Below are positions 1-64,000 of a stretch of DNA of 64,000 nt, in pieces. Positions within the stretch are counted from its first letter, which is position 1, and each line of letters begins with the position of its first letter. The position numbers and the translations under genes were made by a program. Origin of the DNA: Marinobacterium lutimaris. Lineage in GTDB: Bacteria; Pseudomonadota; Gammaproteobacteria; Pseudomonadales; Balneatricaceae. Under the pieces are notes generated by a model that worked only from the letters and a program-made list of their open reading frames with translations, was not told the origin of the DNA and did no database searches. The DNA lies in NCBI RefSeq assembly GCF_900108065.1, contig NZ_FNVQ01000001.1:1054001-1118000 (forward strand), given 5' to 3'.

Positions 1-317
1 CGCGGTGCGATCGCACCGGAGAGGCTGGTCACCCAGATCTGCTGATCCGAATCATTGACGAAAAACGCCTGATCCCGCCCTCGACACCAGGCACCACCGC
101 CATAAGAATGCACCTTGCTGCGTACGCTGAATTGTTCCGGCAACAGCGACACCGCATGATGGCTTTCAAACCTGCAGAGCTGGTTGATCCCCTTTTCCGC
201 GTCGTAACGAACCCCATAGGTGCGGCCGCGAAAAATGCACAGTGACGAATACTGATGAAAGGATGCGACCGCGTCGGTCGCACTAATCGGTTGGACTGCC
301 TGATCGGGCAAAAACAC
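1..317 (-). CDS. S9 prolyl oligopeptidase-family peptidase, N-terminal part (PqqM/PA1990-like)
   Basis: The 105 visible residues form the start of a beta-propeller. They include the stretch [13 protein letters not shown] followed by [12 protein letters not shown], typical of the first blades of S9 dipeptidyl-peptidase-like proteins. The gene runs off the left edge, so the catalytic domain is not seen. A GTG at 315-317 preceded by AGAGGA is the likely start, giving a 35-nt overlap with the end of pqqE and therefore tight translational coupling. In Pseudomonas a gene of this family follows pqqE and is linked to PQQ production, perhaps through PqqA peptide handling. That role is inferred here from family and position only. 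Confidence 0.7.
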
Positions 318-1503
318 GCGGATCCTCTACCTGACCTCGAGCGCCTTTCGCAAATTCCCTGGAGTTACGCTCGTTCCTGAAGGTGATGTTGCTTTCAGTA
401 TACTCAGCTTCCGCCGCTTGTCTCGCCTCCAGGATAAGGCCGTGATCCGGCGACTTGCCGCACACCGGGTCCGCCGCGTGCATATCACCGGTCATCATAT
501 ATGCCTGACAACGGCAGCCGCCGTGGTCCTGCTCTTTTTCACTGCAGGAACGACAGGGTTCCTTCATCCAGTGGTCGCCACGGAAGTAGTTAAAACCGGT
601 GGACTCGTTCCAGATCTGCTCAATGCTCGAGTCTTTCACATTGGGGAATTCCAGCGGCAGCATGCGGGCGCTGTGACAGGGCAAGGCGGTGCCGTCCGGC
701 GTGACGGTAAGGAAGATCTCGCCCCAGCCATTCATGCACTTCTTCGGCCGCTCTTCGTAGTAATCCGGGGTGACAAAGATCAGCTTGACCGGGTTGCCCT
801 CGGCCTGAAGCTTTTCCCTGTACTCATTGGTGATCCGTTCGGCACGTTCAAGCTGGGCGCGGGTCGGCAGCAGGTCCTCACGGTTCTCATAGGCCCAGCC
901 GTAATACTGGCAGGTGGCCAGTTCGACATAGTCTGCTTCCAGCTCAACGCAGAGCTCGATAATCCGGTCGATGCGATCGATATTGTGTTTATGCGTTACG
1001 AAGTTAAGCACCATGGGATAACCCTGGGCTTTAACCTCGCGGGCGATTTTCAGCTTCTGCTCGAACGCCTTCTTGGAGCCCGCCAGCAGGTTGTTGACCT
1101 CCTCATCGGCGGCCTGAAAGCTGACCTGGATATGATCGAGCCCCGCCTCGCGAAACGCCGCTATGCGCTGCCCAGTAAGACCTATACCTGAGGTAATCAG
1201 GTTGGTGTAAAAGCCAAGCTGACGCGCTTCGGCAATCAGCGTTTCCAGATCACGGCGTACCAGGGGCTCTCCCCCGGAAAAGCCGAGCTGAGCAGCCCCC
1301 ATGGCGCGGGCCTGACGAAACACATCGATCCACTCTTCAGTGCTGAGTTCCGCACCGGCGCCAGCGAAATCTAGGGGATTGCTGCAGTACGGACACTGCA
1401 AAGGGCATTTATAGGTCAGCTCGGCCAGCAGCCATAGGGGCTGACCATGGGGGCGTGCTTCTCTTGCCAAATGATTAGCGGTAGTGGATCCAGCGTTGCT
1501 CAC
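283..1503 (-). CDS. pqqE: PqqA peptide cyclase PqqE (radical SAM)
   Basis: Radical SAM enzyme that joins the Glu and Tyr side chains of PqqA in the first step of PQQ synthesis. The CxxxCxxC iron-sulfur motif is present (CPLQCPYC, about residue 34 from the chosen start). The C-terminal half has further cysteines ([28 protein letters not shown]) forming the auxiliary-cluster SPASM region. A GTG start at 1503 is chosen because GGAGG lies six bases upstream, inside the end of pqqD; an in-frame ATG 27 nt earlier lacks this. The gene overlaps pqqD by 29 nt. At 406 aa it is somewhat longer than the usual 375-390. Confidence 0.95.
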
Positions 1504-1771
1504 GGGCCACCTCCATAAACTCCAGGACATCGCCGCTCAGGTCACCGGCATCGGGAAAGCGCTCCATCAATGCCGCGCAGATATCGACCACGGAGCGCTC
1601 GCCATCCACCAGTGACAGAATTTCGCCGGCACTCTGGTTCAGCTTCACCATGCCTTCAGGGTAAAGCAGTACGTAGGCCTGCTGAGCGGGCTCCCACTGG
1701 AAGCGGAACATCCGCTCCAGCGCCGGAATCTGACCTGATCCGTTCACTGCAGAATTTAGTTGATTGCTCAT
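1475..1771 (-). CDS. pqqD: PqqA-binding chaperone PqqD
   Basis: Small 98-aa protein that binds the PqqA precursor peptide and presents it to PqqE. It has the family pattern: a short N-terminal beta region ([23 protein letters not shown]), a helix after QSAGEIL and a C-terminal helix ending [15 protein letters not shown]. Its ATG overlaps the pqqC stop codon as ATGA, and its end overlaps pqqE, so pqqC-D-E are translationally coupled. Confidence 0.95.
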
Positions 1772-2538
1772 CGGAACAGCCCCTTGTGATAGACCCTGTC
1801 ACGAGTAACTGTGTGATAAGGCGGACGGTCGAGCTCATAGGCCATTGTCATCGCATCGAGCATGCTCCAGAGCACGTCGAGCTTGAACTGAAGGATCTCC
1901 AGCATCCGCTGCTGCTGCTCGCGGGTTTTGTAGAAATCCAGGGTGATCTCCATCCCCTGCTGCACATCGCGGCGCGCTTCACTCAGGCGATTGCGGAAGT
2001 ACTTGTAGCCCTCCTCCTTGATCCAGGGATAGTGAGTTGGCCAGGTATCGAGGCGGGACTGGTGGATCGTTGGTGCAAACAGCTCGGTCAGCGATGAGCT
2101 CGCCGCCTCTTCCCAGCCTGCACGGCGGGCAAAGTTTACGTAGGCATCCACGGCAAAACGCACGCCCGGCAACACGTGTTCCTGGGACAGGATCTCTTCG
2201 CGGGTCAGACCCACCGCCTCACCAAGTTGCAGCCAGGCCTCGATACCACCAACCGCGCCATCGTAGCCGTCATGATCGAGAATACGCTGCACCCAATGGC
2301 GCCGCACTTCACGATCCGGACAGTTCGCCATGATCGCGGCATCCTTCAGTGGGATGTTGATCTGGTAATAGAAGCGGTTGGCGACCCAGCCGCGGATCTG
2401 TTCGGGAGTTGAGCGTCCCTCGTACATATCGACATGGAAAGGATGGTAGATATGGTACAGGTCGCCCTTGGCGCGCAGAGCTTCTTCAAACGCTTCGCGG
2501 CTCAGCGGTGCATCGATCTTGGCTGCTTGCATATTCAT
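1768..2538 (-). CDS. pqqC: Pyrroloquinoline-quinone synthase PqqC
   Basis: Cofactor-free oxidase that performs the last step of PQQ formation, the ring closure and eight-electron oxidation of AHQQ. The 256-aa protein has the family landmarks [11 protein letters not shown] near the N-terminus, a helical bundle with [20 protein letters not shown], and the C-terminal [18 protein letters not shown] region. The ATG at 2538 follows a clear GGAG. It lies 9 nt after pqqB and shares ATGA with pqqD. Confidence 0.96.
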
Positions 2539-2547
2539 GCCTGTCTC

Positions 2548-3480
2548 CTACAACTCTATGCTCATACCGTCGTAGGCAACCTCGATATCGTGGCGCGCCA
2601 GTTCAGCACGCTCCGGCGAGTCCTCGATCAGTATCGGGTTGGTATTATTTATGTGAATCAACACTTTGCGCGGCTTTTCTAAGGTATCGAGGAAAGCAAT
2701 CATGCCCTCCTCGTCTGAGCCTTCGCCGGTCTGCGACAGGTGCCCCATATGAACACCGAGCTTGTCGCCAACACCGGCGTGGATCATTTCATCATCACGC
2801 CAGAGCGTGCCGTCCACCAGGAGGCAGTCCGCTTCGGACATGATGGTCGGCAGGTGCGATTCAATCCGGCCAAGGCCGGGAGCATAGAACAGGGATTTTC
2901 CGTTGCCGGTATCGCGGATCAACATGCCGATATTGTCACCGGGGTGCGGATCGTTGCGATGCGGCGAATAAGGGGGCGCGCTGGAACGCAGGGGCACGGC
3001 GATAAATTCCAGGCCCGGTGCGCATTCGATGGTAAAGCGGTTGACGCTTTCGTCCACCGGAATTCGTTTGCGGTTCAGGCCGCCATTCCAGTGCTCCAGC
3101 ATGTTGAACACCGGGAAGCCGGTGGTCAGATCCTGGTACACCATATCGGTACACCAGACCTCATGAGGGCAACCCTCACGCAGCATCAGCAGGCCGGTAG
3201 TATGATCGATCTGGCTGTCCATCAGCACGATGGCGCCGATACCGGTATCACGCTTGGCTCGGGCCGGCTGCATAGGTGCAAAGTCCGCCAGCTGGGCGCG
3301 AATGTCGGGTGAGGTGTTAAAGAGTACCCAGTCAACGCCGTTGCTGGAGACCGCAATAGAAGATTGGGTGCGGGGTTTGGCGTTCAACGTACCGTTTCTG
3401 ACGCCGGTGCAGTTGTCGCAGTTGCAGTTCCACTGCGGGAAGCCACCGCCGGCAGCTGAACCCAGAATCTGTATTTTCAT
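2548..3480 (-). CDS. pqqB: PqqB, metallo-beta-lactamase-fold oxygenase
   Basis: 310-aa metallo-hydrolase-fold protein that hydroxylates the cross-linked Glu-Tyr intermediate in PQQ synthesis. The N-terminus [17 protein letters not shown] is diagnostic of PqqB, with several Cys residues for an extra metal site (CNCDNCTG). The metal-binding fold is seen at [11 protein letters not shown] and [11 protein letters not shown] near residues 230-240. No strong ribosome-binding site precedes the ATG, so translation may depend on coupling from pqqA. Confidence 0.95.
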
Positions 3481-3565
3481 TATTATTGTGTGCCCTGAGT
3501 CTGGTTCTAGGGGCTTGAAGCAAGGCTACCGGCGGGCGCCGGCAGCTTTATCTCTGATCGGTCGC

Positions 3566-3637
3566 TCAGCGGTTTGCGAAGTACATGGTGACTTCGAAGC
3601 CGATGCGCAGGTCAGTGTAAGCAGGTTTAGTCCACAT
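3566..3637 (-). CDS. pqqA: PQQ precursor peptide PqqA (23 aa)
   Basis: The 23-codon gene reads [20 protein letters not shown] plus ANR. It contains the invariant E15 and Y19 (E-x-x-x-Y) that PqqE joins to make the PQQ skeleton. CGAGGA eight bases before the ATG is a good ribosome-binding site. It heads the pqqABCDE operon. About 70-90 nt upstream lies the ACTTTGG motif shared with exaC, pedF and the NitT-type ABC operon. Confidence 0.97.
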
Positions 3638-3705
3638 AATGTTTTCCTCGTTTTTATTGTTTAACGACACCCCTGATCATAGGAGCAGTGAGAACCCGCC
3701 AATAT

Positions 3706-3725
3706 GGTACTTTGGAACTAATTCC
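3706..3725. promoter_or_regulatory. Shared ACTTTGG motif upstream of pqqA
   Basis: GGTACTTTGGAACTAATTCC lies about 70-90 nt upstream of the pqqA start. Closely similar strings occur before exaC (5773), the NitT-type ABC operon (19889) and pedF (22054), all alcohol-oxidation genes. Inference: a binding site for a common regulator. In Pseudomonas, LuxR-type ErbR/AgmR regulators control such genes, but no regulator of that kind is in the window. Confidence 0.45.
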
Positions 3726-3809
3726 GCCCCGAAAAGGTAGGTGGTCGTGCAGCCGGAGCGACGTTTGAACATGACAGCCTCTATCCAGGACCGCAGGTTC
3801 ACCAAGAAT

Positions 3810-3896
3810 CGTAGGAGCGACGCCCCCGTCGCGATAGCCGCGGCTTTGAAGCACTACCCTGCCAGCCTAATCGGCACGAGGGCGTACCTCCTACAA
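3810..3896. repeat. REP-like palindrome pair
   Basis: GTAGGAGCGACGCCCCCGTC at 3811 followed by GCGAT, then a degenerate inverted mate ending CGTACCTCCTAC near 3895. The same family occurs at 6651-6787, 15249-15464 and 34054-34081, always between genes. This pattern matches repetitive extragenic palindromes of Pseudomonas-like genomes. Confidence 0.75.
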
Positions 3897-3915
3897 CAGC
3901 GGCTCAACATAAAAA

Positions 3916-3937
3916 ATCGGCTCCCGAGGGAGCCGAT
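3916..3937 (-). terminator. Rho-independent terminator of the exaC transcript
   Basis: A perfect 10-bp stem, ATCGGCTCCC / GGGAGCCGAT with a GA loop, is followed on the minus strand by a run of T (plus-strand A run at 3911-3916). It would end transcription coming leftward from exaC. Confidence 0.75.
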
Positions 3938-3994
3938 AAGAGTGCCTGCAAACTAACAAACAGGGCGGAGACTTCGTGGGGGTAAAGCCCCAAA

Positions 3995-4034
3995 CCTCAG
4001 GAGGCGGTCACTCGCCTCCTTCAGAACCCTGAGG
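3995..4034 (-). other. Two-tier hairpin in the exaC 3' region
   Basis: Outer arms CCTCAGG / CCTGAGG enclose inner arms GGAGGCG / CGCCTCC. It lies between the exaC stop codon and its terminator, so it would be in the 3' UTR. No coding potential is visible. It may be an RNA-stabilising element or a repeat; function unknown. Confidence 0.35.
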
Positions 4035-4125
4035 ATGCACTGCAGGGCACAGAGAGGTTCTGTTGTTCCTCTTAAAGCCGTTTAAAATCTTTATCTCGGT
4101 AAAGCAGATAGATTTTTGGCAGCTT

Positions 4126-5646
4126 TTAGAAGAAGCCCAGCGGATCAGTGCTGTAGCTGACCAGCAGGTTCTTGGTCTGCTGATAGTGATCCAGCATCAT
4201 CTTGTGGGTTTCACGGCCTACACCAGACTTCTTGTAACCACCGAAGGCAGCGTGTGCCGGGTAAGCGTGGTAGCAGTTGGTCCAGACTCGACCCGCCTGG
4301 ATACCGCGACCCATGCGGTAAGAACGGTTCATGTCGCGTGACCATACGCCTGCACCCAGACCGAACTCGGTGTCGTTGGCGATCGCCAGGGCTTCAGCTT
4401 CATCTTTGAAGGTAGTGACCGCTACTACCGGGCCGAAGATCTCTTCCTGGAAAACGCGCATATCGTTGCGGCCTTTCAGCAGGGTCGGCTGGATGTAGAA
4501 GCCGCTGTTCAGCTTGTCGCCCAGCTGCTCGGCTGCACCACCGATCAGGCACTCTGCGCCCTCTTCGCGGCCGATATCCAGGTAACCCAGGATTTTTTCG
4601 TACTGCTCCTGAGATGCCTGAGCGCCAACCATGGTTTCGGTGTCCAGCGGGTTGCCACGCTTGATCTGGCCGATACGCTCAATGACGAGACCGATAAATT
4701 TCTCGTAGATGCTTTCCTGAACCAGCAGGCGTGACGGGCAGGTGCAGACCTCGCCCTGGTTGAAGAATGCCAGCACGGTACCTTCAACACACTTGCTCAG
4801 GAAGCTGTCTTCATGATCCATCACGTCTTCGAAGTAGATGTTCGGCGACTTGCCGCCCAGTTCTACGGTAGACGGGATGATGTTTTCGGCGGCGCACTTA
4901 AGGATGTGGGAACCGACCGGGGTGGAACCGGTGAAAGCGATTTTGGCGATACGGGTGCTGGTGGCCAGCGCCTGACCCGCTTCTGCGCCGTAACCGTTAA
5001 CCACGTTCAGCACACCTGCCGGCAGCAGGTCGCTGATCACTTCCATCAGTACAAGGATAGAAGCCGGAGTCTGTTCGGCCGGCTTGAGCACGATGCAGTT
5101 ACCTGCAGCCAGGGCCGGAGCGATCTTCCAGGCAGCCATCAGCAGCGGGAAGTTCCACGGGATGATCTGACCAACGACGCCGAGCGGCTCGTGGAAGTGG
5201 TAAGCAACGGTGTGCTCGTCGATTTCGCCGATGGTGCCTTCCTGCGCACGGATACAACCGGCGAAGTAACGGAAGTGGTCAGCGGAAAGCGGCACGTCTG
5301 CTGCGAGGGTTTCACGAACGGCTTTACCGTTATCCCAGGTTTCGGCGACAGCGAGCTTTTCCAGGTTAGCTTCGATGCGGTCGGCGATCTTCAGCAGAAT
5401 GAGGGAGCGCTCTTGAACGGAGGTGCGGCCCCAGGCGTCTTTTGCCTTGTGAGCGGCATCGAGGGCAAGATCGATATCTTCGGCGGTGGAGCGCGGAATT
5501 TCACAGATCGCTTCGCCGGTGCAAGGAGTGATGTTGGTGAAGTACTGGCCTTTTACCGGTGCAACCCATTCGCCACCGATAAAGTTGCCGTAACGCTGCT
5601 GGAAAGTTACTACTGAACCTTCTGTACCGGGCTGTGCGTAGATCAT
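4126..5646 (-). CDS. exaC: NAD-dependent aldehyde dehydrogenase, ExaC/AcoD type
   Basis: 506-aa cytoplasmic aldehyde dehydrogenase expected to oxidise acetaldehyde and similar aldehydes made by PQQ-dependent alcohol oxidation. It has the general-base Glu in VELGGKSPN, the catalytic Cys in [11 protein letters not shown], and the C-terminal [13 protein letters not shown]. The start MIYAQPG at 5646 matches ExaC proteins and follows AAAGAGG; the reading frame stays open 198 nt further upstream, but that part looks non-coding. It is monocistronic between pqqA and luxS. The ACTTTGG motif lies about 128 nt upstream. Confidence 0.9.
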
Positions 5647-5772
5647 TGTCGTAAGCCTCTTTGTTTTTATTTCCCTGACTCCGCAGTTAACGCGAAGTCT
5701 TTCTGTGATTCGACACTGGCATCTTAGGTCTGCCGTTTCAGTGCCGGTATCGTCCCTTTGAGTCGAAAAACG

Positions 5773-5790
5773 GGTACTTTGGTAGTAGGT
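5773..5790. promoter_or_regulatory. Shared ACTTTGG motif upstream of exaC
   Basis: GGTACTTTGGTAGTAGGT, very close to the motif before pqqA (GGTACTTTGGAACTA) and to that before pedF. The position, about 128-145 nt before the exaC start, suits an activator site. Inference only. Confidence 0.45.
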
Positions 5791-6055
5791 TTTTTCGACC
5801 GACCCGAGCAAAATCAAGGCTAGACCAGATTTAGTCAATAGCACCTTAAAGTTGTAAAAATCGTCCTGAAACCGTTGCTTACCGGCCTAAGACCTTGGTT
5901 GTCGCGGGCTTGAAGACTCGCAGCTGGCATTTCAGCCAGACCCACTTTCGCCACTCTGTTTGACCCAGCGCAATACCCGCAAAGGCGGCAAACCGCTGTT
6001 GACGGGCTTGCTTAGCGAACCTCTTGGCAAGGCTCTTGAGCAGAGTGATTCCATC

Positions 6056-6086
6056 CCGAGCAAAACGCTCGGATAAACGATATAAT
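6056..6086 (+). promoter_or_regulatory. luxS promoter region with inverted repeat
   Basis: A perfect TATAAT at 6081-6086 lies about 48 nt before the luxS ATG. Just upstream, CCGAGC-AAAAC-GCTCGG (6056-6072) covers the expected -35 position and could be a repressor operator or a fortuitous hairpin. The -35 itself is poor. Confidence 0.4.
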
Positions 6087-6133
6087 TTCCGTTTAGCCAA
6101 TCTCTATCCATATCGACTCTGAAAGGATCATCT

Positions 6134-6646
6134 ATGCCTCTCCTAGACAGCTTTACCGTCGATCACACCCGCATGCATGCGCCGGCAGTGCGTATCGCCA
6201 AGACCATGAACACCCCGAAGGGTGACGCTATCACTGTGTTCGATCTGCGTTTCTGCCTGCCGAACCAGGAGATCCTGTCCGAGAAAGGGATTCACACCCT
6301 TGAGCACCTGTTCGCAGGCTTTATGCGCGATCACCTGAACGGCGACAGCGTAGAGATTATTGATATTTCCCCCATGGGCTGCCGTACCGGCTTTTACATG
6401 AGCCTGATCGGAACTCCGGGTGAGAAAGACGTAGCTGCAGCTTGGCGCGCAGCGATGGAAGATGTTCTCAACGTGCAGGCCGAAGCTGACATCCCTGAAC
6501 TTAACCAGTACCAGTGCGGCACCTACACCATGCACTCTCTGGATGAAGCCAAGGGCATCGCGAAAAACATTCTGGACCGCGGCATCGATATCAACATCAA
6601 CGCCGAACTGGATCTGGATGAAGAGTTCCTGAAAGAACACAGCTAA
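6134..6646 (+). CDS. luxS: S-ribosylhomocysteine lyase LuxS
   Basis: Cleaves S-ribosylhomocysteine to homocysteine and DPD, the AI-2 precursor, in the activated methyl cycle. The 170-aa protein has the metal-binding HTLEH (residues about 55-59), the third metal ligand Cys in [11 protein letters not shown], and the conserved [16 protein letters not shown] precedes the ATG. It is monocistronic and followed by a REP cluster. No AI-2 receptor gene is visible nearby. Confidence 0.96.
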
Positions 6647-6650
6647 GCGC

Positions 6651-6787
6651 TTGATCGCGACGGGGGGCCGTTCCTACCGGTTGGTCTGTGGCACCCCGCT
6701 GTAGGAGACGCGACCCGCGCCGATTGAACCCCGTCCGGTGGTTATTAGAACCCGGACGGGTGATCGCGACGGGGGCGTCGCTCCTAC
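6651..6787. repeat. REP-like cluster, three units
   Basis: Units begin at about 6651 (GATCGCGACGGGG...TTCCTAC), 6701 (GTAGGAGACGCGACC) and 6761 (GATCGCGACGGGGGCGTCGC then TCCTAC) in alternating orientation. They fill the space between the convergent luxS and AraC genes. Confidence 0.75.
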
Positions 6788-6802
6788 TCCCCTGACTCCG
6801 CT

Positions 6803-7831
6803 TCAATGCCCGTTCAACTCCGTTGGGCAGATACCAAACTGGCGCCGGAACGCGGTGGTAAAGTTCGCCGGATGACCATACCCCGCCAATAATGCAGCTT
6901 CAGCGATACCCATCTGCTGTGAGGCCAGCGCCCGATAGGCTTTTTCCAGACGCCGGGTACGCAGATAACGGTTAAGGCTCATCCCCAGCGTATTACGGGC
7001 ATGACGCTGCAGCGTCGCCGCGCTCATTCCAAGCCGATCTCCGATTTGTGCCATCGACAGCAGATCCGCCTCACCGCTGTGCAACAGTTCCAATAATCTC
7101 TGACCTCTGCGGGAGGTATCGCTGGCCTGGCGCCCTGCTGCTTCCTCTCCACTGTTAATCCTGCTGATCAAGCCGCCAGCCAGGCTCAACGCAAATCCCT
7201 CTCTAACCAGTCTTGCGGCTGCATCCTGCGCGGTATAAGCGAACAGCTGATCCGCCAGCAGATGGATCGCCTCGGGTAACTGCCACTCCAGGGTTTTAAG
7301 ATGACTGGCGGAAAATCGCGCAACCTCCTCGGAGTTCAGTCCCTGCTGTTCCAGCCAAACCGGCGATAGTGACAGGGTCAGCGAGCGGCGGATATCCCCT
7401 TCCCGCGCCTGTTGGGAGAAGCCCTCCCTCTCATTGAGCGCGATGACATTTGCCACCGATGCACCCCTTCCTTCCCGCCGACCAAAGCCTGGCCCCATAT
7501 CCAGATGCCGGGTGCCGTAACTCAGGCGCGTCTGCCCTCTGAGCACGATCGACACCTTCAGGCAGGGTTCCAGCTCGGCCTCAAAACCGAACGGCTGGGC
7601 AATGGTCGCATCCACCATATGCAGCTGCAGTCCAGGTTGCAGCTGTTCGGTCGCCAGATGTCCCAGCAAAATCGGGCTCTTATGGCTGCGCCTGGCCGAG
7701 AGCTGGTAGTTCTGAACATGGGCCGAGGCGTTACTGAGCAGGTCCCCGTGGTTAAGGCCTGGGCAAGGAGCCGACCTGTTATGTGACCTCTTATGTGAAG
7801 AGAGCTCTGAGGAGACGGAAGTGAGCTGCAT
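6803..7831 (-). CDS. AraC-family transcriptional regulator (PchR-like)
   Basis: 342-aa regulator. The C-terminal 100 residues contain two helix-turn-helix units (IGDRLGMSAATLQRHARNTL and the region ending GYGHPANFTTAFRRQFGICP). The N-terminal domain (VDATIAQPFGFEAELEPCLKV then LRGQTRLSYG) resembles PchR-type regulators that sense ferric siderophores. It is divergent from a TonB-dependent receptor across a 214-nt region with a Fur-like box, so it probably activates that receptor. The start at 7831 has a modest AGG site. The identity of the siderophore is unknown. Confidence 0.85.
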   Translation of the reverse strand: MQLTSVSSELSSHKRSHNRSAPCPGLNHGDLLSNASAHVQNYQLSARRSHKSPILLGHLATEQLQPGLQLHMVDATIAQPFGFEAELEPCLKVSIVLRGQTRLSYGTRHLDMGPGFGRREGRGASVANVIALNEREGFSQQAREGDIRRSLTLSLSPVWLEQQGLNSEEVARFSASHLKTLEWQLPEAIHLLADQLFAYTAQDAAARLVREGFALSLAGGLISRINSGEEAAGRQASDTSRRGQRLLELLHSGEADLLSMAQIGDRLGMSAATLQRHARNTLGMSLNRYLRTRRLEKAYRALASQQMGIAEAALLAGYGHPANFTTAFRRQFGICPTELNGH

Positions 7832-7960
7832 TCAGATACCTGTAGAAAAATGCTTACCGGTTCCCTGGGCCGCTTCACTTTGAGCGAAACGCAAAAAAGT
7901 CTGAGAGTTTCGCAAAGGATACGGGGCCAAGGTTCTGAAATAATGCTCTCTAAACGCATT

Positions 7961-7984
7961 TAATGCAATTCGTTATCATTTGCA
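7961..7984. promoter_or_regulatory. Fur-like box before the siderophore receptor
   Basis: The minus-strand string GCAAATGATAACGAATTGC resembles the Fur consensus GATAATGATAATCATTATC, with the core AAATGATAA. It sits about 65-85 nt before the receptor start and between the divergent AraC and receptor genes. It supports iron repression of one or both. Confidence 0.6.
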
Positions 7985-8045
7985 CTATATGTCGTATTTA
8001 TAGTTGTAGCCTTGTTTCAGAGGCGCTTCATCATCGAGGATGATT

Positions 8046-10241
8046 ATGGATTACGTTACTAAACGCCCGGCGTGCAGCCTGGCTCCCGGTTACTTGAGCC
8101 CCCGTCGTTTAAAGACAGCCAAGCTGGTTCTGCTGGCAGGTCTTTGCGCGCCCTTTCCGCTTAACGCGCTGGCAGCCGAAGTCGGCGCCGCCAGCGAATC
8201 GATCCGTCTGGAGACCCTGACGGTAGAGGGAAACAAGCTCTACGACATGGAAGCGTCAGAGCAGACAGAGGGATATAACGTCGAAGCCGCCACGGTGGGC
8301 ACCAAGACCCCGGCGTCGCTGCGCGATATTCCGCAATCGATCACGGTGCTGACCCGCGATTACCTCGATGACCGGCAGTTCGTTACCCTCGATGATGCGG
8401 CGAAATACACCCCGGGCCTGAGAACGCTGACCAACGACAGCGGCCGCTCCTCAATCTTTGCCCGTGGCTATGAGTACGACGAATCCAATATCAACGGACT
8501 GCCGGCGCCCATGTCGAGTATCTTCGGTACTGTGCCCTCCCTGTCGGCTTTTGACCGCGTCGAGATCATGCGCGGTCCCTCTGGTCTGTTTAACAGCACC
8601 AGCGAACTAGGCGGCATCATCAACCTGGTGCGCAAGCGCCCCACCGAAGAGTTTCAGGGCCACCTGACCGGCCGTTATGGCAGCTGGGATACCAGCATGC
8701 TGGAGGCGGATCTTTCCGGCGCGATGAATGAGTCGGGCAGCGTGCGCGGTCGTTTTGTCGCCAATAGCTCGCAGAGCAACGGTGAGGTGGATTACAACGA
8801 CAGCGAAGACCAGACGCTTTACGGGGCGCTGGATATCGACCTGTCCGATGACACCCTGCTCTCACTGGGTGTGCTGCATCAAACCCGTGACCTGACTCCT
8901 TCAAATGGCCTGCCTTCTTATGCCGATGGCTCACTGCTGGATATAGACGAAAGCACCTTCGTCGGCGCGGACTGGAACAACTTTGAAGGCGAAATGACCG
9001 ACCTGTTCGCCGAACTGACCCACCGCTTTGATAACGGTGGCTATGGACACATCGCCCTGCGCGGTTCTCAGCGCGATACAGACTTTATCTATGCGTATAC
9101 GGGCGCCGGTGTTGATGCAGACGGAAACACCAGCCTGGTGGGTCTGGCGCGCGATTTTGAGCAGGACACCTACTCCATCGATGCGAGCTACAGCCAACCG
9201 TTTGAAACCTTCGGTAACGTCAGTGAATTCGTTGTCGGCGGCGACTACAAACATTATGACACCGCCTATAAAGAGGCGCGCTTCCGCGGCCTCGCCAGTA
9301 TCAACGTATTCGACTTCGATCCCTCTTCAGTGGCGAAACCGGAGACAAACTACAGCACCAACAACGAGAGCGAAGAGAGTGAAACCGGGATCTACTCCAA
9401 GCTGACGCTGAGACCGGTTCAGGATCTGGCGCTGATTGGTGGCGCTCGCGTGAGCTGGTATGAGGGCGAGTCCACAACGACAACCCTGGCGACCGGCGCG
9501 AAGTCCACAGATGATCAGGATCATGATGCCAAGATCACTCCGTACGCAGGCCTGGTCTACGACCTGAGCGATAACCACTCGCTCTACGCCAGCTACTCCG
9601 AGGTGTTCAAGCCGCAGACCGAAGTTGGCAGTAACGGTGACCTGATCGATCCGCGTGAAGGCGAACAGTATGAGATCGGTATCAAGGGCAGCTACTACGG
9701 TGGTCTGGTGAACTCCCGCTTTACCCTGTTCAGGATGTACGACAAGAACCGCGCCTTTGAAGAGGTTCCCAATAGCGGCGAATACGTCGCTTCAGGCGAG
9801 ACCCGCATTACCGGCGGCGAGATCGAAGTGAGCGGCACGCTGATGCCGGGCTGGGATGTGATGGCGGGTTACACCTACATGGATACCGATACCCTGGAAG
9901 GTGACGTCAACTCCCGCTTCATCATGATGCCGACTCACCAGGCATCGCTCTGGAGCAAGTACACCTTCTACAACGGCGAGCTGGCGGGCCTTTCCCTGGG
10001 CGCCGGCGTTACCGGCATGAGCGATTTCGCCGCTCTCAGCCGCGGAGTGAAACTGGAAGCACCGGGCTACGCGGTATTTGACGCCAAGGTGGGTTACCAG
10101 ATCACTCCGAACCTGAAGGCCACCCTGGACGTGAACAACCTGTTTGACCGCGAGTACTACTCCCGTGTCGGCAGCCCGACCACGTTCAACTTCTACGGTC
10201 CATCGCGAAGCGTTGTCGCAGGTTTGCGCTACGACTTCTAA
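8046..10241 (+). CDS. TonB-dependent ferric-siderophore receptor
   Basis: Outer-membrane receptor of about 731 aa. It has a signal peptide ending NALAAE, a plug domain (PASLRDIPQSITVLTRDYLDD, then VEIMRGPSGLFNSTSELGGIINLVRKRPT) and a 22-strand barrel ending in aromatic F (SVVAGLRYDF). It lacks the extra N-terminal signalling domain of transducing receptors. The ATG at 8046 is preferred over that at 8040, since GAGGA at 8036-8040 overlaps the earlier ATG and is ideally placed for the later one. Family relatives take up hydroxamate or pyoverdine-type siderophores. The neighbouring AraC gene and the esterase support a self-contained uptake unit. Confidence 0.92.
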   Translation: MDYVTKRPACSLAPGYLSPRRLKTAKLVLLAGLCAPFPLNALAAEVGAASESIRLETLTVEGNKLYDMEASEQTEGYNVEAATVGTKTPASLRDIPQSITVLTRDYLDDRQFVTLDDAAKYTPGLRTLTNDSGRSSIFARGYEYDESNINGLPAPMSSIFGTVPSLSAFDRVEIMRGPSGLFNSTSELGGIINLVRKRPTEEFQGHLTGRYGSWDTSMLEADLSGAMNESGSVRGRFVANSSQSNGEVDYNDSEDQTLYGALDIDLSDDTLLSLGVLHQTRDLTPSNGLPSYADGSLLDIDESTFVGADWNNFEGEMTDLFAELTHRFDNGGYGHIALRGSQRDTDFIYAYTGAGVDADGNTSLVGLARDFEQDTYSIDASYSQPFETFGNVSEFVVGGDYKHYDTAYKEARFRGLASINVFDFDPSSVAKPETNYSTNNESEESETGIYSKLTLRPVQDLALIGGARVSWYEGESTTTTLATGAKSTDDQDHDAKITPYAGLVYDLSDNHSLYASYSEVFKPQTEVGSNGDLIDPREGEQYEIGIKGSYYGGLVNSRFTLFRMYDKNRAFEEVPNSGEYVASGETRITGGEIEVSGTLMPGWDVMAGYTYMDTDTLEGDVNSRFIMMPTHQASLWSKYTFYNGELAGLSLGAGVTGMSDFAALSRGVKLEAPGYAVFDAKVGYQITPNLKATLDVNNLFDREYYSRVGSPTTFNFYGPSRSVVAGLRYDF

Positions 10242-10292
10242 ACTTAATAACAGAGCTGGTGCTTATCCCCTTCAGTGCTGGCTCTGCACAGT

Positions 10293-10320
10293 AACAGCGC
10301 TTCCTTACGGGAGCGCTGTT
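10293..10320 (+). terminator. Hairpin between receptor and esterase
   Basis: AACAGCGCT pairs with AGCGCTGTT, extended by CC/GG around a TTAC loop, then TTCTCGTTT. The weak T tract suggests partial termination, so the esterase gene could be expressed at a lower level by read-through. Confidence 0.55.
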
Positions 10321-10339
10321 CTCGTTTCCAGGAAATAAA

Positions 10340-11467
10340 ATGCGATTTAACAGGATACTGCGCCAGGGTTGCTCCGCATTGTTGCTGTGCCTGGCTAGTA
10401 CAACAGGTGTTTATGCCGAACCTGAAACTACGCCAACCGCTAACCCTAATGGCACCCTAGCAGCCACCCTCGGCATTGAGCGGACTATTCACTCGCAACG
10501 GCTCGACCAGGAACAGTCCTACAGCGTATTTCTTCCAAAGCATTATGATCCAGCCAAAGCATACCCTGTGCTCTACCTGTTTGATGGCCAGGAGCACTAC
10601 CTGAAAACGCTGGGAGTGATTGAAGGACTCACCGACGGTATCTGGCCAAGCATGCCAGATCTGATTCTGGTGGGGCTCGATAACCGCGACCGGATGCGCA
10701 ACTACACCCCGACCCACACCCTGCTGCTGCCCAACGGCGAGAACGGCTCCCCCGCGTATGCGCGCACCGGTGGCGGCACGGCCTTTCTCGATTTTATCGA
10801 CAAGGAACTTAGGCCACGGATCCAGCAAGATTATTCGACCTCTCATTTGAGTATTCTGGCGGGTCACTCCTTCGGCGGCCTGATGACTCTTGAAGCCTAC
10901 CGGGACAAACGTGATTTCAACGCCTTTGTCGCCATCGACCCCAGCCTTTGGTTTGACTACCCAGATTACTATCGCCAGTTGGAAGCGGATTTGAAAACAG
11001 GTGATGACGAGGGTACAAAGCGCGGTGCGCTGTTTATCGCCGCCAGCGACAATCCGTTCACACCGGGCCTTGGAATGTCGTCTTTGCACCGAGACCTGAT
11101 TCAGGCGCTGGGTGAGAGCCTGAGCGCAGGCGATGCAGACCGGGTACTGAGCACCTTTTACCCGGCAACGGACCACTCTAGCGTTGTATTACCGGCACTG
11201 GAGCAAAGCCTGGCATGGCTCTTTTACGGCTACAGAATTGGCCTGACTGCAAATGGGCCAAACAGCCCGGAGGTGATCAACGGTTACAGGGTGCTGAGCC
11301 ACAGGCTCGGCGCCGAGATAAAACCGGAACGTCCCGACCTTCAGTTTCAGTGGGCCTACCTGAGTCAACGGCTGCCGGCGAGTGATCAGACACCCTTATT
11401 CAAGGAGCTTCTGGAGCATTACTATCCGGATCAGCCGATTGAACCCAGGGGTAAGATGGCGCATTAA
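10340..11467 (+). CDS. Secreted alpha/beta hydrolase, siderophore-esterase-like
   Basis: 375-aa protein of the Esterase D/Fes/IroE superfamily with a signal peptide ending VYAEP, so probably periplasmic. The nucleophile elbow is GHSFGGLM (about residue 176), and a late His is in ATDHSSVV (about residue 277). LYLFDGQEHY is typical of the family near the oxyanion site. AGGA precedes the ATG. Lying just after a siderophore receptor, it may hydrolyse an imported ester-type siderophore to release iron, as IroE does; this is inference. Confidence 0.8.
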   Translation: MRFNRILRQGCSALLLCLASTTGVYAEPETTPTANPNGTLAATLGIERTIHSQRLDQEQSYSVFLPKHYDPAKAYPVLYLFDGQEHYLKTLGVIEGLTDGIWPSMPDLILVGLDNRDRMRNYTPTHTLLLPNGENGSPAYARTGGGTAFLDFIDKELRPRIQQDYSTSHLSILAGHSFGGLMTLEAYRDKRDFNAFVAIDPSLWFDYPDYYRQLEADLKTGDDEGTKRGALFIAASDNPFTPGLGMSSLHRDLIQALGESLSAGDADRVLSTFYPATDHSSVVLPALEQSLAWLFYGYRIGLTANGPNSPEVINGYRVLSHRLGAEIKPERPDLQFQWAYLSQRLPASDQTPLFKELLEHYYPDQPIEPRGKMAH

Positions 11468-11472
11468 GTCCT

Positions 11473-11808
11473 TCAGGGCTGGCCCAGCAAGCCATCGATA
11501 CGGGCGGCCAGTATGAAATCATTTTCATGCAGGCCGCCGATCTTGTGGGTCCAGATCTCGATCTCCACATGGCCCCAGCCAAAACTGATTTCCGGGTGAT
11601 GATCCTGCTTCTCGGAGATCTCTCCGACACGGTTTACGAACGCCAGGGCCTCAGCGAAGTTCTTAAAGCTGAAAGCCCGGCTGATGCGACCCGCGTCGTC
11701 AGATAATGTCCAATCAGGTAACTGTCCCAGCATCTCCTGCGCTTCTTCACGCCTTAGGGGATCGACGCCGCCGCGGCAAGGGACACACTGCTTTTCTGCC
11801 AGAGACAT
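11473..11808 (-). CDS. phhB: Pterin-4a-carbinolamine dehydratase
   Basis: 111-aa enzyme that dehydrates 4a-hydroxytetrahydropterin, recycling the cofactor of phenylalanine hydroxylase. The family motif is seen at EKQDHHPEISFGWGHVEIEIWTH, split here as EKQDHHPEI and a conserved W-T-H with the catalytic histidines. CVPCRGG near the N-terminus is common in proteobacterial members. No phenylalanine hydroxylase gene is adjacent. Confidence 0.9.
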   Translation of the reverse strand: MSLAEKQCVPCRGGVDPLRREEAQEMLGQLPDWTLSDDAGRISRAFSFKNFAEALAFVNRVGEISEKQDHHPEISFGWGHVEIEIWTHKIGGLHENDFILAARIDGLLGQP

Positions 11809-11864
11809 ACTGACCTCCTCAATCTTGGTTTTTCAGGGAGGTCAGTGTAGATGAAAGCCTGGAA

Positions 11865-12590
11865 TCAGACCTCCTCTTCGAGCACCTGCTCCTCGGAGCG
11901 GAAGCGTTTACGCGCCTCTGCGTCGAGCCCAAGAATCTTCGCGAACCAGGGAGGCGGCGCCGCGAAAACGCTCTGGAACTCAACCAGTTTCTGCGGCGCC
12001 TCGACCACATCCGGCACCTTGATCGGATAGATATCCGCCCGAATCACCTTGGCAGCTGCAGGACCACCCATGGTCTGCACGAACAGCACCTGACAATCGC
12101 GGATCAGGTTCACCCGGAACTGGTTCTTGTCGGCGGCATTGTCCGCATCCACCGCCGAGCGGATATCAACCAGTCGATAATCGGTAGCGGAGAGCTGATA
12201 CACCAGGTAGCGGATGCAGGAACCGAAATGCCCGTTGAGCAGGTTGCCGGCGTTGGACGCGACAGCCACCCGGATCGATCCCGGCAGATCCCCCTCACGA
12301 TAGGGCAAAATCTCCGGAAGGTTCTCATCCGCCTCTTCGCCCCAGAGATAACGCACCGCCAGCTTGATATTCTCAAGGCCGATGCCGATATCCTCGCCGT
12401 CCTCTTCGCCGTCCAGGCTACCGATACCGGTTTTGAGGTTGGTAACGGTGACACGCTTCAGCGCCTCGTCATCCAGCGGCGAACCCACCCTTTCATGCAG
12501 GATATCCAGCAGTTCGCCAAGTTCGACACCGGGCAGCACCCGGCTGGCCAACGCTATACGCAGCGCCAGTTCACGATCCAGAGCTTCCAT
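11865..12590 (-). CDS. nafY: NafY-like nitrogenase cofactor carrier
   Basis: 241-aa protein with two parts: an N-terminal helical domain (LASRVLPGVELGELLDILHE) typical of NafY, and a C-terminal NifX/NafY/NifB-type domain with RVAVASNAGNLLNGHFGSCI. The His of NGHFGSC falls at residue 121, the position of the cofactor-binding His121 reported for Azotobacter NafY. Known role of the family: binding apo-dinitrogenase and FeMo-cofactor. GGAG precedes the ATG. It is the last gene of a four-gene operon with a sigma54/NifA-type promoter. No nitrogenase genes are in the window, so they would have to be elsewhere on the genome. Confidence 0.85.
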   Translation of the reverse strand: MEALDRELALRIALASRVLPGVELGELLDILHERVGSPLDDEALKRVTVTNLKTGIGSLDGEEDGEDIGIGLENIKLAVRYLWGEEADENLPEILPYREGDLPGSIRVAVASNAGNLLNGHFGSCIRYLVYQLSATDYRLVDIRSAVDADNAADKNQFRVNLIRDCQVLFVQTMGGPAAAKVIRADIYPIKVPDVVEAPQKLVEFQSVFAAPPPWFAKILGLDAEARKRFRSEEQVLEEEV

Positions 12591-12623
12591 CGCTTATCTC
12601 CTAAAGTGGGCGTCAGGTGGGCC

Positions 12624-13055
12624 TCAGGCGGCACAGACCGCGCGCAGCAGTTTGAAGCTGGTCAGGCTCGCGGCCAGATCCAGCGGTGTCATGTCGTCAT
12701 CGTTTGCGATGTTGGGGTCCGCGCCAAGTTCCAGCAGCAGATGAACCAGGCCATCCTTACCACTGGAAGCGGCGTAGGCCATGGCGGTATTGCCGGCGGG
12801 GTTACGATAGTTGGGGTCGCATCCAGCCGCGATCAGTTCGCGCACGCAGCCTTCCGATTCGGCGTAACAGGCGGCCCAGACCGCATTGTTGCCGTAACCG
12901 TCCAAGGCAAAGATATCCGCACCGTCGGCGAGCAACTGCATCAGTATGTCGGCGCGCCCCTGGCGGGCGGCCAGGATCAGAGCACTGTCGCCGTCAGAAT
13001 TGGGCGCGGTCGCGCTCTCGAGGTGGTTTTCCTTGAGCCATTGCACATCTGTCAT
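12624..13055 (-). CDS. Ankyrin-repeat protein in the nafY operon
   Basis: 143-aa cytoplasmic protein with about three to four ankyrin repeats (GDSALILAARQGRADILMQL, GNNAVWAACYAESEGCVREL, GNTAMAYAASSGKDGLVHLL, MTPLDLAASL). It probably acts as a protein-protein adaptor. The ATG at 13055 follows GGAGGAG and lies 17 nt after the rhodanese stop. The frame is open upstream but without coding features. Ankyrin genes of this kind occur near nif genes in some diazotrophs (recalled, not checked). The partner is unknown. Confidence 0.8.
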   Translation of the reverse strand: MTDVQWLKENHLESATAPNSDGDSALILAARQGRADILMQLLADGADIFALDGYGNNAVWAACYAESEGCVRELIAAGCDPNYRNPAGNTAMAYAASSGKDGLVHLLLELGADPNIANDDDMTPLDLAASLTSFKLLRAVCAA

Positions 13056-13072
13056 CGAGGACTCCTCCGGGC

Positions 13073-13366
13073 TCACTGCCAGGCAGCGTACCCGTCCTTG
13101 AGGCTGTATACGTCGGTGAAGCCAAAATCGCTGAACATCTCCGCCACATGCTCGCTGGCGTGGCCGTGGTAGCAATAGATCACCATCGGACGAGCCTTGT
13201 CGCCCTTCATCAGCAGGCTTTCACGCAGCCCCTCGTGCAGATGCAGTGCGTCTTCGATATGGCCAGCGCGGTAATCTTTCACATCGCGGCAGTCGAGCAC
13301 CATGGGGGTGCTCTGCTGCAGCATCGGCTTGAGTTCACTGACGGTAATCGTCTTGAACTTGCTCAT
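13073..13366 (-). CDS. Single-domain rhodanese-like sulfurtransferase
   Basis: 97-aa rhodanese domain. Family motifs are VLDCRDVKDYRAGHIEDALH and the active-site loop CYHGHAS with the catalytic Cys (about residue 65). Such enzymes carry a persulfide and may supply sulfur for cofactor or cluster assembly. Position in a nafY operon suggests a role in nitrogenase cofactor maturation, as proposed for RhdN in Azotobacter. AGGAGA precedes the ATG. The role is inference. Confidence 0.85.
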   Translation of the reverse strand: MSKFKTITVSELKPMLQQSTPMVLDCRDVKDYRAGHIEDALHLHEGLRESLLMKGDKARPMVIYCYHGHASEHVAEMFSDFGFTDVYSLKDGYAAWQ

Positions 13367-13397
13367 AGCTGGTCTCCTCTGTGGCGGGCCTGGGGAA

Positions 13398-13835
13398 TCA
13401 GTTAAGAGTGGTCGAGGTGTAGCTGACGGTTTCCATCGGCACGCCGATCAGACGGTCGACCAGTTCAAAGTACTCTTCGCTGGTGAAGTCCGCTTTCTGA
13501 CTGGTGAAGAACTCCTTGGCGTTATCTATAGCATCCTGCATTGCGGCGATAACAAAGGCTTCGGCGTGGGTGGAACCCAGCATCCGGCCTGGCACCGAGG
13601 ATTCGATACGCAGCGTTCGGGAAGCGGGGTCGTATGAGTGAAAGCGCATCCCTTCAAACCCTGGCAGTTCAGACTGACCGGGCATGAGGAAATGCAGATC
13701 CACGTTGGGGGCACTGCTCTGAACCGTGTTCTGTCGCAGTTTGGCGAGGCCGGCCGCCACGCGGGTCAGGGCTTTGCTGAACGGGGTATCGTCAAGCCGG
13801 CGATCCGGCAGGTATGCACCGATGAAAAGAGCCAT
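13398..13835 (-). CDS. Conserved hypothetical protein, first gene of the nafY operon
   Basis: 145-aa soluble protein with no recognised catalytic motif. It has one conserved-looking core (RIESSVPGRMLGSTHAEAF) and an acidic helical end (FTSEEYFELVDRLIGVPME). It has a strong CAGGAGGG ribosome-binding site and leads the operon with rhodanese, ankyrin and nafY genes 31, 17 and 33 nt apart. By position it belongs to nitrogenase-associated proteins; the function is not known. Confidence 0.75.
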   Translation of the reverse strand: MALFIGAYLPDRRLDDTPFSKALTRVAAGLAKLRQNTVQSSAPNVDLHFLMPGQSELPGFEGMRFHSYDPASRTLRIESSVPGRMLGSTHAEAFVIAAMQDAIDNAKEFFTSQKADFTSEEYFELVDRLIGVPMETVSYTSTTLN

Positions 13836-13875
13836 AACATTCCCTCCTGAGTGTTCGTAGCTTCACTAAGCAGGG

Positions 13876-13891
13876 AGCAAAACATTTGCCA
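13876..13891 (-). promoter_or_regulatory. Sigma54 -24/-12 promoter of the nafY operon
   Basis: Minus strand TGGCAAATGTTTTGCT has GG and GC separated by exactly ten bases, matching the sigma54 consensus TGGCAC-N5-TTGCA closely. Transcription would start near 13865, giving a leader of about 30 nt. A NifA-type upstream site lies about 120 nt further up. Confidence 0.75.
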
Positions 13892-13912
13892 CAGATCAAT
13901 GTTTTAAGATAA

Positions 13913-13926
13913 TTGATATAAATCAT
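13913..13926. promoter_or_regulatory. FNR/Anr-like site or IHF-type AT-rich spacer
   Basis: TTGAT-ATAA-ATCAT matches the FNR consensus TTGAT-N4-ATCAA in nine of ten bases. It lies between the sigma54 promoter and the NifA-type site, where an IHF bend is usual, so it could serve either purpose or neither. Confidence 0.4.
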
Positions 13927-13977
13927 AAGCTTAGGCAAATATGGGCAATAGGACGGGGATACCAAAGAAGTCGGTTC

Positions 13978-13993
13978 TGTTACAAAGCCTACA
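13978..13993. promoter_or_regulatory. NifA-type upstream activator sequence
   Basis: TGT-TACAAAGCCT-ACA is an exact TGT-N10-ACA site. It lies about 120 nt upstream of the predicted sigma54 start of the nafY operon, the normal distance for NifA binding. Confidence 0.6.
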
Positions 13994-14134
13994 AACGAGG
14001 TTGTATTGGCTGTGGTGTATCTGCCCAATGCACGGTGCTTTCGAATCGTCTATCATCGCCGCCTTTGCTTAGAAAAATAGTGCGTAAAAGCGTTAGAAAA
14101 ATCCCAGCCAAATAGAAGATAGGGAAAAAGAGTG

Positions 14135-14452
14135 ATGCTCGAGCTGAAAGACCTGTTCTGGCTGTTTTTGACCGGGTGTCTCTGTCTGATCTGGTGGCAG
14201 GGCCAGAAGGTTCGGGAGATCGCGTTGCGCGAGGTACGCCGGCAGTGTGAAAAGATGGATCTGCAGCTGCTCGATGAAAGTGTCGGTCTGAGGGCGCTAT
14301 GGCTCAAGCGTGCCGATGACGGCAAGATCCGGGTCTGGCGCCGCTATCACTTCGAGTTCACCTCTACTGGCGATGAACGTTATTCCGGCGAGATCATAAC
14401 TCTTGGCCACAAGGTGACCGGGTTCAATGTTTCACCCCACCGAATCGGGTAG
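14135..14452 (+). CDS. DUF3301 membrane-anchored protein
   Basis: 105-aa protein with an N-terminal membrane segment (LFWLFLTGCLCLIWWQGQ) followed by a cytoplasmic part. The hallmark region is LREVRRQCEKMDLQLLDESV and RVWRRYHFEFTSTGDERYSG. The family is widespread in gammaproteobacteria and of unknown function. The ATG at 14135 is preferred over the overlapping GTG at 14132. Confidence 0.85.
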   Translation: MLELKDLFWLFLTGCLCLIWWQGQKVREIALREVRRQCEKMDLQLLDESVGLRALWLKRADDGKIRVWRRYHFEFTSTGDERYSGEIITLGHKVTGFNVSPHRIG

Positions 14453-14506
14453 CCTGTTACCTCAGATAATCTGGTCAATTAAATTCAGAGCCACTAATAT
14501 CCGGGT

Positions 14507-15223
14507 ATGAAAAAGAGTCTCCCCACCCTGACACTTGCCGCATTGATCGGTTTTAGCCTCCTATCAACAACAGTCGAGGCTGAGGGTATACGTCGCATCG
14601 TGCATCCCGATGGCCGGGTGGAATACACCAACATGAGCCCGAAGGAAGCCAGCAAACGACTTTCCGGTGGCCACCGTAACGAGACTATCTACAAGTATCG
14701 TCGCCCTGACGGTATCCTCGCCTTCACCGATGAGCGCCCCCTGCATATCCGCGAGTACGACGTCCTCCGGTTCGACTGCTACGCCTGCGCCCCGGGATCG
14801 ACCATCGACTGGCACACCACCCCGCTCAACCGCGAAGCCTTCAGCAACGCCGTGGCCACCGCCTCTAAAACCTTCGGTGTCGACGCATCCCTGGTACGCG
14901 CAGTGATCCACGCCGAATCGGCCTTCAACCCCAAAGCCCTCTCTCACAAGGGCGCCATGGGACTGATGCAGCTGATGCCCGGCACGGCAAAAGACCTGGG
15001 CGTGGAAGATGCGTTGAACGAACAGGAAAATATCAGCGGCGGCGTACGTTATCTGGCCGCTCTGCTGGAACGCTACAAGGGTGATACCACCCTCGCCACC
15101 GCCGCCTATAACGCCGGCCCCGGCGCGGTCGCCAAATACAATGGCGTGCCGCCCTACGCCGAGACCAAGGCGTATGTCGAGCGCGTTGGTATTTTGCAGA
15201 AGCGCTACGCGCAGGTGCAGTAA
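14507..15223 (+). CDS. Periplasmic lytic transglycosylase with DUF4124-like N-terminus
   Basis: 238-aa secreted protein with signal peptide ending TTVEAEG. Residues about 25-80 form a DUF4124-like domain seen twice (RIVHPDGRVEYTN, KYRRPDGILAFTD). Then comes a Slt-type transglycosylase domain with catalytic Glu in IHAESAFNPKALS, GLMQLMPGTA and AYNAGPGAV. It cleaves peptidoglycan between MurNAc and GlcNAc. Followed by a REP cluster. Confidence 0.92.
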   Translation: MKKSLPTLTLAALIGFSLLSTTVEAEGIRRIVHPDGRVEYTNMSPKEASKRLSGGHRNETIYKYRRPDGILAFTDERPLHIREYDVLRFDCYACAPGSTIDWHTTPLNREAFSNAVATASKTFGVDASLVRAVIHAESAFNPKALSHKGAMGLMQLMPGTAKDLGVEDALNEQENISGGVRYLAALLERYKGDTTLATAAYNAGPGAVAKYNGVPPYAETKAYVERVGILQKRYAQVQ

Positions 15224-15248
15224 CCGCCACAATTCGAAAGTATGAGAC

Positions 15249-15464
15249 ACGACCCCATGCCGATTGAACCTAGTGCCACAGTAATCCAAAGCCACGGCGG
15301 TTGATCGCGACGGGGGCGTCGCTCCTACAATCCCAGAGATTGGTTGGTCCTCAACAACATAGCTCTGTCTCGAAAGTAGGAGGCGCGCCCTCGCGCCGAT
15401 TGAACCTCGTGCCGCAGTAATCCAAAGCCGCGGCGGTTGATCGCGACGGGGTCGTCGCTCCTAC
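15249..15464. repeat. REP-like cluster with a duplicated unit of about 70 bp
   Basis: Two nearly identical stretches (about 15258-15328 and 15390-15464) each run from CCGATTGAACCT through CAGTAATCCAAAGCC to GGTTGATCGCGACGGGG and CGTCGCTCCTAC. An inverted unit GTAGGAGGCGCGCCCTCGCG lies between them at 15377. This is a block duplication inside the REP family also found at 3810, 6651 and 34054. Confidence 0.75.
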
Positions 15465-15517
15465 TATGGCCCACTTCACGGCGTCCCCCATGCAAACGGT
15501 CATTACGCCGAAACGCA

Positions 15518-15539
15518 AAAAGGGCCCGAAGGCCCTTTT
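15518..15539. terminator. Bidirectional terminator after the quinoprotein alcohol dehydrogenase
   Basis: AAAAGGGCC-CGAA-GGCCCTTTT. On the minus strand it is followed by TTTTT and ends the alcohol dehydrogenase transcript 19 nt after the stop codon. Confidence 0.8.
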
Positions 15540-15557
15540 AGCTACTGCGTGTAGATA

Positions 15558-17336
15558 TTAGCGGCTGGCCATCTCTGCCGAAGACGGCAGTTTGAAGGTC
15601 CAGACCGAGCCACCCTGGTTCAGGTGCTTGATGCGCTTGGCAACTTCGCCACCCCAGAGCGGTACCGCACCACCCCAGCCGGAAACCACGGAGACGTACT
15701 GTTCGCCATCCATTTCCCAGGTGATCGGCGAGCCGACGATGCCTGAGCCGGTGTTGAACTTGTACAGCATCTCGCCGGATTTGGCGTCGAATGCCATAAG
15801 GTAGCCTTCTGGGTTACCGGTGAATACCAGGTTACCCGCGGTTGCCAGAACGCCACCCCACAGAGGAGCGTAGTTCTCGTAGCGCCAGGCTTCTTTGCCG
15901 GTTTTCGGATCGATGGCGCGAAGAACACCGATGTATTCTTCGTTGATCGGATGGATGGTGAAGCCAGCACCCAGGTAAGCCGCGCCTTTCTTGTAGTTGA
16001 TCGGCTCGTTCCAGATGTCCATTTCCCATTCGTTGGACGGCACGTAGAAGTAACCGGTGTCCTGGCTGTAGGCCATCGGCATCCAGTTCTTGCCGCCGAG
16101 GAAGGACGGAGCAGATTTCACCACCTCGCCTTTTTCAGCGTCAGCCGGGTTACCCGGGCGGTTGGTGTCGTCGTAGATCGGGCGACCCTTGTCGTCCAGG
16201 CCTTTGGCCCAGGTGATCTTGTCGACGAACGGGAAGCCACGGATGAAGTCGCCGTTTTCACGGTTGAGGACGTAGAAGAAGCCGTTACGGTCAGCGGTCG
16301 CCGCTGCTTTTACGGTCTTGCCGCCATCTTCATAGTCGAAGGAGATCAGCTCGTTCACACCGTCGAAGTCCCAGCCATCGTGCGGCGTGGACTGGAAGTG
16401 CCACTTGATGCTGCCGTCATTTGGATCGATTGCCAGGCGTGAAGAGGAGAACAGGTTATCGCCCGGACGCATGTGGGAGTTCCACGGAGCCGGGTTACCG
16501 GTACCCATCAGGATGGTGTCGGTGTCCGGATCGTAGTAGCCGCCCAGCCAGGTTGCGGCGCCACCGGTTTTCCAGAGATCGCCCGGCCAGGTTTCGCCGG
16601 CTTTACCGCCAGAGATACCGTTTTCGACCTGCTTGCCATCCTTGTAGACGTAGCCCATGTGGCCTTCGACGGTCGGACGGGTCCAGACGATGTCGCCGGT
16701 AGTAGCGTCGTAGGCTTCGACCTTACCGACCACACCGAACTCGCCACCGGATACACCGGTAATGACCTTACCCTTGATGATCATCGGCGCTGCAGTCAGG
16801 GAGTAACCTTCCTGGTAGTCAGCTACGGTTTTCTTCCAGACGGTTTTACCGGTGTCCTTGTTCAGGGCTACCAGTTTGGCGTCCAGGGTACCGAAGATCA
16901 CCAGGTCGCCGTACAGCGCAACACCACGGTTGATCACGTCACAGCACGGCATGATGCCGTCCGGCAGACGGGCGTTGTATTCCCAGAGTTCTTCGCCGGT
17001 TTTAACGTCAACAGCGAAAACGCGCGAATAGGAACCGGTGACGTACATGACACCATCTTTCACCAGCGGCTGGGATTCCTGACCACGCTGTTTTTCACCG
17101 CCGAAGGAGAAGGACCATACCGGGCGCAGCTCCTGGACGTTATCGGAATTCAGTTTGGTCAAAGGGCTGAAACGCTGCCCCTGAACCCCCAGTCCGTTGG
17201 TGACCACATCCTCCGTGGTCATCTGGTCGTTCAAAATATCTTCGTCGGTGACACCGGCCTGGACAACGCTGGCCGTAGACATCGCTGCAACCAGGGCAGT
17301 CACTGCAAAGCCTGTACTGAGCCCGATTCGTTTCAT
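15558..17336 (-). CDS. PQQ-dependent alcohol dehydrogenase with lanthanide-type metal site
   Basis: 592-aa type I quinoprotein with signal peptide ending VVQAG; periplasmic eight-bladed propeller. Visible active-site features are the vicinal disulfide CC at 131-132, metal ligands Glu199 (GGEFG) and Asn281 (GTGNPAPWN), and the catalytic Asp323 in WDFDG. Asp325, two residues after the catalytic base, is the extra ligand typical of lanthanide-dependent enzymes (XoxF, PedH); calcium ExaA enzymes have Ser or Ala there. C-terminal [12 protein letters not shown] and LPLWGG-type motifs fit the ExaA/PedE/PedH group. Electrons would pass to PedF (21455). It is close to PedH in size. The substrate range cannot be read from the sequence. 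Confidence 0.92.
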
Positions 17337-17430
17337 TTTGATCTCCTTGCGGATAATTCTTATTAGTTTCGGGTTTTCCCGTGCAACCGGGAGCTGATCC
17401 CGATTCTGAAGCTATTTTTGATGGCGGCCG

Positions 17431-18069
17431 CTAAACCAACAACTGACCGGCCGAAGCAGTTTTCTCGTTATTTGGTAGTAATACCTCGCCGGTGACGGTA
17501 TCGAACTGCAGCAGTTGAGCGCCGATCCGATCTGCGTCATCCGGGTTGTGGGAGACCAGTACCAGCGCCATCTTCGGGCGCTTTCTAAGCAGTTTTTCGA
17601 CCAGCCGAAGCATCCGCAGGGCGGTTGACGGGTCCAGGGAGACGAGGGGTTCATCGAGTAGCAGCAGATCCGGCTCCAGCGCCAACGCCCTTGCCAGCGC
17701 CACCCGTCTGGCCATACCCAAAGAGAGCTCGCGCGGATAACGGCAGGCCGCATCCAGCAGCTCCACCTCATCAAGCAGATCCAGCGCCTGATTCCGGCAT
17801 GAGCACACCATACGCAGGTTTTGCTCCACCGTACGCCAGGGCAATAGCCGCGGTTCCTGAAACATATAAGCGATCTTCGGCTCGGGGTCCGCAAGTCTGC
17901 GCTGGCCTTTGAACGCCCTGTCGAGGCCTCCAATAATATTAAGCAGCGTGGTCTTGCCGCAGCCGGATGGCCCCACCAGCGCCAGCCTGTCCCCCGCCGA
18001 TATCTGCAGATTCAGGTTGCCCAGCAGGCGTTGGTCATAGCCTTTTTCTTCAAGCTCCAGCTCAAGCAT
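17431..18069 (-). CDS. ABC transporter ATP-binding protein (NitT/TauT type)
   Basis: 212-aa nucleotide-binding protein with Walker A GPSGCGKTT, Q-loop MFQEPRLLPW (the sequence typical of SsuB/TauB), signature LSLGMARR (LSLGM instead of LSGGM) and Walker B LLLLDEPLVSLD. It overlaps the permease gene by 8 nt and ends the binding protein-permease-ATPase operon that reads towards the alcohol dehydrogenase gene. It is shorter than most SsuB proteins (about 250 aa). Substrate not evident. Confidence 0.9.
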   Translation of the reverse strand: MLELELEEKGYDQRLLGNLNLQISAGDRLALVGPSGCGKTTLLNIIGGLDRAFKGQRRLADPEPKIAYMFQEPRLLPWRTVEQNLRMVCSCRNQALDLLDEVELLDAACRYPRELSLGMARRVALARALALEPDLLLLDEPLVSLDPSTALRMLRLVEKLLRKRPKMALVLVSHNPDDADRIGAQLLQFDTVTGEVLLPNNEKTASAGQLLV

Positions 18070-18820
18070 GTTGCATCTCTCCCTGCCAGCGCCGTGCCCT
18101 CTTTTCCAACGGCTGCAGCACTCCCCATTCGATCAGCTGCACGATGGCGATAAAGCTGAAGCTGTAAGCCAGAATCGAGGTTACATCGAACAGCTGAAAC
18201 GCCAGATGGAGCTGAAAGCCAACGCCGTCCGAGCGCCCCAGGAGTTCAACCACCAGTACAATCTTCCAGATCAGCGCGAGACCGGTGCGCATGGACGCCA
18301 TCAGGTAGGGGAAAAGCTGAGGCAGCCAGAGATCGCGGATGCGCTGCCAGCGGGTGAAACGGTAAGCCTCGGCCATCTCCTCGAGCTGAGGGTCCAGGCT
18401 TCGTGCGCCCTCGCGGATTGTCGCAGCCACGTTGGGCACTTTGTTAACGATAACCGCCAGAACCGCGGCGGCCTCCACCAGCCCCATCCAGACATAAAGC
18501 AGGATAATCACCACCAGGGCTGGCAAGTTGAGAAACAGCAGCAGCAAGGGATCCAGCAGTCGATTGGCGCGCAGAGAACGCCCCATCACCCAACCCAGCA
18601 GTGTCCCTAGAATCATCGCACAGACAAAGGCGATGGTGACCCGCCTGAGCGTGACGCCGAGATGATGCAGCAGAGCGCCGCTGCGCCATTCGGTAACAAT
18701 GCTCTGAAACACGGCAACAGGCCCGGGCAGCATCGGATCGGCAATCAGGGTCGCAGCCAACTGCCAGATGCAGACCAACCCGGCGGTTACCGCCAGATAA
18801 TCACGCAGACGACTGCTCAT
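18062..18820 (-). CDS. ABC transporter permease (SsuC/TauC type)
   Basis: 252-aa inner-membrane protein with about six membrane segments. The EAA loop region is MAEAYRFTRWQRIRDLWLPQLFPYLMASMRTG (conserved E-A and G spacing). It overlaps the binding-protein gene by 4 nt (ATGA) and the ATPase gene by 8 nt, so the three are one translational unit. Confidence 0.9.
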   Translation of the reverse strand: MSSRLRDYLAVTAGLVCIWQLAATLIADPMLPGPVAVFQSIVTEWRSGALLHHLGVTLRRVTIAFVCAMILGTLLGWVMGRSLRANRLLDPLLLLFLNLPALVVIILLYVWMGLVEAAAVLAVIVNKVPNVAATIREGARSLDPQLEEMAEAYRFTRWQRIRDLWLPQLFPYLMASMRTGLALIWKIVLVVELLGRSDGVGFQLHLAFQLFDVTSILAYSFSFIAIVQLIEWGVLQPLEKRARRWQGEMQHA

Positions 18821-19824
18821 TGTTGGGCCTTACTCTGGTAGAGAGTTAACCCCTGCCCCTGACTAACCCCCTGAAAAATGGCCAAAGGAAGGGGGTGTTT
18901 CTCGTGCCGCAGATAGGGCCAGGCGCGGTTAGCCGATTCCAGCATGGCGGCGCTGAGAAGCGCCTCGGGCTCCCCGGAACGATAGCCCTGACGCAGCGCC
19001 TGGAATGACGCATCGTCGTTCACCCGCATCAGCGGGCGCAGGGTTTCCCAGGGTCTATCCTCACGCAGGTCAGATTTTGAAGCGTAGATAGAACTTGCAA
19101 AGTTTGATGCAAGCGTTTGATTTTCAACAACCCATTGTTGATTTGCCAGGTAGCCAAGTAACGGCAGACGGCTGTCGAGGCCCAACGACTCACTGATAGA
19201 AACGGCGCTGATCGCCGGCTTGAACTGCCCGCTCGCTTCTAACCGGGCGGCAAAATGCCAGAAGGTCAGCAGAGCATCGAGCCTCCCCGCTTCGAGCTCT
19301 CGGCTCAGCAGAGGCGGCGCACCGAAACTCACTTCCGCCGCTTGCGCGAGGTCGATCCCCTGCTTTGCCGCTGCAGCGTTAAGCAGCTGCCAGCTTTTAC
19401 CCTGAGGACCACCTGCCACTCCAATTCGCTTGCGACGCAAATCAGCTACCGAAGCGATGCCACTATCGGTGGGTACCATGATTTCGCCGATGCGAGTGGA
19501 GAAAGGAATAAACCTGAGAGGCGCGCCCTGAAGAGTACGTTCGGCAGCCCAGACCCAATCACCGACGATCCAGTCCACATTGCCGGCGGTCAGTGCAAGA
19601 CGGCCAGCGGAGCTGTTGGCCAGGGGCAGAAGTTCCAGCTTATAGCCGTGTTTCCGGTCGAGTCCTGCCTGCTGTATATGAGCCAATTCCCAGTGGGCGG
19701 TGCCAAACTGCAGCATGCCGACCCGCACCTTGGGTAGCTCATTCGCAGCTGCGTCTTTCGCTGCATAAAGCGCCGCAGGCAGGTAGAGGGCCAGCAAAAT
19801 CAGGATGCGAAACAGTGTAGCCAT
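18817..19824 (-). CDS. ABC transporter substrate-binding protein (NitT/TauT type)
   Basis: 335-aa periplasmic protein with signal peptide ending ALYAAKD. The NMT1/SsuA-like fold is seen in RVGMLQFGTAHWELAHIQQAGLD, the stretch GNVDWIVGDW, and GVAGGPQGKSW. It heads the operon and is preceded by an ACTTTGG motif as at pqqA. Because it sits among PQQ-alcohol oxidation genes, it may import a small organic molecule or a metal complex used by that system. That is inference; sulfonates are the default family substrate. Confidence 0.85.
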   Translation of the reverse strand: MATLFRILILLALYLPAALYAAKDAAANELPKVRVGMLQFGTAHWELAHIQQAGLDRKHGYKLELLPLANSSAGRLALTAGNVDWIVGDWVWAAERTLQGAPLRFIPFSTRIGEIMVPTDSGIASVADLRRKRIGVAGGPQGKSWQLLNAAAAKQGIDLAQAAEVSFGAPPLLSRELEAGRLDALLTFWHFAARLEASGQFKPAISAVSISESLGLDSRLPLLGYLANQQWVVENQTLASNFASSIYASKSDLREDRPWETLRPLMRVNDDASFQALRQGYRSGEPEALLSAAMLESANRAWPYLRHEKHPLPLAIFQGVSQGQGLTLYQSKAQQ

Positions 19825-19888
19825 GGTGACGCTCTTATTAGAGTTATGGGTTATCCCACACGCTAATTGGATGCGTCACTCTACCCCA

Positions 19889-19909
19889 TACTACTTTGGA
19901 CCCTGTTTT
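19889..19909. promoter_or_regulatory. Shared ACTTTGG motif upstream of the NitT-type ABC operon
   Basis: TACTACTTTGGACCCTGTTT lies about 65-85 nt before the binding-protein start, the same distance as the pqqA copy. The similarity is weaker outside the ACTTTGGA core. Confidence 0.35.
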
Positions 19910-19998
19910 GTCTTTTCAACGCCCGCCATTGGTCTTAGCCGGCAGTTTAGACACTCAATTTCTAGGCTCGCAGTTTTAGGCGCTCAGTTTTTAGGCAC

Positions 19999-20232
19999 TC
20001 AATAGCCAAGGTTGAACCAGCCAACGCCCTGACCGGATACGGCCATGACCGCGCTGTTTCGCTGCTGATAGTCGGGGTTTAATATCTCGGCTTTTGCCAG
20101 CGCAGCCACAAAGACCAACGCCAACATCAGTCTCAGGGTGGGGAAAAACCATCGAAAGGAGGAGTGCCCGCCATTCTCGGATCGAGATGACGAACGGATA
20201 GAGGCCTGTGCGTCCGTTACTGATTTTTTCAT
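19999..20232 (-). CDS. Small hypothetical protein with one membrane segment
   Basis: 77 aa: a Ser-rich N-terminus, one hydrophobic segment (LRLMLALVFVAALAKAE) and a short tail with GQGVGWFNLGY. CAGG lies eight nt before the ATG. It sits between the NitT-type ABC operon and the quinoprotein-associated binding protein, on the same strand. The C-terminus AVMAVSGQGVGWFNLGY suggests a small exported or membrane-anchored protein. Not recognised. Confidence 0.45.
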   Translation of the reverse strand: MKKSVTDAQASIRSSSRSENGGHSSFRWFFPTLRLMLALVFVAALAKAEILNPDYQQRNSAVMAVSGQGVGWFNLGY

Positions 20233-20402
20233 CGCTAAGCCTGCGTAATTATTTTTTTATCGGCTAGTGTCGCTGCCCTCAGGGAACAGCGGATTCCTGC
20301 AGTTTAGGCGGCCTTAGCGATGTTGCGTTGACAGAAAACGACAATCGCTTGATAAAAAGTGTCACCCCAGGGCTACGAGTGGCGCACGACATAGAAAACG
20401 CA

Positions 20403-20426
20403 TAAAAAAGCCCGGACCGGCCGGGC
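20403..20426 (-). terminator. Terminator downstream of the pedF / binding-protein operon
   Basis: GCCCGG-ACCGG-CCGGGC followed on the minus strand by TTTTTTATG. It lies about 115 nt past the stop of the 20542 gene. Confidence 0.75.
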
Positions 20427-20490
20427 GTCGCAATAACGACAGGAGTAACAACAACGAGGGTTGTAAGGGGCTATCAGGTAGTCAGCTATC

Positions 20491-20540
20491 AGTTACAGGC
20501 CATCAGTTACCGGCTAGTTACAGGCCATCAGTTACCGGCT
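20491..20540. repeat. Two exact 25-nt tandem repeats
   Basis: The unit AGTTACAGGCCATCAGTTAC plus CGGCT occurs twice without gap, directly after the stop codon of the gene ending at 20542, with a partial copy (CTATCAGTTAC) just before it. Replication-slippage type repeat; no function seen. Confidence 0.8.
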
Positions 20541-20541
20541 A

Positions 20542-21468
20542 TCAAGGCGTATCCAGGTACAGGCTCGGGCTCTCGTAAGTCACGCCGTAACGAGCGAAGA
20601 GCTCAGCCATGCTGCCATCACGGATCATCCGGTCGAACAGGGTTTCCACCGCGTAGCCCAGGTCTCTGTCTGCTTCGCCCACGGCGATGCCTATATCCCA
20701 GGCCTGCTTACCCATGTCCGGAAAGCCGTTTTCAGCGAGTCGGTAGCGATCGCTGTGATCGTTACTGACCAGCCAGTCGATTTCACTGCGCATCGCCATC
20801 ACGGCAGACACCTCACCCTCTTTCATCGCTGCAAAGGCGACTCGCGGGTTGGTGTAATGGTGGGTTTTCTCACGCATCCGCCCCTGCAGCGCAGAGGTCA
20901 TGTAAAACGCCGGTAGACTGTCGACTTCAACGCCGATGGGGTTGTACTGGAACTTGGCCAGCGTGCGCACTGAATCGAGCTTTTCGCTATCAAAGGCGAG
21001 CTGCCAGCGCTCCTGGTGATAGGGAGACATCATCACGACAAGATCGTTGACGATCAGTCCCACATCATCGCGCTTCATCGAGTAATCCCGATCGTAGGGA
21101 ACACGCATCATCACGTCGGCGACGTTTTTCATCGCCAGCGGATTGTCTTCATCCTTGTCGAGGTAGTGGCCTTTCCAGACATTGTTGCGAAGGTCGTCGT
21201 CGAGGGTCTCGTCAGGAGTCATCCAATGCACGCGCATGGAGACGCCGAGTTCCTCTGCGATCGCTTCACCCAGGTCAACATCGATGCCTGCAGGCTTGCC
21301 GTCCTGCTCGAACGAGTAAGGTGGGAAGTCGCGGTAGACGCCGATACGGACAAAACCGGAGTCGACCACATCATCATAAATACGCGCCTGGACATCGCCG
21401 CTGCCAAGCACCATCAGTGCCGGCAGCAGGCAGCTTCCGAGGGCGGCCGGGAGCTTATTCCATTTCAT
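20542..21468 (-). CDS. Quinoprotein dehydrogenase-associated periplasmic binding protein (MxaJ/XoxJ-like)
   Basis: About 308-aa SBP_bac_3-fold protein. The N-terminus from the ATG at 21468 is a clean signal peptide (ending GDVQA); an ATG 12 nt upstream is also possible. RIGVYRDFPPYSFEQDGKPAGIDVDLGEAI (quoted in part) is the typical amino-acid-binding-protein start. Proteins of this kind accompany PQQ alcohol dehydrogenases and probably help the dehydrogenase mature or interact with its cytochrome rather than transport. It overlaps the end of pedF, so the two are coupled. Confidence 0.82.
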   Translation of the reverse strand: MKWNKLPAALGSCLLPALMVLGSGDVQARIYDDVVDSGFVRIGVYRDFPPYSFEQDGKPAGIDVDLGEAIAEELGVSMRVHWMTPDETLDDDLRNNVWKGHYLDKDEDNPLAMKNVADVMMRVPYDRDYSMKRDDVGLIVNDLVVMMSPYHQERWQLAFDSEKLDSVRTLAKFQYNPIGVEVDSLPAFYMTSALQGRMREKTHHYTNPRVAFAAMKEGEVSAVMAMRSEIDWLVSNDHSDRYRLAENGFPDMGKQAWDIGIAVGEADRDLGYAVETLFDRMIRDGSMAELFARYGVTYESPSLYLDTP

Positions 21469-21898
21469 CGTGCCGAACATCCAGGTAGCTCTTGATTGCC
21501 CAGAGCGCCTCCTGGCTCAGGTAATCGGCCATCTTCGGCATGTAGACCTTGCCGTCACGTACGGCACCGTTAATGACGCGGTACTTGTACCAGTCATCAC
21601 CATCAAAATCCGGTGCCAGCAGGCGCAGATCCGGTGCAATACCACCGGAGATCGCTTCCAGGCCGTGGCAGCGTGCGCAGTTCTGGTTGTACGCGGAAGA
21701 GCCGATTTCAACGGCACGCTCGAACGCATCGGTGTCGCGGTAAGGGTTGGTATCAGGCCATTCCTGGCCCAGCGTCGGCAGACCATCGGTGTTTACGCCC
21801 TGAGGGGTAACGTCACCATGGGCCATCGCCAGAGAGCTGCCACCCAGCGCCACCAGCGCGGAAAGAGTCAGTGCAGGAATAGAACGTCGCTTAGCCAT
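21455..21898 (-). CDS. pedF: Cytochrome c550, PedF type
   Basis: 147-aa periplasmic monoheme cytochrome c with signal peptide ending LAMAHG, heme motif CARCH at about residue 73, and distal Met in VYMPKMADYL. The N-terminal HGDVTPQGVNTDGLPTLG is characteristic of PedF, the electron acceptor of PQQ alcohol dehydrogenases. It heads a two-gene operon with the MxaJ/XoxJ-like gene. The alcohol dehydrogenase gene itself is 4 kb away on the same strand. Confidence 0.9.
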   Translation of the reverse strand: MAKRRSIPALTLSALVALGGSSLAMAHGDVTPQGVNTDGLPTLGQEWPDTNPYRDTDAFERAVEIGSSAYNQNCARCHGLEAISGGIAPDLRLLAPDFDGDDWYKYRVINGAVRDGKVYMPKMADYLSQEALWAIKSYLDVRHDEME

Positions 21899-22053
21899 AA
21901 TTTCTCACCCGTTATTGTTATAAATCTGCTGTTTTAGTCGGCAGCCAGTGCCGAGAGTGCATCGAGGTTGGGTACACACGAGAACACTGTATTGGGAGAC
22001 ATAATGGCCGAGGCGGCGCTATCCGTGGATTGCACCTTGGCAGGTTTGGGTGG

Positions 22054-22075
22054 GGTCTTTAGTAGTAGTTCCGGG
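22054..22075. promoter_or_regulatory. Motif resembling the ACTTTGG element, upstream of pedF
   Basis: TCTTTAGTAGTAGTTCCGGG resembles ACTTTGGTAGTAGGTTTT before exaC and ACTTTGGAACTAATTCCG before pqqA. It is about 160-180 nt upstream of pedF. This is the weakest of the four sites by position. Confidence 0.3.
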
Positions 22076-22142
22076 TAGCGATTGGGAGAAGATTCGGCGG
22101 TTAGCTAGCCGCTTTCACGGATCTTTTATCGGTTGATTTTAA

Positions 22143-22165
22143 GATATGTTATCACATAACATTCC
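22143..22165. promoter_or_regulatory. Zur-type operator
   Basis: Perfect inverted repeat ATGTTAT-CAC-ATAACAT within a 23-nt box that matches the gammaproteobacterial Zur consensus (GAAATGTTATANTATAACAT plus TTC) at about 18 of 22 fixed positions. It lies 34-56 nt before the binding-protein start of the plus-strand ABC operon, where it would overlap the promoter. It predicts repression by zinc. Confidence 0.75.
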
Positions 22166-22198
22166 GTCGATTTTATCGTCCCCCAGGTGCCCAACTAC

Positions 22199-23731
22199 AT
22201 GAAAAACAAGCTAATAACCGTATTTCTAGGTGGTCTGGCGCTGCTTCCAGCCGCCGTTACTGCCGAGCCGAACCAGCAAAATACCGTCAATATCCAGGCT
22301 GCGTTCGAGTTCTCAAGCCTCGATCCGACCCGCTCGGGTTTCGTCTTTACCCGTATGCAGGTGCTCGAAACCCTGCTGAACGTGGATAGCCAGGGCGGCC
22401 TGCTACCAGGTCTTGCCAGTGAATGGAGTATTGAAGATGGGGGCAAGCTGTGGCGCCTGACGCTGCGAGACCAGGTTCACTTCCATGACGCCAGCCTGCT
22501 TACCGCCCAGCAGGTTGCCGATGAACTCAATCGCGGCCTGAATAAAATCAGCGCACTGCGAGGATTACCGATTACATCGATCAATGCCAATGCCGACAAC
22601 CAGGTTGAGATTAAACTCAGTGCCCCCTATCGCCCGTTGGGGGCCGCCCTCGCCCACTACTCCACGGCGATCCTTGCCGATGCCGCCTATAACGATGCTG
22701 GCGAAGTCACCGCCCTGATCGGTACCGGGCCGTTCTCGGTACAGGAGATCGCCGTACCGCACAAGCTGGTGGTCGAGCGATTCGATGATTACTGGGGCAA
22801 AAAAGCGCAGATCGAATACGCCAGTTACCTCACTGGCCACCGTGCAGAGGCTCGCGTGCTGCAGGCACGCAGCGGTCAGGCCGATATTGTCTTCGGGCTC
22901 GATCCTGCTTCAGTACCGATGCTGAAACGTCTGCCCACACTGGAGATTGTGCGCTCCGACCTGCCCCGTACCCTTGCGCTCAAGCTCAATGCCGGGCATC
23001 GCTTTATCGCAGAGCCCGAGGCCCGTCAGGCGCTGAGCCTGGCCATCAACCGCCAGGGTATCGCGACCGCCATTCTGCGAGCGCCGGATGCTGCCACCGA
23101 TCAGCTGCTACCCGCGTATATGAGCGACTGGTACCTGGACGGCCAAAGCGAAGCTTACAACCTGGAAAAAGCCGCCGGGATGCTCGCCCAACTGGGCTGG
23201 ACCAAAAACAGCGAAGGCTGGCTGGAACGTGACGGCGAGCGCTTTGAACTCGATCTGATCACCTACGCAGACCGCCCGGAACTCACCACCGTGGCCACCG
23301 CGGTTCAGGATCAATGGAAGCAACTGGGCGTCAAACTGAACGTTAACGTCACCAACTCCAGCGCCATCCCCTCCGGTCACAGCGATGATTCCCTGGAGGT
23401 CGCCCTCATTGCCCGTAACTACGGCATTATCGCCGACCCGCTCGGCATCCTGCTGAAGGACTTCGCCAGCTCCGACAAAGGCGGTGACTGGGGCAGCATG
23501 AACTGGTCCAACACCTGGGTACCGGAAACGCTCAACGCAATGGTCAGTGATAACGACGCCGCGCATTACCAAGAACAGGCCCAGAGTATCGCTGAAGCGC
23601 TCTACAACGAACGCCCGCTGATCCCGGTCGCCTCTTATGTTCAGCAGACCGCCATCAACAAGCGCTTAAGCGGCTTCCGCTTTGATCCTTACGAGCGCAG
23701 TTACTTTCTTAACGAGCTGAGCTGGAAATGA
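22199..23731 (+). CDS. ABC transporter substrate-binding protein, dipeptide/nickel family
   Basis: About 510-aa SBP_bac_5-family protein with signal peptide ending AVTAEP from the ATG at 22199; a GTG 12 nt upstream is less likely. Family features: EFSSLDPTRSGFVFTRMQVLETL near the N-terminus, LLPGLASEW, and GTGPFSVQEI. Relatives bind di/oligopeptides, nickel or metal-metallophore complexes. The Zur-type box in front favours zinc, possibly as a complex. First of four genes, each overlapping the next by ATGA. Confidence 0.88.
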   Translation: MKNKLITVFLGGLALLPAAVTAEPNQQNTVNIQAAFEFSSLDPTRSGFVFTRMQVLETLLNVDSQGGLLPGLASEWSIEDGGKLWRLTLRDQVHFHDASLLTAQQVADELNRGLNKISALRGLPITSINANADNQVEIKLSAPYRPLGAALAHYSTAILADAAYNDAGEVTALIGTGPFSVQEIAVPHKLVVERFDDYWGKKAQIEYASYLTGHRAEARVLQARSGQADIVFGLDPASVPMLKRLPTLEIVRSDLPRTLALKLNAGHRFIAEPEARQALSLAINRQGIATAILRAPDAATDQLLPAYMSDWYLDGQSEAYNLEKAAGMLAQLGWTKNSEGWLERDGERFELDLITYADRPELTTVATAVQDQWKQLGVKLNVNVTNSSAIPSGHSDDSLEVALIARNYGIIADPLGILLKDFASSDKGGDWGSMNWSNTWVPETLNAMVSDNDAAHYQEQAQSIAEALYNERPLIPVASYVQQTAINKRLSGFRFDPYERSYFLNELSWK

Positions 23732-24669
23732 GACTTCGCAATCTACTGTTAAAACGCCTGCTGCAACTGCTGGCGGTTTCCTGGGGCGTGGGAACCCTCA
23801 CCTTCCTATTGATGCGCGCCCTGCCAGGCGATATGGCGTATCGCATCGCCGCCGGTCGTTACGGCATGGACGCGGTGGACAGCGATGCCGCGGCGCTGGT
23901 GCGTGAAGAGCTAGGTCTGGATCAGGGCGCCTGGAGCACTTACTGGAGCTGGCTCGGCGATCTGCTGCAATGGAACCTGGGTAACTCCCTGGTCAGTGGC
24001 CAGCCGGTCAGTGAATCGCTCTGGCATATGCTCGGTCACTCCCTGCTGCTCGCCGGTGCGGGAATCCTGCTCGCCGCGCTGATCGCCATCCCTCTGGGAC
24101 TGGCCAGCGCCTACCACGGCGGCTGGCTGAATCGCATTTTGCTGACACTTTCGACCGGCATGCGTGCCCTGCCTGTGTTTGTGATCGGCCTGCTCGCGGT
24201 GGTCGTTTTTGCGCTTGAGCTGAACCTGCTGCCTGTGGCTGGTTTCGGCACTCCGGCTCATCTGGTACTGCCTGCACTCACGCTGGGGCTGAGCCTGGCG
24301 GCCATCGCCAACCGCGTGGTGCATACCGAGGCCGAGCGAGTCTTCAACGCACCGTTTTACGAGTTTGCCCAGACCAAGGGGCTCTCGGCCTGGCAGGCGT
24401 TCCTGCGCCACGGCGTGCGCAATATGTCTGTCCCTGTTGTCGCGTTCTTTGGCGTACAGCTGATCACCGTGGTGGAAGGCGTAGTTATGATCGAATCCCT
24501 TTTCTCCTGGCCGGGTATCGGCCACGGCCTGGCACACGCCATCTTTGCCCGGGACATTCCACTGATTCAGGGGGCGGCGCTGATGATGGGAATCCTGTTT
24601 GTGCTGCTAAACACCCTGGTTGATCTTGCCTGTTACTGGCTTGATCCGCGCGGAGGGCAACTGGCATGA
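23728..24669 (+). CDS. ABC transporter permease (DppB/NikB type)
   Basis: 313-aa inner-membrane permease with about six membrane segments. The N-terminal LLKRLLQLLAVSWGVGTLTFLL and RALPGD motif, and the EAA loop (YEFAQTKGLSAWQAFLRHGVRN), are typical of DppB. ATGA overlaps at both ends show translational coupling. Confidence 0.92.
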   Translation: MRLRNLLLKRLLQLLAVSWGVGTLTFLLMRALPGDMAYRIAAGRYGMDAVDSDAAALVREELGLDQGAWSTYWSWLGDLLQWNLGNSLVSGQPVSESLWHMLGHSLLLAGAGILLAALIAIPLGLASAYHGGWLNRILLTLSTGMRALPVFVIGLLAVVVFALELNLLPVAGFGTPAHLVLPALTLGLSLAAIANRVVHTEAERVFNAPFYEFAQTKGLSAWQAFLRHGVRNMSVPVVAFFGVQLITVVEGVVMIESLFSWPGIGHGLAHAIFARDIPLIQGAALMMGILFVLLNTLVDLACYWLDPRGGQLA

Positions 24670-25490
24670 AACTGAGCTATCTATCCACCTCGCAAATATC
24701 CACCTCGCAAATATCTACCTCCCGTCTATGTGGAGCAGTGCTCCTTCTCCTGCTATGCGTATACGCTTTCGCGACGCCGCTACTAAGCGCGCAGGATGCG
24801 GCCAGCCAGAATCTGAGCCAGATTCTCAGCCTGCCGGATGGCAATAGCTGGTTCGGTACCGATCATTTCGGTCGTGATATGTGGGTGCGCCTTGCGGATG
24901 CTTTGCGGCTTTCACTCTCCATGGCGGCACTCTGTGTACTCACATCCGCCGTAATCGGCGTCACCCTCGGCATCCTCGCAGCTACGGGTCCTAGCTGGGT
25001 TGACCGTACGCTCGACGGCGTGACCACGCTGATCCTGGCCCTGCCGGGCCTGGTACTGGTGCTGATTTTCGCCGCCATCGTGCCCGGTTCGTTCTGGATG
25101 CTGTACGTGGCGATTTCACTGATTCAGTGGATTGAGTATTTCCGCGTCACCCGCGCCATTACGCAACGTATTGCGAGATCTCCGGAGGTTCAGTCATCGC
25201 GGCTGATGGGATTTGGCGCGTTCTACCTGTTCCGTCGTCATTACTGGCCCGCTATCGCACCACAACTGGTGACACTCGCCTCCTTCGGCGCTGCCAGCGC
25301 GATTCTGATGATGGCTTCACTGGGTTTTGTCTATGTCGGCATCCAGCCGCCACTGGCAGAGCTGGGGCTGATGATCGTGGAGCACTTCCCCTATTACAGC
25401 GACGCGCCCTGGCTACTGGCGCAACCGCTGATCGCACTGGCGCTGGTGGTGCTCAGCTGCCACCTGCTTGGAGGTAAAAAGGCGTCATGA
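24666..25490 (+). CDS. ABC transporter permease (DppC/NikC type)
   Basis: 274-aa permease with WFGTDHFGRDMWVRLADALR near residue 60, the diagnostic DppC start, and an EAA loop (LMGFGAFYLFRRHYWPAIAP). Oddity: the N-terminus contains a short tandem repeat (STSQISTSQISTS) from two copies of TCCACCTCGCAAATA at 24687-24716, which probably arose by slippage and is tolerated. Confidence 0.9.
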   Translation: MKLSYLSTSQISTSQISTSRLCGAVLLLLLCVYAFATPLLSAQDAASQNLSQILSLPDGNSWFGTDHFGRDMWVRLADALRLSLSMAALCVLTSAVIGVTLGILAATGPSWVDRTLDGVTTLILALPGLVLVLIFAAIVPGSFWMLYVAISLIQWIEYFRVTRAITQRIARSPEVQSSRLMGFGAFYLFRRHYWPAIAPQLVTLASFGAASAILMMASLGFVYVGIQPPLAELGLMIVEHFPYYSDAPWLLAQPLIALALVVLSCHLLGGKKAS

Positions 25491-26866
25491 GTCTAATTTC
25501 AGTCGATAAACTCGCGGTTTTCGTGGGCGATACTTGCCTGCTGGAGCCGATCAGCTTCACCCTTGAAGCCGGTGAAAAGCTGACAATCCTTGGCCAGACC
25601 GGCTCGGGGAAAAGCCTGCTGGCCCAGGCGATCATGGGCAACCTGCCCAAGGGATTGAGAACCGAAGGCGAGATTCGCCTGTTCAACAGCCCCGCGAGCG
25701 CTAAATCACGGCGCGAACTTTGGGGCCGCAGGCTCAGTATGCTGCCGCAGGAACCCTGGAACGCGCTTAACCCTCTGATGAGTGCCAAGGCCCAGCTCGC
25801 AGAAACCTACCACCGTGTCCGCGGCGATAGTTACGATGCTGCGCAGCAGAACGCTGATTACACCCTGGAGCTTCAAGGCCTGGGCGAGAGCCGTCATAAA
25901 CGGGTCGACCAGCTTTCAGGTGGTATGGCGCAGCGTGTCGCCATCGCCTGTGCCATGGCCGGTGGCGCTCCCCTGCTGCTGGCGGACGAGCCCACCAAGG
26001 GGCTGGATGTAAACCGCCGCGATCAGGTGGTTGAGCAGCTGATCTCCCAATCGCAAACCGGGGCACTGGTCACCATCACTCATGATGTGGCCGTGGCCCG
26101 GCAGACCGGCGGCCGCCTGATGGTGATCAAGTCTGGTGAATTGATTGAACATGGCGAGGCCTCGCAGATTCTCAACAATCCGCAACAGGCCTTTACCCGG
26201 GAGTTGATCGCCGCTGACCCGCAAAGCTGGCCGACACCTGAGCGAAAGCCACGCCCTGAAACTTCAGTGCTGATGGAAACCGAGTCTCTGGCGATCGGCC
26301 GCGGCGAGCAGACACTGGCAAAGGATCTTTCATTCAAGATCCATCGCGGTGAAGTGATCGGCGTGGTCGGTGACAGCGGCTGCGGCAAAAGTACCCTCGG
26401 CGACACCCTGCTGGGACTTCAGCCGAGCTATGGCGGCAAGATCAAACGCCACTGCAGCAAAACGACACACCGCTGGCAGAAGCTGTATCAGGATCCTACC
26501 GCTGCAGTCTCCCATGCGGTGAGCCTGGGTACACTGCTTAACGATACGATCAAACGCCACCGCATCGATAAAAGCCGGGTGGCGCCGCTGATGGAACGGC
26601 TCGGACTGGCAGAGGCGCTGCTCACGAGGCGCGCCGACTCTGTCTCCGGTGGTGAGCTGCAGCGCTTCTGCATGCTGCGTGCGTTGCTGCTCGATCCGGT
26701 ATTTCTGTTCGCCGATGAACCCACATCGCGGCTGGATCCTATCACCGCCCAGTCGGTGAGCCAGTTACTGGTGGATGTCGCTCGCGAAACCAACTGCGCG
26801 GTGATGCTGGTCAGCCATGACCCGCATCTGATCGAAAAGCGCTGTGACCGGGTGGTAAGGATCTAA
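25487..26866 (+). CDS. Fused double ABC ATPase (DppD-DppF type)
   Basis: 459-aa protein with two nucleotide-binding domains in one chain. NBD1 has GQTGSGKS, signature LSGGMAQRVAIA and LLLADEPTKGLD. NBD2 (from about residue 262) has GDSGCGKST, VSGGELQRFC and FLFADEPTSRLD. This replaces the usual separate D and F subunits. It is last in the four-gene operon and followed by a strong terminator. Confidence 0.9.
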   Translation: MSLISVDKLAVFVGDTCLLEPISFTLEAGEKLTILGQTGSGKSLLAQAIMGNLPKGLRTEGEIRLFNSPASAKSRRELWGRRLSMLPQEPWNALNPLMSAKAQLAETYHRVRGDSYDAAQQNADYTLELQGLGESRHKRVDQLSGGMAQRVAIACAMAGGAPLLLADEPTKGLDVNRRDQVVEQLISQSQTGALVTITHDVAVARQTGGRLMVIKSGELIEHGEASQILNNPQQAFTRELIAADPQSWPTPERKPRPETSVLMETESLAIGRGEQTLAKDLSFKIHRGEVIGVVGDSGCGKSTLGDTLLGLQPSYGGKIKRHCSKTTHRWQKLYQDPTAAVSHAVSLGTLLNDTIKRHRIDKSRVAPLMERLGLAEALLTRRADSVSGGELQRFCMLRALLLDPVFLFADEPTSRLDPITAQSVSQLLVDVARETNCAVMLVSHDPHLIEKRCDRVVRI

Positions 26867-26880
26867 GGCCTGGCGTACGA

Positions 26881-26919
26881 AAAACGCCACTTCACCTGTG
26901 CTGGTTGAAGTGGCGTTTT
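26881..26919 (+). terminator. Terminator of the Zur-box ABC operon
   Basis: AAAACGCCACTTCA pairs perfectly with TGAAGTGGCGTTTT around an 11-nt loop, 14 nt after the stop codon. The symmetric A/T tracts would also serve the convergent gene at 26937. Confidence 0.85.
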
Positions 26920-26936
26920 GGTTGGCGCAAACCCAA

Positions 26937-27281
26937 TCAGAGGCTAAGCCGGATTCTTAAAATTTCTCTCTGTAACTCAAAGCCCCTTAAATCCCGGGTT
27001 CTGACACCAGTATCGGAGAAATAGGTGGGTTGGTAACTCTCACCCTGAAAGTAAGCCTCTTCGAGATCGGCAATCTGGTTGTTGGCCTCGATAGTTGACT
27101 GTATTTCGTGGATGACGCGGTAAAACTGCGCCGGAGTTCTGTCGGCGCGCTCATTCTCGCTCGCACGGATATGCGCGCCGCTGGCAACACTGGCAAAAAC
27201 AGAGATGGTCAGTAAAACCGATAAAGCGACCACAAGCAGAGCATTTCCCTGTGGTGCATAAGGTAGCGCAAGGATGGACAT
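26937..27281 (-). CDS. Hypothetical membrane-anchored protein
   Basis: 114 aa from the ATG at 27281, chosen for its strong AAGGAGG site; the frame continues 45 nt upstream without one. One membrane segment (ALLVVALSVLLTISVFASVASG) then a charged periplasmic tail with helix (QFYRVIHEIQSTIEANNQIADLEEAYF). Not recognised. It is single-gene and convergent with the ABC operon. Confidence 0.6.
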   Translation of the reverse strand: MSILALPYAPQGNALLVVALSVLLTISVFASVASGAHIRASENERADRTPAQFYRVIHEIQSTIEANNQIADLEEAYFQGESYQPTYFSDTGVRTRDLRGFELQREILRIRLSL

Positions 27282-27586
27282 GTCCGCCTCCTTCGATTCA
27301 CCCCCGGCAGACATGGAAACAGACATGACTGACTGGCGTATATGATTCGGTCGGCGGTCCGAATGGCTTAACAGGTTAGCGCTTAGGCAGGCAGCGGCGG
27401 TTTAACGCTTGGCATATTTTCCTGAGAACGCTTTCCTTAAATCACTTTCTTGAAGTCAGTGTTATTAAAAATACTATAGCCTCAAATCCCCAAGATGAGG
27501 GATTGCGCAGTGGAACCTCGCCCGGCGCGGGAGCATTCCGGCCTGTGCCCTGTGGCATAGACCGGTCAAAGATCTAGGTAAGACGA
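27282..27586. other. Intergenic stretch without visible gene
   Basis: About 300 nt between two minus-strand genes. It contains the upstream region of the 26937 gene and no open frame with a ribosome-binding site. No repeat or clear regulatory palindrome was seen. Confidence 0.5.
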
Positions 27587-27892
27587 TCAAACGATGGAGT
27601 GATGAACCTCATCGCTGACAATCGCCTGCACATGCAGTTCACCATTAACGACACAGGACTTAAGAACCGGCACATATTTGATCGCATGTTCCGTCTGCAT
27701 ATGCTGATCCAGCGCCGCCTGATCCTGCCAGAGCTCCGTGAACACCAGCTGATCGCCATCCACATAGCAGCGGTACATCTCACAGCCGGGTTCAGATTCA
27801 CCATACTGGTTCTGAAAGACATCGATCACTTCTCGCAGTGTCTCGTGCATGCCCGGTTTCACTTCGGCTTTTACGGTAATAGAAAGCATCAT
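27587..27892 (-). CDS. Antibiotic biosynthesis monooxygenase (ABM)-domain protein
   Basis: 101-aa ABM-fold protein with LSITVKAEVKPGMHETLREV, EPGCEMYRCYVDGDQLVFTELW and HMQTEHAIKYV, the family pattern of small quinol monooxygenases such as YgiN. The ATG pair at 27892 follows AAGGGTGAA. It lies downstream of the Tat-type dehydrogenase gene but is separated by two hairpins, so it may be transcribed at a reduced level or from its own promoter. Confidence 0.85.
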   Translation of the reverse strand: MMLSITVKAEVKPGMHETLREVIDVFQNQYGESEPGCEMYRCYVDGDQLVFTELWQDQAALDQHMQTEHAIKYVPVLKSCVVNGELHVQAIVSDEVHHSIV

Positions 27893-27941
27893 TTCACCCT
27901 TGTCTGAGTTCCTGGCCGACAGACTCGGCCAGTAATAAAGG

Positions 27942-27967
27942 CTAAAGGGCGAATACTCGCCCTTTAG
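27942..27967 (-). terminator. Terminator after the Tat-type dehydrogenase, with a second hairpin
   Basis: CTAAAGGGCGA-ATAC-TCGCCCTTTAG is a perfect 11-bp stem 35 nt beyond the dehydrogenase stop. A second hairpin, CTGGCCGA-CAGAC-TCGGCCAG, lies at 27912-27932. The T tract is weak. Confidence 0.6.
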
Positions 27968-28001
27968 GTTGGTTAGTGTTCGGCGCTTAAAGCAAAAGGA
28001 A

Positions 28002-29162
28002 TCAGAAGGTCGCCGCATCGATCACATAGCGGTAACGCGCCTGCTTGTTCACGACGTTTTCCCAGGCTTCGTTAATCTGTTCAGCGGTTATCAGCTCGAT
28101 CTTCGGCAGCACATCATTGCTTGCGCAGTAATCCACCACCTCCTGAGTCTCCTTCATACCGCCGATCAGTGAGGTATTAAAATTGACCCGCGATGCAGCC
28201 AGGCTGATGGCGCTCAGGTTGATCTCGTAGTCGATCGGCATGCCTACCAGCGTGAAGGTGCCATAGGGCTTAACGGTGCTGGCGTATGCGCCCACGTTGA
28301 ACTGGTAAGGAATGGTGGCGATCATGTAATCGAGCTGGCCGCGGTAGTTGTTCAGCGCCTTCAGCTCATCGTCCACCACGATCACCTCTTTGGCGCCGAA
28401 GCTCTTGATGTCATCCACCTTGGACGCCGACGTAGTAAAGGCGTAAACCTCGGCTCCCTTGGAAGCCGCAATTTTCACCGCCATATGCCCAAGGCCACCG
28501 ATACCGGCCACACCTACCTTGGTGCCCGGTTTAAGGTCGGCGCGCATCAGTGGCGAATAGGTGGTGATGCCGGCACAGAGCAACGGTGCCGCCTGCTCAA
28601 AGCTGATGCTCTCCGGGACATGCACCGCAAAGTGCTCTTCAACCACGATATTGTTGGAGTAACCGCCTTGCGTAATACCGGTGGGCGAGCGCGGGTCAGG
28701 ATTGCCATAGGTAAACAGCGTATCCGGCAGGTACTGCTCCTCATCGGTGCTGCACTCTTTGCAGCCGCCGACCATACAGCCGACGCCGGCCCGGTCCCCT
28801 ACTTTGAAGTTGGTAACCTTGCTACCCACCGCAGCAACGATCCCGACCATCTCGTGCCCCGGCACCTGCGGATAGCTCTGCGGCCCCCAGTGGCCCTTCT
28901 CCTGGTGGATATCGGAATGGCAGATGCTGGCAAACTTGATATCGATAAGCACATCATTGTCGCCCACCGGACGCCGCTCGAACGTCCAGGGCTTCAGTAC
29001 TCCCGATGTATCGAACGCCGCGTAACCGCGCGACATGATCTTGCCAGCACTGCCCTCCTGGCTGGCGAAAGCGGTCATGGGGCCAGAAAAAAGCATGCCC
29101 GCGCCAACTGCGCCCGCCGCCTTGATCACCTTTCTGCGTGATTGATTGGTATCTTCGCTCAT
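28002..29162 (-). CDS. Zinc-type NAD(P)-dependent alcohol dehydrogenase with Tat-like signal
   Basis: 386-aa medium-chain dehydrogenase/reductase of the YahK/CAD group. Catalytic zinc ligands are in CHSDIH and GHEMVG; the nucleotide site is GIGGLGHMAV. The N-terminus NQSRRKVIKAAGAVGAGMLF is a twin-arginine signal. In the structural zinc loop (GCMVGGCKECSTDEEQYL) the fourth Cys, normally EQYC, is Leu, so that zinc site is probably altered. A Tat-exported NAD(P) enzyme is unusual; related tagged proteins are known in databases as far as I recall. Probably an aldehyde reductase or alcohol dehydrogenase. Confidence 0.85.
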   Translation of the reverse strand: MSEDTNQSRRKVIKAAGAVGAGMLFSGPMTAFASQEGSAGKIMSRGYAAFDTSGVLKPWTFERRPVGDNDVLIDIKFASICHSDIHQEKGHWGPQSYPQVPGHEMVGIVAAVGSKVTNFKVGDRAGVGCMVGGCKECSTDEEQYLPDTLFTYGNPDPRSPTGITQGGYSNNIVVEEHFAVHVPESISFEQAAPLLCAGITTYSPLMRADLKPGTKVGVAGIGGLGHMAVKIAASKGAEVYAFTTSASKVDDIKSFGAKEVIVVDDELKALNNYRGQLDYMIATIPYQFNVGAYASTVKPYGTFTLVGMPIDYEINLSAISLAASRVNFNTSLIGGMKETQEVVDYCASNDVLPKIELITAEQINEAWENVVNKQARYRYVIDAATF

Positions 29163-29660
29163 GGTCTAACCTCCCTGGTCAGATTAGTCGGTTAAGCGTT
29201 AAATCCTTCCGATGTGCAGAAAATCCACACGCTCGGTTTATCGCTTTAACCAAGCTACCCCAGGAGCAGCCAGCAGCCATAGCACGTTACGGCCGCTTTG
29301 TTGCACGATCCTGCAAAGGTCCGCCGAGTAATGATCGGGCGCAAATAGCCAACGTGAGACAAAAGGAAAACGTTGATCCGGGAACCACCCGCCTCACCAC
29401 CAGAGCTTTCCCGGCATTCAGAATTGCGAACTCTGCTCAGCGTCAGCGGCTATAAAGCCCCATAAATAGGGGCTGCACACCTGTCTCTTAAACACTTACA
29501 GCGAGTCGTAATCGGCGGTTTTCGACGCCTTTATAGACCTGTTAGCTAAAGGTCTAATATAAGTTTTTCAAATGCAGGAGAGAGATTAATAATATTTTAA
29601 CAATGTTGCGCCCAACCCTATGCTGAGTTTCGACCTAACAGACTCAGTTCGGGAAGTTAC
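29163..29660. other. Divergent intergenic region before the M20 deacylase
   Basis: About 500 nt holding promoters of the divergent dehydrogenase (left) and deacylase (right). No credible gene. Its one notable element is the AT-rich motif at 29586-29604, described separately. Confidence 0.6.
29586..29604. promoter_or_regulatory. AT-rich shared motif upstream of the M20 deacylase
   Basis: TTAATAATATTTTAACAAT, identical over 19 nt to the site at 45874 upstream of the flavin monooxygenase and similar to TAATATTTTATCAAT at 32475 upstream of the aminotransferase. It lies 57 nt before the start codon. Inference: operator of the LysR regulator at 49490 or another common regulator. Confidence 0.6.
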
Positions 29661-30818
29661 ATGGCGAATGCACTAACTTTTGAGGTTCTTCGGAACCTGA
29701 TTGGCTTTGATACCACCAGCGCGAACTCCAATCTTGCGCTGATGGGCTACATCCAGACGTTTCTTAATGAGTACGGCGTCGAAAGCCAGTTGATCTACGA
29801 TCAAGAGGAGAAAAAAGCCAACCTGTACGCCACTCTCGGCCCGAAAGACAAGCCGGGCGTGATGCTCTCCGGCCATACCGATACCGTTCCGGTCACCGGC
29901 CAGAACTGGCAGAAAGCCCCCTACGAACTGACTGAAGAAGAGGGTCGCTACTACGGCCGCGGCACCAGCGATATGAAAGGCTTTATCGCGGTGGTGCTGG
30001 CGGCGGTCCCCGAGATAGTTAAACAGGACCTGCATACGCCGATCCACCTTGCGTTCTCCTATGACGAAGAGATCGGCTGCGTGGGAGTGCGCCGTATGAT
30101 CGATACACTGAAGCAACACCCTCTCAAACCCGGCATCTGCATTATCGGCGAACCCACGCTGATGCGGGTTGTCACCGCACACAAGGGCAAACTCGCCGCC
30201 CGGGTGACCGTGAAAGGTAAAGAGTGCCACTCGGGCATGGCGCCTTGGGGCGTTAACGCCGTTAACTATGCGGCGCGGCTGATCACCTGGCTGGAAAAAC
30301 TGGCCCATAAAAAGCGCGATCAGGGCCCGTTCGAAAACGGCTACGACATCCCCTACAGCACCGTGCATACCGGCACCGTGCACGGCGGCACAGCACTGAA
30401 CATCGTCCCCAACCAGTGCTCATTCCTGTTCGAGATCAGAAACATCGCCAGCGACGATCCCCGCGCCATGCTGGCCGAATTCCAGGCCTATGCCGACAGC
30501 CTTGTGACCGAGATGCGCCAGATCGACGCCGGCTGCGACATCGCTATCGATATCACCACCGAATATCCGGGGCTGAGCACCGCCGACGACGCAGAGGTTG
30601 TCTCCTTCGTGCAAAGCCTGACCGATGAAAAAACACGGGGCAGCATCAACTTTGGTACCGAAGGCGGCCTGTTCAGCCAGGTACTGGGCGTGCCCACCGT
30701 GGTGTGCGGCCCCGGCAGCATGGACCAGGGCCACAAACCCGATGAATTCATCCATAAGAGCCAACTGCAAAGCTGCGAGCTCTTTATGGATCGACTCATA
30801 CGCCAGCTAAAGGCGTAG
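29661..30818 (+). CDS. M20 metallo-deacylase, ArgE-type
   Basis: 385-aa M20 peptidase-family protein resembling acetylornithine deacetylase ArgE. Metal and catalytic motifs: SGHTDTVPV (His and Asp), GRGTSDMKGF, SYDEEIGCVGVR (catalytic and metal Glu) and a late His in DQGHKPDEF. It would hydrolyse an N-acyl or similarly substituted amino acid. It is followed by an amino-acid permease and aminotransferase, and preceded by the shared AT-rich motif. That points to catabolism rather than arginine synthesis; no other arg gene is nearby. Confidence 0.85.
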   Translation: MANALTFEVLRNLIGFDTTSANSNLALMGYIQTFLNEYGVESQLIYDQEEKKANLYATLGPKDKPGVMLSGHTDTVPVTGQNWQKAPYELTEEEGRYYGRGTSDMKGFIAVVLAAVPEIVKQDLHTPIHLAFSYDEEIGCVGVRRMIDTLKQHPLKPGICIIGEPTLMRVVTAHKGKLAARVTVKGKECHSGMAPWGVNAVNYAARLITWLEKLAHKKRDQGPFENGYDIPYSTVHTGTVHGGTALNIVPNQCSFLFEIRNIASDDPRAMLAEFQAYADSLVTEMRQIDAGCDIAIDITTEYPGLSTADDAEVVSFVQSLTDEKTRGSINFGTEGGLFSQVLGVPTVVCGPGSMDQGHKPDEFIHKSQLQSCELFMDRLIRQLKA

Positions 30819-30941
30819 CAACCCGGAAGGTAAACGCTTCGGTCTTCGACCGGGATATAACTCGTCTTATATCCCCTCGCAGGTCAAAGCGTTTGTCATT
30901 CACCTGAAAGTTAAACTAGAACAACTAATCAGGAGACAACT

Positions 30942-32363
30942 ATGTCTGAATCCCAAACGCTAACGGCGGACGCGTCCTGTACGGTGGAAAGCAAGAAAGG
31001 TTTTAGCAAAATACTCGGGCTAGGCTCATTGCTGGCGGTTGCCGTCGGCCTGGTCGTATCCCAGGGTGTCATGGTCCTTATGCTACAGGGTGCAGGTATC
31101 GCCGGGCTCGGCTTTATCATCCCCCTCGCCATAGGTTTCCTGCTCGCCCTTACCTACGTGTTCTCGTTCTCTGAACTGTCGCTGATGATCCCCCGGGCCG
31201 GCAGCCTCAGCAGCTACACCGAGGTGTCCATCGGTCACTTCCCCGCCATTCTCGCGGTATTCTCCGGCTACGTTGTAGTCGCCATGTTCGCGCTCTCCGC
31301 TGAACTGCTGCTGGTCGACTTCATCATCGAGAAGATCTACCCGGGCGTATTCCCGCCGATGACCCTTGGCTTTGGCCTGCTCGGCGTATTTACCGTGCTC
31401 AACCTGATGGGCATCGATATCTTCGCCAAGCTGCAGTCTGCGCTGGCGTTCATCATGGTGGTGGTTCTGCTGCTGCTTGGCCTGAGCGCCGTAGGCGGTT
31501 TTGCCAACCCGCATCCGGCCGGTATCGAACTGACCGCCGACTGGAACCCGCTCGGTGCCGGTGTGATTTCACTGGTTGCGCTGGCTATCTGGGGTTACGT
31601 GGGCGCCGAGTTCGTCTGCCCGCTGGTTGAAGACGCCAAGGACCCCGAGCGTAATATCCCGCGCTCCATGATCATCGGTGTCAGCATCATTTTCGTCACC
31701 ATTGCGATCTACTGCCTGGGCGCACTGTTCTATATCCCGGCTGACGAGCTCGCCGCCTCCCCGCTGCCGCATTACGACTTTGCCAAAGCGGTGTTTGGCG
31801 ATACTGGGCTGATCTTCCTGGCCGTGGCCGCGATCACCGCCACCTGCAGCACCGTGAACACCTCACTGGCCGCCATCCCCCGTATGCTTTACGGCATGGC
31901 GCAGAATGGCCAGGCGTTCCCGCAGCTGAAGAAGTGCCTGCCCGGCACCAACACTCCCTGGGTCGCGGTACTCTTTGTCGCCGCGATCACCGGCCTGCCG
32001 ATGATCTTTATGGGCGACAACCCGGATGCTATCGGCCTGCTGCTGATCTCTGCCGCTATCGCCTGGCTGATCGCCTACATCATCACCCATATCAACGTGA
32101 TGGTGCTGCGCAAGCGCTACCCGGACCTGAAGCGCCCGTACAAAACCCCTTTCTACCCGCTGCCGCAGATCTTCGGTATCGCCGGTATGGTTTACGCCAT
32201 CTACTACGCCTCTCCGGCACCGGAACTGAGTGGCCAGATCTTTGGCGCCGCCGGTATCGTGCTGGCCGTGGTCTCCGTGATTGCAATCTTCTGGGTGAAA
32301 GTCGTTATGAAAAAGCCGCTGTTCAAGCCCGAGCCGATCGAAAAGGCCTTGAACGCCGAGTAA
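30942..32363 (+). CDS. APC-family amino acid/amine permease
   Basis: 473-aa integral membrane protein with about 12 membrane segments. The start of TM1 (LGLGSLLAVAVGLVVSQGVMV), SGYVVVAMFALSAELLLVD, and WGYVGAEFVCPLVEDAKDPERN in the TM6 region are typical of APC transporters (YcaM/PotE/CadB-like groups). A good ribosome-binding site (CAGGAGACAAC) precedes the ATG. It probably imports the substrate of the neighbouring deacylase and aminotransferase. Confidence 0.9.
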   Translation: MSESQTLTADASCTVESKKGFSKILGLGSLLAVAVGLVVSQGVMVLMLQGAGIAGLGFIIPLAIGFLLALTYVFSFSELSLMIPRAGSLSSYTEVSIGHFPAILAVFSGYVVVAMFALSAELLLVDFIIEKIYPGVFPPMTLGFGLLGVFTVLNLMGIDIFAKLQSALAFIMVVVLLLLGLSAVGGFANPHPAGIELTADWNPLGAGVISLVALAIWGYVGAEFVCPLVEDAKDPERNIPRSMIIGVSIIFVTIAIYCLGALFYIPADELAASPLPHYDFAKAVFGDTGLIFLAVAAITATCSTVNTSLAAIPRMLYGMAQNGQAFPQLKKCLPGTNTPWVAVLFVAAITGLPMIFMGDNPDAIGLLLISAAIAWLIAYIITHINVMVLRKRYPDLKRPYKTPFYPLPQIFGIAGMVYAIYYASPAPELSGQIFGAAGIVLAVVSVIAIFWVKVVMKKPLFKPEPIEKALNAE

Positions 32364-32390
32364 CGCTTTAACCAGGCTCAGCACAACATA

Positions 32391-32425
32391 AAGCCCCCAC
32401 AGCGTTAACCCTGCGGGGGCTTCTT
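32391..32425 (+). terminator. Terminator after the permease gene
   Basis: AAGCCCCCACAG pairs with CTGCGGGGGCTT around a short loop (one bulge), followed by CTTTACG. It separates the deacylase-permease unit from the aminotransferase, which has its own promoter region. Confidence 0.8.
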
Positions 32426-32474
32426 TACGGGCGCTCTGCCTGCATCAGTTTTATTAATCTATATCAGTAAAAAA

Positions 32475-32489
32475 TAATATTTTATCAAT
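32475..32489. promoter_or_regulatory. AT-rich shared motif upstream of the aminotransferase
   Basis: TAATATTTTATCAAT matches TAATATTTTAACAAT of the sites at 29586 and 45874 with one change. It lies about 97 nt before the start codon. Confidence 0.5.
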
Positions 32490-32585
32490 AACCCGCCACT
32501 GGATAAGGTTGTAGGGGTCAAATAACTAATATTAAAAATTCTGGATAAGAAGTTCTGGAATCGAAATTCAAGAGTACTCTCGAAA

Positions 32586-33980
32586 ATGCCCAACAAGCAA
32601 ACAACCGATATGCAGCAGGTGTGGCAGCAGGACAGAGACCACTACATCCATCCCTGGACTGATTTTTCAACCTTCAAAGAAGAAGGCTCGCTTGTCCTCG
32701 CCGACAGTGACAACGTGCACGTCAAAGATGGCGAAGGCCGCGAATACCTGGACGGCATCGGTGGGCTTTGGTGCGTTAACATCGGCTATGCCCGTGAAGA
32801 GATGGCACAGGCGATCGCAGACCAGATCCGTCAGATCCCCTACTACTCTTGCTTCGGTCACCACACCACCGTGCCTGCAGCGCAGCTTGCCGCCAAACTG
32901 GCCGAGCTGGCGCCGGGCAACCTGAACCACGTGTTCTACGGTTGCGGTGGCTCCGTGGCGAACGATACCGCCGTACGTATCATCCACTTCTACTTCAACC
33001 AGCTGGGTAAGAAGAGCAAGAAGAAGATCATTTCACGCATCGACGGCTACCACGGCAGCACCTACATGGCGATGTCGATCACCGGCGTGAAGTTCGATCA
33101 CATCGGCTTTGATATCGAAGAGCAGCTGGTGTCCCACATCTCCTGCCCGAACCCCTACCGTCGTCCGGCCGGCCAGAGCCTGGAAGAGTTCTGCAACGAG
33201 AAAGTGCAGGAGCTGGAAGACAAGATCCTGGAACTGGGCCCGGATAACGTGGCCGCGTTCTTCGCCGAGCCGATCATGGGTGCCGGTGGCGTTATCGTGC
33301 CACCCGAGGGCTACCACAAGAAGACCCTGGAAGTGTGCCGCAAATACGGCGTGCTTTACGTCTCCGACGAGGTGGTCACCGCCTTCGGCCGTCTGGGCCA
33401 CATGTTCGCCTCCGAAGCGGAGTTTGGCATAGTGCCGGACATCATCACCTGCGCCAAAGGCCTGACCTCAGGCTACCTGCCGCTGGGTGCGACCATCCTG
33501 TCTGACGAAATCTACGACGTCATCAGCAAGCCCCAGGCGGACGGCGCCCTGTTCACCCATGGCTTCACCTACTCCGGCCACCCGGTCAGCTGTGCAGCCG
33601 GCGTGAAGAACATCGAGATCATGGAACGCGAGAATCTCTGCGGTCATGTGAAGGATATGGGCCAGTACTTCGAAGACCAGGTGAAAACCCTGATCGACCT
33701 GCCTATCGTCGGTGATGTGCGCGGCCGCAAGTTCATGATGTGCATCGAGAACGTAGCGAACAAAGAGACCAAGGAACTGATCAACCCGGATGCCAAGGTC
33801 GGTAACCGCATCGCCGACCACTGTCAGGCTCGCGGCCTGATCGTACGTCCGCTGGCACACATGAACGTACTGTCTCCGCCACTGACCCTGACCAAAGAAC
33901 ACATCGACTTCCTGGTTGCCACCCTGCGCGAAAGCATCGAGGCCACCATGGAAGATCTGAAAGCCGAAGGCTTTATCTAA
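32586..33980 (+). CDS. Class III (omega) aminotransferase
   Basis: 464-aa PLP enzyme. Fold type I class III motifs: DGIGGLWCVNIGYAREEM at the N-terminus, the aromatic-binding SRIDGYHGSTYMAMS, Asp in LYVSDEVVTAFGR, and the PLP Lys in TCAKGLTSGYLPLGA (about residue 298). Members use omega-amines such as beta-alanine, putrescine, taurine or pyruvate-linked amines. The ribosome-binding site is weak. The aldehyde product could be handled by the PuuC-like dehydrogenase at 42051. The exact substrate is not readable. Confidence 0.9.
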   Translation: MPNKQTTDMQQVWQQDRDHYIHPWTDFSTFKEEGSLVLADSDNVHVKDGEGREYLDGIGGLWCVNIGYAREEMAQAIADQIRQIPYYSCFGHHTTVPAAQLAAKLAELAPGNLNHVFYGCGGSVANDTAVRIIHFYFNQLGKKSKKKIISRIDGYHGSTYMAMSITGVKFDHIGFDIEEQLVSHISCPNPYRRPAGQSLEEFCNEKVQELEDKILELGPDNVAAFFAEPIMGAGGVIVPPEGYHKKTLEVCRKYGVLYVSDEVVTAFGRLGHMFASEAEFGIVPDIITCAKGLTSGYLPLGATILSDEIYDVISKPQADGALFTHGFTYSGHPVSCAAGVKNIEIMERENLCGHVKDMGQYFEDQVKTLIDLPIVGDVRGRKFMMCIENVANKETKELINPDAKVGNRIADHCQARGLIVRPLAHMNVLSPPLTLTKEHIDFLVATLRESIEATMEDLKAEGFI

Positions 33981-34006
33981 TCACTCCCTGTCAGTGCCGC
34001 TTATCG

Positions 34007-34032
34007 AGGAGCCTTCGGGCTCCTCTTTTTTT
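34007..34032 (+). terminator. Terminator after the aminotransferase gene
   Basis: GAGGAGCC-TTCG-GGCTCCTC followed by eight T residues, 26 nt after the stop codon. A classic intrinsic terminator. Confidence 0.9.
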
Positions 34033-34053
34033 CCCTGCGGAAAGTCTCCCAAT

Positions 34054-34081
34054 CGTAGGAGCGGCGCCCCCGCCGCGATCA
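34054..34081. repeat. REP-like palindrome
   Basis: CGTAGGAGCGGCGCCCCCGC then CGCGAT: the same family as at 3810, 6651 and 15301. It marks the left border of the accessory island. Confidence 0.7.
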
Positions 34082-34269
34082 CTCCCCGCACGCTCAAACG
34101 ACTCCCGCGCCCTGCTCTGCAATTCGCCGCGTTGATGCAAAGCATGGAACCAACAGACAAGCCCAAACCCGCGGATTTTCAGCAGTGCACTTTCACGGCC
34201 AATGATCCATGCTAAAAACATCTAAGATACAACTCAGGCTCAACACAGGCTCTACACAGGGAAAATTTC

Positions 34270-34500
34270 ATGAGCAAATCAATCAAGGTTCAAGTGAAGC
34301 ATAAGAGCGACGCCCCCGAAGACCCGGCGGTGACAGCCAAGCACGACGAAGCACTGCACTTCGTCCAGGGGCTACGCAAGAAAGGCGATAATGTGAAGGT
34401 GATGGTAGACAAGCTGAACGAGCACGGTCATTTACGACCGGATGGCCAGCCTTGGGATTACGACAGCCTGAACAGCTTTATTCATGAAGAGAAGATTTGA
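34270..34500 (+). CDS. Small charged hypothetical protein
   Basis: 76 aa, Lys/Asp/His-rich and without membrane segments (KHDEALHFVQGLRKKGDNVKV, then LNEHGHLRPDGQPWDYDSLNSF). The second half resembles the turn-helix tail of some recombinase-associated domains, but too weakly to name. ACAGGGAAAATTTC precedes the ATG. The string GAGCGACGCCCCCG inside codons about 14-18 looks like a REP arm, so part of the coding region may derive from a repeat. Confidence 0.5.
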   Translation: MSKSIKVQVKHKSDAPEDPAVTAKHDEALHFVQGLRKKGDNVKVMVDKLNEHGHLRPDGQPWDYDSLNSFIHEEKI

Positions 34501-34554
34501 TGAGCTAACACAACAACACAGCGGCTACAATCAGCCGCGAACTGCTGCACCTTG

Positions 34555-35037
34555 TTAGAAATCTTGACCAAGCTTGGACCAATTCTGACTGAAATAGGTT
34601 TGAATCCCCTTGCCAGGAAGGTACCGGTGATAGAGCTTTTGAAACTCATCACGCGCAGAACTATATGAACTATCATCGATAACGGTAAGAGACCGGGCAA
34701 GGAACAACAAGGCCAGAGATGGAGCTCGAGACTCGCCTTGGTTGCAGTGAATGACCAGCGTTTTCCCGTCATCCCAGTGCTTCTTTGCGAAATCCAAAAA
34801 ACTGGAGAATAGTGCTGGCAGAAACAACGGAACCGGTGGATCAATTATGTTTAGATACAGATCTGAGCCTTGCTCCAAGACCAAGTAGTTTGGATGAGAA
34901 CTCGGCAGTGTACCCGTGTATCCAACAGCACGCTGGTGACATGGACTTTTGCATGCGTGAACAACCGCTACGTCATCAGAACCAAGCGAGCATGATGTCG
35001 CATCTGTTACGAAAAGCCTTTCATATACTTTCTGCAT
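34555..35037 (-). CDS. Protein-tyrosine/dual-specificity phosphatase-like protein
   Basis: 160 aa from the ATG at 35037, which follows AAGGAG; the frame extends 36 nt further without a site. The signature HCNQGESRAPS contains the HC-x5-R loop of cysteine phosphatases, preceded by a W-D-D-G-K-T-L-V-I strand as in that fold. It is a single gene at the edge of the AT-richer island. The target is unknown. Some phosphatases of this kind are linked to phage or plasmid functions, but nothing here proves it. Confidence 0.7.
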   Translation of the reverse strand: MQKVYERLFVTDATSCSLGSDDVAVVHACKSPCHQRAVGYTGTLPSSHPNYLVLEQGSDLYLNIIDPPVPLFLPALFSSFLDFAKKHWDDGKTLVIHCNQGESRAPSLALLFLARSLTVIDDSSYSSARDEFQKLYHRYLPGKGIQTYFSQNWSKLGQDF

Positions 35038-35186
35038 ACAGACTCCTTGTATCCCGATAAGTGGCGACCCCACAGGGGCGTCCGGTGAAGGCTGCGGACC
35101 TGAACGTACTTAATGAGTAGTTTGTGGTTTGCCCCCGTTTGACTCGATCTCAGGTCAACCACAACGGGAGCACTCCATGGTACGAA

Positions 35187-35338
35187 TCAGTTTTTGCAGC
35201 CGTTTTTGCCGCAAGTGATCCGTTCATGCGACGAAACCCAGTGGCTGGGGTTGTCACGGGTGTCGAAACCGCAACCGGTTTTACCACCTTTGTTACCTCT
35301 ATGAACCTCACCTGTTGGTGTGTGCTTAACAGCCATCT
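35187..35338 (-). pseudogene. Small Cys-rich protein gene with a one-base frameshift
   Basis: An ATG at 35338 behind GAGGAGGCATCAAG reads MAVKHTPTGEVHRGNKGGKK and then meets six A residues. A -1 shift there continues as TGCGFDTRDNPSHWV and then SSHERITCGKNGCKN, ending TGA at 35187. Both parts look strongly protein-like (Gly/Lys start, three Cys). I believe similar short proteins exist in gammaproteobacteria, unverified. A seventh A would give an intact 50-aa gene, so this is a real mutation, programmed slippage on A6-C, or a homopolymer sequencing error. Confidence 0.55.
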
Positions 35339-35559
35339 TGATGCCTCCTCACGGGTGCTAGCATATCAGGGTTACCCTGACCGCTTGGTGTACAAAAATT
35401 GTACACACAATAACCCTACACTCTGGCAAAAAACTGTTCAAGCATACAGCCTGTATAAATACACATGACGCTTTACCAAGGGGCACCGAGCGCAGCTTGA
35501 GCAGTCCCGCAGAGCCTGCTTTAGCTGGCGCAGTGTTCTTGAGCATTTTTTATGTAGCG

Positions 35560-35582
35560 AATAGGGCTCTGACCCCTATTTT
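35560..35582. repeat. GGGCTCTGACCC hairpin repeat, copy 1
   Basis: AATAGGG-CTCTGAC-CCCTATT, a perfect 7-bp inverted repeat with a 7-nt loop followed by TTTT. It overlaps the stop codon of the 35576 gene. Copies 2 and 3 are at 35890 and 36964, bracketing the two neighbouring orphan genes. Confidence 0.8.
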
Positions 35583-35860
35583 CCCTTTACGTGAAATATT
35601 TTGCCATCTTCGGTAGTGATCATAACTTCTCTACTGTGCCTGGCTTCGATCCAAGCAACTATCACCTTGGCGATTGCATTCCACGGCATGGCGTCAGAAA
35701 CAGCACTAATCACTTCTTTAACCCCAGAGGCTTGCGGGGCTGTAGAAAATATCACAGTGCGACTATGAGCAATGTCAGCTTCGTCTAATGCACGCAGGAA
35801 CGATGCTTCACTATGTTCAAATAGCGTGAGTTCCAGCACACTTACCCTTTCTGATCCCAT
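35576..35860 (-). CDS. Hypothetical protein, orphan gene bracketed by repeats
   Basis: 94-aa soluble alpha/beta protein (VLELTLFEHSEASFLRALDEADI, then SGVKEVISAVSDAMPWNAIAKVIVAWIEAR, ending REVMITTEDGKIFHVKG). The mixed strand-helix layout with a final W-I-E-A-R helix resembles small effector-associated (EACC1-like) proteins, but this is only an impression. The frame runs to the repeat at 35560 and the next copy lies just upstream of it, so the gene is packed between repeats. Confidence 0.55.
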   Translation of the reverse strand: MGSERVSVLELTLFEHSEASFLRALDEADIAHSRTVIFSTAPQASGVKEVISAVSDAMPWNAIAKVIVAWIEARHSREVMITTEDGKIFHVKGK

Positions 35861-35889
35861 GATTCTCCTACGATTTTCCCATAATGCAT

Positions 35890-35913
35890 AATGGGGCTCT
35901 GACCCCTATTTTT
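35890..35913. repeat. GGGCTCTGACCC hairpin repeat, copy 2
   Basis: ATGGGG-CTCTGA-CCCCTATTTTT between the genes at 35576 and 35970. Shares GGGCTCTGACCCCTATTTT with copy 1. Confidence 0.8.
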
Positions 35914-35969
35914 CTAAATGGAGTATAAGCCGCAATGGGAAAGGTGTTGTCATGCTTGCGTTTGTTATG

Positions 35970-36929
35970 CTACTGATTAAAAAGGTCGTAATTTTCGCCT
36001 CCTCTGATTTCCTCTAGATGACGAAAAATCAACTTAGGCCTCCTTGCGTTAAACTGCCCTTTTTCATCTAAACGACTTACTCGCCCATATAGCCGACACT
36101 GAGAAAATATAAGGTGCTTATACTGAACAATGCTGCCAATTTCGGGATAGGAGGTTAGAATATGATCATTGTACTTAAAACCCATCGAGTTTGAGGTTTT
36201 GTTCTCCCTGGTTATCTCACCTTCAAGGACGACCTCAGCACCATGCTCTAGCTCAGCAAAAAGAATTTCATCTTCCTCCTCTTCTTCATCTTGACAAAAT
36301 ATGTGCTTTTCGCTGCTGTCTATCGTAACTTCATCCAGAACGTTATCTTCAATAGACCCAATAACTAAATTTCTACCATGGGTAATATTGGATGCAACGT
36401 TCTCCAGGATGTTCGCAGGGCACTGACAGTAAAGATCTAATACGTGTTTAGGAACGTAGAGAGTATCTCCCTGATCATTCACGATACCTATTAAGCCATT
36501 CGAACTATCAAACCGAACGTCAGAAAACTTACGGATCGAAACATCCCCCATGTGTTTTCCAATCCGAGCAAACCATTTGAGCCCATCAAGAGATGCTCGA
36601 AAAATATCTTTGAACCCAAAATCCGAGAAATCTTTTTCCGCCATCTTCTGTGCAGCTTTAGTCAAGTAGGCTGTTGCAACCACACCTAAGCCTGCCTGTG
36701 TCCAACCAGCTACCGTCTCCGGTATCAAGGCTTCCCATGAGCCTTTTCTTATACGGACTGGTATCTCGAAGTCCAATCTTTGTAGGTCAGGCGCCTGCTT
36801 ACCGATAAAGTAGCGGATCGCAGAATCAAAACCCATTAATGCTTGGGCCTGCTTTCTCCCATCCATCAATCCATCTTCAACGAGAGGGCCATCATATTTT
36901 ATGTACCCCAAATATTTTTCTTCTTCCAT
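35970..36929 (-). CDS. Hypothetical protein, orphan gene bracketed by repeats
   Basis: 319 aa, not recognised. One weakly hydrophobic segment near residue 77-90 (GWTQAGLGVVATAYLTKAAQ), a highly acidic stretch (CQDEEEEEDEILFAELEHG) and a C-terminal beta-rich domain (EVVLEGEITRENKTSNSMGF). The C-terminal YKHLIFSQCRLYGRVSRLDE may be an OB-like or beta-barrel unit. Codon use is AT-richer than the flanking metabolic genes, fitting horizontal origin. Confidence 0.6.
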   Translation of the reverse strand: MEEEKYLGYIKYDGPLVEDGLMDGRKQAQALMGFDSAIRYFIGKQAPDLQRLDFEIPVRIRKGSWEALIPETVAGWTQAGLGVVATAYLTKAAQKMAEKDFSDFGFKDIFRASLDGLKWFARIGKHMGDVSIRKFSDVRFDSSNGLIGIVNDQGDTLYVPKHVLDLYCQCPANILENVASNITHGRNLVIGSIEDNVLDEVTIDSSEKHIFCQDEEEEEDEILFAELEHGAEVVLEGEITRENKTSNSMGFKYNDHILTSYPEIGSIVQYKHLIFSQCRLYGRVSRLDEKGQFNARRPKLIFRHLEEIRGGENYDLFNQ

Positions 36930-36963
36930 GATCCCCTCGTACTAGATTAAAAAATAAAGCTGA

Positions 36964-36986
36964 AAATAGGGCTCTGACCCTTATTT
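36964..36986. repeat. GGGCTCTGACCC hairpin repeat, copy 3
   Basis: AAAATAGGGCTCTGACCCTT then ATTTTTT, one mismatch from copy 1. It lies 35 nt upstream of the 35970 gene start, on the far side of that gene from copy 2. Confidence 0.8.
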
Positions 36987-37192
36987 TTTATTTTTTCTCT
37001 TAACGCGGCCTTCGCTGTTTATTTATCTGCTATGGCAAAACGGAGAACGCCGATAAAAATGGGCCAACCGTAGATCAGCCCGACTATCGGCATACAAATC
37101 AGGTACTCCATTACTATTTTACGTCGAAAATAAGTGGCGTAAAGGAAGCGTCAACTAATATGTGTCCCAGTTAATTTACCTTGATGTATTTT

Positions 37193-37459
37193 TTACTCAC
37201 GAAAACCCAATGCGGCAGCAGCTTTCACTTTTTCATTGTGTTTACTAACTGCCGCGAAACCAATAAAGATCGCCAGTACCCAGCAAATGATTGGACCTAT
37301 TATTGACGCCACAGAAGCAATGGCAATTACGCAAAGGATTAGCGCCGCTACCCAACTACTGTAGAACAATCCCAACCGACCAAATAGAAAAGTGAGAACA
37401 AATCCCAGACCTTGGCTCTTTGAGTGTGTATCAATGTATCGCTGAACTGCCTCGTTCAT
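37193..37459 (-). CDS. Small two-segment membrane protein (cassette gene 4)
   Basis: 88 aa with two membrane segments (YSSWVAALILCVIAIASVASIIG and ICWVLAIFIGFAA) and a short charged tail. AAAAGGAG lies before the ATG. It follows attC3 directly, beginning at the recombination point GCG-TTAGCT, so it is the last of the cassette genes. No attC was found after it, so its own cassette end seems lost. Confidence 0.65.
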   Translation of the reverse strand: MNEAVQRYIDTHSKSQGLGFVLTFLFGRLGLFYSSWVAALILCVIAIASVASIIGPIICWVLAIFIGFAAVSKHNEKVKAAAALGFRE

Positions 37460-37495
37460 AAGGTAAACTCCTTTTTCGTCGTGGGTAACTCGGAG

Positions 37496-37584
37496 AGCTA
37501 ACGCCGCACACAGGGGCCGGCAAAAAGCGCAGTGTTTTGCCGGCCCCTGCGACCAACGGGAGCGACTGCTGTGCTTTGTTATAT
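37496..37584 (-). other. attC site 3 (integron cassette recombination site)
   Basis: Minus strand: ATATAAC core at the 5' end, GCGTTAGCT at the 3' end, and between them a long imperfect palindrome with arms CAGGGGCCGGCAAAA / TTTTTGCCGGCCCCTG. The first bases of its cassette (TTATATTTC) are the exact complement of the site's start (GAAATATAA), the pairing expected within one cassette. Confidence 0.8.
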
Positions 37585-37585
37585 T

Positions 37586-37930
37586 TCATTTAAGCCAACC
37601 CATTAAAACCATACAGCTTGCAGCAACTTCAGTTACAGCCCCGTTATAGTTAACTCCATCTGTGGCGCCGCTTACACATTTCACTAATTCTTGAGCAAAG
37701 GGTTTAGCCGTGTTCATACTACCACTACTCTTTATTTTTTCTTTTATTGCTGGGCTTATAAACACCCAGTCTGCAGCTGTTGCCAACTTGTTTGAATGAG
37801 ACGCTGATTTCCAAGAGGAAATATCTGCATTGTGTAAATTTCCATTTTCGTACCATTTTCCTTCTGCTAAAGCAGAAAACGATACGACCGATAACATGAT
37901 TAGTGAATACTTATTTAATCCTTTAAGCAT
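37586..37930 (-). CDS. Small secreted protein (cassette gene 3)
   Basis: 114 aa from the ATG at 37930, preceded by AAAGGAGACATC. Signal peptide ends FSALAEG. The mature part (WYENGNLHNADISSWKSASHSN, then C-V-S-G-A-T and a final C-M-V-L-M-G-W-L-K) has two Cys that could form a disulfide. Secreted proteins of this size, including ones with a WYEGGTLHNA-like start, are common in integron cassettes as far as I recall. Function unknown. Confidence 0.7.
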   Translation of the reverse strand: MLKGLNKYSLIMLSVVSFSALAEGKWYENGNLHNADISSWKSASHSNKLATAADWVFISPAIKEKIKSSGSMNTAKPFAQELVKCVSGATDGVNYNGAVTEVAASCMVLMGWLK

Positions 37931-37946
37931 GATGTCTCCTTTCGAA

Positions 37947-38018
37947 ATATAACGCCCGCATTTGCGGCTAGTTTGGAGCGCAGCGGAAAACCAGTCCGCC
38001 AACATGCGCTTGTTAGCT
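37947..38018 (-). other. attC site 2 (integron cassette recombination site)
   Basis: Minus strand from AGCTAAC (38018) to GCGTTATAT (37947), with partly complementary arms AACAAGCGCATG and CGCAAATGCGGGCGTT. The stop codon TAA of the 38013 gene lies inside the left core AGCTAAC. The cassette's first bases TTAGCT match the complement of this core. Confidence 0.8.
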
Positions 38019-39326
38019 GACATACCCGTCAACTATGGCCATGAATTTCTCTGAAAATTCGCCATCTAAATGAGTATCTGCTGCGATAAGCTTGCACACT
38101 TTATCTGCCAGCTCAGCTTTTTTGTAGGTGATACCATTCCTAGCAATGTCATCTCCAGAAATTGACAACTCCCCACCTTCACCAAAAATCTTAGCCATTA
38201 TTGATTCTGGGTATAAATATTCGATACCATTCTTGCTCCAAATTACAATATTTTCTGGCAACACACCCATAGCTTCCAGCGTCCCACGAAGCCCAGTTCC
38301 ATGTACAGAATCAAGCACAACAACAATTCGATCTCTATATGGGCTTTTTTGAATATCTGTGAGCAGATTTTTTGCAGTATTAAGTACCTCTTTAATTCTA
38401 CTGTCAGAATTTGCGCTTACCACACTAAATTGGACGTTTGGATATTTTTTTGTGAGTACCTCTCGAATAAAAGCATGATCTGACTTGCCTTCGACTAAAA
38501 CAATTAGAGAGGGGAGGTATAGAGTTTCAAATCTATTTCCGAGGAGGAAGAAATGAATTTTGTTGAATTCTTGCTGTGTAGCCACCTTACTAACAGAAAT
38601 CTCATCGCCCGTTTTTTCAATAGTGTAGTTATTACTTATACGGTTTCTATCAAGAAATACCGTCGAATGCGTGGCTAAGACTAATGTTTTTATATGCGGA
38701 AAGTATTTTCCCCTGTGCTCTTTATCAAACAGAAAATCAGCTAGCACTCCCTGTGCTTCAGGACTTATTCCTAGTTCAGGCTCATCGATCAAGTAGGTGT
38801 CGTAGTCATCGTCTAAAAGGCTAGTGACTAACGTAGTTATTAGTCGAAAACCAGAGCTTGTGTACGATATGTTATGCCCTCCAACTGATATAAACTTTTG
38901 GGACATGTCATTATCAGGAACGGTATACTTAATTTCTAATTTACTACCGAGAAGTAACTCTATAATTTCGGAAAGTGTTTCGCGCTTTTTGTCTGTTAGT
39001 TCAGCTATTGCTTGCTGAAGATTGATCGGTGAATTATCAATATTCTGCTGTTGTCTATTCCATTGATGAATGAAGTTCTGCCATTTTTCGTTCTTTTTAT
39101 TCCTGTTGGGAGTGTAGTGGCCGAGCACATGGAAGTTTTGATAGCGCGCAGGCCCAAGATAGGAAGCATTGCTTCCCCATCTTTGGGTCAAAGTTTTGAG
39201 GAGGAAGGATTTTCCACAGTTATTACGCCCAACCAACACTGCATACTCGGATTCTCGAATAGACTTTAGTGTTTTTTCGGCATCATCACTAAAGTGTGTT
39301 GCTGGTTTTTGGTCGAATTCGTACAT
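38013..39326 (-). CDS. OLD-like ATPase with TOPRIM domain (cassette gene 2)
   Basis: 437-aa protein. ATPase part: Walker A GRNNCGKSFLL (about residues 33-43), ABC-type signature YTSSGFR, Walker B TYLIDEPELGISPEAQG and switch His LATHS. TOPRIM part: LIVLVEGKSDHAFI (catalytic Glu, about residue 285) and VVVLDSVHG (Asp). This is the layout of OLD/GajA-type ATP-dependent nucleases, many of which act in phage defence, but the protein is shorter than most (550-600 aa). No helicase partner as in Gabija is present. Start behind AGGGATAG. Confidence 0.8.
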   Translation of the reverse strand: MYEFDQKPATHFSDDAEKTLKSIRESEYAVLVGRNNCGKSFLLKTLTQRWGSNASYLGPARYQNFHVLGHYTPNRNKKNEKWQNFIHQWNRQQQNIDNSPINLQQAIAELTDKKRETLSEIIELLLGSKLEIKYTVPDNDMSQKFISVGGHNISYTSSGFRLITTLVTSLLDDDYDTYLIDEPELGISPEAQGVLADFLFDKEHRGKYFPHIKTLVLATHSTVFLDRNRISNNYTIEKTGDEISVSKVATQQEFNKIHFFLLGNRFETLYLPSLIVLVEGKSDHAFIREVLTKKYPNVQFSVVSANSDSRIKEVLNTAKNLLTDIQKSPYRDRIVVVLDSVHGTGLRGTLEAMGVLPENIVIWSKNGIEYLYPESIMAKIFGEGGELSISGDDIARNGITYKKAELADKVCKLIAADTHLDGEFSEKFMAIVDGYVS

Positions 39327-39339
39327 ATCTATCCCTGTA

Positions 39340-39402
39340 AGCTAACGCCGCCAGCAGAGGCGCAGCTTCGCTGCGTCCTGCTGACTGGCCTTGTTAACTG
39401 GC
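39340..39402 (-). other. attC site 1 (integron cassette recombination site)
   Basis: Minus strand from CCAGTTAAC to GCGTTAGCT. The inner part is an almost complete palindrome: GCCAG...CAGCAG-GACGCAGC-GAAG-CTGCGCC-CTGCTGGC. It starts right after the stop codon of the 39402 gene. The cassette's first bases TTAACTGGC (at 40434) are the exact complement of its start GCCAGTTAA. Confidence 0.85.
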
Positions 39403-40412
39403 TAGTCCTTTACCTTTGGAACAAGCTTGTTGATGCTGGCCATCAGCTGATTAACTTGATCCAGCCCCACATTTTTCTCATTGCTTTTTTCTATCTTTTC
39501 TTTAGACGGTGAAGTAAATATTACCTTGGAAGCTTCAGATAAAATCTGGTCTTTAACCTGATTATCAACAGCTAAATCACCATAGTTTGGCAACGATGTA
39601 GCTACAGCGGCTTTGTGTGCATATTCTTCTTCCAGGTTTCGCTCTTTCTTATATTGAGAGAAAGAAAATCCGAATAGTGCATAAACGGGAACCAAAAGAC
39701 CTATTCGCAATAGAACGGATGACCAAAGCACCCCAGAACCATTTTCTGAATTTTTAATAAGTTCAATTACAGCATCGTTATCAAAAACCCCAATGATAGA
39801 TGCGACCACAAAATAGGTGGTAACTAGCGAAGTTATAGCTGCGATTACCGACGCCCAAAACCATCGGTTTTGATTTGTATTTAAGTCCTTTTTCCTATTC
39901 TCGAAGGATTTAGAAAGAGAGCCTGCAACCGCTGGCTCAATAAGCTTGTTCACGTTTTGCTTGATTGACTCTACTTCGCGGTTATGCGCCAAAAATTTCT
40001 GAATTTCATCATCAAGTAACTGAGATTTATCTTCAAGCTCTTTCCCAAGCAAGTAAAGGTAATTTATACCCCATGTTTGAAGGTTAGTTCTGGCACTTTC
40101 AACTTGTGGAAAAGCCTGATGAAATTGCTGTTGATTTTTTGCGTTAATGAAATTCTTGCTATGGGTAAACGCATTATTCAGTTGCCCATGGAGAGAATGT
40201 AATATGTTCCATGGAATACCAGAAAGAAATCCATCCTGTTTAAACCCCTCTATGGACTTCTTTAAGTCGTCTACAGCTATTAAGTAGTCATTTAAATCCA
40301 AATTGTTCCAAGGAGGCAAATTTGGAGGATTTTCATTGAAACTTGAAAAATCCAGCGCCAATAAATTATCCACCACAGTGAGTATTTGTTGTTCTAATTG
40401 ATTCGTTGGCAC
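39402..40412 (-). CDS. Membrane/coiled-coil hypothetical protein (cassette gene 1)
   Basis: 336 aa from a GTG at 40412 behind AAGGAGAG. The N-terminal 190 residues are helical and probably coiled coil (KELEDKSQLLDDEIQKFLAHNREVESI), then two membrane segments (WASVIAAITSLVTTYFVVASIIG and SVLLRIGLLVPVYALFGFSF) and a soluble tail. It resembles membrane-effector or scaffold proteins found next to ATPases, but no family is recognised. It is upstream of the OLD-like gene, each in its own cassette. Confidence 0.65.
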   Translation of the reverse strand: MPTNQLEQQILTVVDNLLALDFSSFNENPPNLPPWNNLDLNDYLIAVDDLKKSIEGFKQDGFLSGIPWNILHSLHGQLNNAFTHSKNFINAKNQQQFHQAFPQVESARTNLQTWGINYLYLLGKELEDKSQLLDDEIQKFLAHNREVESIKQNVNKLIEPAVAGSLSKSFENRKKDLNTNQNRWFWASVIAAITSLVTTYFVVASIIGVFDNDAVIELIKNSENGSGVLWSSVLLRIGLLVPVYALFGFSFSQYKKERNLEEEYAHKAAVATSLPNYGDLAVDNQVKDQILSEASKVIFTSPSKEKIEKSNEKNVGLDQVNQLMASINKLVPKVKD

Positions 40413-40427
40413 CTATCTCTCCTTGCC

Positions 40428-40475
40428 AGTTAACAGCCTGTTAATGGGGCCTTTGGCCCCATAATAATTATTAGA
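40428..40475. other. Upstream cassette boundary with hairpin (possible degenerate attC or attI)
   Basis: Cassette 1 begins at CTG-TTAACTGGC. Next to it lie GGGGCC-TTT-GGCCCC and ATAATAATTATTA palindromes. These could be the rest of a degenerate recombination site or an ordinary terminator. No clear R'' core was found. Confidence 0.35.
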
Positions 40476-40499
40476 GGGTAAGCCCCTTAACTCCCTGAC

Positions 40500-40721
40500 T
40501 TAACTTATTGGATATTTGTAACATACTGAGTTCAAGCAGGAATTTTCGATCACATCTTTATGACGAAACGCCATAGGGTATTCGAGAGTGTTACGAGCTG
40601 ACTTAAGGGGTACTGGCGCTTCTGCGCAAAGTGATAGGCCTAACATAGGCCAAAGCTGTTCTCTATCGAAAAGCTTTCGAGTCGCTGAACCAGCTATCGG
40701 GGAGTTGTACGTATCCATCAT
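40500..40721 (-). CDS. Doubtful small ORF upstream of the cassettes
   Basis: 73 aa (MMDTYNSPIAGSATRKLFDR, later LGLSLCAEAPVPLKSARNTL), with AAGGGACTG before the ATG pair. Composition is plausible for a gene remnant, perhaps the relic of an older cassette, but no domain is visible. It may be non-coding. Confidence 0.25.
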   Translation of the reverse strand: MMDTYNSPIAGSATRKLFDREQLWPMLGLSLCAEAPVPLKSARNTLEYPMAFRHKDVIENSCLNSVCYKYPIS

Positions 40722-41036
40722 CAGTCCCTTGGATCGTGTACGGCTGTGGTAATACGTCTACTGCCTGTCTGACGTTGGAGTCAGTTTGCTACGCTTGGGC
40801 CAAAGGCACAAGTTAAATAAGGCATTTCTTAATGTTAAGTCGCTAATGGAAGTTACTGACCAACTTCAGAAACTGCTCACTACGCCCGCATTAGCATCCT
40901 TTAAGCAGTTAAAACTCATGTGATCCATCGATCCGCCCAGGCGAATCCGCCGAAAGCGCTAAAAGTATGAGATGATTGGTTTTTATTTCCTAAGGCGAGC
41001 TCAATCCACCCTCTTAACCTGGCTTCCGATCTGCGT

Positions 41037-41642
41037 ATGCGTAAACGTTTGTTACTCTTGGCCTCATCCGTTCTGCTCGCGTCCTGTGCGACGACTCCGC
41101 CTTCCAACGTGGAAAATGCCTGCAGGATCTTTCGTGAAAAGCCCGACTGGTTCGATGCATCCAAGGATGTTGAAGAGAAATGGGGTTTACCGATCCAGGT
41201 GCAGTTGGCGATTATGCGGCAGGAATCCAGCTTTAAGCATGATGCTGCCCCGCCAAGAGATACCTTCCTCGGCATCCCCATGTGGTGGCGTGTATCCAGC
41301 GCCTATGGCTATGCGCAGGTGAAAGACGGAACCTGGGATTGGTACAAGGATGCGACCGGTAACTGGGGCGCGGACCGTGACGACTACGATGACGCGGTGG
41401 ACTTTATGGGCTGGTATGCCAACGTATCCCAGCGGACGCTGGGTATCTCCAAGTGGGACGCCTACAACCAGTATCTGGCGTATCACGAAGGTCACGGCGG
41501 CTGGAAGCGTAAAAGCTACAACAGCAAGGGATGGTTGGTCCGGGTCGCCAGAAAGGTTGACGGCAACGCCCGCACGTATGGCGAACAGCTACGCGGCTGC
41601 CGGGATAGCCTGGGAACCTCGCACTGGTGGTGGCCGTTTTAA
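41037..41642 (+). CDS. Lipoprotein lytic transglycosylase (SLT-like)
   Basis: 201-aa lipoprotein; lipobox LLASC places the mature N-terminus at Cys17. The SLT-type core is IMRQESSFKHDA (catalytic Glu), AYGYAQVKDGTWDWYKD and YLAYHEGHGGW. Family proteins cleave peptidoglycan at the cell envelope. It marks the return to chromosomal backbone after the island. The start MRKRLLLL at 41037 gives a proper signal. Confidence 0.88.
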   Translation: MRKRLLLLASSVLLASCATTPPSNVENACRIFREKPDWFDASKDVEEKWGLPIQVQLAIMRQESSFKHDAAPPRDTFLGIPMWWRVSSAYGYAQVKDGTWDWYKDATGNWGADRDDYDDAVDFMGWYANVSQRTLGISKWDAYNQYLAYHEGHGGWKRKSYNSKGWLVRVARKVDGNARTYGEQLRGCRDSLGTSHWWWPF

Positions 41643-41759
41643 CCGGCAGGGCCAGTAAAAAGGCACGGGGTAGAGGAAATGGAAAATAGCTATGTCTTTC
41701 TCGTGCCTTATTAATAACAGGGCTCGATGTCTCCTGACTGCCTGAGCGCAGCACTCAAT

Positions 41760-41960
41760 CCCCTTTGGCGAAGCCGAGCATCGCAGGCTGAAAGAGAGAC
41801 AAGGGACAGGCTGTTTGAGCGCCGCAGGCGCGAGTTTCCTGTCCCGCTCTTTCAGACGAGAAGCACAGGGTAGTCGGCGTAGCCGACCAAGCCATCGGGG
41901 CGGCTTGGGATTGCAAAGGGGCTTACTTAATAACGTAAGCCGTACAAGCCCCTTTGCTCG
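41760..41960. repeat. About 200-nt non-coding element made of nested hairpins
   Basis: Four palindromic units in a row. First, CTGAAAGAG...GGGACAGG pairs with CCTGTCCC.CTCTTTCAG (41788-41855), capped by GCGCC-GCA-GGCGC. Second, GTCGGC-GTA-GCCGAC (about 41873-41887). Third, a weak stem near 41889-41907. Fourth, GCAAAGGGGCTT pairs with AAGCCCCTTTGC (41922-41957) around GCTTAC/GTAAGC. No protein coding. It looks like a miniature repeat element or a structured RNA. Confidence 0.6.
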
Positions 41961-42050
41961 GCAGCAGCCGAAACCGGCCACGAAAAGGAAGCGGATGAAG
42001 GTAATCCCAGCATTCGTTGCTGGTCTACCTCAGCTCCCTTGTAGGGAGCA

Positions 42051-43535
42051 TCAACCCAGTTTGATCCAGGTAGTCTTAAGCTGGGTGAACTTGTCCAGCG
42101 CATGCAGCGACAGGTCACGGCCAAAGCCGGACTGCTTGTAGCCGCCGAACGGTGTGCTGAAGTCCAGCGCATCCATGGTATTCACCGACACGGTACCGGC
42201 CTTGAGTTTGCGCGCTACGCGGTGAGCGCGGTTCAGGCTCTCGGTCCAGACAGATGCCGCCAGGCCGTAGATCGAGTCGTTGGCGATCGCCACCGCTTCT
42301 TCATCACTATCGAAGGTAATCACCGCCACCACCGGGCCAAACACCTCATCACGGGCGATGGTCATATCCGGGGTAACGCCATCGACGATGGTGGGCGCCA
42401 CGTAGTTGGTGGACTCATCGCCGACACCGCCGGTCAGCACCTTGCCGCCCTGCTCTTCGGCCTTTGTGATAAAGCTGCGTACGCGGCGGGCATGGTTGCT
42501 GTCGATCAGCGCACCCACCTGGGTATCGGGCTCCAGCGGATCGCCGACCTTCATCGAGCGCGCCTTGGTGATCAGCTTGTCGATAAACTGATCCTTGATG
42601 CTGCTTTCCACCAGGATACGGGAGTTGGCGGAGCAGACTTCGCCCTGGTTAAAGAAGATACCCATGGCGGCATGTTCCACTGCGGCATCCAGGTTGCAGT
42701 CGGCGAAGATCAGGTTGGGGCTCTTGCCGCCGGTTTCCGGCCACACCGGCTTCATGTTGGATTCGGCGGAGTAGCCCATCAGCAGCTTGGCGACGCCGGT
42801 AGAGCCGGTGAAGGTCAGGCAGTCGATATCGTTGTGCAGGCCCAGCGCCTTGCCGACCACTTCGCCGTAGCCGGTAACCACGTTGAGTACGCCATCCGGC
42901 AGACCCGCCTGTTTCGCCAGCTCAGCCAGACGCAGCGCGGTCAGCGGTGACTGTTCCGCCGGTTTCAGGATCACGGAGTTACCCGCGATCAGTGCCGGCG
43001 CCAGTTTCCAGGCGGCGATATCCAGCGGGAAGTTCCAGGGGATGATCGCGGCGACAACGCCGATCGGCTCGCGGGTGATGGTGGCGATGTTGTTGCCATC
43101 GGTAGGAGCGACTTCGCCGTAGAGCTTGTCGATCGCCTCGGCGTACCATTCGAAGCAGGCGGCGGAACCGGGAATATCCAGGTTCAGGGTATCCTGCACC
43201 GGCTTGCCTACGTTCAGGCTTTCCAGCAGCGCCAGCTCTTCCAGGTTTTCCATGATCAGCGCGGCCAGCTTCTTGATCACCGCCTTGCGGTGGGCCGGAG
43301 CCGCTTCGGACCATTCGCCGGAATTGAACGCACGGCGGGCAGATTCTACCGCGCTATCCACATCAGCACTGCTGCAGGCGGCGGTCTTGGCCAGCAGCTC
43401 ACCGCTGGCCGGGTTGATGGTGTCGTAGGTATCGCCGTTGCTGGCGTTTACAAAGGCGCCGTCTATGAAAGCCTGAGTCTTCAGCTCGATCTGCTGTTGT
43501 TTAGAGAGCCAGTACTCTTTGGTCTGTACAGTCAT
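42051..43535 (-). CDS. Aldehyde dehydrogenase, PuuC-like
   Basis: 494-aa NAD(P)-dependent aldehyde dehydrogenase resembling gamma-glutamyl-gamma-aminobutyraldehyde dehydrogenase. Motifs: [19 protein letters not shown], the general-base Glu in PETGGKSPN (the usual LELGGK is altered to PETGGK), catalytic Cys in [13 protein letters not shown], and FGGYKQSGFGRD. It probably oxidises the omega-aldehyde left by the class III aminotransferase at 32586. It is downstream of the aspartase gene (34-nt gap), so probably co-transcribed with it. Confidence 0.9.
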   Translation of the reverse strand: MTVQTKEYWLSKQQQIELKTQAFIDGAFVNASNGDTYDTINPASGELLAKTAACSSADVDSAVESARRAFNSGEWSEAAPAHRKAVIKKLAALIMENLEELALLESLNVGKPVQDTLNLDIPGSAACFEWYAEAIDKLYGEVAPTDGNNIATITREPIGVVAAIIPWNFPLDIAAWKLAPALIAGNSVILKPAEQSPLTALRLAELAKQAGLPDGVLNVVTGYGEVVGKALGLHNDIDCLTFTGSTGVAKLLMGYSAESNMKPVWPETGGKSPNLIFADCNLDAAVEHAAMGIFFNQGEVCSANSRILVESSIKDQFIDKLITKARSMKVGDPLEPDTQVGALIDSNHARRVRSFITKAEEQGGKVLTGGVGDESTNYVAPTIVDGVTPDMTIARDEVFGPVVAVITFDSDEEAVAIANDSIYGLAASVWTESLNRAHRVARKLKAGTVSVNTMDALDFSTPFGGYKQSGFGRDLSLHALDKFTQLKTTWIKLG

Positions 43536-43569
43536 CTTTATCCTCCATTGGCTACCGCGTTAGACGGCG

Positions 43570-45426
43570 TTACTTATTTGTGAGTAGTTCGGTTTGCGCC
43601 TGTTTGCGCATACGTCGGGGCGCGGTCATCGCATCGATACTGAGCACTTCGTTCAACTCTGCTTCGCTGAGCAGCCCCTCGGCCAGCACCAGGTCACGCA
43701 CACTCTCACCGTTGGTCACCGCCTGTTTTGCGATACGACTGGCATTATCGTAGCCAATATAGGGGTTGAGTGCGGTAATAATGCCGATACTGTTGTTTAC
43801 CAGGTCCAGGCAACGCTCCCGGTTGGCGGTGATACCGCGAATGCATTTGGCTGACAGCGTGTTGATGGCGCGAATCTGCAACCGCAGCGACTGCAACACG
43901 TTAAACGCCAGCACCGGCTCCATCACGTTCAGCTGCAATTGACCGGCCTCGGCGGCCAGTGTGACGGTGATATCGTTGCCTATAATCTGGAACGCCACCT
44001 GGTTCACCATCTCCGGGATCACGGGGTTGACCTTGCCGGGCATGATGGAGCTGCCGGGCTGCATCGGCGGCAGATTGATCTCCTGCAGCCCCGCCCGCGG
44101 CCCGCTGGAGAGCAGGCGCAGGTCATTACACATCTTGGACAGCTTCACCGCATTGCGCTTGAGCACGCTGGAGAAGGTGACGAACGCGCCCATATCAGAG
44201 GTGGCTTCGATCAGGTTGCGGGCACGTACCAGCTCCTTGCCGGAGATCTGGGAAAGCTCCTCAATGGCGAGGCTGGAGTATTCCGGGTCACTGTTGATAC
44301 CGGTGCCGATGGCGGTGGCTCCCAGGTTGATCTCGCGGAAGTACTCCAGTACATCCTTGGCTTCCTCTATATCCTCTTTCTGCGTCACATACCAGGCGTC
44401 GAACTCCTGCCCCAGGGTGATCGGCACGGCGTCCTGCAACTGGGTGCGGCCCATTTTCACCACATCGGAAAACTCCACCGCTTTCTGTTTCAGCTCGTAG
44501 CAGAGCCCGGACAGCGCCTTCACGTATTCATCGTGACTCAGCAGGATGCCCAGGCGAATCGCCGTGGGGTATACATCGTTGGTGGACTGCGAAAGGTTCA
44601 CGTGGTTATTGGGGTGCAGCTGGTGATAGTCGCCCTTGGCGTAGCCCATCAACTCGAGCGCCCGGTTCGCGATCACCTCGTTGGCGTTCATGTTGGTGGA
44701 GGTACCGGCGCCGCCCTGGATCACGTCCACCATAAAGTGATCGTGCCATTTACCGGCGATGATCTCGTCGCAGGCTTCGCTGATCGCATTGGCGCGACGA
44801 TCATCAAGCAGGCCCAGCTTGCAGTTGGCCCGTGCCGCGGCCTTTTTCACCATGGCCAACGCGATCACCAGCTTGGGGAAATGGCGCAGCTGAATATCGG
44901 TGATGGCAAAGTTCTGCATCGCGCGCAGCGTCTGCACGCCGTAATACGCCTGCTGGGGTACATCCATCTCACCCAGCAGATCCTTTTCACGGCGCAGGTT
45001 ATCCGGCCGTTTCGCCTCAGCCACCGCCTCACTGCGTGAGGTGGCCAGCTTCATCAACGGCAGCATCAGGGTGCCGTTCAGTTCAGCCTGTGCCAGCCAG
45101 GCGCGCAATCGCGCCAGCTCAATGGTCAGCAGCTGCACAGGGCCCTTGGCGATCAGCGTGCCCCTGGCTTCAACAGAGCCATAAAGCGATTCCAGTGCGC
45201 TGCAGGCCACCGGCGCCGTGAAGTCGACGGTCAGTCCCTCAAGGTCGTACTGGCATTCGCCATCCAGCAGCAGCACCAGTTGATCGGGATGAGCGGCCAG
45301 ATCGAAGCGCCCGCCCTGTTGCAGCGTGGTCAGCCGGCAGAACATCAGCAGGCTGCTGAATTCGGTATCAGGCAGGGAGTCGCATTGCAGAACGGTCTTG
45401 ATAGCTTTTTTGTTATTGGCGTTCAT
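43570..45426 (-). CDS. Aspartate ammonia-lyase with extra N-terminal sensor-like domain
   Basis: About 618 aa from the ATG at 45426; the frame is open 42 nt upstream from a TTG. Residues about 150-615 are a full aspartase/fumarase-superfamily enzyme: KDLLGEMDVPQQAYYGVQTL, GGAGTSTNMNANEVIANRAL and the signature GSSIMPGKVNPVIPEM. The first ~145 residues are additional, with a beta-roll pattern (LLLDGECQYDLEGLTVDFTA, then STRSEAVAEAKR after it) resembling a degenerate cyclic-nucleotide-binding domain. Normal AspA is about 470-480 aa. It would convert aspartate, or a related N-substituted succinate, to fumarate and ammonia or amine. The extra domain suggests allosteric control. Confidence 0.85.
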   Translation of the reverse strand: MNANNKKAIKTVLQCDSLPDTEFSSLLMFCRLTTLQQGGRFDLAAHPDQLVLLLDGECQYDLEGLTVDFTAPVACSALESLYGSVEARGTLIAKGPVQLLTIELARLRAWLAQAELNGTLMLPLMKLATSRSEAVAEAKRPDNLRREKDLLGEMDVPQQAYYGVQTLRAMQNFAITDIQLRHFPKLVIALAMVKKAAARANCKLGLLDDRRANAISEACDEIIAGKWHDHFMVDVIQGGAGTSTNMNANEVIANRALELMGYAKGDYHQLHPNNHVNLSQSTNDVYPTAIRLGILLSHDEYVKALSGLCYELKQKAVEFSDVVKMGRTQLQDAVPITLGQEFDAWYVTQKEDIEEAKDVLEYFREINLGATAIGTGINSDPEYSSLAIEELSQISGKELVRARNLIEATSDMGAFVTFSSVLKRNAVKLSKMCNDLRLLSSGPRAGLQEINLPPMQPGSSIMPGKVNPVIPEMVNQVAFQIIGNDITVTLAAEAGQLQLNVMEPVLAFNVLQSLRLQIRAINTLSAKCIRGITANRERCLDLVNNSIGIITALNPYIGYDNASRIAKQAVTNGESVRDLVLAEGLLSEAELNEVLSIDAMTAPRRMRKQAQTELLTNK

Positions 45427-46015
45427 TTTTATTCCGGGACGATGAGGGATCGGATCGGACGGCTTCAAGCCGCGGACTCAGTCTCGGAACACGGCTTGAT
45501 CGATACTGCGACCCAGCCTAAAAACTGCTCAATTATTTGTAAAATACTATAAATCTTCGAACTGCATAGGTTTTACTAAAGCCACGCTCAGACTTATGTT
45601 TGCACTTCATTGCATACTTAAAATTGCACCAACTCATAACCGGCCGCGTTTATAAGAAGCATCACCGCATATAAGACACTCGACCTGTACGTACCCAGGT
45701 TGAGCATCTAACAGCTTCGCTCAAGGCTGAACACTTCTAACCGAACATTCCCTATGCCTGATAACGCTCAGAACGCCGATTCTGTCCCAGGCCCACCCGC
45801 TGATTATCTCCCTGCCCTTTGCACTCTCGTTGCCCGCGCCCGCTGAATTCGTTTTTTTAATGCTGTTGTTAAATTAATAATATTTTAACAATCCAAAGCG
45901 ATCTCCTAGGCTTGAACCCTACTCAGTAAGCAGCCTTGACCAACCTTTGGCGTCGGGCCCGCATCACTGAACCGCCCTTTCCTTGAAGGCCCGAATAGCA
46001 ATACAGGATGCAGAG
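45427..46015. promoter_or_regulatory. Divergent regulatory region, aspartase / flavin monooxygenase
   Basis: 589 nt without a credible gene. It holds the divergent promoters. At 45865-45892 TTGTTAAA and TTTTAACAA form an inverted repeat around the shared AT-rich motif TTAATAATATTTTAACAAT (45874-45892), also found at 29586. The motif is 124 nt before the monooxygenase start. Confidence 0.6.
45874..45892. promoter_or_regulatory. AT-rich shared motif upstream of the flavin monooxygenase
   Basis: TTAATAATATTTTAACAAT, 19 of 19 identical to 29586-29604. The two copies are over 16 kb apart in otherwise unrelated promoter regions. Confidence 0.6.
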
Positions 46016-47290
46016 ATGACAGCTACAAAAACAGAGATCGATACGCTGGTTGTAGGCGCTGGTCAGGCCGGCGTAGCCATGAGTGAACACCTGACCAAGC
46101 TGGGTGTACCTCACCTGGTGCTGGAGAGAAACCGCATTGCAGAGCGCTGGCGCACCGCCCGCTGGGACTCTCTTGTGGCCAACGGCCCCGCCTGGCACGA
46201 CCGTTTTCCGGGTCTGGAATTCAACGGTTACGGTCCTGATGACTTCGTACCCAAGGAAAAGGTAGCGGACTACTTTGTTCAGTACGCTGAGAAGTTTGAA
46301 GCACCGATCCGCACCGGTGTTGAGGTGAAACAGGTTTTCCGCAATACCAACCGCCCCGGCTTTACCGTAGAGACCTCTGAAGGCGTGATCCAGGCGAACC
46401 GCATCGTTGCGGCCACCGGCCCGTTCCAGAAGCCCTCTATTCCGCCGATCGCGCCGCAGGATGAGCAGATCACACAGATGCACTCGGCTAACTACCGCAA
46501 CCCGCAGGACCTGCCAGAAGGTGGCGTACTGGTAGTGGGTGCCGGTTCTTCCGGCGTGCAGATCGCCGATGAACTGAACCGTGCCGGCAAGAAGGTCTAC
46601 CTCTCTGTGGGTGCTCACGACCGTCCGCCCCGCTCTTACCGCAACCGCGATTTCGTCTGGTGGCTGGGTGTACTGGGCGAGTGGGATGCCGAAGCGATGA
46701 AGCCGGGTACCGAGCACGTCACCATCGCCGTGACCGGCGCTCACGGTTCCAAAGGCACCGTTGATTTCCGTGCCCTGGCGGCCCAGGGCATCAACCTGGT
46801 CGGACTGACCGAAAACTTCAAAGAGGGTGTCGCCACCTTCGCGCCCAACCTGGTCGAGAATATCGCCCGCGGCGACGACAACTACTTCTCCCTGCTGGAC
46901 GCGGCCGATGCATACATCGAGCGCAACGGCCTGGACCTGCCGGAAGAGCCGGAAGCGCGCCGCAAGCTGCCGGACCCTGAGTGCATGACCAACCCAATTC
47001 TGGAACTGGACCTGGCGGAAGCCGGCATCAGCACCATCATCTGGGCCACCGGCTTCAGCGTCGACTACAGCTGGCTGGATGTGAACGCCTTCGACAGCAA
47101 CGGTAAGCCCCAGCATCAGCGCGGCGTATCCACCGAGCCTGGCGTTTACTTTATCGGTCTGCCCTGGCTGTCGCGCCGTGGTTCCACCTTTATCTGGGGC
47201 GTCTGGCACGATGCGAAGCATATCGCCGACCACATCGCGACCCAGCGCAAATACCTGGAATACCAGGACGCGGGCCAGCGTAACGCCTGA
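46016..47290 (+). CDS. FAD-dependent (class B-type) monooxygenase
   Basis: 424-aa two-dinucleotide-domain flavoprotein. FAD-binding GAGQAG (about residue 14), NADPH-binding GAGSSGVQIADEL, and the ATG-like motif IIWATGFSVDYSWL. It resembles CzcO-like flavin monooxygenases acting on amines or ketones; the complete class B FxGxxxHxxxY/F motif is not obvious. The start MTATKTEIDTLV at 46016 behind CAGGATG is preferred over an upstream TTG. First gene of an operon with RidA and DUF1028 genes. It could N-hydroxylate or oxidise an amine substrate. Confidence 0.85.
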   Translation: MTATKTEIDTLVVGAGQAGVAMSEHLTKLGVPHLVLERNRIAERWRTARWDSLVANGPAWHDRFPGLEFNGYGPDDFVPKEKVADYFVQYAEKFEAPIRTGVEVKQVFRNTNRPGFTVETSEGVIQANRIVAATGPFQKPSIPPIAPQDEQITQMHSANYRNPQDLPEGGVLVVGAGSSGVQIADELNRAGKKVYLSVGAHDRPPRSYRNRDFVWWLGVLGEWDAEAMKPGTEHVTIAVTGAHGSKGTVDFRALAAQGINLVGLTENFKEGVATFAPNLVENIARGDDNYFSLLDAADAYIERNGLDLPEEPEARRKLPDPECMTNPILELDLAEAGISTIIWATGFSVDYSWLDVNAFDSNGKPQHQRGVSTEPGVYFIGLPWLSRRGSTFIWGVWHDAKHIADHIATQRKYLEYQDAGQRNA

Positions 47291-47381
47291 TCGCGGCAAG
47301 TGTTGGCGGCGGGACTGACCCGCCGCCATTGCTCGTTTTTATCTTGTCCCATTTTTCGCTGTGCTACAGGAGCTGATGCCG

Positions 47382-47798
47382 ATGCCTACACATACACGAA
47401 TCCGCATGTTCAACACCAAGGAAACCTACCCCAACCAGACGCTGGACAACGACCTCTGCCAGGCGGTTAAAGCCGGCAACACGGTCTATGTCCGTGGTCA
47501 GGTCGGTACCGATTTCGAAGGTAACCTGGTGGGCCTTGGCGACCCCCGTGCTCAGGCCGAGCAGGCGATGAAGAACGTCAAGCAACTGCTTGAAGAGGCG
47601 GGTTCCGATATGTCCCATATCGTTAAGACCACCACCTACATCACCGATCCGCGATTTCGTGAGCCGGTTTACCGTGAAGTGGGCAAATGGCTGAAGGGTG
47701 TGTTCCCGATCTCTACCGGGCTCGTTGTCGCCGGCCTTGCGCAGGCGGAATGGCTGATGGAGATCGATGTCATCGCCGTTATCCCCGATCAGGAATAA
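47382..47798 (+). CDS. RidA/YjgF family enamine/imine deaminase
   Basis: 138-aa RidA-family protein (NDLCQAVKAGNTVYVRGQVGT, AGSDMSHIVKTTTYITDPRF, with the Arg in DPRFREPVY that binds the carboxylate). It hydrolyses reactive imines or enamines. AGGAG is nine nt before the ATG at 47382; earlier in-frame starts are poorly placed. It ends ten nt before the DUF1028 gene. As part of the operon it probably handles the imine formed by the monooxygenase. Confidence 0.88.
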   Translation: MPTHTRIRMFNTKETYPNQTLDNDLCQAVKAGNTVYVRGQVGTDFEGNLVGLGDPRAQAEQAMKNVKQLLEEAGSDMSHIVKTTTYITDPRFREPVYREVGKWLKGVFPISTGLVVAGLAQAEWLMEIDVIAVIPDQE

Positions 47799-47807
47799 GG
47801 AGCAAGC

Positions 47808-48479
47808 ATGACTTTTTCCGTGGCCGGGTTTTGTCCCGATACAGGCATGCTGGGCTGTGCCATCACCTCCTCCAGCATCTGCGTCACCAGCCGCTGCGCT
47901 TTTGTCGGCAGTGGCACCGGTGTTGCGCTGACCCAGAACGTGACCAACCCCGATCTCGGCCCACTGGGTCTGAAGCTGCTGAGCGAAGGGCTCTCTCCCG
48001 AGCAGGTGCTTGAGGCACTAGGCGAGGCCGATAGCGATGTGCGCTGGCGTCAGTTGGGCGTCCTGAATAACAAGGGCGAAGGCGCCACCTTCAGCGGCGA
48101 GAAAGCGCTGGGCCTGCACGCAACGGCGGTAGGTCAGAACTGTATAGCCATGGGCAACCTGCTGCAGAACGAGCAGGTGCCAGCGGCCATGGTGAAAGCG
48201 TTTGAGAACAGCACTGGCCATCTGGCGGAACGCCTGCTGCGGGCGCTTGAGGCTGGCCTCGCCGCCGGTGGCGAAATGGGCCCCGTGCATTCGGCAGGCA
48301 TTCTGATGTGCGCCGAACCCCAGTGGCCAGTAGTCGATCTGCGCGTCGACTGGCATATCGACCCCATCAACGAGCTGCGCATGGTCTGGCACAACTACCA
48401 GCCCCAGATGCAGGCCTATATCACTCGCGCCCAGGACCCTGATAACGCTGAAAGCTACGGCGTACCTGGTGACGAATAG
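47808..48479 (+). CDS. DUF1028 family protein (Ntn-hydrolase-like)
   Basis: 223-aa DUF1028 protein: TFSVAGFCPDTGMLGCAITSS at the start, GTGVALTQNVTNPDLGPLGL, and WPVVDLRVDWHIDPINELR. The family has an Ntn-hydrolase-type fold with a Thr/Ser after the initiator, and here Thr2 follows Met1. Members often sit beside RidA genes in amino-acid catabolic operons. No reaction is established that I know of. Strong AAGGAG before the ATG. Confidence 0.85.
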   Translation: MTFSVAGFCPDTGMLGCAITSSSICVTSRCAFVGSGTGVALTQNVTNPDLGPLGLKLLSEGLSPEQVLEALGEADSDVRWRQLGVLNNKGEGATFSGEKALGLHATAVGQNCIAMGNLLQNEQVPAAMVKAFENSTGHLAERLLRALEAGLAAGGEMGPVHSAGILMCAEPQWPVVDLRVDWHIDPINELRMVWHNYQPQMQAYITRAQDPDNAESYGVPGDE

Positions 48480-48737
48480 TCCTGTTTGTGTCCGCCCCGA
48501 CACGTCGGTTTAGCGAGCGCCGCACCCTGAGCTCAGCGGACAGGCGCCTGTAGGGCAGCAAAGGCAAGGATCATCCAATAACAACGAAGCACCCGGCCAC
48601 TGAACTCGGTTTCAGCGGCCCCCGCGTACCCGAGGCGCACCCTGGCTGCCTCGGGACACGCGGTTTTAATCGCCCCCTGGTCATGCGAAACACCCAACAA
48701 TCCTAAAAAAGAAATGCACTTCAGGAGTATGTAGTAA

Positions 48738-49424
48738 ATGAAAAAAGTACTGTTTGGTCTGGTCAGCACTCTGGCAGTCACTCAGGTATACGCCGCGGAA
48801 ACTTCTGGCACCATCAGTTTCACCAATGACTACCGCTTCAACGGTATCTCCCAGACGGCGGGTGATGCTGCGATCCAGGGAAGCCTGGATGTCGCGTTCG
48901 ATAACGGTATCTACGCAGGCATCTGGGGCAGCAATGTGGATTTCGGGGACGACGCCAACCTGGAGATCGATTACTACGTCGGCTACGGCAACAGCATCAC
49001 CGATGACCTGAGCTACGATGTGAACCTGGCCTGGTACACCTACCCGGGTTATGACGCTGCCGATGCCGATTATGGCCAGCTTAACTTCAGCCTTTACTAC
49101 GGCAACGCTTACCTCACCTACGGCTACGCCGACGACTATTTCAACACCGGCGAATCCGGTCAGTACATCGCTATCGGCTACAGCCAGCCGCTGCCGATGG
49201 ATCTCAGCCTGGACCTGCACGCAGGCCACAGCTTCGGTGATTACTGGGGCGAGGCCGATATCAACGACTACGAGGATTACTCCATCGGCTTGTCCGGCAG
49301 CTATGCCGGTGTCGATCTGTCGGTCGCTTACCTGTTTAACAGCATCGACAAGGCGGACGAATACAACAGCGGTCTGTTCCGTAACGATAACACCGTCGTG
49401 CTGACCGTTTCCCGCACCTTCTAA
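48738..49424 (+). CDS. TorF-family putative outer-membrane porin
   Basis: 228-aa outer-membrane beta-barrel protein with signal peptide ending QVYAAE, FTNDYRFNGISQT near the N-terminus (TorF hallmark), and alternate aromatic strands ending VLTVSRTF. Probably lets the substrate of the catabolic system cross the outer membrane. A long leader of about 258 nt separates it from the DUF1028 gene, so a separate promoter is possible. Confidence 0.88.
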   Translation: MKKVLFGLVSTLAVTQVYAAETSGTISFTNDYRFNGISQTAGDAAIQGSLDVAFDNGIYAGIWGSNVDFGDDANLEIDYYVGYGNSITDDLSYDVNLAWYTYPGYDAADADYGQLNFSLYYGNAYLTYGYADDYFNTGESGQYIAIGYSQPLPMDLSLDLHAGHSFGDYWGEADINDYEDYSIGLSGSYAGVDLSVAYLFNSIDKADEYNSGLFRNDNTVVLTVSRTF

Positions 49425-49434
49425 TACCCCTTCC

Positions 49435-49462
49435 AGGGAGCCTGACTCGGGCTCCCTTTTTT
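49435..49462 (+). terminator. Terminator after the porin gene
   Basis: AGGGAGCC-TGACTC-GGGCTCCCT followed by TTTTT. Ten nt after the stop codon. Confidence 0.88.
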
Positions 49463-49489
49463 CTTCGGGCTATCGGGTAGCAGCGCCGA

Positions 49490-50419
49490 TCAGGAGGATT
49501 TCTTCTCTATATCGCCGCTGAGTAACTGGTCTGCATAGCTCTGCAGCATCTCTACAAACGCGTTACCCGCAGGGGTCAGACGCGACTGGGCAAGTCGGGC
49601 GATCCCCATCTGTAGCGGCATCAGCTCCTCTTCCAGTTCCAGCGACACAAATTCAGATCCATCCAAGGCCACGTTGCTGACCGCCGGAGTATTGAACAGC
49701 GAGTAGCCAAAGCCGTTGGCCACCATCCCCCTCACCATACCCAGTGAATGCGCCTTGTGCGCGCAGTGGGGTTTAAGGTTCTGACTCAGGAATAGCGAGC
49801 TGAAGTATTCGCGGCTCATGGGCCAGTCGAGCATCACCATGGGAAGGTCAGCCAATTCCTTGAGTGAGACCTTTTTCCGGTTTGCCAGCGGGTGGTCCTG
49901 GCTTACCACCGCATAGGGCGGCAGAGACAACAGCGGCAGAAACTCGACGGAGTCCGGTAACTCCATATCGTAGGTGATCGCCAGTTCATAATCGCTGTTA
50001 AGCAACCCCTGAATCAGATCGCGCTGGTGCATCTCGTCGCAATGAACATTTACCTCCGGGTAACGGGTAATAAACTGCTTGAGAATGCTCGGCATCATCA
50101 GTGCGGTAAAGGTCGGAAACCCCACCAGGTTCAGATTACCGGTGATGTCCTTACCAAGGCTGGTGGCGAACAGGGCCAGATCATCGGCCTGCTTGAGCAG
50201 GTTCTTGGACTTGCGATAAAACTGACGGCCCTGGGGCGTCAGCGTCAGACCCTGGGCATGGTGTCGGATAAACAGCTGCAGCCCGGTGACCATTTCCAGG
50301 TGGTGAATGGCCGACGAGATGGAGGGCTGAGAAACGTACATCTCCTCCGCGGCCTTGGTGACGCTGCTATGGTCACCGGCCAGTACAAAATATCTCAATT
50401 GCTTTAGCGTAAAGTTCAT
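49490..50419 (-). CDS. LysR-family transcriptional regulator
   Basis: 309 aa from the ATG at 50419 (MNFTLKQLRYFVLAGDHSSV); the frame is open 90 nt upstream without support. Winged helix-turn-helix at AAEEMYVSQPSISSAIHHLE, followed by a periplasmic-binding-fold effector domain. It is convergent to the monooxygenase-RidA-DUF1028-porin cluster, making it the best candidate regulator of that set and perhaps of the AT-rich motif sites. Confidence 0.88.
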   Translation of the reverse strand: MNFTLKQLRYFVLAGDHSSVTKAAEEMYVSQPSISSAIHHLEMVTGLQLFIRHHAQGLTLTPQGRQFYRKSKNLLKQADDLALFATSLGKDITGNLNLVGFPTFTALMMPSILKQFITRYPEVNVHCDEMHQRDLIQGLLNSDYELAITYDMELPDSVEFLPLLSLPPYAVVSQDHPLANRKKVSLKELADLPMVMLDWPMSREYFSSLFLSQNLKPHCAHKAHSLGMVRGMVANGFGYSLFNTPAVSNVALDGSEFVSLELEEELMPLQMGIARLAQSRLTPAGNAFVEMLQSYADQLLSGDIEKKSS

Positions 50420-50763
50420 TGGGCTACCTTTAAGGGAGCTGCAGAAGTCTGGCCTTGCGCCGAGCAGTACCCTGTGAAATCTGATGTCTCTGGGTAGTGC
50501 TTTAAACAATAAAATCTATTCTATTTTATGTTAGCACCAGATTTTTTTATGCAGCATTTTTGCCATTCAGTCCCCGCGCGTATCAAAAGCAAAGAATGGT
50601 CTGAATCGATCGATTAAAAGGCGATAATCTTCTGGTTCATCAACATCAATGCGCTTTCAAAGCGTGGAAGGTGCGCCCTTGCAATGCACGCAACTCCCCA
50701 AAAAACAGCATAACCCTGGGCCAACTTTTTAACGGAAGTCGGCCAGCCGAAGCGCATGCCCAT

Positions 50764-50800
50764 AAAAAAGCCCCGCTGGGATCAATGAGCAGGGCTTTTC
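50764..50800 (-). terminator. Terminator of the small acidic gene at 50846
   Basis: On the minus strand AAAAGCCCTGCT pairs with AGCGGGGCTTTT (one bulge), followed by TTTTATG. It lies about 50 nt past the stop codon. Confidence 0.75.
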
Positions 50801-50845
50801 GGGCGTTATTCGTGAGGTCTTAACGACAGGCAGGCAGTCCAATAA

Positions 50846-50992
50846 TCAGGCGTGAACTTCCAGCTCGCAGGGTGCCTCGTTCTCTTCATAGGCCTCAGCC
50901 AGCTTCTCGCTGCGGGCCGCTTCCAGCTCCTCCTTGGTTGGGGGTGCAAGACGCTCAGCAAAGTCTTCGAGCTCATCCAGTCCATTAAACAT
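50846..50992 (-). CDS. Small acidic protein (48 aa)
   Basis: MFNGLDELEDFAERLAPPTK, then EELEAARSEKLAEAYEENEA and PCELEVHA. Strongly acidic (about one quarter Asp/Glu) and helical. GAAGGAG precedes the ATG and a strong terminator follows the stop, so it looks like a real monocistronic gene. No family recognised. The N-terminal amphipathic part may bind a basic partner; this is speculation. Confidence 0.6.
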   Translation of the reverse strand: MFNGLDELEDFAERLAPPTKEELEAARSEKLAEAYEENEAPCELEVHA

Positions 50993-51139
50993 CGTGGGGT
51001 TGCTCCTTCTCTTGGTTAAGCTCTATTGCAGTTTTATGCATATAAGTGAGCATACCAGCCCTGTCCGCCTTCGACTATGACCGTTCACGACGCTGCGCTT
51101 TGGCAGAACGCATCAGAGCCTATCCCGAAGAAAACAGCC

Positions 51140-52099
51140 TTAGAGAATATGACGCCGATCCCGGCTCACACCGACAAAAACTCGCCCTGTCTGCAGTGAC
51201 TGAACGAGATGCTGGAACACAACGCCGGGATTTCCCTCGCCATCATCGATGAAATAGCTATGTCCCTTGGGCCGGTCATAACGGTTGTTGAAGTTGTCGC
51301 AGTCGATGGCGTACACGTTGGACTGGGTTTTATCCATATCCTCAGGGCCGGAGTGACCGAGCCGGCGCGAGGCGACCTTGTTCTTCAGGTTGGATACTTT
51401 GCTTGCCCGCAGTGCCAGATCGTCCGAGGCGTAATAGACCGATACATTACGCGATGACTGGCTGATGAGACGGCCTGAAAACTCCGGCTCCAGCGATTCA
51501 TTAACGATATCCGCCGCCACCAGAAAGGTGTTTCTGAAGATCAACGGCACGCCATCCGCCAGGTCATATTTATCCCAGGCCGCCAGCGTCTGCCTCAGTA
51601 CCCGGTTCCCCATGGAGTGCGCCAGCACATTAATCCGCTTGATACAGGGAAACTCTTCCGGCTCTTCATCGCGCCAGCGCATAAAGAACTGCAGCGCGCG
51701 GGCAAAGGAGAAGGCACTCATATCGGCGGATTTCTGGTCATCCCAGTAATCCTTCACGATGCCGGGGTCGTCATCGCAGGGCCATATCACCGGTATCACC
51801 TGCACCAGTTCGGGGTCGACCGCATCGAACTGCGCCTGCAGCGCCAGTGCGCGGGGGAAGATATCCGGCTCCGGTATATTGGAAAAACCATGGATAAAGA
51901 AGAGCAGCTGTTTGGATCGGCTCTGTTTCAGGCGACTTAACCAGAGCTTGGAACCCAGCTCGATATAGTCGTCCGGCCCCACTCTTTCGCAGCAGTAGAT
52001 CGAGTTTGAAGGTGCGTTTTTCTTTAGGTCGAATGCAAACTTGCGGTTAACCCGTGTGCGGATCGAGCCCTTCGGCTCCCTGTTGGTAACAAAAAGCAT
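51140..52099 (-). CDS. Alpha/beta hydrolase, DUF900-like
   Basis: 319 aa from the ATG at 52099, behind GGAGGGAG. The nucleophile elbow is VLAHSMGNRVL (about residue 167) and the oxyanion region FFIHGFSNIPE. The N-terminal MLFVTNREPKGSIRTRV and VIPVIWPCDDD... layout match DUF900 hydrolases, which have no established substrate. A late His in RPKGHSYFIDD may complete the triad. Single gene. Confidence 0.82.
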   Translation of the reverse strand: MLFVTNREPKGSIRTRVNRKFAFDLKKNAPSNSIYCCERVGPDDYIELGSKLWLSRLKQSRSKQLLFFIHGFSNIPEPDIFPRALALQAQFDAVDPELVQVIPVIWPCDDDPGIVKDYWDDQKSADMSAFSFARALQFFMRWRDEEPEEFPCIKRINVLAHSMGNRVLRQTLAAWDKYDLADGVPLIFRNTFLVAADIVNESLEPEFSGRLISQSSRNVSVYYASDDLALRASKVSNLKNKVASRRLGHSGPEDMDKTQSNVYAIDCDNFNNRYDRPKGHSYFIDDGEGNPGVVFQHLVQSLQTGRVFVGVSRDRRHIL

Positions 52100-52260
52100 G
52101 ACTCCCTCCAGTCTTTTTATACTCTGATGCGCATGCTCCTCATGCTCAGGTCTGGTAAGGAGTGCCGCGCGTCCTTCAGCCAAAGGCTGTTCGAAGCATA
52201 GATCAGTTTTTAAAAGACCATGGGATCAATAAGACTTTTCGTGTGCTGCAAGGTCGAAAC

Positions 52261-52298
52261 AAAACGGCCGGCGCTCTGAGGAGATCGCCGGCCGTTTT
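52261..52298. terminator. Bidirectional terminator at the end of the copper cluster
   Basis: AAAACGGCCGGCG / CGCCGGCCGTTTT, a perfect 13-bp stem, 27 nt after the CopC-like gene stop. Confidence 0.88.
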
Positions 52299-52324
52299 CG
52301 GTCAGACTTTATGCAGGTGTTTGA

Positions 52325-52672
52325 TCAATGCTGCATAAACTGGAAGGAACCGGTCATCTTGTGGCCGTCTTCACCCATGGCGGTCCAATCCACCTTGTAG
52401 GTATCCGGCTTGAGCATCGGCATGGGTACGCTGAAGTTTTTCGCCGGCTCGGTCATCGGTGAGAAGCCGATGCTTACCGGCTTGTTGGATGAGTCGATCA
52501 CACGAACGTTGACCAGGCGCACATCCATGCCGAAGGTCATCTCAACGTTCTTGACCGGCTCCATCATCATGGCGCCATCCATCGGATGGGATTCCATCAT
52601 ATCGGTATGGGCGATGGCTGGTGCAGACAGGGCAATAAGGCCGGCGGCGATGATCGATTTCAGAGTTTTCAT
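52325..52672 (-). CDS. CopC-like periplasmic copper-binding protein
   Basis: 115 aa from the ATG at 52672 behind GAGGAAAG. Signal peptide ends APAIAHT. The mature N-terminus H-T-D-M-M-E-S-H-P-M-D-G and later Met residues fit copper binding; the C-terminal half (VDWTAMGEDGHKMTGSFQF) is the CopC/YobA beta sandwich. Last gene of the Cus cluster, 43 nt after CusA. Confidence 0.82.
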   Translation of the reverse strand: MKTLKSIIAAGLIALSAPAIAHTDMMESHPMDGAMMMEPVKNVEMTFGMDVRLVNVRVIDSSNKPVSIGFSPMTEPAKNFSVPMPMLKPDTYKVDWTAMGEDGHKMTGSFQFMQH

Positions 52673-52715
52673 GGTGTCTTTCCTCATTTCAGTTTTTCGG
52701 ATTTTTAAATGCTTA

Positions 52716-55700
52716 TCAGGCAACAGGGTTATTTCCCGGTGTCTGGGGTGGTTCGGCGTAAATTCCTTTAAGAGAGAGCTGTTTCAGGGAGTGCAGACGG
52801 CGCAGGTAGTACACCGCCGGCAGCACCAGCAGTGTCAGGATCACGGCGCTGACCATGCCACCGACCATGGGGGCGGCGATACGGCTCATCACCTCGGATC
52901 CGGTGCCTGTGCCGTAAAGGATCGGCAGCAGGCCGATAATGATCGACGCCGCGGTCATCATCACCGGACGCACGCGAAGACCCGCTCCGTGCAGCACGGC
53001 ATGGCGCAGGGTTTCCTCGCGCGGCAGCACATGCTGGGCGGCGCAGCGCTCAAGCATTTCGCGCCAGGATTGGTTCAGGTACACCAGCATGATCACGCCT
53101 ATCTCCACCGCCACACCGGCCAGGGCGATAAAGCCCACGCCCACCGCGATGGAGAAGTTGAAGTTCTCCCAGTACATCAGCCAGACGCTACCCACCATGG
53201 CCAGCGGGAGGGTGCCCATGATGATCGCCACCTCGGTGAAGTTGCGGAAGTTGATAAACAGCAGCACGACGATGATCGCCAGGGTCAGCGGAATCACGTA
53301 GGTGAGTTTTTCCTTCGCCCTTTGCATGTATTCGTACTGGCCGGACCAGGACACCGAATAACCGGCGGGAAGATCCAACTGCTCTTCCACCGTTGCGCGG
53401 GCCTGCTCCACGTAGGAACCCAGATCTACACCCTCGATATCGATAAAGGCCCAGCCGTTCAGCCGTGCGTTCTCGCTCTTGATCCCCGGCGGCCCCTCTT
53501 CGACGTAGATATCCGCCACATCACCCAGGGCGATACGCTGCCCCGCCGGGGTAACGATCGGCAGCAGTGCTAGCTGTTCCGGTGAGTCGCGGTAATCCTG
53601 CGGATAGCGCAGATTGATCGGGTAGCGTTCCAGCCCTTCAATGGTCTGGGCCACGTTCATTCCGCCGATGGCGCTGGCGACGATCTGCTGGATATCCGCG
53701 ATATTCAGGCCATAACGCGCCGCATTCAGGCGATTGATATCCACCTTGATGTAACGCCCTCCGGCCACTCGCTCGGAGTACACCGATGCGGTGCCCGGCA
53801 CATCCTTGAGAATGGTTTCGAGCTGCTGGCCGATCGCCTGGATCTGATTCAGATCGGGACCCGCGATCTTCACGCCTACCGGGGTTTTGATACCGGTGGC
53901 CAGCATGTCGATACGGGTCTTGATCGGCATCACCCAGGCGTTGGTCACGCCGGGATACTTCACCAGGGCATCCAACTCCTGACGCAAGCTGTCGGTGGTG
54001 ACACCTTCGCGCCATTCGCCACGGGGTTTAAGCTGGATAAAGGTCTCGATCATGGTCATCGGTGCCGGGTCGGTGGCGGTTTCCGCGCGCCCTACCTTGC
54101 CGAATACCGTTTCCACCTCTGGGATAGTGCTGATCAGCTTGTCGGTCTGTTGCAGTACCTGGCGCGCCTGCCCCACGGAGATACCGGGATAGGTGGTCGG
54201 CATATACATCAGATCGCCCTCATCCAGTGAGGGGATGAACTCGCTGCCGATCTTGTCCAGCGGCCAGAAGCCCGCCGCCAACACCAGCACCGCGCCAACC
54301 AGAACGGTTTTCGGATACTGCAGCACCGCTTTCAGCGTCGGCATGTAGATGGCGGTCAGCAGTTTGTTGATCGGGTTTTTGTGTTCCGCCAGCACCTTGC
54401 CACGGATGAAGTAGCCCATCAGCACCGGCACCAGGGTAATCGCCAGCGCCGCCGCGGCCGCCATGGCGTAGGTCTTGGTGAACGCCAGCGGAGAGAACAT
54501 CCGTCCCTCCTGGGATTCCAGCGTGAACACCGGCACAAAGCTGATGGTGATAATCAACAGGCTGAAGAACAGCGCCGGCCCCACTTCACAGGCGGACTCC
54601 GCCACCACCTTCCAGCGATTTTCCTTGGTCAGCGGTGTGCGTTCCATATGCTTGTGCATGTTCTCGATCATGACGATGGCGCCATCGATCATCGCGCCAA
54701 TAGCGATGGCGATACCGCCCAGCGACATGATGTTGGCGTTGATCCCCTGCAGGTGCATGACGCCAAAGGCTGCGAGAATCCCCACCGGCAGACTGACGAT
54801 CGCTACCAGCGAAGAGCGGATATGAAACAGGAACAGCACGCACACCAGGGCAACGACGATGAACTCCTCCAGCAGCTTGTGCCAGAGATTCTCCACCGCG
54901 CGGCCGATAAGGCCGGAACGATCATAGACGGTGACTACCTCAACCCCTTCCGGCAGGCCTGCTTTCAGCGTTTCCAGCTTGGCCTTCACGCCGTCGATGG
55001 TTTTCTGTGCGTTTTCACCGAAGCGCATCACCACAACGCCGCCAACCACTTCGCCCTCGCCATTAAGCTCGGCGACGCCACGGCGCATCTGCGGTCCTGT
55101 GCCGATCTCGGCCACATCCTTGAGTAGCAGCGGCGTGCCGTTTTGATTCACGCCCAGCGGGATATTTTCCAGGTCTTCCACGCCCTGGATATAGCCGGTA
55201 GCACGAACCATGTACTCCGCTTCAGCCATCTCGATAACCGAGGCGCCGACCTCCTGGTTACCGCGTCGAATGGCGTTCTGAACATTAGAGAGCGGCATAC
55301 CCAACGCGCGCAGTTTTTCGGGATTAACGCGCACCTGGTACTGCTTCACCATACCGCCGATGGGCGCCACTTCAGACACACCGGGAACGGTCTGCAGTTC
55401 ATATTTCAGGAACCAGTCCTGCAGTGAACGCAGCTCGCTAATGTCATGCTGGCCGGTTTTATCCTGCAGGGCGTAAAGGTATACCCAGCCAACGCCGGTA
55501 GCATCGGGGCCCAGCTGCGGACGGGCGTTCTCCGGCAACGAAGGCGCCACCTGGGAGAGGTATTCCAGCACCCGGCTGCGCGCCCAATAGATATCGGTAT
55601 CCTCGTTGAAGATCACGTAAACGTAGGAATCACCGAAAAAGGAGTAGCCGCGCACCGTTTCCGCACCGGGCACCGACAGCATGGCCGTGGTCAGCGGATA

Positions 55701-55898
55701 GGTCACCTGATCCTCAACCACCTGGGGCGCCTGCCCCGCGTAGCTGGTTTTGATGATCACCTGCACATCGGACAGGTCCGGTATCGCATCCACGGGAGTG
55801 TTCTTCAGCGAGAACAAGCCCCAACCTATGATCACCAGTGTGGCCAACAACACAAAGAACCTGTTGCCGACAGACCAGCGAATTATCGATTCGATCAT
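52716..55898 (-). CDS. cusA: Heavy-metal RND efflux pump, CusA type
   Basis: 1060-aa inner-membrane proton-driven exporter of the HME-RND family. TM4 motif GGIAIAIGAMIDGAIVMIEN is of the monovalent-ion (Cu+/Ag+) CusA kind rather than the CzcA kind with DxxxD. DPAPMTMIETFIQLKPRGEW and GVKIAGPDLNQI are porter-domain signatures. It works with CusB and CusC. Met-rich CopC-like and CusB tails next door support copper or silver as substrate. Confidence 0.92.
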   Translation of the reverse strand: MIESIIRWSVGNRFFVLLATLVIIGWGLFSLKNTPVDAIPDLSDVQVIIKTSYAGQAPQVVEDQVTYPLTTAMLSVPGAETVRGYSFFGDSYVYVIFNEDTDIYWARSRVLEYLSQVAPSLPENARPQLGPDATGVGWVYLYALQDKTGQHDISELRSLQDWFLKYELQTVPGVSEVAPIGGMVKQYQVRVNPEKLRALGMPLSNVQNAIRRGNQEVGASVIEMAEAEYMVRATGYIQGVEDLENIPLGVNQNGTPLLLKDVAEIGTGPQMRRGVAELNGEGEVVGGVVVMRFGENAQKTIDGVKAKLETLKAGLPEGVEVVTVYDRSGLIGRAVENLWHKLLEEFIVVALVCVLFLFHIRSSLVAIVSLPVGILAAFGVMHLQGINANIMSLGGIAIAIGAMIDGAIVMIENMHKHMERTPLTKENRWKVVAESACEVGPALFFSLLIITISFVPVFTLESQEGRMFSPLAFTKTYAMAAAAALAITLVPVLMGYFIRGKVLAEHKNPINKLLTAIYMPTLKAVLQYPKTVLVGAVLVLAAGFWPLDKIGSEFIPSLDEGDLMYMPTTYPGISVGQARQVLQQTDKLISTIPEVETVFGKVGRAETATDPAPMTMIETFIQLKPRGEWREGVTTDSLRQELDALVKYPGVTNAWVMPIKTRIDMLATGIKTPVGVKIAGPDLNQIQAIGQQLETILKDVPGTASVYSERVAGGRYIKVDINRLNAARYGLNIADIQQIVASAIGGMNVAQTIEGLERYPINLRYPQDYRDSPEQLALLPIVTPAGQRIALGDVADIYVEEGPPGIKSENARLNGWAFIDIEGVDLGSYVEQARATVEEQLDLPAGYSVSWSGQYEYMQRAKEKLTYVIPLTLAIIVVLLFINFRNFTEVAIIMGTLPLAMVGSVWLMYWENFNFSIAVGVGFIALAGVAVEIGVIMLVYLNQSWREMLERCAAQHVLPREETLRHAVLHGAGLRVRPVMMTAASIIIGLLPILYGTGTGSEVMSRIAAPMVGGMVSAVILTLLVLPAVYYLRRLHSLKQLSLKGIYAEPPQTPGNNPVA

Positions 55899-55907
55899 AT
55901 CGCCTCC

Positions 55908-57596
55908 TTACTGCTGGCGGGCCGGGTTGGCGTTGTGATTGCTATGATCCATGGTTTGATCAGCGCCCTGGTCAGCCCCGGATTCCATCGCTGAATGATC
56001 CATAGAAGAGTGATCCATAGAAGAGTGATCCATACCGGACATATCATCCGAGCTGGAGCCACTCATCTCCCCGCCCTGCGCACCTGCCGCCGGTTCGGTG
56101 ACATAAATATCGTTAACCTGGTAACCGCCCTCTTCGAGCTTGCGAATCTCGATCTGCGCCTTGTCGCCGGGGTTGAGCGAACTCAGGTCGACCCATTCGG
56201 ATACGCTGAAGTCCATCTTCATCTCCGGCCAGTTCCACTCCGGGATCGCCGCGTGATCGACGTTGATCTTCAGATCGTCCGGCATCAGCTCGTTGATCTG
56301 GGCGTCTGCCCAGACACTGGTCGGCACTTCGGCGGGTTGCTGGGCTGTGTCGCTGGCATCCGGCTGATGCATCCGCTTGAAGTCGGAGGTTTTGCTCGAT
56401 TCAGAGTCCAGCAGGAACTGCGCGGAGGTCACCACCTGCTCGCCAGCGCTGAGGCCATCGAGTATCTCGATACGCGAACCATCGCTGCGACCGGTATTCA
56501 CCGCCACCGACTTGAAGCGCCCTTCTCCCAGGGCCAGCACAACTCGATTCTGCTGCCCGCTGCGGATCACCGCCTCACGCGGAACGCTGAGCACCGGTTC
56601 GCTGCTCTGGTTGAGGATCCTTACCTCCGCAAACATATTGGGTTTGAGTTCCCGGTCCGGATTGGCAAAGCGTAAACGCACTCTCAGGGTGCGGGTGTTC
56701 GGGTCCAGGGTCGGGTAGACATAATCCACCTCTCCGTCCCACTCCCGGCCCGGCAGGTAATCAAGCCGCATCACCACCGGCAGCCCCTCTTTGATAAGGC
56801 TCGACTGGCGCTCAAACACTTCGGCCTCAACCCAGACTTCATCCAGGGCACCCACCGACATCAGCGTCATGCCCGGCTTCACGTAGAAGCCTTCGCGCAC
56901 GGCGAAGTCGTCGATAACGCCATCGGCGGGGGCGTAAAAGGTGACGGTCTGCAGCGTACGGCGATTACGTTTCAGTGTGGCGATCACGGAATCGGAAACG
57001 TTCAGTGAGCGCAGGCGCGCTTCGGCGGCGTTGGTCAAACGGGAATCGCCCCGGCCCAGTGCAAACAGCAGCTCCTCCTGGGCATTCACCAGCTCCGGTG
57101 AATAGAGGTCGTAAAGCGGCTCGCCTTTTTTAACCGGCTCTCCGGCCGCTTTGACGTAGAGCTTTTCGATCCAGCCCTCGACACGGGGGTGAATATGGAC
57201 GATGCGATCTTCGCTGTACTGAATATATCCGACGGTGCGGACTTCAAAGTTGAGGCTCGATTCGGCGACTTCGCCGGTGCGAACACCCAGGTTGTTGACC
57301 ACTTCCGGCGCGATACTGATGGTGCCGGCACCCTCGTCCGGGCCGCTGCTATGGTCCTCGGCATAGACCGGAATAAGGTCCATACCCATGGGGGATTTGC
57401 CGGGTTGGTCACGCCGGTAGTTCGGATCCATCGGTGCCACCCAGTAAAGCGGTTCCGGCTCGCCACTGGCGGACGCGCCCGTTTCACCACCGCCCGGTTG
57501 CATCAGATAAACAGCACCCGCACCCACCGCGATACCGGCCACCAGCAGCGCGAGCGACTTGATCGCGCCCTTGCCGTTATTTGCTCCATTACTCAT
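55908..57596 (-). CDS. cusB: Membrane-fusion protein CusB with fused CusF domain and Met/His tail
   Basis: 562 aa. In order: N-terminal membrane anchor; a heavy-metal-binding segment (PLYWVAPMDPNYRRDQPGKSP); lipoyl/barrel adaptor core (RVEGWIEKLYVKAAGEPVKKG); then from about residue 445 a CusF-like domain (EWNWPEMKMDFSVSEWVDL). The end has four repeats of S-S-M-D-H and is rich in Met and His. In E. coli CusF is a separate chaperone; here it is fused, removing diffusion. The stop of cusC abuts its ATG (TAAATG). Confidence 0.9.
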   Translation of the reverse strand: MSNGANNGKGAIKSLALLVAGIAVGAGAVYLMQPGGGETGASASGEPEPLYWVAPMDPNYRRDQPGKSPMGMDLIPVYAEDHSSGPDEGAGTISIAPEVVNNLGVRTGEVAESSLNFEVRTVGYIQYSEDRIVHIHPRVEGWIEKLYVKAAGEPVKKGEPLYDLYSPELVNAQEELLFALGRGDSRLTNAAEARLRSLNVSDSVIATLKRNRRTLQTVTFYAPADGVIDDFAVREGFYVKPGMTLMSVGALDEVWVEAEVFERQSSLIKEGLPVVMRLDYLPGREWDGEVDYVYPTLDPNTRTLRVRLRFANPDRELKPNMFAEVRILNQSSEPVLSVPREAVIRSGQQNRVVLALGEGRFKSVAVNTGRSDGSRIEILDGLSAGEQVVTSAQFLLDSESSKTSDFKRMHQPDASDTAQQPAEVPTSVWADAQINELMPDDLKINVDHAAIPEWNWPEMKMDFSVSEWVDLSSLNPGDKAQIEIRKLEEGGYQVNDIYVTEPAAGAQGGEMSGSSSDDMSGMDHSSMDHSSMDHSAMESGADQGADQTMDHSNHNANPARQQ

Positions 57597-58919
57597 TTAT
57601 CGTCCCTCGCTGTCGACGCTGGTCAGCAGGTAGTTGATCTGCGCAAGCTGCTTCTGCTGCTGTGCTGAAAGCTCAATCAGAGCCAGGTGGTTATCCAGTT
57701 CGCTGATACGCGCGCGCACCACCTCGGCAAAGTCGCCATCATCAGAGGTGTAGGCATTCAGCGCCGCTTCGGCGGCCTCATGGCTCTGCGGTAACAGCTG
57801 CTGCTGATAAAGCGCGATGCGATCGCTGGCATTCATGTACGCCGCCTTGGCGTTTTCGTAGGCGGAGACCAATTGCCGCAGTTTCAGCAGGCGTTCGGTA
57901 CGCACGGCTTCGACACGGGAGCTGGCCGCGTCCACCTCACTATCCTGTTTGCGGGTCGAAAACAGCGGCATCTCCACACTGACGCCAACGCTCATCAGAT
58001 CGGCACGATCCGAGCCCATGGCATCGTCACCGCGATAGCCATAGCTGGCCGAGAGGCCCCACTGGGGTTTGTACTTCTGCTCTGCCAGATCCACGTCGGT
58101 GCGGGACAGTTCAATCTGGCGATCAAACAGCTGAATGGACGGGTGGCCGATAAAACGTCTTGCGCTGGTGACCTGCTCCAGAGCGGCGTCGCTGCTGGCG
58201 AGCTGGGGTGTGGCTGTCGGGAATTCGATGGCAGATGAGGCGGGAATCTCCGCATCGTCGGCCTCAAGATTGATCAGCCATTCGGAGAGTTTTGCGCTGG
58301 CCATATCGCGCTGCTGTTGCAGCCGTGAGAGTCGGTTATCGAGCTGGGTCAGTTCCAGTTGCGCCCGGATCAGATCCTGCTGACGGGTGCGTCCCAGAGC
58401 CGAGACGTAGCTGGACGTGGTGACATCGACGAGCTGCTCAAACAGCGCCCGGTTGTCATCGATCAGGTCGATGCTGCGCTGCGCCTGCCAGGCGTCCAGC
58501 CAAAGCTGGCTCACCTCCATACGCACCCGCGCCTTGCGCTCTTCACGCAGCAGCGGCTGCATATCGGCCTGCTGCTCAAACTTGCTGGAGTTCAGCTCAA
58601 GCGTATCGCCGCGGGGGATCATCTGGGAGACACCGAACACCAGTTGCGTCATCGGCTCCTGGTTAAAGTCCAGCGTATCGCTGGGCATATTGGCCAGCGC
58701 CAGGTTGAACTTCGGGTCCGGTAAGCGACCCGCAGCATCGCCCATGGAACGTTGCGATGACTCGTTAAACTGGCTGGTTTTGATCCAGGTATCCGACGCC
58801 AGTGCGCGGTTTACCGCATCTTCAAGGGTCAGTGGCGCCGCCTGTACGGCGGGTAGATAAGCCAGAGCACCGGTGCCGATCAGGCACAGCAAAGCTCCGG
58901 GAGATTTAAAGAGATACAA
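57597..58919 (-). CDS. cusC: Outer-membrane factor, CusC/TolC type
   Basis: 440-aa outer-membrane efflux protein with signal peptide ending AVQAAP and two duplicated helical-hairpin halves (ALASDTWIKTSQFNESSQRS; SARRFIGHPSIQLFDRQIEL). Starts with TTG at 58919 behind GTGAGGACAG; no better ATG is nearby. Start MYLFKSPGALLC would be unusual but the signal peptide is complete. It completes the CusCBA tripartite pump. Confidence 0.86.
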   Translation of the reverse strand: MYLFKSPGALLCLIGTGALAYLPAVQAAPLTLEDAVNRALASDTWIKTSQFNESSQRSMGDAAGRLPDPKFNLALANMPSDTLDFNQEPMTQLVFGVSQMIPRGDTLELNSSKFEQQADMQPLLREERKARVRMEVSQLWLDAWQAQRSIDLIDDNRALFEQLVDVTTSSYVSALGRTRQQDLIRAQLELTQLDNRLSRLQQQRDMASAKLSEWLINLEADDAEIPASSAIEFPTATPQLASSDAALEQVTSARRFIGHPSIQLFDRQIELSRTDVDLAEQKYKPQWGLSASYGYRGDDAMGSDRADLMSVGVSVEMPLFSTRKQDSEVDAASSRVEAVRTERLLKLRQLVSAYENAKAAYMNASDRIALYQQQLLPQSHEAAEAALNAYTSDDGDFAEVVRARISELDNHLALIELSAQQQKQLAQINYLLTSVDSEGR

Positions 58920-59045
58920 GATACTGTCCTCACGCCAGGGCGACCGGACATCGATAATGCGATGGCCGCCCTACGAAAATTCGTAAATCCAATTCAAAAA
59001 ACGAAAAGGAGATCGGTGGGACTGCAGTTAGCTGCAGCCTGAGGA

Positions 59046-59570
59046 TCAGGCGGTTTTCGGAGGTTGGCCCAGCGGAGGCAAAGGCAACAGAAGCGGACGC
59101 GGTGAGAGTCGCGGCCAGGACCGGTTAAGGTCCGGAGAGATTGAAGCGGGAAACACCTTGGCGATGGCGTGGGCGGCGCTGCAATGCTGCAGCTGGCAGT
59201 CATCCTGCCCGACACAGCTATTCCAGGCGTTCGAATCCTCGTCTGAACCGGAGCTCATCGAGGTACAGCCGTTTGTATGATCGCTATTGGCACCGGCCAC
59301 TAGGTGCGCGCTGCCGGTAAGGGATTGATCAGTTGAAGCTTGTTCGGCTGAAAAGTGACCGGTTGAAACTTGTCCCGCTGAAAGGTGCTTTATCATCTCA
59401 TGGGCTGAACCCGCGTGAGACATGCTGGCGGATGACATATTCCCAGCGGACATGCCCTTCGACGACATCAGCCCCATATGTGCGCTAGCGCCGGCAACAG
59501 TGAACATCTGGGTTATCAAAGTGATAACCAGAAGCCAGACTGATTTGGAAAAGCGCTTTGGGTGGTTCAT
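59046..59570 (-). CDS. Secreted Met/His/Ser-rich small protein in the copper cluster
   Basis: 174 aa with signal peptide ending GASAHMG. The mature N-terminus is rich in Met, Ser and His (MSSKGMSAGNMSSASMSHAG, then SAHEMIKHLSAGQ), and there are three clustered Cys (CVGQDDCQLQHC). The sequence resembles DUF2946-type proteins found near metal-transport genes. Probably a periplasmic copper buffer; inferred. Lies 126 nt upstream of cusC. Confidence 0.6.
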   Translation of the reverse strand: MNHPKRFSKSVWLLVITLITQMFTVAGASAHMGLMSSKGMSAGNMSSASMSHAGSAHEMIKHLSAGQVSTGHFSAEQASTDQSLTGSAHLVAGANSDHTNGCTSMSSGSDEDSNAWNSCVGQDDCQLQHCSAAHAIAKVFPASISPDLNRSWPRLSPRPLLLPLPPLGQPPKTA

Positions 59571-59724
59571 GGACTGTAAACAGGTCGCTCGCTCGAAGAG
59601 AGGACTAAATCTAATACGATTTTACGCTTTTGACCAGTAGGCCTTTGTTCTTCCATGGAAAAAGCCCCGTGCTGGTCCGCGCGTAAACCTGTTCCGCCTA
59701 CCGGCCAGAGCGTAAGCAGTGAAC

Positions 59725-60219
59725 CTAACTTTGAGCCGCTTCCAGCTCCTGTACGCGGATACGGCAGTGTTTCATGGCGTTTACTATATGCTTCTGCACC
59801 ATGCTGGTGGAGATCTGCATCCGCTCAGCGATCTGGGCGTGTGACAGTTTCTCCAGTTTTCGCAGCAGAAAAGCCTCGCGGCAGTTATCCGAGAGTTCAT
59901 TCAGCGCTCGCTGCATCAACTGGGTTTTCTGCTCCTGGTAGAGCTGCGATACAGGATGTTCAGGCTCGTTAAGTGAACTTCTATCGACAGTGTCCACGAT
60001 CTCCAGTGGCTCCAGCGGTAAGCGTTTCTCGCGTCGATACAGATCGATCGATAGATTGATGGCGGTGCGATAGAGAAAGGCGCGGGGATTATCCAACACC
60101 GCCAGGTTACCGCTTTCCAGTACACGCACGTAGGCATCGTGCGCCACATCCGCCGCCCGCTGCCGATCGCACAGCCGCGAGGTCAGGTATCCAACCAGTT
60201 CGTTATAATAGTGTTCCAT
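59725..60219 (-). CDS. ECF sigma factor, FecI type
   Basis: 164 aa from the ATG at 60219; a TTG 24 nt upstream is possible. Sigma70 region 2 is VAHDAYVRVLESGN with NPRAFLYRTAINLSIDLYRR, and region 4 is LSHAQIAERMQISTSMVQKH. Pairs with the FecR-like gene diverging from it. Preceded by a Fur-like box. It would transcribe the receptor operon when the siderophore is bound outside. Confidence 0.9.
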   Translation of the reverse strand: MEHYYNELVGYLTSRLCDRQRAADVAHDAYVRVLESGNLAVLDNPRAFLYRTAINLSIDLYRREKRLPLEPLEIVDTVDRSSLNEPEHPVSQLYQEQKTQLMQRALNELSDNCREAFLLRKLEKLSHAQIAERMQISTSMVQKHIVNAMKHCRIRVQELEAAQS

Positions 60220-60333
60220 CGTCCGCTGATACTCCGAACCCAAAACTCAAGGCCGAACTTCCGCTGTGCCGCATCCGTCGATCAGTCAGCACGAAAGGCT
60301 GTTACTGAGCGGGCACACTTTGTTCTAAATCTA

Positions 60334-60352
60334 ACTTATAATAATTCGCATC
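60334..60352. promoter_or_regulatory. Fur-like box between sigma factor and FecR genes
   Basis: ACTTATAATAATTCGCATC resembles natural Fur boxes of the AATAATTCTCAT type. It lies about 115 nt before the sigma-factor start and 135 nt before fecR. Moderate match only. Confidence 0.45.
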
Positions 60353-60485
60353 TTTGTTAAAGATGCTCGCAGGATACTGGGTATACTCCATGGTTGAGCA
60401 GCTGACCAGGAGTTGAAATCCCAATAACGGGATGACAATCTTCGCAGCTACCCTTTCTTGAGATACGCAGATAAGACAGTTATCG

Positions 60486-61505
60486 ATGAGTCATTCAGAC
60501 ACCAACACGCTCGATACAGAAGCCCGGGAACGGCTGGCTGAACAGGCCGCGTATTGGTGTATGCGTGTTGATGACGGCGACCTTACCGCCGACGAGCAGA
60601 CAAGCTTTCAGCGCTGGATCAACAGCTCACCAGAGCATAAAGCCGAGTACGAAGCGATGCTTGAGATCTCGGCGCTGGGAGACCAACTGCCTCCGGACTT
60701 TGCTCCGTCAGCGGCTTCGTCAGCCGATCTTTCAAGAGTCAGCCCTCTTCCCAGAGCGCTCAAGCGCAACAAACCTTTTCGCTTTGCCCAGGCAGCGGTG
60801 GCGGCAGGCTTTATTGTACTGGCGGGTGGAATCTTTGGTTGGAATCAGGGCTACGTGCCCAACGCCTACACTCGCTATAGCACCGATAACGAGCTCCGGG
60901 TCGCTGATCTGCCTGATGGTTCCCAGGTCGAGATCAACCGCAACTCGGTAATCTCATTCGCCAATTTTCGTGATCGGCGCTCCGTAACACTGAGCCGCGG
61001 TGAAGCGTTTTTTACCGTTGAGCATGACGCCGAGCACCCGTTTATCGTCCACGCCGGTGACCGGGATATGATCGTCACCGGCACCCGGTTCAATGTCTGG
61101 AGCTATAATGGCGAGGTGCGCGTTACCCTGCAGGAAGGCGCAGTCAGGGTGCAGCCGCAAACCAACCCTGAATCAGGCAGCGTTAACCTTGAGCCGGGTA
61201 TGCAACTGGTCTATACGGACGACAATCTGCGCTCCCGTGTCAGCCCTGTGGATGTGGAGGAAGCCCTCTCCTGGGTCGATGGCAAATTGGTGCTGGACGA
61301 CCTCTCTCTGCGCGAAGCCCTGCCACTGATCAACCGCTACCTGGAGGAGCCGGTCGTCCTCGCGAGCCCGGAAGTGGCCGAGTTGCGTGTCGGCGGCATC
61401 TATAACACCGCCAATATTGAGCAGCTCGTCCGCACACTGCCACGGATATTGCCGGTGCGTATCAGCCAGCGCGGCAACGATCAGCTGGTTATCAGCCTGC
61501 GCTAA
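60486..61505 (+). CDS. FecR-family anti-sigma regulator
   Basis: 339 aa. N-terminal DUF4880 helix (ERLAEQAAYWCMRVDDGDLT), one membrane segment (AQAAVAAGFIVLAGGIFGW), the FecR domain (ITGTRFNVWSYNGEV-like: VTGTRFNVWSYNGEVRVTLQ) and a C-terminal signalling part (LPLINRYLEEPVVL). It senses the receptor's periplasmic signal and controls the adjacent ECF sigma factor. Followed 98 nt later by the receptor gene. Confidence 0.92.
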   Translation: MSHSDTNTLDTEARERLAEQAAYWCMRVDDGDLTADEQTSFQRWINSSPEHKAEYEAMLEISALGDQLPPDFAPSAASSADLSRVSPLPRALKRNKPFRFAQAAVAAGFIVLAGGIFGWNQGYVPNAYTRYSTDNELRVADLPDGSQVEINRNSVISFANFRDRRSVTLSRGEAFFTVEHDAEHPFIVHAGDRDMIVTGTRFNVWSYNGEVRVTLQEGAVRVQPQTNPESGSVNLEPGMQLVYTDDNLRSRVSPVDVEEALSWVDGKLVLDDLSLREALPLINRYLEEPVVLASPEVAELRVGGIYNTANIEQLVRTLPRILPVRISQRGNDQLVISLR

Positions 61506-61556
61506 AAATATTTTTCACAATTCGATTCCCGAATTTCAGCTCGCCATCGTCTTACT

Positions 61557-61575
61557 GGTAACGATAACCATTTCC
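61557..61575. promoter_or_regulatory. Fur-like box before the signalling TonB receptor
   Basis: GGTAACGATAACCATTTCC agrees with the 19-nt Fur consensus at 14 of 19 positions and sits 28-46 nt before the ATG. Together with the box at 60334 it makes the unit iron-repressed. Confidence 0.55.
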
Positions 61576-61602
61576 AGTTAACGATTGCATCCGGGAATCC
61601 CT

Positions 61603-64000
61603 ATGCCAACGCAGCCAGCACTTAACCGCCTCACCCAGGCCATTCTTAAAACCCGTGCCTTCCACCTGACCCGCTACTCCGCCAGCGCCGCACTCCTCGC
61701 CGCGCTTAGCGCTCCCGTCGCCATGCAGGTGCAGGCTGCCGAGGCCAGGTTCAATATCCCAGCGCAGAACCTCAGTCAGGCGCTGAACACCTTTGCGCGG
61801 CAATCCGGCTACCAGGTGCTATACAGCCCTAACGATCTCGCCGGTCTTACCAGCTCTGCGGTTGAAGGACGGATGGAAGTGAACTCCGCCCTCTCTCGCT
61901 TACTGCAGGGAACATCGCTGAACTACAGCATCGAGGGTTCAAGTATCACGGTGTCGTCCGGTAACGGCGACAGCGCATCCCTGTCGACTATCAAGGTTGA
62001 GGGCGACTCTGATTTTGCTCGCGGCGTTACCGAGAACACCGGTTCCTACACCACTGGCGCCACATCAACAGCGACCAAAATGAACCTGTCTATTCGGGAG
62101 ACGCCGCAGTCGGTCAGTGTGATTACCCAGCAGAAAATCGAGGACCAGAATTACCAGACAGTGGATGAAGCGCTCCAGGACACCACAGGTATCAACGTAT
62201 CGCGGGTTGGAGCAACGCGCTGGGAGTATATTTCCCGCGGCGCGACCATCGACAATATTCAATACGACGGGGTCTCGAGCCACGTACATTACTATGCCCG
62301 TGACATCATCGGCGATGATGTGATGGCGATGTATGACCGGGTAGAGGTGGTCCGTGGTGCGACCGGCCTTACCCAGGGCGCTGGTGATCCTTCTGCCTCT
62401 ATAAACCTGGTACGAAAAAGACCCACTGCTGAAAACCAAACCTCGGTCAGTGGCAGCGCTTCCGTTTTCGGTAATGGACGCCTGACCTTTGATACCTCCG
62501 GTGCGTTAAATGAAAGTGAAACCCTGCGTGGGCGCTTTGTCTCTTCAGTGCAGGGCGGCGATGACTTTGAAGAGGATAGCGAGCGTGAAAACTATCTTTA
62601 TTATGCGGTACTGGATGCAGATCTGACCGAGAGCACACTGCTCAGCCTGGGCCTCAGTCATCAGAAAACCCACCATGACGGTTACTCCTGGGGTGGCTTT
62701 CCCACCAAAACCGACGGTTCTTTCTATGATTTACGCCCCGAAGATAACCTGGCGGCAGACTGGGAGTATCTCGACAGGGAAGAGAATGCGGCCTACCTCG
62801 ATCTGGAGCAGGCACTGGCCAACGAGTGGAAATTAAAGGTTTCAGGGCGATACTCCAAGGCGCAATCGGAAATGCTGGCTTCTTACACCTGGCGCTACAG
62901 TGGCGATCTGGTGAAGGATGTACGTGCCTACGACTACGATCATAAGGCGCGCTCTCTCGATATTCATGCCAACGGTCCATTCGATCTGTTTGGCCGTGAA
63001 CACAAACTGGTCATCGGCGCCAACTACGACCAGGAGATACTCTCCTATCTCGGTGGCTCCGGCACACGCCTTCCGATTGATCCGGAAAACTGGGACCCAT
63101 CTTCAACGGAACGCCAGCATATCGACGTTGGCTCCATACTCGCCACCTACGACCAGAAACAGTACGGTCTTTACAGCGCACTGCAACTCAACCCGATGGA
63201 CGATCTCAATCTGGTACTGGGTACCCGGGTGAGTTGGTTTGATTATGGATCGGAAACCACATTCGCCAGCTGGAGCGACTATCAGGAGGACGGCTATGTC
63301 TTGCCTTACTACGGCCTCACTTACGACCTCAGCGATACGCTGACCGCCTACACCAGCTATACCGAGATATTCCAGCCTCAGCAGAACTACGATATCAGCG
63401 GTTCACTGCTGCCCCCCGAAGAGGGCAACAACAAAGAAATTGGCCTGAAGTTTGAGTCTCTGGATGGCCGGTTTAATGGCTCCATTGCGCTGTTTGAAAC
63501 CAATCGCGACAACCTCGCCACCCGTCTGGATAACGTCAACTACTGTAACCCGGCGTTCTCAAGCTGTTACGAGGCCGCAGAGCGTGTTCGCACCCGCGGA
63601 TTTGAAATAGATGCTTCCGGCGAGATCACCGACCGCTGGAATCTATCGGCCGGCTATACCTACTCAGAATCGGAATATGTCGAGGGAGCTAACAAAGGTG
63701 AAACCTATTATTCCTACAATACGCCACGCCACTCTTTCAAACTCTCATCGGTTTACCAACTGGGTGGAGATCTGAATCGCTTCAGTATTGGCGGCAGCAT
63801 GCGTGCGCAAAGCAAAATCTACAAAACCGGTACCGGCTATCGCATAGAGCAGCCGTCCTACGCGGTCTTCGATGCGATGACAAAGTATCAGATGAATCCG
63901 CAAACCCGCTTGCAACTGAACATCAACAATATCTTCGATAAAGAGTATTACTCGTCATTAGGCGGCTCGGGTACGAACTATGGGCCGTTCATGGGTGAGC
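61603..64000 (+). CDS. TonB-dependent signal-transducing siderophore receptor, 3' truncated by the window
   Basis: About 799 codons visible, still open at the end. Order: signal peptide (ending VQAAE), STN signalling domain (RFNIPAQNLSQALNTFARQS, GYQVLYS), TonB box region, plug (IRETPQSVSVITQQKIEDQN; EVVRGATGLTQGAGDPSASI) and barrel. The plug and barrel resemble FpvA/FoxA ferric-siderophore receptors. With the ECF sigma factor and FecR gene it forms a cell-surface signalling system. The visible end (GGSGTNYGPFMGE) is within the last barrel strands, so only a few dozen residues are missing. Confidence 0.93.
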   Translation, partial: MPTQPALNRLTQAILKTRAFHLTRYSASAALLAALSAPVAMQVQAAEARFNIPAQNLSQALNTFARQSGYQVLYSPNDLAGLTSSAVEGRMEVNSALSRLLQGTSLNYSIEGSSITVSSGNGDSASLSTIKVEGDSDFARGVTENTGSYTTGATSTATKMNLSIRETPQSVSVITQQKIEDQNYQTVDEALQDTTGINVSRVGATRWEYISRGATIDNIQYDGVSSHVHYYARDIIGDDVMAMYDRVEVVRGATGLTQGAGDPSASINLVRKRPTAENQTSVSGSASVFGNGRLTFDTSGALNESETLRGRFVSSVQGGDDFEEDSERENYLYYAVLDADLTESTLLSLGLSHQKTHHDGYSWGGFPTKTDGSFYDLRPEDNLAADWEYLDREENAAYLDLEQALANEWKLKVSGRYSKAQSEMLASYTWRYSGDLVKDVRAYDYDHKARSLDIHANGPFDLFGREHKLVIGANYDQEILSYLGGSGTRLPIDPENWDPSSTERQHIDVGSILATYDQKQYGLYSALQLNPMDDLNLVLGTRVSWFDYGSETTFASWSDYQEDGYVLPYYGLTYDLSDTLTAYTSYTEIFQPQQNYDISGSLLPPEEGNNKEIGLKFESLDGRFNGSIALFETNRDNLATRLDNVNYCNPAFSSCYEAAERVRTRGFEIDASGEITDRWNLSAGYTYSESEYVEGANKGETYYSYNTPRHSFKLSSVYQLGGDLNRFSIGGSMRAQSKIYKTGTGYRIEQPSYAVFDAMTKYQMNPQTRLQLNINNIFDKEYYSSLGGSGTNYGPFMGE

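Follow-up and report, generated by a model that had tools for sequence, protein, structure and literature searches.

The window analysed here is a 64,000-nucleotide stretch of the Marinobacterium lutimaris genome, and all of the features described below lie on its minus strand. Three intact, canonical attC sites are found between four same-strand genes: attC1 at 39340–39399, attC2 at 37947–38018 and attC3 at 37496–37584. A purpose-built likeness score, derived from 32 attC sites of relatives with the window excluded, gives 55.9, 53.0 and 50.4 for the three sites, and an Infernal covariance model (R1), trained on a subset of 20 of these sites and likewise excluding the window, gives 45.1, 49.7 and 32.8 bits (rough E-values of 3.4e-8, 2.6e-9 and 2.9e-5). 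Elsewhere in the 64 kb the likeness score does not exceed 17.7, and its maximum across 30 first-order Markov controls of the same length was 21.3; together the attC scores and these controls rule out palindromes arising by chance. An Rfam search of 36–42 kb returned no matches at E≤1. The initial annotation had described three attC-like palindromes between the four genes and proposed a covariance model as a check, and all three are recovered as attC by both scorings, although the first site had been drawn three bases too long (39340–39402). The third site resembles attC sites at two other loci (L133 and L136) at 88–93% identity.

These sites delimit cassette 1 (39346–40433, between the attI described below and attC1), cassette 2 (37953–39345, between attC1 and attC2) and cassette 3 (37502–37952, between attC2 and attC3). 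As had been noticed previously, each cassette start is complementary to its own site: over the six bases beyond GTTA, 6, 5 and 6 bases respectively are paired, as is characteristic of circularisable cassettes, against a mean of 2.67 of six for non-own combinations in the window. Four other arrays behave similarly, with an own mean of 4.1 (n=14) and a non-own mean of 1.9 (n=46). The TAA stop codon of the ATPase gene (38013–38015) does fall inside an attC core, namely the R'' core of attC2 (38012–38018). Scores tend to be lower with greater distance from attI. A candidate decayed attC for a fourth cassette lies at 37116–37187 (17.3 bits, E 0.15, or E 0.0083 in an unfiltered search of 7 kb), and a weak candidate for a decayed terminal attC at 34503–34560 (9.1 bits, E 0.76) is not significant alone and lies five bases from a homology breakpoint at 34498.

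Gene 1 (39402–40412, 336 aa) belongs to no curated family and has distant plasmid matches, with 27–30% identity among the 10 of 25 matches listed. Gene 2 (38013–39326, 437 aa) encodes an AAA_21 ATPase (40.8 bits against a cut-off of 27) with an OLD-like TOPRIM match below threshold (17.3 against 23.2), and it matches an OLD-family chain in the PDB at E 0.0072; it is a candidate phage-defence effector. No homologues of gene 2 were found in plasmids, and none turned up beyond gene 2 itself when 194 genomes of its order were searched at 1e-25. Gene 3 (37586–37930, 114 aa) has no family and gene 4, in cassette 4 (37193–37459, 88 aa), has none over the cut-off. The cassettes of the array probably include phage-defence genes.

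The start of the array coincides exactly with a 58-bp attI (40431–40488) in which a hairpin immediately precedes the crossover G^TTA (G^T at 40433–40434). This is the only strong match in the window to the R2 model (77.2 bits, E 7e-13), whose 55 training rows were found by likeness to the window attI and include the window copy itself. Sites of the same type adjoin integron integrases in relatives, the window attI being 82 and 89% identical by blastn to intI-adjacent copies in one relative (G039) and 90% identical to that in Marinobacterium mangrovicola. Sequence likeness and the position of the junction point to an attI of the kind that heads a complete integron. About 300 bp upstream of attI is a conserved non-coding block (40711–40830) common to other intI-less platforms, where its copies are 72–83% identical; it precedes 11 intI-less attI copies and none of 18 copies scored as intI-linked, the latter by a broader scoring whose queries included some non-IntI ORFs. 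A consensus scan for the cassette promoter Pc across 40300–41050 returned no sigma-70-like sites.

The intI gene that a complete integron carries at its locus is missing here. The genome has 13 tyrosine-recombinase matches, all of them outside the window, in agreement with the initial annotation, and the genome-wide intI search that it had suggested recovers nothing but a pseudogene, which lies at a distance of about 418 kb and is interrupted by one TGA and two TAA codons. This pseudogene marks the main integron locus, where it is 93.6% identical to the intI of M. mangrovicola, with a flank that is 96.9% identical. The M. mangrovicola intI is open, is the single match in that genome (C1:594124) and occupies the main integron site; there is none at the orthologue of the window locus. 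A CALIN is defined by two or more attC sites with no intI beside them, and the array is one, as it had been called. By that definition the label is correct, but it overlooks what matters most: the array is more than an orphan cluster, having a conserved attI at its head, further platforms of the same kind elsewhere in the genome, and a variable segment that continues beyond the four genes to about 34.5 kb.

Comparison with M. mangrovicola, a near relative, delimits this variable segment. At the orthologous locus (L132) the flanks are 95.6% and 96.5% identical, the attI matches and intI is absent, with cassettes that are entirely different and carry other attC sites; nothing matches between attI and position 34498. 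Homology ends within 11 bases of the crossover, at the attI G^TTA (alignment WIN/L132), and resumes at the candidate decayed terminal attC. The segment beyond the four genes, including the genes at 35970–36929, 35576–35860 and 34555–35073, has no match at the orthologous locus either, and no attC over 7 bits was found among the genes of this distal part (34555–36929). A relative holding the same genes in the same order with the palindromes absent, which had been named as the outcome that would speak against a cassette array, was not seen; the orthologous locus holds other cassettes and other attC sites. An AbiJ-like gene is present at the M. mangrovicola locus. Homology between the two genomes is lost 3–11 bases past the attI crossover at three of four orthologous loci, the window locus being the one compared in full; in the fourth pair (L078/L142) the relative has no detectable attI. 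At L140/L141 a single cassette follows an attI copy in the window's genome and an attC in M. mangrovicola; L140 itself contains two attI and no attC scoring above 15. At L079/L139 no attC was seen at the far breakpoint.

Sites of this type are widespread. The family contains at least 150 attI copies in 50 of 116 genomes, and among the 150 listed 16 adjoin intI, 129 do not and five are at contig starts, although intI relics may accompany some of the 129, and some minus-strand copies among them could sit at contig ends. Among 74 attI-like places scoring at least 22, six under 34 were left out; at least two of these are attI whose hairpin loop is longer (L028 adjoins intI; L106/L134 is intI-less with attC). 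The 68 distinct attI that were counted, with sequence fetched, were classified using queries from 15 of 29 IntI loci chosen by a motif filter: 11 have an intI above 250 bits (one a pseudogene), 10 a relic or cut piece and 47 none. Where an intI-less attI has enough flank (upstream ≥1.2 kb, downstream ≥2 kb; n=29), attC follows downstream on the same strand within 5 kb in 23 cases, is absent downstream in six and is found upstream in none, and at five intI-less attI the start of the first cassette pairs with its own attC at 4–6 of 6 bases. Within the genus, 17 of 35 attC clusters are headed by a recognisable attI, 4 beside intI and 13 not; no attI was found for 16, one of them in the window's genome, and two more are at contig starts. 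The window platform is itself one of several in its genome, and a neighbouring platform carries a full Kiwa pair. Genes that are 100% identical at two platforms within a single genome, L173/L164 (M. marinum) and L155/L181 (M. sediminicola), were considered as cassette exchange and were not counted as evidence because the stretches, which start at TAACAAG (the attC start) in both places, resemble insertion sequences targeting attC, of the kind labelled IS1111-attC. A repeated pair at L048/L140 is also insertion-sequence-like.

We think it likely that 34.5–40.49 kb is a satellite integron platform that was loaded in trans and is now frozen. A resident attI without an integrase gene would have received circular cassettes, inserted successively behind it by an IntI made at another locus in the cell. 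New cassettes would enter at attI, and the distal ones should therefore be the oldest, which would make the genes at 34555–36929 the older part of the segment. With a pseudogene as the only intI of its genome, the window copy would be frozen at present. The case for loading in trans is built on sequence comparison. Counting against this reading are the attC clusters of the genus for which no attI was found, the intI-less attI with no attC downstream, locus L140 with two attI and no attC above 15, the fourth orthologous pair, and the weak or missing attC at the far breakpoints of the window locus and of L079/L139. The alternative that survives best, which we nevertheless regard as unlikely, is that a complete integron at this site lost its own intI and left a fossil that was never loaded in trans. 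Relics or pieces of intI do lie at the expected strand and place at other attI copies, 10 of the 68 (eight of these with 1.2 kb or more of upstream sequence), and these ten show that local intI loss gave rise to some intI-less platforms. However, no IntI match at E 1e-5 occurs within 1.6 kb upstream of the window attI, and M. mangrovicola also lacks intI here, in collinear flanks, yet has wholly different cassettes, so that the exchange would have come after the loss of intI unless intI was lost twice.

The same nearly identical flanks would permit homologous recombination with another strain to swap the whole array as a block with no involvement of IntI. We consider this very improbable: at three loci the junctions coincide with the attI crossover rather than being scattered through the flanks, and one cassette has different neighbours in the two species, attI or attC. 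Inter-strain block replacement could nonetheless yield like junctions, provided that the donor had used this attI too. Least credible is entry at a non-classical genomic site (attG), giving a CALIN without any attI; such sites have been reported as cassette targets throughout bacterial genomes (Loot 2024, as cited in PMC12444791, PMC12901181 and PMC11023631), but the left boundary here is a 58-bp attI, common to intI-adjacent sites and kept in a relative with other cassettes.

Lone attI sites in the relatives, some with exchanged contents, suggest that one integrase can serve several attI places. We lean, by a little, towards a family-wide arrangement in which scattered attI platforms form a network served in trans by a single integrase, such that the integron would be a genome-wide, multi-site system and part of the CALINs would be satellite platforms, unseen among those catalogued because attI was not searched for. 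In 22 of the 46 genomes with intI-less attI nothing may act in trans now, since they have no intI match at 1e-60. If the arrangement is correct, one cell can hold several cassette landing sites under one integrase. How integrase-less cassette clusters originate is, to our knowledge, not settled; the 17 of 35 attI-headed clusters in the genus, and the 129 intI-less against 16 intI-adjacent attI among the 150 listed, make this question directly testable.

Among known systems, the window array resembles a CALIN in having several attC and no neighbouring intI, and differs in being headed by an attI of its own and in occupying a fixed place where a relative has different contents. According to the IntegronFinder 2.0 description (PMC9024848), attI sites other than those of class 1 have been little described and go undetected, so a CALIN report would miss the window attI. 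Mobilisation of CALINs in trans by a functional IntI has already been stated (PMC12444791). The CALINs of Xanthomonas are likewise integrase-less clusters at conserved chromosomal places, which those authors set against the broad spread of attG insertions in E. coli; as far as that account describes them no attI is mentioned at those loci (PMC12444791), in contrast to the window array. In the literature covered, which was partial and took in few subscription journals, we found no descriptions of an intI-less attI, or of Marinobacterium, Porticoccus, Methylophaga or Nitrincola integrons, that match the window. As in attG insertion (Loot 2024, as cited), the cassettes lie away from the main integron, but the target here is a conserved attI and not a non-classical site. 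The array likewise shares with a complete chromosomal integron an attI followed by cassettes with attC on one strand, and departs from it in lacking intI and in being one of several platforms per genome.

The initial annotation read three palindromic sites between four same-strand genes (39340–39402, refined here to 39340–39399 on the minus strand; 37947–38018; and 37496–37584) as attC sites of an array without a neighbouring integron integrase gene (intI), a CALIN. Comparison with relatives bears this out. Twenty intI-adjoining stretches were taken from relatives' integron arrays and 12 were scanned by rule, of which 11 yielded 32 sites; when trimmed, 31 of these hold 11–14 of the 14 expected pairs and the remaining one holds six. 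In a pair-and-column score built on these 32 sites, the palindromes reach 55.9, 53.0 and 50.4, against 17.7 for the next best place in the window and 21.3 for the best of 30 Markov control sequences. An Infernal covariance model built on 20 of the 32 also matches all three (45.1, 49.7 and 32.8 bits), and gives a candidate decayed fourth attC at 37116–37187 (17.3 bits, E 0.15). Relatives' sites resemble the middle one closely (e.g. fetched locus L062:168–239). The reported complementarity between each cassette's start and its own site likewise holds, with 6, 5 and 6 matches over the six bases past GTTA, where non-own pairs average 2.67. By eye, the older distal part of the array holds two inverted copies of a short AGGGTCAGAGCCCTATT-like motif (35550–35590 and 36945–36985).

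Upstream of cassette 1 lies an attI (40431–40488), detected through its repetition. Copies directly adjoin intI in the relative G039 (82 and 89%) and in Marinobacterium mangrovicola (90%), and the site is also matched at many places with no intI. The aligned consensus reads CTAATAATTATTATGRGGYC, loop, GRCCYCATTAACAGRCTG^TTA, and divergence among non-orthologous copies sets in immediately past GTTA. A covariance model trained on 55 copies, the window's among them, gives one strong match in the window (77.2 bits) and one weak (16.8 bits), the latter being the hairpin on the opposite strand. A strict pattern scan of named genomes found 47 loci, in Marinobacterium, Nitrincola, Motiliproteus, Porticoccus, Methylophaga and unclassified gammaproteobacteria; the viral contigs scanned contained none. 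Across hairpin columns 27–45, 97.7% of cells are paired, and both partners vary in two of the eight pairs (UA 27, CG 24; AU 48, GC 6), which, with related copies counted many times, is no more than suggestive of compensatory change across the family. On the plus strand the hairpin resembles an intrinsic terminator directed away from the cassettes; two terminator-like sites occur in 751 bases around attI, where 0.7 are expected. A conserved non-coding block (40711–40830) precedes intI-less attI by about 300 bp; it was flagged at 11 intI-less copies and at none of 18 intI-linked ones, under loose intI scoring. A dispersed repeat of about 350 bp (41689–42050) has many copies in both the M. lutimaris and M. 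mangrovicola genomes.

A TIGR02249 search of the whole M. lutimaris genome (5.57 Mb, 21 contigs; window at C18:1054001–1118000) extended the absence of an intact intI beyond the window. The sole integron integrase (C18:1512734–1513693; 421.6 bits, full model covered) lies about 418 kb from the array's attI and is interrupted internally by one TGA and two TAA codons; six other match stretches score at most 80.1 bits against a cut-off of 265. The pseudogene is adjoined by a decayed attC (23.6 bits), and an attI query matched only 20 bases nearby (query positions 91–110). In M. mangrovicola DSM 27697, closest to M. lutimaris among the genus genomes searched (window flanks 95.6 and 96.5% identical), the same locus by blastn (intI 93.6%, flank 96.9%) carries an open, stop-free intI of 381 aa (438.1 bits).

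Most recorded copies of this attI stand apart from intI. The fetched sequence holds 68 distinct copies, picked by attI likeness and not by attC: 11 have an intI above 250 bits upstream on the opposite strand (that of G039 with three stops), in 10 more intI is a relic or a cut piece, and the other 47 lack it; for 43 of them the sequence reaches 1.2 kb or more upstream. Of the intI-less copies, 29 come with no less than 1.2 kb of upstream and 2 kb of downstream sequence; in 23 of these an attC follows attI on the same strand within 5 kb, and in none does an attC lie upstream. A family census with the 55-copy covariance model found attI in 50 of 116 genomes, in at least 150 copies; among the 150 listed, 16 adjoin intI, 129 do not and five are at contig starts, adjacency being judged by coordinates. 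Some minus-strand copies among the 129 may also sit at contig ends. Seen from attC, 17 of 35 clusters in the genus are headed by attI (four with intI, 13 without), 16 are not, and two more are at contig starts. Three of the four M. lutimaris clusters are attI-headed; at the head of the fourth (L080, C10:737159–738020) no attI was detected.

Orthologous platforms, i.e. attI-headed cassette loci, can differ in their contents. When 16 kb of the window was compared by blastn with the orthologous M. mangrovicola locus, only two blocks aligned. The one on the attI side (40423–44230, 95.6%) stops 11 bases beyond the attI crossover, and the distal one (30822–34498, 96.5%) starts in both species where a candidate attC ends, a weak one each time (9.1 bits in the window, score 23.0 in M. 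mangrovicola). Genes of 277, 289 and 262 aa replace the window's cassettes there. In two further orthologous pairs (L079/L139 and L140/L141) homology breaks 3–4 bases beyond G^TTA; no attC was seen at the far end of L079/L139, and in a third pair attI was not found in one member, L142. In L140/L141 a single cassette has an attI copy in front of it in M. lutimaris but an attC in M. mangrovicola. The M. lutimaris member (C18:211449–213521) has two attI copies and an IS-like insertion, with no attC above threshold. Because platforms with homologous flanks recur in other species (L135/L144/L145 and L134/L138/L078), the sites are old and their contents young. Near-identical elements starting at the TAACAAG of attC-like sequence occur at two platforms per genome (L155/L181 and L173/L164), and from their sequence look like attC-targeting insertion sequences.

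Judged by its sequence, gene 2 encodes an OLD/AbiEii-type ATPase (AAA_21, 40.8 bits; PADLOC AriA, 58.8 bits; retron Eco8 effector, 44.4 bits, well below the cut-off of 250) and may act in defence; genes 1, 3 and 4 have no above-cut-off family match. The first cassette of another intI-less attI in M. lutimaris is a complete Kiwa pair, KwaA (260.3 bits) and KwaB (444.7 bits), followed by attC (L078:2588–4247, C10:214087–215746), and the M. mangrovicola orthologue of the window platform opens with an Abi_C/AbiJ-like gene. One cassette gene is shared at 90% DNA identity between an intI-less Methylophaga array and another genome's intI-linked array (L172:6989–7572 and L063:4626–5209), with differing attC sites.

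Loading in trans is our best inference for the window platform. attC, attI and CALINs are already known, and in-trans mobilisation of CALIN cassettes has been stated (PMC12444791, in excerpt). Among the literature matches listed, none describes dispersed intI-less attI platforms; attI outside class 1 is poorly described, and attI is not detected by IntegronFinder 2.0, according to the excerpted text (PMC9024848). In Xanthomonas, CALINs are reported to lie at conserved loci, in contrast to broadly spread attG insertions (PMC12444791).
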